A model generated the notes under the pieces. The model did no database searches. It was given only the letters and a program-made list of their open reading frames with translations, and was not told the origin of the DNA. A stretch of 23,811 bases of DNA. Source: a virus. Below, in pieces: positions 1 through 23,811 of the stretch (positions within the stretch are counted from its first letter, which is position 1; each line of letters starts with the position of its first letter). The position numbers were made by a program, and so were the translations under genes. The stretch lies in IMG/VR virus record IMGVR_UViG_3300028548_000447, positions 1 to 23,811 of that record; one strand, 5' to 3'.

Positions 1-1182
1 AATCCTTTATTTGACTCAAAGGCTAGATACTTTATTATAACAGGAGGTAGGGGTTCAGGAAAGTCTTTTGCAGTTACAGTCTTTCTTACACTCTTAACAA
101 TGTCAAGGGGTATAAGGGTTTTATTTACAAGGTTTACAATGACTTCAGCTCACTTGTCAATCATTCCTGAGTTCTTAGAAAAGATAGGATTACTTGGATT
201 TGATGAAACCTTTAATATCAATAAGTCAGAAGTAGTTAATGCTAAGAACCAATCAGACATTCTTTTTAGAGGTATTAAGACATCAGCAGGTAACCAAACT
301 GCAAGCCTAAAATCTTTACAAGGTGTGAGCACGTGGGTACTTGATGAAGCTGAGGAACTTGTAGATGAAAATATATTCGATACTATTGATTTAAGTATAA
401 GAGAAAAAAATATACAAAATAGAGTAATCTTAATTTTAAACCCAACAACTAAAGAGCATTGGATATACAAAAGGTTTTTTGAGGACAAAGGAGTAGAAGG
501 TGGTTTTAATGGCGTTAAAGACAATGTATGCTATATACATAGTACATACTTAGATAATGAAGTTAATCTATCTGAGAGCTTCCTAGACCGCATCAAGAGT
601 ATAAAGCATAATAACTTTAAAAAGTATCAACATAAGATTCTTGGAGGGTGGTTAGCGAAAGCTGAAGGAGTAGTCTTTGAGAATTGGAGCATAGGAGAAT
701 TTAATCCTGATAACTTACAGACTTCTTGTGGCATGGATTTCGGATTTAGTGTGGATCCTGACTCACTTACTGAAGTAGCTATTGATAAGAAACATAGAAA
801 AATATACTTAAAGGAGCACATCTATCGGAATGGTTTAAAGTCCCATGAACTAGCTAGGATAGTGTTAGATAAGGTAGGGGATAAACTTATAATAGCAGAC
901 TCAGCAGAACCTAGACTTATAGAAGATTTAAGACACCAAGGAGTAAACATTAAAGCTGTAAAGAAAGGGACTATTGAAAGTGGTATTACTAGGATGCAAG
1001 ATTATGAATTGATAGTAACCCCTGAGTCAACTAACATAGCTAAGGAGCTAAATAATTATATATATTCAGATAAAAGCTCAAAGCTATATGTAGATAATTA
1101 TAACCATGCTATTGATGGTATTCGTTATAATGTGATATACCACTTAGATAATCCAAATGCAGGTAAATATTATGTTCAATAA
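1..1182 (+). CDS. terL: Terminase large subunit, 5'-truncated by the window edge
   Basis: The packaging motor ATPase and nuclease cuts concatemeric phage DNA and pumps it into the prohead through the portal. The frame is open from base 1, so the true start lies upstream; the ATG at base 100 is internal because the Walker A motif GGRGSGKS (visible residues 15-22) precedes it. Walker B is TWVLDEAEE, with D115 and E116 of the visible part. The C-terminal RNase-H-like nuclease has three acidic residues in the expected settings: D246 in GMDFGF, D300 in IIADSAEP and D372 in HAIDGIRY. The fold is that of PBSX/Terminase_3-type large terminases. 393 residues are visible, so probably only about 20-40 are missing. 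No small terminase gene is in the window. A hairpin follows the stop codon directly. Confidence 0.95.
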   Translation, partial: NPLFDSKARYFIITGGRGSGKSFAVTVFLTLLTMSRGIRVLFTRFTMTSAHLSIIPEFLEKIGLLGFDETFNINKSEVVNAKNQSDILFRGIKTSAGNQTASLKSLQGVSTWVLDEAEELVDENIFDTIDLSIREKNIQNRVILILNPTTKEHWIYKRFFEDKGVEGGFNGVKDNVCYIHSTYLDNEVNLSESFLDRIKSIKHNNFKKYQHKILGGWLAKAEGVVFENWSIGEFNPDNLQTSCGMDFGFSVDPDSLTEVAIDKKHRKIYLKEHIYRNGLKSHELARIVLDKVGDKLIIADSAEPRLIEDLRHQGVNIKAVKKGTIESGITRMQDYELIVTPESTNIAKELNNYIYSDKSSKLYVDNYNHAIDGIRYNVIYHLDNPNAGKYYVQ

Positions 1183-1184
1183 AA

Positions 1185-1223
1185 AAAAGGAGCTACCAAA
1201 TCTCACAATTAGTAACTCCTTTT
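1185..1223 (+). terminator. Hairpin after terL, possible terminator or processing site
   Basis: An eight-base inverted repeat, AAAAGGAG (1185-1192) and CTCCTTTT (1216-1223), is extended inward by TAC/GTA after one mismatch and closes a 15-base loop. It starts three bases after the terL stop codon. The downstream T tract is only the four T of the stem, so termination may be weak; because the stem is A-rich on one side and T-rich on the other, it could also act as an RNA processing or stability element. Confidence 0.5.
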
Positions 1224-1286
1224 CAAAACAGAAAACAGATAAGAAGATTGCAAACATACACCTTTTAAACTAAATAACAACTTTTT

Positions 1287-1296
1287 CTATTATATA
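1287..1296 (+). promoter_or_regulatory. CTATTATATA element upstream of the tail-chaperone gene
   Basis: Copy 1 of a ten-base element found between genes at four places (also 11039, 11788 and 14206). It lies two bases before the ATG at 1299 and is preceded by AACTTTTT. The copy at 14206 is almost identical over about 20 bases, including the distance to the ATG. It could be a phage late-promoter core or an AU-rich translation-initiation signal. The very short distance to the ATG favours the latter, or a leaderless transcript. The role is inferred only from recurrence and position. Confidence 0.4.
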
Positions 1297-1298
1297 CT

Positions 1299-1940
1299 AT
1301 GCAAGTAAACATTGAGCAGGATGGTAAAAAAAATAAATTCAATCTAATTAATAATTGGGATGATGTTTCTTTAGAAACCTATGCTAAATTAATTGACTAC
1401 AAGAAGGGTAGTAAAACATCAGATGCTATTCATATACTACAAGTAATGACTGATGTACCTGATAAGTTCTTGAAAACTTTAGAACTACAAGATGCTTTAA
1501 CTTTACTAGCTAAAATAGCTGTAATACAAAATGATGAGGACTCGCAGTTAAAAGAAAGATTTACAATAAATGATGTCACTTACGCATTCCATCCTAAATT
1601 AGATAATATTACTTTAGGAGAATATGCAGACATAGAACATTTTATTGAGTTAGGGTTTCACGAACACCTGCCTGAAATTATGGCGGTACTATTCAGACCG
1701 ATAACAAAACAAAGTGCTGAAGGATATACTATTGAAGCGTATGATGGGGAGATAGAAGAAAGGACAAAGATATTTAAAGATATGAAAGCTGAACAGGTGC
1801 AAAGTGCATTGGTTTTTTTTTGGAGTTTAGGCAGCGAACTATTACTAATTTTGAAATCGTTTTCAATACAGGAACATCTGAAAGTGAGTCTAAAGGATTT
1901 GATGGAGATTTTGCCGATAAATGGGGATGGTTCGGAGTAA
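1299..1940 (+). CDS. Tail assembly chaperone-like protein, zero-frame product (gpG-like)
   Basis: A 213-residue protein with no recognisable catalytic motif, rich in charged helices. The gene has the hallmark layout of siphovirus tail-assembly chaperone pairs (lambda G and GT): near its 3' end is a slippery run (T, 1813-1821) read as TTT TTT, and a second ORF in the -1 frame overlaps the run and continues past the zero-frame stop. The zero-frame protein ends in 39 residues unique to this product. In the family, the short form and the frameshifted long form coat the tape measure protein before tube polymerisation. It lies directly after terL and about 6.8 kb before the tape measure gene, instead of next to it as in lambda, which lowers certainty about the role. 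The start at 1299 is the only ATG near the N-terminus and is preceded by the CTATTATATA element. Confidence 0.6.
   Translation: MQVNIEQDGKKNKFNLINNWDDVSLETYAKLIDYKKGSKTSDAIHILQVMTDVPDKFLKTLELQDALTLLAKIAVIQNDEDSQLKERFTINDVTYAFHPKLDNITLGEYADIEHFIELGFHEHLPEIMAVLFRPITKQSAEGYTIEAYDGEIEERTKIFKDMKAEQVQSALVFFWSLGSELLLILKSFSIQEHLKVSLKDLMEILPINGDGSE
1814..1820 (+). other. Slippery heptamer T TTT TTT, probable -1 frameshift site
   Basis: Nine consecutive T (1813-1821) are read in the zero frame as GTT TTT TTT TGG. Positions 1814-1820 give the perfect X XXY YYZ heptamer T TTT TTT. Slipping back one base on both codons makes TTG (1820-1822) the next codon in the -1 frame, giving a 259-residue fusion of 174 zero-frame residues and 85 -1-frame residues. 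The homopolymer could also allow RNA polymerase slippage. No convincing downstream stem-loop or pseudoknot was seen by eye. Confidence 0.65.
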
Positions 1941-2077
1941 TGTATAGGCTCACAGATGGGAAAATTCACGACCTAGAAAGGATTACAAAGCTAAGTCTTT
2001 TGGAGTGCCTTACTTGGTTAAGTTATGAAACAGATTTACAAGAAACAAATAAGGTTCAATTAGACAATAAACAATAA
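1820..2077 (+). CDS. Tail chaperone frameshift extension (T part of a gpGT-like fusion)
   Basis: This -1-frame ORF has no ATG. Upstream it is open only from 1793, after a TGA at 1790-1792, and offers only TTG and ATT codons as starts. It is therefore best read as the C-terminal 85 residues of a 259-residue frameshift protein made from the gene at 1299. The segment includes GWFGVMYRLTDG and a leucine-rich helix (LSLLECLTWLSYETD), suggesting a compact folded domain that could contact the tape measure protein, as the T domain does in lambda. The TAA stop abuts the ATG of the next gene with no gap. The alternative is an independent TTG-started gene, which is less likely because of the placement exactly on the T9 run. 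Confidence 0.6.
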   Translation: MEFRQRTITNFEIVFNTGTSESESKGFDGDFADKWGWFGVMYRLTDGKIHDLERITKLSLLECLTWLSYETDLQETNKVQLDNKQ

Positions 2078-2626
2078 ATGGTAAACAATAAAACATACAA
2101 CAACACTGTAAATACTCTTTTACGAATAGGGGAATACCATGAGCAAATACATAGTACCTCAGTTGGAGATATTTGGAAGGTTAACATAGAAAAAATGCAA
2201 AAGTTTCCTTTAATGCATATAAACCCTGCTGATGTTCAAGCAGGACAAGGAAGCCTTATATATAACTTTCAAATTTTTATCATGGACTTAGTAGTAGAAA
2301 GGGAAGATTGGACTATGAATAATAAAAAAGCAGACTTTAACAAACTTGTAAAAGATCTTAGTAACGAACAAGATGTATTCAATGAAACACTACAAATAGC
2401 AACAGACTTCATTAGTATGCTAAGACATAGTAAACAGCAGTCATTAGAAGGGGTTAATAATATAAATGATGCAATCTATTTTACAGATGGAGATTTTACA
2501 TTACAACCTTTTCAGGAACGATTTGATAATCTACTTTGTGGGTGGGTGTTTAGTGTTGGGATAGAAGTTACAAATACCTTTGAAGCATGCACAATACCTG
2601 TTACTAATTTAGGAGCAGGGTATTAA
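2078..2626 (+). CDS. Conserved-type tail/neck structural protein, possible tail terminator
   Basis: A 182-residue soluble protein with mixed alpha/beta character. It has no signal peptide or membrane segment. Its size and position (after the chaperone-like pair, before small virion proteins) suit a tail terminator or tail-completion protein. Segments such as DIWKVNIEKM and YNFQIFIMDLVVERED alternate hydrophobic residues as beta strands do, and a central helix (NETLQIATDFISMLR) follows. The start abuts the preceding stop, so translation is probably coupled. I do not recognise a named family. The stop overlaps the ATG of a 23-codon ORF (TAATG). Confidence 0.7.
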   Translation: MVNNKTYNNTVNTLLRIGEYHEQIHSTSVGDIWKVNIEKMQKFPLMHINPADVQAGQGSLIYNFQIFIMDLVVEREDWTMNNKKADFNKLVKDLSNEQDVFNETLQIATDFISMLRHSKQQSLEGVNNINDAIYFTDGDFTLQPFQERFDNLLCGWVFSVGIEVTNTFEACTIPVTNLGAGY

Positions 2627-2697
2627 TGAAGTTTAAAATAGGTAGGTGGGCAATAGAGATAGGATGGAAAAAGTTTAAAATAACAATTAATTTATAA
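2626..2697 (+). CDS. 23-residue mini-ORF, basic and hydrophobic
   Basis: This ORF starts at the ATG overlapping the previous stop codon (TAATG) and encodes 23 residues, beginning MKFKIGRWAIEIGWKKFK and ending in ITINL. Basic residues (K, R) alternate with large hydrophobic and aromatic ones (F, I, W), and the KFKI motif occurs near both ends, as in an amphipathic strand or helix. It fills nearly all of the 80-base gap between two structural genes. The coupling and non-random composition suggest a translated peptide. At this length chance cannot be excluded. Confidence 0.4.
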   Translation: MKFKIGRWAIEIGWKKFKITINL

Positions 2698-2706
2698 AAA
2701 AATAAC

Positions 2707-3156
2707 ATGGCAAATTTAGTAACAACAATTACCGAGTCGGTAGTTTTAAATGGAGCCCTCAGAGGTTCAAGTAACACTGTAACAACAGCAGGAATAAATG
2801 ATGTTATGGAAAGAATATTAGTGTGTACTGCAGCACAGAAAACTACAATTGCAGTATTTGCTGCAAATGCTTATACAACTGCAGGGGCTATCAAAGTAGC
2901 TGATGTAAGATATGTTAGAGTAACAAACTTAGATGAAACAAATGATATTCAATTAGCAGTAACTACAGCAACTACTAATTTTGAGATTTTAATTTCAGCA
3001 GGTAACTCTTATGTAATGTCTGTATCTTTATTATCTGTTAAAGGAGCAACAGGAGTGCCTACATTTGGAGCAGGTGGAACTTTAACAAGTTTAATAGTAC
3101 AGCCAACACATGCTACAGCAGATGCTTCAGTAGAGCTATTTGTAGGATTAGCATAA
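2707..3156 (+). CDS. Small beta-rich virion protein, possible decoration or minor tail protein
   Basis: A 149-residue protein rich in T, A, V, S and G with few charged residues, as expected for an all-beta virion component. Motifs seen include VRYVRVTNLDETNDIQL followed by glycine-rich turns (PTFGAGGTL). It has no cysteine-rich motif and no membrane segment. Position in the tail module and a one-base stop/start overlap with the next gene (TAATG at 3156) suggest it is co-translated with the gp10-like protein. Possible roles are a decoration protein, a minor tube protein or an adaptor. No named family is recognised. Confidence 0.65.
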   Translation: MANLVTTITESVVLNGALRGSSNTVTTAGINDVMERILVCTAAQKTTIAVFAANAYTTAGAIKVADVRYVRVTNLDETNDIQLAVTTATTNFEILISAGNSYVMSVSLLSVKGATGVPTFGAGGTLTSLIVQPTHATADASVELFVGLA

Positions 3157-3740
3157 TGGATTACCCTTCACTTGAAAAATATCTAAATTCTTTTGGGAAG
3201 CAGGTTGTAAATAAAGCAAAAGGTATTCTCCAAAGAACAGGGAAAGGTGGGGGTAATTTAGATAAATCTATACGATTTAAAGTTACAGATAGTGGAGATG
3301 GTAAAACTCAGGACATAAGTTTCTACATGGAAAGCTATGGGAAGTATGTAGATGCAGGGGTATCAGGAGCAGGTGGAGTAATAAAATCAGGTAAACATAA
3401 AGGGAGCTATTCAGGACAGCAGACTTTTAAAAACTACAAGGATGCTGTAGTACCTACTCCTTTTAGGTATGGTAGTGGGTTGGGGAAAAGGAATGGTATT
3501 TATAAAGGAATAGGCTCATTTATAAAGAAGAAGGGTATGCAGCCGAGAAATGAAAAAGGTCAGTATCAAACTACAGTAGGGTTAAAAATAGCAATAGTAA
3601 AAGTCCTGTGGACAAAAGGTATAAAAGGTGTAGAGTTTTTTCAGAAACCTATAAGTTTAGGACTTAAAGAATTTAAAGATAAATTACTTACAGAAATCAA
3701 AGAGGACATCATAGAAGAAATAAGAAAACAAATAAAATAA
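3156..3740 (+). CDS. HK97 gp10-like head-tail joining or tail completion protein (putative)
   Basis: A 194-residue basic protein. An N-terminal helix (YLNSFGKQVVNKAKGIL) is followed by YGKYVDAGVSG, which resembles the conserved Y-x-x-(Y/W)-V-(D/E)-x-G core of HK97 gp10-type proteins. In that family the protein sits at the head-tail interface and helps join or terminate the tail. A glycine- and lysine-rich middle and a C-terminal amphipathic helix (KDKLLTEIKEDIIEEIRKQ) follow. It overlaps the upstream stop codon by one base. The assignment rests on a short motif, size and neighbourhood. Confidence 0.5.
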   Translation: MDYPSLEKYLNSFGKQVVNKAKGILQRTGKGGGNLDKSIRFKVTDSGDGKTQDISFYMESYGKYVDAGVSGAGGVIKSGKHKGSYSGQQTFKNYKDAVVPTPFRYGSGLGKRNGIYKGIGSFIKKKGMQPRNEKGQYQTTVGLKIAIVKVLWTKGIKGVEFFQKPISLGLKEFKDKLLTEIKEDIIEEIRKQIK

Positions 3741-3744
3741 AACA

Positions 3745-5199
3745 ATGGCAACAACTATAATACAGAAACCTCTCTACCCAACACTTCCTGTAGGGCAACC
3801 TGTAATTTTTACAGTAGAAAATAATGGAATAGTTTATGGGCAGGAGCAGGTTAAGTTTACGGCAGAAGTTCATATCAGTGATACCATTACACCTGATTTA
3901 ACCTCTACCACACATATAGTAGGAACATTTAAAACTACACCTAATAATGCAGGTTCAGGTATTTTTGATTTAAGCTCTGTTATAGAAAATTATGTAAGTG
4001 CTGACAATGTACCAATAAATGAAAGCCTGTGTACTTATAAGACTCTTGCACTAAATAAATTCCCTTCATTGCCTATCCACTTAATAGATAAGTATTCAGG
4101 AAATAAAAATACTGCAAGATGGTTGGCAATAAAATTTAAGGTTGAATACTTAGATTTGGATGTTACAAGTAATACTTATAATCAAATTATAAGTGTAGAA
4201 GAAATAAATACGCAAGAATATATTGTATTCAATGGCTACTTAAAGGAAGATGATGAGCTAGAAGAAGCATTATATACCAATAACTTTGGATATAATTTAC
4301 AAGACTTTTATTTTATAGAAAACAAAGAAAGAAAGTTTTTAAGTAATGCTCCGCTCATTCAGTATGCTAACATAGATGATTATGGAACCGTGGCATTAGA
4401 TATGAGAAACCCCATAACAAAAGGATTTACAAGCCCCGGTACAGCAGGAAGCTCAGGAGTTAGAATTAAGTATTACGACCATGATGGTTCTGCCCTAGGT
4501 TCTGAAGTAGTAACTCATAATGTTATAAATGGAGGTTTTAGTTATGCAAATGCTAATATATATTCAAGGATTTTATATTTAGGCATTTTCCCTGCAAATC
4601 TTAAGGGGTGGAGTACAATGTTTCAGGGGTATGTAACAGCAGGAACTGTTGCAAGTTATACATTGGCAGTTGTTACAGGTGGATTAGTGAACATGTCATC
4701 AACTTATCAGATTAAAATAAACTGCCCTACTTTAAAAGGTTACAAGCCTATCAGACTTACTTGGTTGAATCAATGGGGGGCGTGGGATTACTATACATTT
4801 ACTATGAAATCTTCAAAATCCCTTACAACAAAGAAAACAAAATACCAACAGTTAGCAGGAACATGGAATGAATCAACATATAAGATAAACGGTTACAAAG
4901 GGGGTAATAAAACCTTTAGGGTAAATGCAACAGAAGTAATTAAAATGAATACAGACTTTGTAAATGAAGATGAATCAGCATGGTTTGAAGAATTAATTAA
5001 CAGCCCTGAAGTATATTTATTAGAAGGATTTCAAGATGACAAAGTAAGTACATCTACAACATCTGCTTTAAATAAATATGTAACTCCTGTAATGTTAAAG
5101 ACATCACAATGGACAAAAAAAACAAAGGCAAATGATAAGCTAATACAATACACATTTGAAGTTGAAAAAAGTAAGACACTTAGAACACAGTCAATATAA
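3745..5199 (+). CDS. Large tail protein, distal-tail (Dit)-like candidate
   Basis: A 484-residue beta-rich protein. The C-terminal half contains LKGYKPIRLTWLNQWGAWDY and then YYTFTMKSSKSL, followed by a domain ending FEELINSPEVYLLEG. This WLNQWGAWDYY-type segment is, to my recollection, common in unnamed tail proteins of Bacteroidota siphoviruses. The position directly before the 904-residue tail protein and in the tail module suggests a distal tail or baseplate hub component. The stop and the next start overlap (TAATG at 5199), so the two are probably made in fixed ratio. No enzymatic motif was seen. Confidence 0.55.
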   Translation: MATTIIQKPLYPTLPVGQPVIFTVENNGIVYGQEQVKFTAEVHISDTITPDLTSTTHIVGTFKTTPNNAGSGIFDLSSVIENYVSADNVPINESLCTYKTLALNKFPSLPIHLIDKYSGNKNTARWLAIKFKVEYLDLDVTSNTYNQIISVEEINTQEYIVFNGYLKEDDELEEALYTNNFGYNLQDFYFIENKERKFLSNAPLIQYANIDDYGTVALDMRNPITKGFTSPGTAGSSGVRIKYYDHDGSALGSEVVTHNVINGGFSYANANIYSRILYLGIFPANLKGWSTMFQGYVTAGTVASYTLAVVTGGLVNMSSTYQIKINCPTLKGYKPIRLTWLNQWGAWDYYTFTMKSSKSLTTKKTKYQQLAGTWNESTYKINGYKGGNKTFRVNATEVIKMNTDFVNEDESAWFEELINSPEVYLLEGFQDDKVSTSTTSALNKYVTPVMLKTSQWTKKTKANDKLIQYTFEVEKSKTLRTQSI

Positions 5200-7913
5200 T
5201 GAGTGTTCAACTAATAATACAACCTCAGAATTATCATGGTTTTAGTAATTCAAATAATACAGCTAACCAATTTTTAATAGATGGTATTGATTTCAATAAT
5301 GTCAATACTTCAGTAAACACAATAGCAGCTAATCCTTTGCCACAGGTTGCTATTAACCTTTATAACCCCACTATGTCTGTTAATACATGGTATCGATATT
5401 ATGATATTTTATCTACACAGGTAGTTAAGGTAGGTGCATATTTAAGTATAAGTTCAAGTGCTTCAGCTAAAAATAATGGAATTATTCAAAAGCTATCTAA
5501 CTTAACAATAGGCTCAGTATATAATATAGAATTTAATACTCATCTAATAACAGGACAAGCAAGTATATTAATTTATTCAGGGACTATATTACAAAGTACA
5601 AATGCATTATCAGTAGCAGGTATTCAAACAATACAATTCACAGCAAATTCTACTGAAGATACTATAGTAATAGCTAGTAGGTACACTACTACAACTAATC
5701 TTTTACAATTAAATTCAATTAGTGTTACTGCAGCACCTTCAGAAGTAATTCAGTTTTATGGAGATGGGCAGGTTATTTTAGATTTATATGAAGATGAGAA
5801 TTTACCTTTAACTTTTAGTGTAGATGATTTTAAAAATGTAGCTGAGAATGTACAGTCTTACTCCAAGGCTTTTAAATTACCTGCTACTAAAAGGAATAGT
5901 CAAATATTCGATAATATTTTTGAAATAACAAGGTCAGTAGAAAGTAGGGGAGGGTTGCAATTCAATCCTTATAAAAGATCTAAATGTATATTGAAACAAG
6001 ATGGGTTGCTTTTGTTTCAAGGATTTTTAAGGCTGCTAGAAATATCAGAAAAAAATGGAGAGGTCAGTTATAATATTAATCTATATGCAGAAGTAATAGC
6101 ACTCGCTGATACTTTGAGGGACAGGACATTTAGGGACTTAGATTTTTCAGAGTTAGCACATACTTACAACTATAGCTCAATCAGGGATAGTTGGCAGGGA
6201 ATTTTGCCTGTAGCACCTCTACCTGTAGGGAGTTTTGCAGGAGCAGCAGGGGCAACAGTTACAAATGTTTTAAAGTACCCTTTTATAGATTGGAACCATC
6301 AGTACACTTATACAAATGGAGGAATGCCAAAACTACCTACAATAGAAACAGCGTTTAGACCTTGTATAAGGATTAAGTATTTAATAGATAGAATATTTGA
6401 AGCATCACCTTTTACATTTACATCTGATTTCTTTAATACCTCAGAGTTCAGTAGGTTATACATGGATTTTAATTGGGGTTCAGATAATGGACCTGTAACA
6501 TTTAATGATAATGGAGCAGGAGATATTGGTACAGACCAAATAGGAACAGGCACATTTGCTACAATTATTACTGATGCAGGTTCAGGAGGAGGTGGTGGTA
6601 ATACTTTCGGATCTAATTTAGGGTATAGTTCAGGAGTTTATACGGCAATAGCAGAGAACCAAACTTACAGTATAAATTATAAATACATATATGAAGTAAC
6701 AGGCTCAGGAAATTGGGAAATAGAAACAGAGTGGGAAGTAGTTAGGGCATCAGGGCTTGTAGAGTTACCCATAAACAATACAATAACATCCGGAAGTGGT
6801 ATATCAGGATTACTACCACAGATAGCAGGTAATTTTACAACAATTTTAGATATTGGTGATACATTAAGACCAAAATTCAAAGTATCAACTACAGGAACAA
6901 ATGTATCAACTTTATTAGCCATAAGTGGATGGGGGTTAGGACAAACTTTAGCAACTACAAGTTCTACAGCAACTACAAGTGATACAATGCTACAAAGATT
7001 AAGAGGGGATTTGAAACAATGGGATTTCCTAAAGGGGCTTTTAACTATGTTTAATTTAGTAACCCTACCTGATGAAGATAACCCTAATAATATTAGGATT
7101 GAACCATATACTAATATATTTATAAATAACCCAAATAGCAAGCAATTAGATTGGACAGAAAAGGTAGATACTTCAGAGATAAAATTAACACCTTTAACAG
7201 ACCTAAATAAAAGTACTTTCTTTAAATTTGTAGAAGATGAAGATGATTATGCATTTAATAAATATAAAAATTCAGTAGGTGGTCATTTATACGGAAGTCA
7301 AAAATATAATGCAGGTAATGAGTTTAATATATTAAGTGGAGAAAACGAAATTACTGCAGACCCTTTTGCAGCTACATTAATAAAGCCTTTAGATGATGAT
7401 TACCCTGATTTCATTACCCCTGCTATTTATGCTATGAATGATGATGGTCTATCGGAAGGGTTTGATAACAGCCCTAGGATTTTGTATGATAATGGGGTAG
7501 TAGATATGACAAGTACAACCTATAGTGTACCTGCACAAAGTGGAAGTGCAGCAAATGCTTTTGAAAGTGAATTTTTACAATTCAGCCACTTATCGGATAT
7601 ACCTACTGTAACATCTACCCCTCCTTCAGGTACAGATACTAAAGATTTTCATTTTGGTGCATGTCAATTAATGACAGGAGTAGGGGCACCCACTGTAAAT
7701 AATTTATTTAATCTATATTGGCTACCTTACTATTCAGAACTTTACAATCCTAATACGAGGACTATGGTTATTAAAGTAAATTTAAGCCCTGCAGATATCA
7801 ATACATTTAATTTCTTTGACACAATATTAATTAAAAACCGAGTATTTAGAGTGAATAAAATTGACTACAAACCTAACAACTTAGCAAAAGTTGAATTTAT
7901 ACTTATACCATAA
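5199..7913 (+). CDS. Large tail tip/baseplate protein, hub-like candidate
   Basis: A 904-residue protein. Residues about 1-180 look like a beta-sandwich of carbohydrate-binding-module type (SVGSVYNIEF-like strands, many N, S and T). A second region from about residue 188 contains the segment VDDFKNVAENVQSYSKAFKL. It is followed by a proline/arginine turn (PATKRNSQIF) and FQGFLRLLEISEKNGEVSYN, a layout reminiscent of tail hub proteins that share the gp27/gpJ-type hub fold. A glycine-rich linker (SGGGGGNTFGS) leads to further beta domains. It is the largest protein in the module and sits between the Dit-like protein and the fibre, which fits a central tail-tip or host-contact role. No peptidase or lysozyme motif was recognised. 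Confidence 0.55.
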   Translation: MSVQLIIQPQNYHGFSNSNNTANQFLIDGIDFNNVNTSVNTIAANPLPQVAINLYNPTMSVNTWYRYYDILSTQVVKVGAYLSISSSASAKNNGIIQKLSNLTIGSVYNIEFNTHLITGQASILIYSGTILQSTNALSVAGIQTIQFTANSTEDTIVIASRYTTTTNLLQLNSISVTAAPSEVIQFYGDGQVILDLYEDENLPLTFSVDDFKNVAENVQSYSKAFKLPATKRNSQIFDNIFEITRSVESRGGLQFNPYKRSKCILKQDGLLLFQGFLRLLEISEKNGEVSYNINLYAEVIALADTLRDRTFRDLDFSELAHTYNYSSIRDSWQGILPVAPLPVGSFAGAAGATVTNVLKYPFIDWNHQYTYTNGGMPKLPTIETAFRPCIRIKYLIDRIFEASPFTFTSDFFNTSEFSRLYMDFNWGSDNGPVTFNDNGAGDIGTDQIGTGTFATIITDAGSGGGGGNTFGSNLGYSSGVYTAIAENQTYSINYKYIYEVTGSGNWEIETEWEVVRASGLVELPINNTITSGSGISGLLPQIAGNFTTILDIGDTLRPKFKVSTTGTNVSTLLAISGWGLGQTLATTSSTATTSDTMLQRLRGDLKQWDFLKGLLTMFNLVTLPDEDNPNNIRIEPYTNIFINNPNSKQLDWTEKVDTSEIKLTPLTDLNKSTFFKFVEDEDDYAFNKYKNSVGGHLYGSQKYNAGNEFNILSGENEITADPFAATLIKPLDDDYPDFITPAIYAMNDDGLSEGFDNSPRILYDNGVVDMTSTTYSVPAQSGSAANAFESEFLQFSHLSDIPTVTSTPPSGTDTKDFHFGACQLMTGVGAPTVNNLFNLYWLPYYSELYNPNTRTMVIKVNLSPADINTFNFFDTILIKNRVFRVNKIDYKPNNLAKVEFILIP

Positions 7914-8767
7914 TGTCAAAATATGATACAATACAATACATAAAAGGTTTTAGCGTAAGACCTTCAACAATTTCAGGGCTTGGAATTGTAACATTTGATG
8001 ATGGGGTTAATTTAATAACACCTAATCAGCTACAATGTGAAGCATACGGTTACACGTACAACAAAGCAGATGGTACATGTTCGGTGTTTAATTATAGCAC
8101 AAATCTAATAAGTAATTTTAGTAATGAGAACAACAAAACTTTTGGTTCAGGAAACTCTACACAAACAGGGACAAATAATACCTTAATAATGGGTGAAAAT
8201 AATATTGTTAGGGGTTTCTCTAGGAATAGTATTATAACAGGTAACAAGAATGAAATAGCCAATGGAGTAAACAATGCAAATGTATCAGGGGTTTTGGGGG
8301 AGTCAACAGCAGACAACTCTATAGTATTAGGAGGTAATGCTTTTGATGATGCTTTAGGAGAACGACAGTCAATAACTTTAATGTATGGAACAGCCACTAC
8401 AGGAAGTAGCACAGTAGATTCATATTTAAATAACACAACAGATAGTTATTTTACAATACCTACAGATACAATAGTTATTTTTGAAACACAAACAGTAGCA
8501 GTTAGAACAGGAGGAACAGGAGGAGGTGCAAGGGGGGACTACAAAGCATGGTCGGAAGTAGGAGTAGCAATTAACAAATCAGGAGTATTAAGTATTGATA
8601 GTTCAAGAGATACAATCTCTAGTTCAGGTAGTGTTTCAGGGTGGGTTCCAACAGTAGGAGTTTCAGGAATAAAATTCTTACAACAAGTAAAGGGAGCAAA
8701 TAATAGGGATATAATGTGGGCTACTACGATTAGACTTACACAAATTAAAACAGGAGTTGGACTTTAA
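7913..8767 (+). CDS. Tail fibre/receptor-binding protein with YadA-head-like repeats
   Basis: A 284-residue protein. An N-terminal adaptor of about 60 residues includes CEAYGYTYNKADGTC (C42 and C56). Residues about 85-142 contain four repeats of roughly 14-16 residues: NTLIMGENN, NSIITGNKN, NANVSGVLG and NSIVLGGNA. These match the N-S-(V/I)-x-(L/I/M)-G-x-N pattern of YadA-head/Hep_Hag trimeric beta-rolls. A glycine hinge (RTGGTGGGARG) separates a C-terminal beta domain. Such repeats are established features of trimeric adhesins and several phage fibres, so receptor recognition by a homotrimer is inferred. The start overlaps the upstream stop (TAATG). Confidence 0.65.
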   Translation: MSKYDTIQYIKGFSVRPSTISGLGIVTFDDGVNLITPNQLQCEAYGYTYNKADGTCSVFNYSTNLISNFSNENNKTFGSGNSTQTGTNNTLIMGENNIVRGFSRNSIITGNKNEIANGVNNANVSGVLGESTADNSIVLGGNAFDDALGERQSITLMYGTATTGSSTVDSYLNNTTDSYFTIPTDTIVIFETQTVAVRTGGTGGGARGDYKAWSEVGVAINKSGVLSIDSSRDTISSSGSVSGWVPTVGVSGIKFLQQVKGANNRDIMWATTIRLTQIKTGVGL

Positions 8768-8778
8768 AATAAAATAAA

Positions 8779-11016
8779 ATGGCAGAGGAACTATATTTCA
8801 AAATAAATTCAGATGTATCAAGTGCTGTAAAAGGAACTAAAAGTTATGTGAACACTTTGGAAATGGCAGAAGGTAATGTTAAGGAATTAAACGAGGGTAT
8901 AAAAGCTCAGAACGAACTGATACTTATACAAGAGCAAGAGCTATTAAAACTTGAAGAAGCTCAAAGCAAGATAGGTAAAAATGCTTGGAATGCAGGAGCT
9001 ATAAAAAGGAAAGAAGATATACGGGAAAATACATTTGCGTTAAAACAAAATAGGCTTGGGTTAAAAGAATTAAAACAGGAACAAAAAAGTGCAACTTCAC
9101 AAGTAAAGTCATTTAAAAAGGAACAAAAAGAAACATCAATAGGCTTAATAACAAATATTAAGAACTTTAAAGTAATGGGCTTTTCTATAAATGGATTGTC
9201 TAAGTCTTTTAAAGGTATAATACCTGCAATTAGATTAATGTTTACCTCAATAAAAGTAGGGATTGCAAGCACAGGGATTGGATTATTAGTAGTGGCATTG
9301 GGTGGTTTAGTAGCATGGTTTACACAAACCAAAGCAGGTTCTGAAGGGTTAAGTAAAGCTCTTATATCAACAGGGGCAGCAGTACAAGTATTTATTGACA
9401 GATATATTTCTTACTCGAAAATGATTTTCAATATTTTAACGTTGGATTGGGATGGCATTAGTAAAAATGGAAGTGAAGCGTTCAAGGGTTTAGGAGATGA
9501 GTTAGAAAGAGAGATAAAATTAGCAGGAGAATTAGCTGAAGCAACGAATACACTAACAGATAAGACACGAACTTTAAATGTAGAAACAGCACAAAGGAGG
9601 GCAGACATACAAGACCTGACAGAAAAATCTCAGGATTTAAATTTAACAGAGTCTGAAAGGTTAGCAGCACTAGAACAGGCAGGGGCTATTGAAAAGGATT
9701 TAATGGCTAGGAGGGTGGACAATGCAGAGGAAGCACTTAGAATACAGGTTGCACAAATGACTATGTCTGATAACATGGCAGCAGATTTGGATAAATTAGC
9801 AGATCTTGAAATTAACTTAGCAAATATAAGAAGGGAGTCATCTAAAACCTCAACAACACTTCTAAGGAAATCAAACGCAATACGAAAATCAGTAGCTGCA
9901 GAAGAAACTAGGAGGCAAAATGCATGGATAAGAAAACAGAATACAATCACGAGAGCTAATATAAAGTTAAAGGAAGAAGCAAACGAAATTTTATTCCAAT
10001 TATCTTTAAGGAAAGAAATTAACGAGTCAACAGTAGAAAAAAGGATTTTAAGAAGGGCTAATGATGTAAAAAAGGAAATACTTGAAAAGAGTAAACTAGA
10101 TGCAGATGATAAACGTAAAGCACTAAAAGCATTAAATGACCTGTTACTTTCAGATGAGTTAGCAATCACAGATAAATATGATGCGATAAAGAAAGCTAGA
10201 AGTAAAAAACTCACAAAAGAAATAAATGATTTAAACAATGAGAACTATTTACTGACTATTACAAAAGAAAGAACAAGATTAGACAAAGAACTAGCAGCTG
10301 AAGGAGCAGCAGAAATAAAGGCTCTTGATTTAAGGAAGTTAAGTTTAGAAGCAAAGGGAAAATTATCGCATGAAATACAAGAAAAATATAAAAAATTAAG
10401 ACAAATAAATAAAGATGAGGAAGCTGCTGAAGATAAGCAGAGAGCAGATGAATTAGCAGCTTATAAGACAGAATTACTTGAGCAAGGGTTAGGAGTTGTA
10501 ATGCAAGGTATTAAAATACAAGAACAAGCACTTACAAAGAGTTATAAAAAGGATATGAAATTAGCTGAGGCTAATGGTAAAAGTACAGAGAAAATAGAAA
10601 AGGATTATCAGGCTAAAATGGTAGCTAATGCAAAAAAACAAAAAGCAATGAAAATAGGCTTAGCAATAGTAGATACATATCAATCAGCTGTAGCAGCTTA
10701 TAATAATGCCTTGGCTATACCGGTAGTAGGAACAGCTATGGCTCCAATAGCAGCGGGGTTGGCAGTAGCAGCAGGATTAGCGAATGTAGCTATGATACAA
10801 GGTACAGATGTAGGTGGTGGAGGTGGAGGTGGTGGTGGTGGAAGTGTAGGGGGTGGTGCTCCTGATGCAGCACCTCCTGCTCCTCAAATGATGTCAGGCT
10901 CATTCGATATTAGTGGAGGGGTAGAACCTGAACCTTTGAAAGCATTTGTTGTAACTGATGAGATGACTTCAAGTCAAGATCAACTTGCAAACATTAGAAG
11001 AAGGGCAACAATATAA
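8779..11016 (+). CDS. Tape measure protein
   Basis: A 745-residue, mostly helical protein that sets tail length and is ejected ahead of the DNA. It shows the usual layout: long charged coiled-coil segments, a strongly hydrophobic helix near residues 157-182 (ASTGIGLLVVALGGLVAWF), a long K/E-rich coiled coil through about residue 620, and a second hydrophobic stretch near 635-675 (AIPVVGTAMAPIAAGLAVAA). A glycine tract from about residue 679 precedes the C-terminal tail. With the usual rule of about 1.5 angstrom per residue, the tail would be near 110 nm. The chaperone-like pair that normally lies next to this gene is about 6.8 kb upstream. Confidence 0.88.
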   Translation: MAEELYFKINSDVSSAVKGTKSYVNTLEMAEGNVKELNEGIKAQNELILIQEQELLKLEEAQSKIGKNAWNAGAIKRKEDIRENTFALKQNRLGLKELKQEQKSATSQVKSFKKEQKETSIGLITNIKNFKVMGFSINGLSKSFKGIIPAIRLMFTSIKVGIASTGIGLLVVALGGLVAWFTQTKAGSEGLSKALISTGAAVQVFIDRYISYSKMIFNILTLDWDGISKNGSEAFKGLGDELEREIKLAGELAEATNTLTDKTRTLNVETAQRRADIQDLTEKSQDLNLTESERLAALEQAGAIEKDLMARRVDNAEEALRIQVAQMTMSDNMAADLDKLADLEINLANIRRESSKTSTTLLRKSNAIRKSVAAEETRRQNAWIRKQNTITRANIKLKEEANEILFQLSLRKEINESTVEKRILRRANDVKKEILEKSKLDADDKRKALKALNDLLLSDELAITDKYDAIKKARSKKLTKEINDLNNENYLLTITKERTRLDKELAAEGAAEIKALDLRKLSLEAKGKLSHEIQEKYKKLRQINKDEEAAEDKQRADELAAYKTELLEQGLGVVMQGIKIQEQALTKSYKKDMKLAEANGKSTEKIEKDYQAKMVANAKKQKAMKIGLAIVDTYQSAVAAYNNALAIPVVGTAMAPIAAGLAVAAGLANVAMIQGTDVGGGGGGGGGGSVGGGAPDAAPPAPQMMSGSFDISGGVEPEPLKAFVVTDEMTSSQDQLANIRRRATI

Positions 11017-11038
11017 ATCAAATAAACCAACTTAATTT

Positions 11039-11048
11039 CTATTATATT
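11039..11048 (+). promoter_or_regulatory. CTATTATATT element upstream of the protease gene
   Basis: Copy 2 of the repeated element. It lies in the 45-base gap between the tape measure gene and the XkdF-like protease gene, 13 bases before the ATG at 11062, and is followed by an A-rich tract (AAAAAG). The copy at 11788 has nearly the same sequence and distance, so these two form a sub-class apart from the copies at 1287 and 14206. A late promoter or a translation enhancer are both possible. Confidence 0.4.
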
Positions 11049-11061
11049 AAAAAGACTTTAT

Positions 11062-11778
11062 ATGCCTTGCGAACAATGTGAAAACGGAAAATTTAAATGG
11101 GGGAAAACAGGAAGCTGTGAATATAACTCTATAGCTGAATGTGAAGAAGATAACAAAGACTATTATAATGATATGAAACCAACTAAAATTGTAGAGCTAA
11201 TTATCAATGATGAAAATGAATCTCTTGCTATTGATTGTATTTCTTTAGTATCAGAACCTGCCATAGAAGAAAATCTAATTTTTATGAGTAAGGCAAAAAA
11301 TAATTTAACCTTAGCTAAAATAGATACTGAGAAAAGGGAAATCATTTCTCCTGCATTAATCCCTGATAAGAATATATACAGGGTAGATGAAAATGGAGAT
11401 GATTATTACGTTTACTTCAGTAAAGATACAGTAAAGAATTGTGCTTATAGTTTCTTAAAGAATAACAACCATCATAAAGCAACCTATCAGCATAAGGAAA
11501 GAGTTTCAGGAGTTTTAACAGTTGAGTCTTGGATTATAGAAAACCCTAAGATGGATAAGGCAAACCTTTATGGATTTGAATTAAAAAAAGGGACTTGGAT
11601 GGTTAAGATGAAAATTGAAAATGATGAGCTTTGGGAAAAAGTAAAGAAAGGAGATATTAAAGGATTAAGCATAGAAGGCTACTTCACTTCAAAATATCAG
11701 GAGATGCAAAAAGCAAAACCAACTAATGAAGAAGTGTTAAAAGCATTGAACGAAATAATCACAAAATCAAACAAATAA
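11062..11778 (+). CDS. XkdF-like putative prohead serine protease
   Basis: A 238-residue protein placed directly before the scaffold and capsid genes, the usual position of the prohead maturation protease. An N-terminal cysteine segment (CEQCENGK, C19, C27) is followed from about residue 40 by a domain matching XkdF-type proteins: ISLVSEPAIEENLIF, then KNNNHHKATYQHKERVSG, ESWIIENPKMDKANLYGF, KKGTWMVKMKI and DIKGLSIEGYF. By analogy with S78/HK97-type proteases the catalytic pair would be a His among H137, H138 or H144 and S203 in GLSIEGYF. It presumably cleaves scaffold and capsid inside the prohead. The family is fairly clear; activity is inferred. Confidence 0.75.
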   Translation: MPCEQCENGKFKWGKTGSCEYNSIAECEEDNKDYYNDMKPTKIVELIINDENESLAIDCISLVSEPAIEENLIFMSKAKNNLTLAKIDTEKREIISPALIPDKNIYRVDENGDDYYVYFSKDTVKNCAYSFLKNNNHHKATYQHKERVSGVLTVESWIIENPKMDKANLYGFELKKGTWMVKMKIENDELWEKVKKGDIKGLSIEGYFTSKYQEMQKAKPTNEEVLKALNEIITKSNK

Positions 11779-11787
11779 CTAACTAAT

Positions 11788-11797
11788 CTATTATATT
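11788..11797 (+). promoter_or_regulatory. CTATTATATT element upstream of the scaffold gene
   Basis: Copy 3 of the repeated element. It lies in the 31-base gap before the scaffold gene, 12 bases before the ATG at 11810, and is followed by AAAAAAG as at copy 2. It marks the start of the scaffold-capsid pair, whose proteins are needed in large amounts, which fits a late-expression signal. Confidence 0.4.
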
Positions 11798-11809
11798 AAA
11801 AAAGAAACT

Positions 11810-12523
11810 ATGGACATTAAAGAACAAATATTAGTAGCACTAGGACTTGACAAAGGTACTGCTGTGAAATTAGAATGGCAAGCAAAGTCAGATGATGGAA
11901 CTATTTTCGTTTCAACAGCAGAAGAATTAGCTGAAGGGGTGGATGTAAGCGTTCTTACTGAGGACGGAACGACAATTTTATTGCCAATCGGAACTTATAC
12001 TACTGATACAGGGGTAACTTTCAGAGTTGAAGAAGAAGGTATCGTTGCTGAAGTTTTAGAAACTGAAACTGAAGAAGAAGTAGAAGAAGAAGGAGCTCCT
12101 ATGGAAGAAGATTTAGCTGAAGAAGCTGATGTAGCCGATTGGAAAGGGATGGAAAAAAGGATTCAAAACTTAGAGGATGCTGTAGCAGATCTAAAATCAG
12201 AATTAGCATCTGATGGTAAGGAAGAAAAAGATTGCCCTAATGGATATGATGATGATGGAAACTGTATTGAGGAAGAAGAATTATCTACACCTTCAGTAAA
12301 CCCTAAAAGCATTAAGACAACTGAAGTAGTAGAGTTTGCAGTAGATACTACAGTAGAAGATTTAAAAGCTGAAAATGAATTGTTAAAAGCTGAGCTTAAT
12401 GCAAAGCCATCTTCAGCACCTTTAGACACTAACAAGTTCAGTTCTGAAAGAGCAGAACCAACACAACAAGATTTCAGAAGAATGACAAAGCAAGAAAAAT
12501 TCTTATATAACTTACATAAATAA
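11810..12523 (+). CDS. Capsid scaffolding protein (putative)
   Basis: A 237-residue, very acidic protein immediately before the major capsid gene. Residues 1-80 form a small beta domain ending in PIGTYTTDTGVTFRVEEEG. Residues 82-108 are a glutamate tract. Residues about 111-134 and 183-195 are predicted coiled coils (MEKRIQNLEDAVADLKSEL, TVEDLKAENELLKAEL). An odd mini-motif CPNGYDDDGNC lies at 142-152. The C-terminus is basic and helical (RRMTKQEKFLYNLHK), as in scaffolds that bind the capsid shell with a basic C-terminal helix. Acidic, coiled-coil-rich composition and the protease-scaffold-capsid order support the call. It is probably a substrate of the upstream protease. Confidence 0.7.
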   Translation: MDIKEQILVALGLDKGTAVKLEWQAKSDDGTIFVSTAEELAEGVDVSVLTEDGTTILLPIGTYTTDTGVTFRVEEEGIVAEVLETETEEEVEEEGAPMEEDLAEEADVADWKGMEKRIQNLEDAVADLKSELASDGKEEKDCPNGYDDDGNCIEEEELSTPSVNPKSIKTTEVVEFAVDTTVEDLKAENELLKAELNAKPSSAPLDTNKFSSERAEPTQQDFRRMTKQEKFLYNLHK

Positions 12524-12545
12524 AATAACTTAAAAAACAAAAAAA

Positions 12546-13454
12546 ATGGCGTTAACTACAACATCAAACTTTGCAGGAAAAGCAGCAGGATTTTACATCT
12601 CAGCTGCGTTAAAAGCATCAAACTCGTTAGACTACCTAACACTGATAGAAAATATCAAATTTAAAAGTAATATCCAAGCTTTAAATCAAACTGTTGATAC
12701 AGTTACGAATGCAGGATGTGATTTCGTATCAGTCGGAACATTAGCGTTAACTGAAAAGATATTAGAACCAAAAAACCTTCAAGTTAATCTTGACCTTTGC
12801 AAATCTACACTTCTTGACTCATGGGAAGCGTTACAAATGAGAGCAGGAGCAGGAGCACCACCACCTGCATCTTTTGATGACTATGTAATTTCTTACATGG
12901 GGGAAATCATTGCTGAAGCAACTGAAAATTCAATTTGGGATGGAACTGATGTGGCAGGGAAATTCAATGGCTTCAATGGAGCTGTAACAGGATTATTATT
13001 ACCGGGTGTAGATGCTACTGTAGTACAAGATGCTGCAACAGGGGCATATACTGCTGCAAACATTATAGCTAACTTAGAAGCTGCAGTTGCGGCTATTCCT
13101 GCTGCAGTATTAGGAAAAGAAGATTTACATATTTACATGAACCAAAAAACTTACCAATTATATATTGCTGCAGTATCTACTTTAGGATATGTTAATGCTT
13201 ACAATATGAATGGGGATTACATACCAATGTTTAATGGGTACAAGATTGCAGTATGTAACGGAATGACTGCAAATGAAGTTGTAATAGCTCAAAAATCTAA
13301 TTTGTTCTTTGGAACTGACTTGGTTTCAGATGCTACAAAAATTACTTTGATGGACATGGCTTCTTTGGATGGATCAGACAATATGAGATTAGTTGCTAGA
13401 TACTCTGCAGGAGTTCAGTCAGGAACAGGAGCTGATATTGTAAGACAATCATAA
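12546..13454 (+). CDS. Major capsid protein, HK97-fold candidate
   Basis: A 302-residue protein directly downstream of the protease and scaffold. Size, the alanine- and glycine-rich composition, and a layout with an early helix (NSLDYLTLIENIKFK), an alternating central domain (EDLHIYMNQKTYQLYIAAV) and a C-terminal strand ending in MRLVARYSAGVQSGTGADIV are typical of HK97-type capsid subunits of Bacteroidota phages. The PPP-containing loop (GAGAPPPASFDDYV) may be a flexible surface or hinge. A strong hairpin follows the stop codon within 13 bases. Some N-terminal residues may be removed by the protease; a cleavage site cannot be read from the sequence. Confidence 0.8.
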   Translation: MALTTTSNFAGKAAGFYISAALKASNSLDYLTLIENIKFKSNIQALNQTVDTVTNAGCDFVSVGTLALTEKILEPKNLQVNLDLCKSTLLDSWEALQMRAGAGAPPPASFDDYVISYMGEIIAEATENSIWDGTDVAGKFNGFNGAVTGLLLPGVDATVVQDAATGAYTAANIIANLEAAVAAIPAAVLGKEDLHIYMNQKTYQLYIAAVSTLGYVNAYNMNGDYIPMFNGYKIAVCNGMTANEVVIAQKSNLFFGTDLVSDATKITLMDMASLDGSDNMRLVARYSAGVQSGTGADIVRQS

Positions 13455-13466
13455 TAAAAACAAAGA

Positions 13467-13488
13467 GGGGAGGTGTAAAAACTTCCCC
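13467..13488 (+). terminator. Hairpin after the major capsid gene
   Basis: GGGGAGGT (13467-13474) pairs with ACTTCCCC (13481-13488), with one G-T wobble and a six-base GTAAAA loop. The following tract is only moderately T-rich (ACTTTATAACTTTT), so it may be a leaky terminator or an mRNA 3'-end stabiliser that raises capsid output over downstream genes. A closely similar hairpin occurs after the next gene at 14154. Confidence 0.55.
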
Positions 13489-13517
13489 ACTTTATAACTT
13501 TTAAAACATAAAATATC

Positions 13518-14120
13518 ATGGCATGTACGGCATTAACAAAAGGTAGAGGACTAGACTGTAACCGAGTTTCAGGTGGAGTAAAATACGTTTATTTCGCAGT
13601 CTTTGACCAAGTATTATCAACAACAGCAGGAACAGGAGCTGATGCAGGGAGTATTACAGAGATAAGTATGGCAACAGCACCTTCAGCAGCATCTTTATAC
13701 CGATATACAGTCCCTAGAGGATCTACAACAGCAAATGAAGCTATTACAGGATCGACTGAAAACGGAACAATTTTTTACACTCCAACTGTTTCAATGGTTT
13801 TAAATAAATTAACTAAGGAAGATCAAAACGAAATTCGTTTATTAGGACAAACTCAGGTAATGGTATTCTGTCAAATGAATGCACAGATTGCAGGTACAGG
13901 AACTGATACAATTATTTGTATGGGGAGACAAAATGCAATGTCAATGAATGCAGGAACTGCTGATACCGGAGCTGCTTTTGGAGATAGAAATGGTTACACA
14001 CTTACATTCGACGGTTTGGAAGCTGAACCTTTCTTGATGGTAAAAGATTACCCAATTGCAACAGGACCTTTCTCTGATGCAGGTTTAGGTGGAATTGCAA
14101 TTCCAATTATAGCAGTATAA
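13518..14120 (+). CDS. Probable major tail tube protein
   Basis: A 200-residue beta-rich protein. The N-terminal GRGLDCNRVSGGVKYVYFA, the central helix (LTKEDQNEIRLLGQTQVMVF) and the C-terminal block TADTGAAFGDRNGYTLTFDG followed by LEAEPFLM resemble, to my recollection, tail tube proteins of Bacteroidota siphoviruses. A tube protein forms stacked hexameric rings around the tape measure. The gene lies in the head module rather than beside the tape measure. It is flanked by two similar hairpins, so it can be expressed as its own high-level unit. A decoration protein is the main alternative. Confidence 0.55.
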   Translation: MACTALTKGRGLDCNRVSGGVKYVYFAVFDQVLSTTAGTGADAGSITEISMATAPSAASLYRYTVPRGSTTANEAITGSTENGTIFYTPTVSMVLNKLTKEDQNEIRLLGQTQVMVFCQMNAQIAGTGTDTIICMGRQNAMSMNAGTADTGAAFGDRNGYTLTFDGLEAEPFLMVKDYPIATGPFSDAGLGGIAIPIIAV

Positions 14121-14149
14121 TCACACTTGTAGTTTTAAATATATTCTTA

Positions 14150-14181
14150 AAGAGGGGAGTCAAATGACTTCCCTTTTTTTT
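14150..14181 (+). terminator. Intrinsic terminator after the tail tube candidate
   Basis: GGGGAGTC (14154-14161) pairs with GACTTCCC (14166-14173), with one G-T wobble and a four-base AAAT loop. Eight T follow at once (14174-14181). This is the clearest rho-independent terminator in the window. It shares the leading AAGAGGGGAG with the hairpin at 13467. Confidence 0.85.
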
Positions 14182-14205
14182 ATACCAAACAAAAACGGAA
14201 CTTTT

Positions 14206-14215
14206 CTATTATATA
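14206..14215 (+). promoter_or_regulatory. CTATTATATA element upstream of the 158-residue structural gene
   Basis: Copy 4 of the repeated element, three bases before the ATG at 14219. The flanks (GGAACTTTT before, GTA after) closely match copy 1 at 1287. It comes 24 bases after a strong intrinsic terminator, so a new transcript must either start here or read through. This supports a promoter role, although the distance to the ATG would then imply a leaderless or nearly leaderless mRNA. Confidence 0.45.
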
Positions 14216-14218
14216 GTA

Positions 14219-14695
14219 ATGATACAAGCAATAACAGAAACTAACTTTACAGCGAATTTATCTACAGAAGATAACCGTATAGATACTTCAGTAGGGACAG
14301 ACAAAATAAGATTTTTAATAAAATTTATTAATGACATGGATGGCTCTGTTTCATATTGCTACCCTACTATCACAATTAAAAATAGATATACCTCTATGCT
14401 TTTTACTTATAATTTAGCACCTGATATGTTTGCTAATCAAGTTAAAATGTTACCATCAGGAAGTTGGAAGTATGAGGTATATGAAGTTTCATGGATAGGT
14501 TCAGTAGTAGTTGCATTAGGAACAGCACCATCTACAGAAATAGAAGTTTTACCTGTATTAAATGATAATGGAGTAGTACAGGGAATTGTAACAAAAGGTA
14601 AATTAAACCTTTCAGACAAATCAGGAACAGGGCAGGTTCAATATACTCAACACCCTGAACCTGAAGAAACGAACACTATATACTACGGACAATAA
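14219..14695 (+). CDS. Small virion-associated protein of unknown role
   Basis: A 158-residue beta-rich protein. Strand-like segments include SVSYCYPTITIKNRYTSMLF and the block SWKYEVYEVSWIG. The C-terminal block contains DNGVVQGIVTKGKLNLSDKS and ends in a tyrosine-rich tail (TIYYGQ). The composition suggests an immunoglobulin-like or other beta-sandwich fold. Its place between the tail tube candidate and the portal suggests a decoration, neck or tail-associated role. It is the first gene after the strong terminator at 14150, and ends nine bases before the portal gene. No family is recognised with confidence. Confidence 0.65.
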   Translation: MIQAITETNFTANLSTEDNRIDTSVGTDKIRFLIKFINDMDGSVSYCYPTITIKNRYTSMLFTYNLAPDMFANQVKMLPSGSWKYEVYEVSWIGSVVVALGTAPSTEIEVLPVLNDNGVVQGIVTKGKLNLSDKSGTGQVQYTQHPEPEETNTIYYGQ

Positions 14696-14704
14696 AATAA
14701 CAAT

Positions 14705-16564
14705 ATGAATAATTTACTTTCAATAAATTTAGGAACATCAACAGCACCAAAAATACAAGAGGTAAGGGGAAGGGAATACATAGAATATTCTGATGAAGAT
14801 GGATTATGGAAAAATTTGTACCCTCAATTTTTAATTGACCTTTATTATTCTTCTTCTACACATTCGGCTATTATTAATTCAACAGCAGAGATGATAGCAG
14901 GGGAGGACTTGGTAGTAGATGAAGATGATACTAATTTAGAAGCGTATGTTAATTTAAAAAAGTTTCTTAGGCATGCAAATAGTAATGAGTCTTTACATCA
15001 GATAATTAAAAAGGTATCTTTTGATTTTAAATTACAGGGGGCTTATGCTTTACATGTAGTGTGGAATGTAGAAAGAACAGCTATAGTAGAACTGTTTCAT
15101 GTTCCTGTTGAAAGGGTTAGAGCAGGCAGACCGAATGAATTTGGTAAAGTGGATACTTACTATATAAGTGCTGATTGGGGAAATACAAGAGCTAACAAGC
15201 CTTACCCTGTAGCAGCCTTTAATACAACAGATAGAACAGCAGGAAGTCAATTAATATATACAGGTTCTTATAGTCCTAATATGGACATCTACCACACACC
15301 TGATTACATAGCAGCAAATAATTGGGCTTTAATTGATTCTAAAGTATCAGAATTTCATCTTAATAATATCAACAATTCTTTTTCAGGCTCATACATGTTT
15401 TCCTTTAATAATGGAATACCTTTAGAAGATGAAAGGAATAAGATAGAAAGGGATATAACAGATAAATTTACATCAGCAAGCAACGCAGGGAAATTCTTAC
15501 TTTCGTTCTCAGATGACAAGACTAGAGCACCTGAAGTACACCCTTTAAATACATCAGACTTATCAGACCAATACTTAACGCTTCAAGCTCTTTTAGTTCA
15601 GAATATTCTTACAGGACACAGAGTAACCTCTAAGACACTTTTAGGTATAGACTCAGACAATGGTTTCTCTAGCAATGCTGATGAGCTTTTGAATGCAGCA
15701 AATTTCTATCAAAATACTGTAATCAGACCTTTTCAACTAAACATCTTAGATACTTTACAATCTATTTTTTCAGTTAATCAAATAGACTTACCTGTAAGTT
15801 TTGTTCAATTAAAACCTATTACTATTCAATTTGACTCTGCTACTATTAGAGATGTAATGACTCAGGATGAAATACGAGAAGAACTAGGGTTAGCTCCATT
15901 AAAAGGAGAAGAACCTGTAGAAGTTAAAGAAGATTTGTCGGCAGAACAAAATAAGTTAGATTTATGGATTCAAGAATTTGGTGAAGATATGCCTGAAGAA
16001 TGGGAACTAGTAGATGAAGAAGTGGTAGATGGAGAGCATAGGGACTTTAATTTTGAAGAAGTTTTAAATGAAATTGCAAATGATAAATTAGAGCTAGCTT
16101 CAGATGTAAAAGCTACACCGAACAAAAGAAGTAGTCAAGATGGAGTTAATAGGTCATACAATGATTTTTATAAGGTTAGATATGTTTATGCTACAGATAA
16201 TTTCTTAACAAACAAATCAGGAACGAGTAGAGATTTTTGTAAGGACATGGTAGCTGCTAAAAAAATATATACTAAAGAAAATTTATCTAATGCAGATAGT
16301 CTGATCCTAAACAAAGGGTTCGGAATAGATGGAAAAGAACCTTATGATATATTTTTATTTAAAGGCGGACCTCAATGCAGACATTTCTTTTTAAGAAGAA
16401 TTTATAAAACTTCTTTAAGGGGAGCAAAGAGTAAAATATCAGATAGCCAATTAATAGGATATACTAAGGCTAGGTCTGAGGGGTTCACAGCAGAAAGAAA
16501 CGATAAGCTAGTAGCAATAGCTCCGCAAAGAATGAAAAATAACGGATACAATAAACCAAGATAA
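14705..16564 (+). CDS. Portal protein with C-terminal MuF-like domain
   Basis: A 619-residue protein. Residues about 25-390 resemble phage portals: a strand-helix start (LYPQFLIDLYYSS), the helix HSAIINSTAEMIAGEDLVVD, the clip/wing-like region LFHVPVERVRAGRPNEFG, and a long channel-helix region around VQNILTGHRVTSKTLLG. An acidic linker (VEVKEDLSAEQNKL to VVDGEHRDFNFEE) leads to a distinct C-terminal domain with G506-T-S-R-D-F-C512 and G554-G-P-Q-C-R-H560 followed by FFLRRIYKT. These are the landmarks of MuF-type head morphogenesis proteins, which are usually separate genes following the portal. The dodecameric portal is the DNA entry channel and docks the terminase. The unusual point is its place after the capsid gene. 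Confidence 0.75.
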   Translation: MNNLLSINLGTSTAPKIQEVRGREYIEYSDEDGLWKNLYPQFLIDLYYSSSTHSAIINSTAEMIAGEDLVVDEDDTNLEAYVNLKKFLRHANSNESLHQIIKKVSFDFKLQGAYALHVVWNVERTAIVELFHVPVERVRAGRPNEFGKVDTYYISADWGNTRANKPYPVAAFNTTDRTAGSQLIYTGSYSPNMDIYHTPDYIAANNWALIDSKVSEFHLNNINNSFSGSYMFSFNNGIPLEDERNKIERDITDKFTSASNAGKFLLSFSDDKTRAPEVHPLNTSDLSDQYLTLQALLVQNILTGHRVTSKTLLGIDSDNGFSSNADELLNAANFYQNTVIRPFQLNILDTLQSIFSVNQIDLPVSFVQLKPITIQFDSATIRDVMTQDEIREELGLAPLKGEEPVEVKEDLSAEQNKLDLWIQEFGEDMPEEWELVDEEVVDGEHRDFNFEEVLNEIANDKLELASDVKATPNKRSSQDGVNRSYNDFYKVRYVYATDNFLTNKSGTSRDFCKDMVAAKKIYTKENLSNADSLILNKGFGIDGKEPYDIFLFKGGPQCRHFFLRRIYKTSLRGAKSKISDSQLIGYTKARSEGFTAERNDKLVAIAPQRMKNNGYNKPR

Positions 16565-16566
16565 TT

Positions 16567-17085
16567 ATGCCTACAGGATATGTACTATTCATAAGTGAAA
16601 TCAAGCTAAAAGACTCAACAGCCATTAACTTAAATGTTGATGTAGAATTACTACTTCCTTATGTACGCCAAGCACAAAAAGTGTATTGCGAGAGTAAGTT
16701 AGGGAGTAAACTTACACAAAAATTAAAAGATTTAATTATAGCAGGAACAGTTGGAAATGTAGGAAATGAATCTTATAAAACTTTACTTGATGACTACATT
16801 GGCGATATGCTTCCAAATTGGGGGCTGTATTTATTAGTACCTTTTTTACGTTTTAAAGTGGAGAATGGAAATATTTATTCAAAGACATCCGAAACAGGAA
16901 CTGCCCTTAGCACAGAAGAAGCACAGCACTTTAGGGAAGAAATAAGAAACACTTCAGAATACTACACAGAACGAATGATAAGCTACATCACTAATAATCT
17001 TAGCTCATTTCCTGAGTACAGCACGAATACAGGTTCAGATGTAAACCCTTCAAAAAATGCTTACTTTAATGGATTACATATATAA
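16567..17085 (+). CDS. DUF6712-like head-tail connector (putative)
   Basis: A 172-residue, mainly helical protein beginning three bases after the portal stop. The first part contains FISEIKLKDSTAINLNVD and then LLLPYVRQAQKVYCESKLG, a pattern shared with short connector-type proteins (DUF6712, gp6-like adaptors) that bind beneath the portal. Later helices contain FREEIRNTSEYYTERMISY. The size and position after the portal support an adaptor role. The stop overlaps the ATG of a 39-codon basic ORF. Confidence 0.65.
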   Translation: MPTGYVLFISEIKLKDSTAINLNVDVELLLPYVRQAQKVYCESKLGSKLTQKLKDLIIAGTVGNVGNESYKTLLDDYIGDMLPNWGLYLLVPFLRFKVENGNIYSKTSETGTALSTEEAQHFREEIRNTSEYYTERMISYITNNLSSFPEYSTNTGSDVNPSKNAYFNGLHI

Positions 17086-17204
17086 TGAAGAAACACTACA
17101 AACCAAAACAAATTAATATCACTAAATTAAAATCCTACTTGGATAAAAAGCCTAAAACAAATGAAAGAAGTACAAGACACAATACAGGTAGGAATAGTAA
17201 ATAG
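17085..17204 (+). CDS. Small basic protein, 39 residues
   Basis: This ORF starts at the ATG overlapping the previous stop (TAATG) and encodes a strongly basic 39-residue protein beginning MKKHYKPKQINITKLKSYL, with a C-terminal tail rich in K, R, N and T. No motif is recognised. It overlaps the next small ORF by 44 bases in another frame. The coupling and the lack of other content in this stretch favour a real gene, with modest certainty. Confidence 0.4.
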   Translation: MKKHYKPKQINITKLKSYLDKKPKTNERSTRHNTGRNSK

Positions 17205-17319
17205 TTCGGCTATATTTCTGAATGTTACAAATTGTAATGAAATTTTAACTTTTGTCAGTTTGGTTCTAGCAATATCTTATACAATATATAAATTTGTAAA
17301 ATTTGAAGAAGAAAAATAG
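17161..17319 (+). CDS. Small single-pass membrane protein, holin/spanin-like candidate
   Basis: A 52-residue protein with one predicted membrane helix at about residues 28-46 (EILTFVSLVLAISYTIYKF), followed by a short charged cytoplasm-type tail (VKFEEEK). The size and place immediately upstream of the DUF5675-like gene fit a lysis-module membrane protein, a holin or a membrane anchor. Its 3' end overlaps the following ORF by 17 bases in the +1 frame. No signal peptidase II lipobox was seen. Confidence 0.5.
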   Translation: MKEVQDTIQVGIVNSSAIFLNVTNCNEILTFVSLVLAISYTIYKFVKFEEEK

Positions 17320-17728
17320 TATAGATCTCGTAATAATCCGAGATACATTCACAGATAAGAGTACAATTGGCGAACTCTTTTTGGATGGGGAAAGGCTCTG
17401 TGATACTTTAGAAAACCCTTGGCTAGACAATGCTAGGACTATTAGTTGTATTCCTGAAGGGGAATATTGTGTAAGGCTAAGGTATGCAAGGGAGTCAGGG
17501 ACTAGGGACTACTTACACTTATTAGTCAAAGATGTTCCTAATAGAACATACATTCTTGTTCATATCGGAAATAAACCTGCTGACACAAGTGGATGCATCC
17601 TAGTGGGGTTGGGAAGTCAACAGGACTTTGTTAGTAACTCTAGGCTTGCTATGGACTTACTTATGAAAGAAATTATACATTTGGGGGGCGAAAACATAAA
17701 TTTAATAATTAAAAAAAAAGTATCATGA
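17303..17728 (+). CDS. DUF5675-like protein, lysis-associated candidate
   Basis: A 141-residue protein with VIIRDTFTDKSTIGELFLDG, ERLCDTLENPW, IPEGEYCVRLRY, and ILVHIGNKPADTSGCILVG followed by LGSQ. This matches DUF5675-type proteins common at the end of Bacteroidota phage structural modules. The H-x-G-N...S-G-C-I-L-V-G block resembles an L,D-transpeptidase/YkuD-like active site (His and Cys), so a peptidoglycan role is plausible but unproven. There is no ATG: an in-frame TAA at 17297 leaves TTG at 17303 as the only reasonable start, within the 3' end of the membrane-protein ORF. Either a TTG start or a +1 frameshift from that ORF is required. Confidence 0.65.
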   Translation: MKKKNSIDLVIIRDTFTDKSTIGELFLDGERLCDTLENPWLDNARTISCIPEGEYCVRLRYARESGTRDYLHLLVKDVPNRTYILVHIGNKPADTSGCILVGLGSQQDFVSNSRLAMDLLMKEIIHLGGENINLIIKKKVS

Positions 17729-17919
17729 AGAAATGGCTAATTTATCAGACACTGAAAAAGATGGTAACAAGTAAAAAATTCCTATATACAGTAGTGGGGA
17801 TTATCGTACAACTATTAAGTGAAAAATGGGGAGTTGACCCTGAAGTATCACAAAACATTCTTTATTCTTTAGTAGCACTTGTAATCGGTCAAGGTATTGC
17901 TGATTCTAAAAAAGCATAG
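17725..17919 (+). CDS. Holin-like small membrane protein
   Basis: A 64-residue protein with two hydrophobic segments (FLYTVVGIIVQLL and ILYSLVALVIGQGIA) flanked by lysines. It starts with a four-base ATGA overlap with the DUF5675-like gene. Size, topology, basic ends and adjacency to a lysis candidate are typical of phage holins, which time lysis by opening the inner membrane. The first segment may be too short to cross the membrane alone, so one or two spans are possible. Confidence 0.6.
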   Translation: MKKWLIYQTLKKMVTSKKFLYTVVGIIVQLLSEKWGVDPEVSQNILYSLVALVIGQGIADSKKA

Positions 17920-17928
17920 TTAAAAACT

Positions 17929-18654
17929 ATGTCTATAAGGAATAATAGATACAGATTAAAACCTAGCGAGTTAGCCATCATTCAGAAAATGCGTGAGTCT
18001 GAAACTAGAAACATTCTAGTTATAGGAGATTTACATGAACCATTCTGTTTAGATGGTTACCTAGATTGGTGTTTAGAACAGTACGAAACCTTTAATTGCA
18101 ACCAAGTTATATTTATAGGAGATATAATTGATGCTCATGGTTTCAGTTATCATGAACCTGATCCGGATGGAATGTCATCAGGGTTAGAGCTTGAAACGGC
18201 TATTAAGAAAATCGCTAAGTGGTATAAAGCATTCCCTGAAGCTGATGTTATGATAGGTAACCATGATAGAATGGCTAGTCGTAAGGCTATGTCAGGTGGT
18301 ATTCCTGCAGCTTGGATTAGGTCTTACAATGAAGTCTTAGGAACTCCTGATTGGAATTGGTGTGAATCTATTATATATGATGACGTACTTTACGAACACG
18401 GAGAAGGGGGGCAGGCAGCAGCTAAGTCAAAAAACAATTTAATGTCTAGTGTTTGTGGGCATACTCATACACTAGCTTATGTACAATGGTTCGTTGGAAA
18501 ACGGTTCAAAGTCTTTGGAATGCAAGTGGGATGTGGGGTGGACTCAACTACTTACGCAGCAGCATACGCAAAGAATTTTAAAAAACAATCTATAGGCTGT
18601 TCTGTAGTCCTTAACAATGGGACTCTACCAATCAACCTCTTAATGCCTTTATAG
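17929..18654 (+). CDS. Calcineurin-like metallophosphoesterase
   Basis: A 241-residue protein with the complete metallophosphoesterase motif set: G33-D-L-H36, G64-D-I-I-D68, G110-N-H-D113, H157 in YEHG, and G177-H-T-H180. These residues bind two metal ions and hydrolyse phosphomono- or phosphodiesters. It ends the late gene block, after the lysis candidates and before a terminator-like hairpin. The substrate cannot be read from the sequence; phage homologues have been linked to nucleic-acid end processing or nucleotide turnover. It starts ten bases after the holin-like gene. Confidence 0.85.
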   Translation: MSIRNNRYRLKPSELAIIQKMRESETRNILVIGDLHEPFCLDGYLDWCLEQYETFNCNQVIFIGDIIDAHGFSYHEPDPDGMSSGLELETAIKKIAKWYKAFPEADVMIGNHDRMASRKAMSGGIPAAWIRSYNEVLGTPDWNWCESIIYDDVLYEHGEGGQAAAKSKNNLMSSVCGHTHTLAYVQWFVGKRFKVFGMQVGCGVDSTTYAAAYAKNFKKQSIGCSVVLNNGTLPINLLMPL

Positions 18655-18663
18655 GTACACCCC

Positions 18664-18695
18664 TTTGCCTTTTAAGGCACTTTCTTTTCTTTTTA
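18664..18695 (+). terminator. Likely intrinsic terminator closing the late block
   Basis: TGCCT (18666-18670) and AGGCA (18675-18679) form a short hairpin with a TTTA loop, followed by a T-rich tract (CTTTCTTTTCTTTTT). It lies 10 bases after the metallophosphoesterase stop codon and before the early promoter region, as expected for the boundary of two transcription units. Confidence 0.6.
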
Positions 18696-18761
18696 ATACT
18701 AATATACTACACTTAACTTCTAATCTTTCCTAGAGTTAAAATCAATATTTATGATAATAAG

Positions 18762-18779
18762 TGTTTATAAGTTAGTTTA
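18762..18779 (+). repeat. 18-bp direct repeat, copy 1 (early promoter region)
   Basis: TGTTTATAAGTTAGTTTA occurs here and, perfectly, at 19970-19987. In both places it begins 33-34 bases upstream of a Bacteroidota -7 element, so it covers roughly the -45 to -28 region where the -33 box or an activator/operator site would lie. A shared regulator or a variant -33 element is inferred. Confidence 0.7.
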
Positions 18780-18806
18780 AAACATTAATTTTTGTATATT
18801 TGCAGT
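18780..18806 (+). promoter_or_regulatory. Early promoter P1, Bacteroidota type
   Basis: The -7 element TATATTTG (18795-18802) matches the Bacteroidota consensus TAnnTTTG exactly. No canonical TTTG is found at the usual -33 spacing; instead the 18-bp repeat occupies that place. The expected transcription start, a few bases after the element, coincides with the ATG at 18807, implying a leaderless or nearly leaderless mRNA unless translation begins at the ATG at 18831. Confidence 0.7.
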
Positions 18807-19055
18807 ATGAAAACAATCAATATAGATACAATGAACTCACTAGAACAAAAATTATCAAACGAATTAACATTAAAAGGATTCTCTTTTACAGTTGGACAAG
18901 TTCAATTCGTAGCTAACTCAACTCATTGGATACTCCCTAAAGGAAAAACATTTAATCAATCTATGAGCGGCAGCTTTTACTTAGCTGAAATGGTTGAGAA
19001 TTTCATTGACTTCTGTAACTTGACTAAATTTGAATCAGATTTTGCTTCACTATAA
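18807..19055 (+). CDS. Small early protein of unknown function
   Basis: An 82-residue protein if started at the ATG at 18807, or 74 residues from the in-frame ATG at 18831. A TTG at 18792 lies within the promoter and is rejected as a start. It has no membrane segment or known motif; visible segments include GFSFTVGQVQFVANSTHWIL and a C-terminal helix (LAEMVENFIDFCNLTKF). It is the first gene after promoter P1. Small leading genes of early operons often encode host-takeover proteins, but nothing in this sequence shows that. Confidence 0.6.
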   Translation: MKTINIDTMNSLEQKLSNELTLKGFSFTVGQVQFVANSTHWILPKGKTFNQSMSGSFYLAEMVENFIDFCNLTKFESDFASL

Positions 19056-19064
19056 TAATTAATA

Positions 19065-19127
19065 ATGAAAAATCAAGAAAACATAATAACAATTAAAAAC
19101 GACATGGTAATAAGCTACACCTATTAA
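19065..19127 (+). CDS. Possible 20-residue leader peptide ORF
   Basis: A very short ORF (MKNQENIITIKNDMVISYTY) fills part of the 97-base gap between two early genes. Its stop codon lies inside the loop of the hairpin at 19111-19137. It could be a leader peptide or simply chance; there is no further support. Confidence 0.2.
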   Translation: MKNQENIITIKNDMVISYTY

Positions 19128-19137
19128 AGATAGCTTA
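19111..19137 (+). promoter_or_regulatory. Perfect 7-bp hairpin between early genes
   Basis: TAAGCTA (19111-19117) and TAGCTTA (19131-19137) are perfect inverted repeats around a 13-base loop, 15 bases before the next ATG. There is no T tract after it, so it is not a standard terminator. It may be an RNA structure affecting translation of the gene at 19153, or a protein-binding palindrome. Confidence 0.35.
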
Positions 19138-19152
19138 ATTAAAACTCACAAA

Positions 19153-19365
19153 ATGAAAAATTTTAAAATGAAGGAAGCAACAAGCAAACAGGAAGCTATT
19201 ATTAGCTTGTTAGATGTACAAAATAATCAACCTATACTTTTACCTGACAATACAGTTTTAACTGAATACGGACTTAATTTATTAAAATTTCAAGTCGTTA
19301 GAGATTTATATATTAAAGTCAAATCAGCTTACTATAATTCTCAGGATAACTCAAAAAGATTTTAA
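19153..19365 (+). CDS. Small early protein, 70 residues, unknown
   Basis: A 70-residue protein beginning MKNFKMKEATSKQEAIISLL. The second Met (residue 6) is an equally possible start. It is helical at the N-terminus, with a central beta-turn segment (NQPILLPDNTVLTEYG) and a basic C-terminal helix. No family is recognised. It is followed after one base by the next ATG, so the two genes are probably co-translated from the P1 transcript. Confidence 0.55.
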   Translation: MKNFKMKEATSKQEAIISLLDVQNNQPILLPDNTVLTEYGLNLLKFQVVRDLYIKVKSAYYNSQDNSKRF

Positions 19366-19366
19366 G

Positions 19367-19744
19367 ATGACAATACAAGATGCAGAATATTTAGAACATT
19401 CAACTTATGTAGATTATAATAAACCTCATTACTCTAAATTTATGGGCTACCAATTAGACAATAAAAAAGTAATGGCAGAGGAATGGTATTTAAAACCTCA
19501 ATACTTATCTACAGGAATAAATACTTATGATAGGAAGTCAGGACATTTCAGTAACGACTTGAGCTATAACAACAGGTCAGTAATTGTAGTGGGAACTGAA
19601 CTACAGAATTTTAGAAAATTTGAAGAAATGTTAAAGACTTATGGATGGCAATGTCAGGACTCTTGGGATAGAGAATTAAAACCTGAATACTTGGCATACT
19701 ATAAAGAAAACAATAATTCACCAATAATAATAAATTTAATATAA
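19367..19744 (+). CDS. Early protein, 125 residues, unknown
   Basis: A 125-residue protein rich in Tyr and Asn. It contains a tryptophan/tyrosine-rich segment (EEWYLKPQYLSTGINTYDRK), a hydrophobic strand (RSVIVVGTEL) and KFEEMLKTYGWQCQDSWDRE. No catalytic or DNA-binding motif is recognised and there is no membrane segment. Its stop overlaps the ATG of the next gene (TAATG at 19744). The context is an early operon of small unknown genes. Confidence 0.6.
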   Translation: MTIQDAEYLEHSTYVDYNKPHYSKFMGYQLDNKKVMAEEWYLKPQYLSTGINTYDRKSGHFSNDLSYNNRSVIVVGTELQNFRKFEEMLKTYGWQCQDSWDRELKPEYLAYYKENNNSPIIINLI

Positions 19745-19968
19745 TGCCAATAGAAATGCAAGAAGAAAAACAAGATCTGATACACAAAAGAATGAATGAT
19801 ATAAATACATTCCAAGCACACGAAAATGAAGTTTATTTAAGAGGAACAGATGAGTACGGAAAAGACTTTCAAATAGTTTTCAGTGCTTTTGATTTTATAG
19901 AATGGATCGATACAGAGAACTTAGAATACATTAAAAAACAGGTCATTAAGTATATAGAAACAAAATAG
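19744..19968 (+). CDS. Early acidic protein, 74 residues, unknown
   Basis: A 74-residue protein with an N-terminal charged helix (EMQEEKQDLIHKRMNDI), a beta hairpin (VYLRGTDEYGKDFQIVF), and a C-terminal helix (WIDTENLEYIKKQVIKYI). No family is recognised. It starts on the last base of the previous stop codon and is the last gene before promoter P2, whose 18-bp repeat begins one base after its stop codon. Confidence 0.6.
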   Translation: MPIEMQEEKQDLIHKRMNDINTFQAHENEVYLRGTDEYGKDFQIVFSAFDFIEWIDTENLEYIKKQVIKYIETK

Positions 19969-19969
19969 T

Positions 19970-19987
19970 TGTTTATAAGTTAGTTTA
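19970..19987 (+). repeat. 18-bp direct repeat, copy 2
   Basis: This is a perfect second copy of TGTTTATAAGTTAGTTTA, beginning 34 bases upstream of the -7-like element of promoter P2. The identity spans the full 18 bases while the flanks differ, so selection on a protein- or sigma-contacting site is likelier than a recent larger duplication. Confidence 0.7.
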
Positions 19988-20015
19988 TATCAATAATTTT
20001 GAGTCTATTTGTAAT
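19988..20015 (+). promoter_or_regulatory. Early promoter P2, Bacteroidota type
   Basis: TCTATTTG (20004-20011) matches the -7 consensus TAnnTTTG at all but one position. The 18-bp repeat takes the place of the -33 box as at P1. The expected transcript would start near 20016 and carry a leader of about 50 bases with a hairpin before the ATG at 20067. It would drive the recombination/replication genes. Confidence 0.6.
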
Positions 20016-20028
20016 ATTAAAAGGTAAA

Positions 20029-20049
20029 AGCCACCACCATAAAGGGGCT
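20029..20049 (+). promoter_or_regulatory. Leader hairpin of the P2 transcript
   Basis: AGCC (20029-20032) plus CC (20034-20035, after a one-base A bulge) can pair with GGGGCT (20044-20049) around an eight-base loop, inside the inferred 5' leader. It is unusually GC-rich for this DNA, suggesting a conserved structure that could stabilise the message or control translation of the gene at 20067. Confidence 0.35.
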
Positions 20050-20066
20050 AAATTAAAACAAAAAAA

Positions 20067-20453
20067 ATGAAAACAGATATACTGAAGGAAAAATACATCA
20101 AATACAATCTTACAAAAGATGATGTATTCAAACATGCACACTATATAATTATAACAAGATCAGGAATAGATAAAATTCAAGCACTTGAGGGAATTACTAT
20201 TGACTACGAGGTTATAAATTGCGAGAAAGATTTTTGTGTAGTAAAAGCAAATGCTAATAAGGCTGAAGCAAATATACAAACATTCGGATCAGCTTTAAAG
20301 GGATCAGGGTTTAAAGATGGAAATTGCAACTCATGGTATGTAATGGAGATGGCAGAAAAAAGAGCAATGAGCAGAGCAGTCTTAAAACTAACAGGCTTTT
20401 ATGAGCTTGGAGTATTTGGGGAAGATGAAGCAGAAGATTTTAAAAGAAAATAA
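20067..20453 (+). CDS. Possible recombination accessory/single-strand annealing-like protein
   Basis: A 128-residue protein ending in SWYVMEMAEKRAMSRAVLKL, then TGFYELGVFGEDEAED. The pattern A-E-x-R-A-x-x-R-A-x-L-x-x-x-G followed by an acidic tail is common in phage recombination-module proteins (Erf/Sak-like and relatives). The preceding part is compact (ALEGITIDYEVINCEKDFCV). It is first on the P2 transcript and lies two genes before an SSB, a typical place for a recombinase or annealing protein. It is short for Erf, RecT or Rad52-like proteins, so the call is tentative. Confidence 0.4.
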   Translation: MKTDILKEKYIKYNLTKDDVFKHAHYIIITRSGIDKIQALEGITIDYEVINCEKDFCVVKANANKAEANIQTFGSALKGSGFKDGNCNSWYVMEMAEKRAMSRAVLKLTGFYELGVFGEDEAEDFKRK

Positions 20454-20494
20454 ATTAATCAATAAAGACCTGCAAAAACAGGCAAAATAAAAGA

Positions 20495-20701
20495 ATGGAA
20501 AAAAGAGCAGTAAAAATCAAATCAACAGAAGGTTTAGCACCTAATATTGCAAGCTACCTTAAAGGCAAATTATTTGTAGTGGGAGAGATGATACATGGGG
20601 AACAGTTACACTACATAGTAGAAAATAGTACAGGTATTAAATGCCAAGTCCCTTCAAAACAATGTGAATTAAAAACAACTAAAACAAAAAAAATAAAATA
20701 A
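20495..20701 (+). CDS. Small basic early protein, 68 residues, unknown
   Basis: A 68-residue basic protein (pattern LFVVGEMIHGEQLHYIVEN in the centre and a lysine-rich tail TTKTKKIK). The alternation of hydrophobic residues suggests a small beta barrel or OB-like unit, but no family is recognised. It lies 41 bases after the previous gene and two bases before the SSB-like gene, so it is probably co-transcribed with the replication genes. Confidence 0.55.
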   Translation: MEKRAVKIKSTEGLAPNIASYLKGKLFVVGEMIHGEQLHYIVENSTGIKCQVPSKQCELKTTKTKKIK

Positions 20702-20703
20702 AA

Positions 20704-21051
20704 ATGGAAATAAAAGGAATACTATTAAAAAAACTTGACCTAGAAACAGGAATAAGCAAAGCAGGAAAAGAATGGGAAAAACAATCAATAGTTTTAGACA
20801 TTGGGGGGGACTTCAATAATGAAGTTTGTATAAGTGCTTTCGGGGATAAAGTAAAACAAATTAGAGATAAAGAGATTGGAATGCATTTAACAATTCTTTG
20901 TAATGTTTATTCACGAGAATTTAAAGGTAAGTATTACAACTCAATAGATGGGTACCACTTTACAAATACATCTAATAAACCTGAAGAAATATCAGGAAGG
21001 GCATTAAATGTTCATTTTGAAGGGACTACACCTGAAGATTTACCATTTTAA
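20704..21051 (+). CDS. ssb: Single-stranded DNA-binding protein, DUF3127/OB-fold type
   Basis: A 115-residue protein starting MEIKGILLKKLDLETGISKA, followed by GKEWEKQSIVLDIGG, an OB-fold beta-barrel pattern seen in DUF3127-type proteins of Bacteroidota. The C-terminus is EGTTPEDLPF, matching the acidic, aromatic-ended tip (D/E-x-x-P-F) by which bacterial SSBs recruit repair and replication partners. That tip, the size and the neighbours (recombination and DnaA/DnaD-like genes) support an SSB that coats single-stranded DNA during phage replication. Confidence 0.75.
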   Translation: MEIKGILLKKLDLETGISKAGKEWEKQSIVLDIGGDFNNEVCISAFGDKVKQIRDKEIGMHLTILCNVYSREFKGKYYNSIDGYHFTNTSNKPEEISGRALNVHFEGTTPEDLPF

Positions 21052-21052
21052 T

Positions 21053-21562
21053 ATGAGTAAAGAAAAAACATTCATCAGTCTATGTAACCTCACTACTGAA
21101 ATAGTGGGGTTGCCTATAGGCTCTTTGTCGTGTAAGTCAAGAAAACAAATATATCAAGTACCAAGAGCAGTAGTAAGTATTGTTGCTAGACTTGAAGAAA
21201 ATGTTCATCAGACTATTATAGCAAAGGAATTAAAAAGACATAGAAGTAATATATATCATTATGAAAAAATGCATGTAGCAAACTATAAGAGCTTTAAAAA
21301 ATACAGAGATCTATTTATTGAAGTATCAAAATCTTATGCAAGCATTAAAAAAAATAAACCTAAATTCAAAACAAAAAAAAGATTAAAAGCATTTCTTACT
21401 GAAAATAATATAAAGTCAAGCGAAACATTTCAGACTACATTAAATGTAAGGGTAGGTAATTTTGATGTGGATTTAAAATTAAGTTACAAGGACTTCTATA
21501 ATGTAATTGAAATTATTAAATTTGCTCTCGCAGATTATGATTATGAATACAAAGTGATATGA
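21053..21562 (+). CDS. DnaA domain IV-like DNA-binding protein
   Basis: A 169-residue protein. Residues about 7-75 resemble the DNA-binding domain IV of DnaA: ISLCNLTTEIVGLPIGSLSC, then KSRK and VPRAVVSIVARL (the KSR...ARQIA-like helices), then IIAKELKRHRSNIYHYEK, which parallels the I-x-x-x-F-G-x-R-D-H-S-T-V-x-H DnaA signature. No AAA+ ATPase domain is present. The C-terminal part (LNVRVGNFDVDLKLSYKDF) is unrecognised. It may recognise a phage origin or DnaA boxes, or recruit the host replisome. The ATG at 21053 was chosen because it comes right after the SSB stop; an in-frame ATG at 21008 would overlap the SSB tail by 44 bases. Confidence 0.65.
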   Translation: MSKEKTFISLCNLTTEIVGLPIGSLSCKSRKQIYQVPRAVVSIVARLEENVHQTIIAKELKRHRSNIYHYEKMHVANYKSFKKYRDLFIEVSKSYASIKKNKPKFKTKKRLKAFLTENNIKSSETFQTTLNVRVGNFDVDLKLSYKDFYNVIEIIKFALADYDYEYKVI

Positions 21563-22215
21563 AAAACCTTTTAAGCAGTACAGCTTTTATTATAATGAAC
21601 AAAGAACTAGCAAGAAGGATAGGGTTAAAAGAGTCTATCTTGTTAGCAGACTTAATTAGTAAAGAGGAATACTTCATAAAAAATGGCACAATTAGTGAGG
21701 GGTGGTTTTTTAATACTGAAGCTAATATTGAAGCAGATACTACTCTTAACCCCTATCATCAGAGAAAGTGCCTTAAAACTCTTAGGAAGTATGAAATAAT
21801 AGAAACTAAGCGTAAAGGAATACCTGCAAAACAATACTTTAAAATAAATGAATATAAAGTTATGCAAATTTTAAACAACTTGGTAGTTAAAGATTGCACA
21901 ACTATTAATAAGAATAAAGAAATAAAAATAAATAATAATCTTATACTACAAAGGAGAGATGATTTTATTTTAGATGTAAGGTCGTTTGATTATGATAAAA
22001 ATATTTTAGAAAGTTTTTTAGATTATTGGACAGAGCCTAACAAGTCAAACACTAAGATGAAATTTGAACTAAATAAAACTTGGAAAACAGCGTTAAGATT
22101 AAAAACGTGGGTAGCTAACCAAAAGAAATGGGATAAACCACAAGCTAGTAAAAATACAATGTCTAAATTAGATGCTCAAATTAATGAATGGAATAAAGCA
22201 AAAGAATTATTATGA
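21559..22215 (+). CDS. Helix-turn-helix replication protein, DnaD-like candidate
   Basis: A 218-residue protein. Residues about 12-95 form a winged helix-turn-helix of the phage replication-initiation type: IGLKESILLADLISKEEYFI, EGWFFNTEANIEADTTLNPY, HQRKCLKTLRKYEIIETKRK. The C-terminus (SFLDYWTEPNKSNTKMKFEL, then KTWKTALRLKTWVANQKKW) resembles the end of phage DnaD/replisome-organiser-like proteins. It probably loads or organises the replisome at the origin. It overlaps the DnaA-like gene by four bases (ATGA), consistent with joint production. Confidence 0.6.
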   Translation: MKNLLSSTAFIIMNKELARRIGLKESILLADLISKEEYFIKNGTISEGWFFNTEANIEADTTLNPYHQRKCLKTLRKYEIIETKRKGIPAKQYFKINEYKVMQILNNLVVKDCTTINKNKEIKINNNLILQRRDDFILDVRSFDYDKNILESFLDYWTEPNKSNTKMKFELNKTWKTALRLKTWVANQKKWDKPQASKNTMSKLDAQINEWNKAKELL

Positions 22216-22388
22216 CAAAAGAAAAATTGTACGACCCTGTTTCATGTGGAACATTCAGGATGATGTTTGGTTTTAAGATGGCAAACATATACAAAATAAA
22301 TAGAAACTATAAATACATAAAAGGAATAAAACAAACAGATAAAAATGATACTATTAAAAAAAGAAGAAATACAGACTCTCACAGTTAA
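22212..22388 (+). CDS. Small basic ORF, 58 residues, nested between replication genes
   Basis: This ORF starts at an ATGA overlap with the previous stop and encodes 58 basic residues (contains GTFRMMFGFKMANIYKIN, then a K/R/D/N-rich tail). It overlaps the next gene by 44 bases in another frame. The coupled start and the absence of another gene in 22216-22344 favour translation. No motif is recognised. Confidence 0.4.
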   Translation: MTKEKLYDPVSCGTFRMMFGFKMANIYKINRNYKYIKGIKQTDKNDTIKKRRNTDSHS

Positions 22389-22707
22389 AGTTTTAGATTT
22401 ACTAGCAAAGACTTCTGTAGAGATAGGACATAGGTCTGATGCAAAGACTTTAGCGAGTCTGAGTAAGATATTTGCAGCAGACTTAATACAAGAAAAAAGA
22501 TTTGGCAATATGACATGGAACCAAGTCCTAGATGCTTTTCATATAGGAGTAAGGTTTGGAAAAGATGAACCCTTTTTAAATATCAGAACTTTTTACAAGT
22601 GGGTTTATACCCATAAGAAAGTAATAGACGATGCCACTTATCAGACAGAAACTTTAAAGCAAAAGAATGTACTTTATTATCAAGAACCTATAAAACTTTT
22701 AAAATGA
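22345..22707 (+). CDS. Conserved-type early protein, 120 residues, unknown
   Basis: A 120-residue all-helical protein. Segments include SDAKTLASLSKIFAADLIQ, KRFGNMTWNQVLDAFHIGVR and NIRTFYKWVYTHKKVI. I recall this helical pattern next to DnaD-like genes in Bacteroidota phages, but cannot name a family or function. It is probably a replication accessory protein from its place between replication and nuclease genes. Its stop overlaps the next start by four bases (ATGA at 22704). Confidence 0.6.
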   Translation: MILLKKEEIQTLTVKVLDLLAKTSVEIGHRSDAKTLASLSKIFAADLIQEKRFGNMTWNQVLDAFHIGVRFGKDEPFLNIRTFYKWVYTHKKVIDDATYQTETLKQKNVLYYQEPIKLLK

Positions 22708-23330
22708 ATTCAGCACACTTACAAATCGCTCACAGTATAAATAAATCTAATTTAGAAGTAATGGATTGGATGGAAAATTTTATGAACTATGTAGAAAAAG
22801 ACAATTTAAAACTATATGAAAAGGCAAGAAAATATGCTGATAAATTAGAAAGTGAAAACAAAAAAAAAGAAGTAAGTCCTTGTTGTAAATCTGAATTTCA
22901 TAATGATGACAAAAGTTCTTGCTGCTGCTCTCCAATGTCTGAAAAAGGAGGTAAAGTAAAACGATATAGTAGTGATGGTAAAATACCAAATAATGATTTC
23001 CAAAAAATAGAATTACCAAAATGGTTAGACAATATATTTGATAAGGAACATATCAATTTTGTAAATATATCTCCTAATCAATTAGAGATAGATTTTTTTG
23101 ACAAAGGCTTTATAGTGGGCAATAGAGATATTAAAGCAGTTGAAAAGAAAGGTTATACTTTGGATAGTATAAACACTTTTGGAACAAGTGGAATAATGTT
23201 GGTATTTACTAAAAATAATTTTGCAAAAGGAGCAGGGATATGTTTTGATTGTCATGAGCATGCCGAACCATCAGAGGGCTACCTATGTCAAGAGTGTGAA
23301 GACTTTTTTGAAAACCCTATCAAAGAATGA
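22704..23330 (+). CDS. Protein with two cysteine clusters, zinc-binding candidate
   Basis: A 208-residue protein. An N-terminal coiled coil (residues about 14-55) is followed by a cysteine cluster (C60, C61, C73, C74, C75) and a central beta-rich domain (HINFVNISPNQLEIDFFDKG). The C-terminal zinc ribbon is C180-x2-C183-x11-C195-x2-C198. Four-Cys ribbons of this spacing bind zinc and often DNA, RNA or protein. The first cluster could bind zinc together with H66. The function is unknown. It overlaps its neighbours by four bases on both sides, so it belongs to the replication/recombination operon. Confidence 0.6.
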   Translation: MNSAHLQIAHSINKSNLEVMDWMENFMNYVEKDNLKLYEKARKYADKLESENKKKEVSPCCKSEFHNDDKSSCCCSPMSEKGGKVKRYSSDGKIPNNDFQKIELPKWLDNIFDKEHINFVNISPNQLEIDFFDKGFIVGNRDIKAVEKKGYTLDSINTFGTSGIMLVFTKNNFAKGAGICFDCHEHAEPSEGYLCQECEDFFENPIKE

Positions 23331-23740
23331 AGTTTGAAAAGAAAATAAATAAGGATAGGGAAAAAAATGCTCTTAAAATATTTAGTAAAAAGTTTAATCT
23401 AACTTTTGCAAAACATCCTGAGTATGCACATATAGATGCAGTTCTTTATAATAATGGAAAAATAACAGGATTTGCAGAAGTAAAAGGAGTACATAAAAGT
23501 ATAGAAGATGCAAGTGATGTAATAGTATCAATGAGGAAAATTGTCAGAGCTCAGATGCTACAAGTACAAACCAAAAAACCTGTTGCTATTATTTGGGCTT
23601 TTGATGACGGTATAGTTTATGAAAGGATAAACAATTTGAAAGGTATATTTTATTTTGGGGGTAGAGCAATAAGGGAAGGTAGTACATTTGACCAAGAAAT
23701 GCTAGTGAAGGTATTAATTAAAAACTTAATACAATTATGA
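23327..23740 (+). CDS. PD-(D/E)XK-like nuclease (VRR-NUC/resolvase-type candidate)
   Basis: A 137-residue protein with the core I36-D37-A-V-L...G-F-A-E51-V-K53, the D-(x)13-E-x-K arrangement of PD-(D/E)XK nucleases. Further along are SMRKIVRAQMLQVQ and PVAIIWAFDDGIVYERI, which resemble the later helix and strand of small phage VRR-NUC or Holliday-junction-resolvase-like enzymes. A metal-dependent cut in branched or damaged DNA during phage recombination is inferred. It overlaps the genes on both sides (ATGA), including the PP-loop gene start. Catalysis is not proven by sequence alone. Confidence 0.65.
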   Translation: MKFEKKINKDREKNALKIFSKKFNLTFAKHPEYAHIDAVLYNNGKITGFAEVKGVHKSIEDASDVIVSMRKIVRAQMLQVQTKKPVAIIWAFDDGIVYERINNLKGIFYFGGRAIREGSTFDQEMLVKVLIKNLIQL

Positions 23741-23811
23741 AGAAAAAATTAGTAGTAAGTTTTAGTGGTGGTGAAACATCAGCATTTTTAGCAAAATGGT
23801 TGATTGACTTC
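23737..23811 (+). CDS. PP-loop/PAPS reductase-like protein, 3'-truncated by the window edge
   Basis: Only the first 25 residues are visible. They include VVSFSGGETSAFLAKWL, the S-G-G-x-(T/D)-S PP-loop that binds the ATP or PAPS phosphates in phosphoadenosine phosphosulfate reductase-like and other N-type ATP pyrophosphatases. In phages such genes occur in DNA- or nucleotide-modification and sulfur-transfer settings, so the role cannot be fixed here. The start overlaps the nuclease stop codon (ATGA). Confidence 0.65.
   Translation, partial: MKKKLVVSFSGGETSAFLAKWLIDF

Follow-up and report, generated by a model that had tools for sequence, protein, structure and literature searches.

Regulator sites that replace or overlap the -35 element occur at the middle promoters of phage T4, where MotA acts, and at pho boxes, and the sigma-A promoters of Bacteroidota carry a TTG at -33. 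The -7 element of these sigma-A promoters is TAnnTTTG, placed at -12 to -5 (PMC9723704). The DnaA box has the consensus TTWTNCACA (PMC5835720, PMC5043019), and R399, R432 and H439 of DnaA are DNA-contact positions (PMC5043019). At the E. coli promoters dnaA2p and mioC, DnaA represses through closely spaced DnaA boxes, which at dnaA2p amounts to autorepression (PMC5835720), and the half-arrays of oriC consist of boxes that follow one another in a single orientation close to genes for replication (PMC5742627). Transcription control in phages of Bacteroidota is little known, and the locus described here supplies a concrete cis element together with a candidate protein.

The window, by which we mean the whole stretch of 23,811 nucleotides that was analysed, covers part of the genome of a Bacteroidota-type tailed phage, in which terminase, portal, structural and metallophosphoesterase genes are followed by early and replication genes on the plus strand (Table 1). 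Site 1, at promoter P1, lies between the metallophosphoesterase gene of the late block and the first early gene. Site 2, at promoter P2, precedes the 128-aa gene heading a block that encodes, besides the O-like initiator, a DUF3127 protein resembling SSB and a protein of 169 aa. A stretch of the conserved GGCACTTTCT terminator region (18670-18685) also forms a perfect 16-nt inverted repeat with 21763-21778, inside the coding sequence of the O-like initiator, which may be chance.

Table 1. Features of the early region, in coordinates of the window.
Feature	Position	Strand	Basis and remarks
Terminator-like hairpin TGCCTTTTAAGGCA with T-rich tail	18666..18679	+	Pattern scan; GGCACTTTCTTTTC conserved in relatives; ends late (structural) unit after metallophosphoesterase
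Site 1, unit 1, GTGTTTATAAGT	18761..18772	+	PWM 10.5; minus-strand box TTATAAACA at 18762-18770
Site 1, unit 2, degenerate, TAGTTTAAAACA	18773..18784	+	PWM 5.5; 12 bp after unit 1, 22 bp before -7
P1 -7 element TATATTTG	18795..18802	+	Sequence; matches TANNTTTG
First early gene, 82 aa	18807..19055	+	ORF; no Pfam or PHROG match
Site 2, unit 1, TTGTTTATAAGT	19969..19980	+	PWM 11.7; minus-strand box TTATAAACA at 19970-19978
Site 2, unit 2, degenerate, TAGTTTATATCA	19981..19992	+	PWM 5.8
P2 candidate -7 element TAATTTTG	19994..20001	+	Perfect TANNTTTG; TTG at 19969-19971, spacer 22
P2 alternative -7 element TCTATTTG, non-consensus	20004..20011	+	Sequence; choice of the preliminary description
Leader with H-type pseudoknot potential	20023..20049	+	GGT/ACC interleaved with AGCC/GGCT; counterparts in relatives
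128-aa early gene, first behind P2	20067..20453	+	ORF; conserved in hundreds of relatives
Single-strand DNA-binding-like protein (DUF3127)	20704..21051	+	PHROG 2.8e-15; PF11325 4.6e-20
169-aa protein, DnaA domain IV-like (residues 1-100), no AAA+	21053..21562	+	Profile matches of the family, AF2 fold
Replication initiation O-like protein	21559..22215	+	PHROG 4e-10

A preliminary description of this DNA had pointed to an 18-bp sequence, TGTTTATAAGTTAGTTTA, in front of two early promoters. Both copies are exact and lie where they had been placed, on the plus strand at 18762-18779 and 19970-19987, and the distances to the -7 elements then named are likewise correct, at 33 from 18762 to TATATTTG (18795) and 34 from 19970 to TCTATTTG (20004). 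The 18-mer is not scattered over this record, a possibility that the description had raised for the genome: a search of the record on either strand with up to three mismatches found no third copy beyond the two promoter sites. The flanks had been taken to differ, and here the comparison gave another result, the similarity of the two sites running past the 18-mer to 37 nt at 86%. An exact 18-bp direct repeat arose in 10 of 200 windows (5%) simulated with an order-2 Markov model, and for that reason the case is not based on the repeat alone. The core 9-mer (TGTTWATAA, or TTATWAACA on the other strand) is present at only two places in the 23.8 kb, both intergenic and each 5' of a -7 box. In IMG/VR the exact 18-mer was found at five loci, two of which are relatives of the window phage; the other three are copies of one unrelated virus and carry no TANNTTTG box at the expected place. 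The 18-mer was accordingly rejected as a conserved entity in favour of a 12-bp unit, and in the window it amounts to a good unit followed by half of a second, degenerate unit.

Relatives were gathered by scanning first for the metallophosphoesterase and the 128-aa protein and later for the 169-aa protein, which gave more than 200 loci, and 180 regions following the metallophosphoesterase gene were clustered into 99 groups to lessen relatedness, which inflates all counts reported here. 3' of the metallophosphoesterase gene, relatives carry arrays of two to four tandem 12-bp units with the consensus TTGTTWATAAYT, in whose PWM T2, G3, T4, A7 and T8 reach 0.88-0.98. Two or more units spaced by exactly 12 bp are present in 83 of the 99 distinct phage clusters, the array being conserved across a large group of uncultured phages, and the earlier suggestion that the block has a function of its own at early promoters is supported for the 12-bp unit. 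Autocorrelation over 49 distinct upstream regions gave z = 20 at lag 12 and z = 13 at lag 24, values that are upper bounds since related rows inflate z. The -7 element was aligned in about 50 relatives. Its distance from the last scored unit is 21-24 or 33-35 in all 74 clusters with TANNTTTG in range, that is, four of twelve phases, and a unit slot therefore always lies over the -33 position. Arrays are nearly confined to early promoters. A scan for a sigma-70 pattern stayed at chance level. About 20-60 bp 5' of the array and 3' of the late terminator, L098 and other relatives share a conserved dyad, CTAGACAAGC-TATAAA-GTTTGTCCTAG, which is altered in the window. A BLAST match at the promoter to Maribacter phage Panino was set aside, as only the generic -7 and leader region matched and no array is present.

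In most relatives P1 has the canonical arrangement of a Bacteroidota sigma-A promoter (TTG, 18-21 nt, TANNTTTG), from which it differs in that the bases at -33 also belong to one of the repeats. At this position the window reads TAG where TTG would be expected. Two units are recognisable at site 1, and the one over the P1 -33 box is the poorer; in L142 the corresponding sequence, TGTTTATAAGTTTGTTTATATCA, is one base off the window 18-mer and reads TTTG where the window has TTAG. The preliminary description had concluded that the repeat replaces the -33 box. Comparison with the relatives argues against this, as the box falls inside the block, in its second unit (TTAG, 18772-18775), and is itself one of the repeats, TTG in most relatives and TAG in the window. 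A merger of operator and -33 element would explain a pattern that resembles a promoter without a -33 box. The -7 element proposed for P1 holds, whereas the one proposed for P2 has a rival at least as good, since TAATTTTG is a perfect TANNTTTG box and TCTATTTG departs from the consensus. The true -7 element of P2 is thus ambiguous (19994 or 20004), and with TAATTTTG the promoter has TTG at -33 and a 22-nt spacer. Given the -12 to -5 placement of TAnnTTTG (PMC9723704), P1 transcripts are expected to start near 18807, the A of the ATG, and to be leaderless. The array is like T4 MotA sites and pho boxes in placing a presumed regulator site at or over the -35 element and unlike them in its 12-bp pitch, MotA boxes being single and pho-box repeats having an 11-bp pitch; among the proteins examined, none of the MotA or OmpR/PhoB type was found.

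At the second promoter, exact TTATWAACA precedes the 128-aa gene in 35 of 56 distinct regions, against 1.5 expected from shuffles. Most relatives have it on the plus strand, opposite to the window, and adjoining the expected start site, and several have two such units at 12-bp pitch. The minus-orientation version is found in the window and L003, and a minus-orientation pair also in L145, L164 and L218; the version of the window and L003 was perhaps copied from P1. The co-regulation of both operons by one factor, as earlier proposed, is supported by these counts at the level of the family.

Read on the minus strand, the unit is TTATWAACA (TTWTWAAC in some lineages), one mismatch from TTWTNCACA at core position 6, where nearly all units have A and not the C of cellular DnaA boxes; with that core mismatch it falls outside the DnaA-box consensus. 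A likeness this close has a 4-5% chance of arising in a random 12-mer of the unit's composition. The layout of two to four units at 12-bp pitch with the last slot at -33 is that of a DnaA-box operator, the phage box itself departing from the DnaA consensus. As at dnaA2p and mioC, several close 9-mer boxes lie upstream of and overlap the promoter, and a domain IV-type protein is encoded by the regulated genes, feedback repression being the expected outcome in the phage. The phage system differs from these promoters in its box, TTATWAACA, in the exact 12-bp pitch held in phase with the promoter, and in a phage-encoded protein that has no AAA+ domain and whose repressing role is inferred.

Among 32 aligned members of the 169-aa family, 31 match Bac_DnaA_C (PF08299) with a best E-value of 1.4e-6, although members inspected singly score under the curated Pfam cut-off, and the window's own protein, taken alone, gave no DnaA match to the Pfam profile. 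A sequence profile run against the PDB did not find DnaA, whereas the fold comparison did. The AlphaFold2 model of the protein (pLDDT 90) matches 3pvp_A with Z 15.4 over 96 residues (rmsd 1.8 Å) and 1j1v_A with Z 14.7, both being complexes of DnaA domain IV with DNA. DnaA structures take the first six places in the fold comparison (Z 10.8-15.4), and the first non-DnaA match has Z 5.5. The alignment to 1j1v is nearly gap-free, model residues 5-97 pairing with chain residues 374-467; counted along it, R399, R432 and H439 of DnaA correspond to the invariant R30, R62 and H69, and H434 to the invariant R64. A changed specificity residue beside a changed box base would suit a box unlike TTWTNCACA and is suggestive. 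A handful of sequences with the box variants TTATTAAC and TTTTTAAC, compared informally by eye, showed no difference in their recognition-helix residues. The remainder, residues 101-169, folds into a small alpha/beta domain whose length does not suffice for an AAA+ ATPase, and because the ATPase domain is lacking the model describes not a DnaA but a protein that joins a DnaA-type DNA-binding domain to another C-terminal domain.

The DnaA-like protein is present in 126 loci of the phage group, with its gene 1.3-2.3 kb downstream of the array; in the window the gene belongs to the run of genes that follows both promoters, at about 2.3 kb from P1 and 1.1 kb from P2. A tblastn search of 50,697 phage records with two members as query did not find it. 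Nonlabens phage P12024L, Maribacter phage Panino and one hattifnatt segment have no array, and all three also lack the 169-aa protein. The P12024L locus (L174, 16409-18674) is a syntenic relative without array and without DnaA-like protein, and the annotation of its record, which names a 2OGFeDO oxygenase and an HMC glucosyltransferase, points to modified DNA.

What the analysis shows is a repeat locked in phase with the promoter, a 9-mer conserved at each of the two early promoters, a protein with a DnaA-like fold, and array and protein occurring together. The reading we prefer, if only just on balance, is that the 12-bp units form an operator array in the -33 region of sigma-A early promoters that is bound by the phage 169-aa protein, most likely for feedback repression. 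On the minus strand each unit consists of the DnaA-box-like TTATWAACA and then a gap of 3 bp, and the units share a single orientation. Host sigma-A RNA polymerase would fire P1 and P2 at once upon infection, and the 169-aa protein would then accumulate and occupy the boxes. Because the last box and the -33 box have bases in common, the protein would compete with sigma region 4 at -33 and both promoters would be shut down, by analogy with E. coli DnaA at dnaA2p and mioC. Here, it appears, a phage has made a regulator of altered specificity out of the DNA-binding domain of a cellular initiator. Binding of the boxes by this protein, competition at -33 and repression are what we infer. Against the operator stands the fact that array and protein co-occur within one phage group, which could reflect common descent, and that in most relatives the P2 boxes are oppositely oriented around the start site and do not lie over -33; activation or an origin function would yield much of the same pattern.

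It is rather unlikely that something else binds the array, be it another phage regulator (for example sigma-like or winged-helix), host DnaA or another host protein, with the DnaA-like protein acting elsewhere. Likeness to the DnaA box alone is weak, and candidate regulators are encoded at L003:8786-9343 (sigma-like, weak Sigma70_r4) and L003:7568-7987 (winged-helix-like, weak). For host DnaA the A at box position 6 would be wrong unless the host box differs from the cellular C. More generally, the occurrence of the DnaA-like protein in 126 loci of the group argues for that protein, as does the lack of arrays in the two other Bacteroidota phage genomes and the one segment scanned. The scan of genome contigs gave two MAG contigs and no others, one with the title of an archaeon and one with that of a Campylobacterales bacterium, neither of them Bacteroidota. 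If the host DnaA box proved to be TTATNAACA, or arrays to be frequent in flavobacterial chromosomes, binding by the phage protein would become a weaker reading.

The same boxes and the same protein might instead serve chiefly as a phage replication origin, of the iteron or DnaA-box type, and the overlap with the promoter would then, as a side effect, let transcription activate the origin or provide autoregulation. Here the close, one-orientation boxes resemble the oriC half-arrays (PMC5742627), the array is AT-rich and adjoins the replication and recombination block with its O-like initiator, and the 169-aa protein is DnaA-like. An origin, however, has no need of a strict phase-lock to the -7/-33 spacing, a second box set lies at P2, and the array, unlike oriC half-arrays, is locked to a promoter. 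With its 169 residues the protein also has no AAA+ ATPase domain for melting DNA, and GC skew has no turning point in the window. We consider this hypothetical origin unlikely to be the main function.

Very unlikely, in our judgement, is a pure promoter element, in which repeated -33-like TTG or an AT-rich upstream element would aid sigma-A binding with no dedicated regulator. The last unit does coincide with the -33 TTG, the upstream DNA is AT-rich and sigma-A of Bacteroidota uses TAnnTTTG (PMC9723704), yet a G3 that is conserved and a pitch of 12 bp kept up for 36-48 bp are more than an A/T tract would show, curvature would require the helical repeat, which 12 bp misses, and the same 9-mer occurs at P2 3' of the -7 element in opposite orientation. 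That the perfect 18-bp identity is chance, or a recent copy of P1 into P2 without function there, is highly improbable: such repeats do arise in the simulated windows, and at P2 the 18-mer is confined to the window and L003, a near twin of it (L145, L164 and L218 have a weaker counterpart there in minus orientation), but P2 of most relatives bears the same 9-mer anyway, both 18-mers precede -7 boxes, the window has no further copy of the 9-mer, and recent copying of P1 into P2 is itself compatible with an operator for the phage protein.

For this widespread group of marine Bacteroidota phages as a whole, it is conceivable, though doubtful, that a stand-alone DnaA DNA-binding domain re-tuned to TTWTWAACA from TTWTNCACA assembles on a 12-bp-pitch array fused with the -33 element and thereby both silences early transcription and marks the phage origin.

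Directly 5' of the start codon of the 128-aa gene, the window, L039, L049, L154, L218 and others have the potential for an H-type pseudoknot, in three covarying versions (GGC/GCC with CCTA/TAGG; GGT/ACC with AGCC/GGCT, as in the window; AGG/CCT with TGC/GCA). The cut-off of the pseudoknot score was reached by 20 of 89 distinct leaders, against none in each of three shuffle sets. Rfam gave nothing above the gathering cut-off in 99 kb that included this leader, the weak matches being judged chance. Translational control of the 128-aa protein by the leader is possible.

Between the terminase gene and the next gene, the minus strand of the window (1280-1175) holds a small-RNA-like unit with a TTG-N19-TATGTTTG promoter, a length of roughly 70-100 nt and a strong terminator hairpin; the U-run of this hairpin ends at the stop codon of the terminase gene. 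The same layout with a different sequence is found in many relatives (L195, L200, L203, L205, L211, L219 and others) and is absent in others, and in some of them a TTGTCGTAA motif is common to the unit. A further motif, TTTCTATTATAT, stands just 5' of late gene starts at 1284-1296, 11036-11048, 11787 and 14203-14215. These sites are four of the five occurrences of TCTATTATA in the window, while the total count of the 13-mer at two mismatches is near chance; TTTCTATTATA is also conserved 5' of the gene that follows terminase in those relatives whose sequence extends to it. A sigma-like protein with a weak match to Sigma70 region 4 has its gene in the early region, a short way 5' of the terminase genes (L003, 8786-9343; L145, 11696-12244), and the TTTCTATTATATA-type motifs before late genes may be its promoters.
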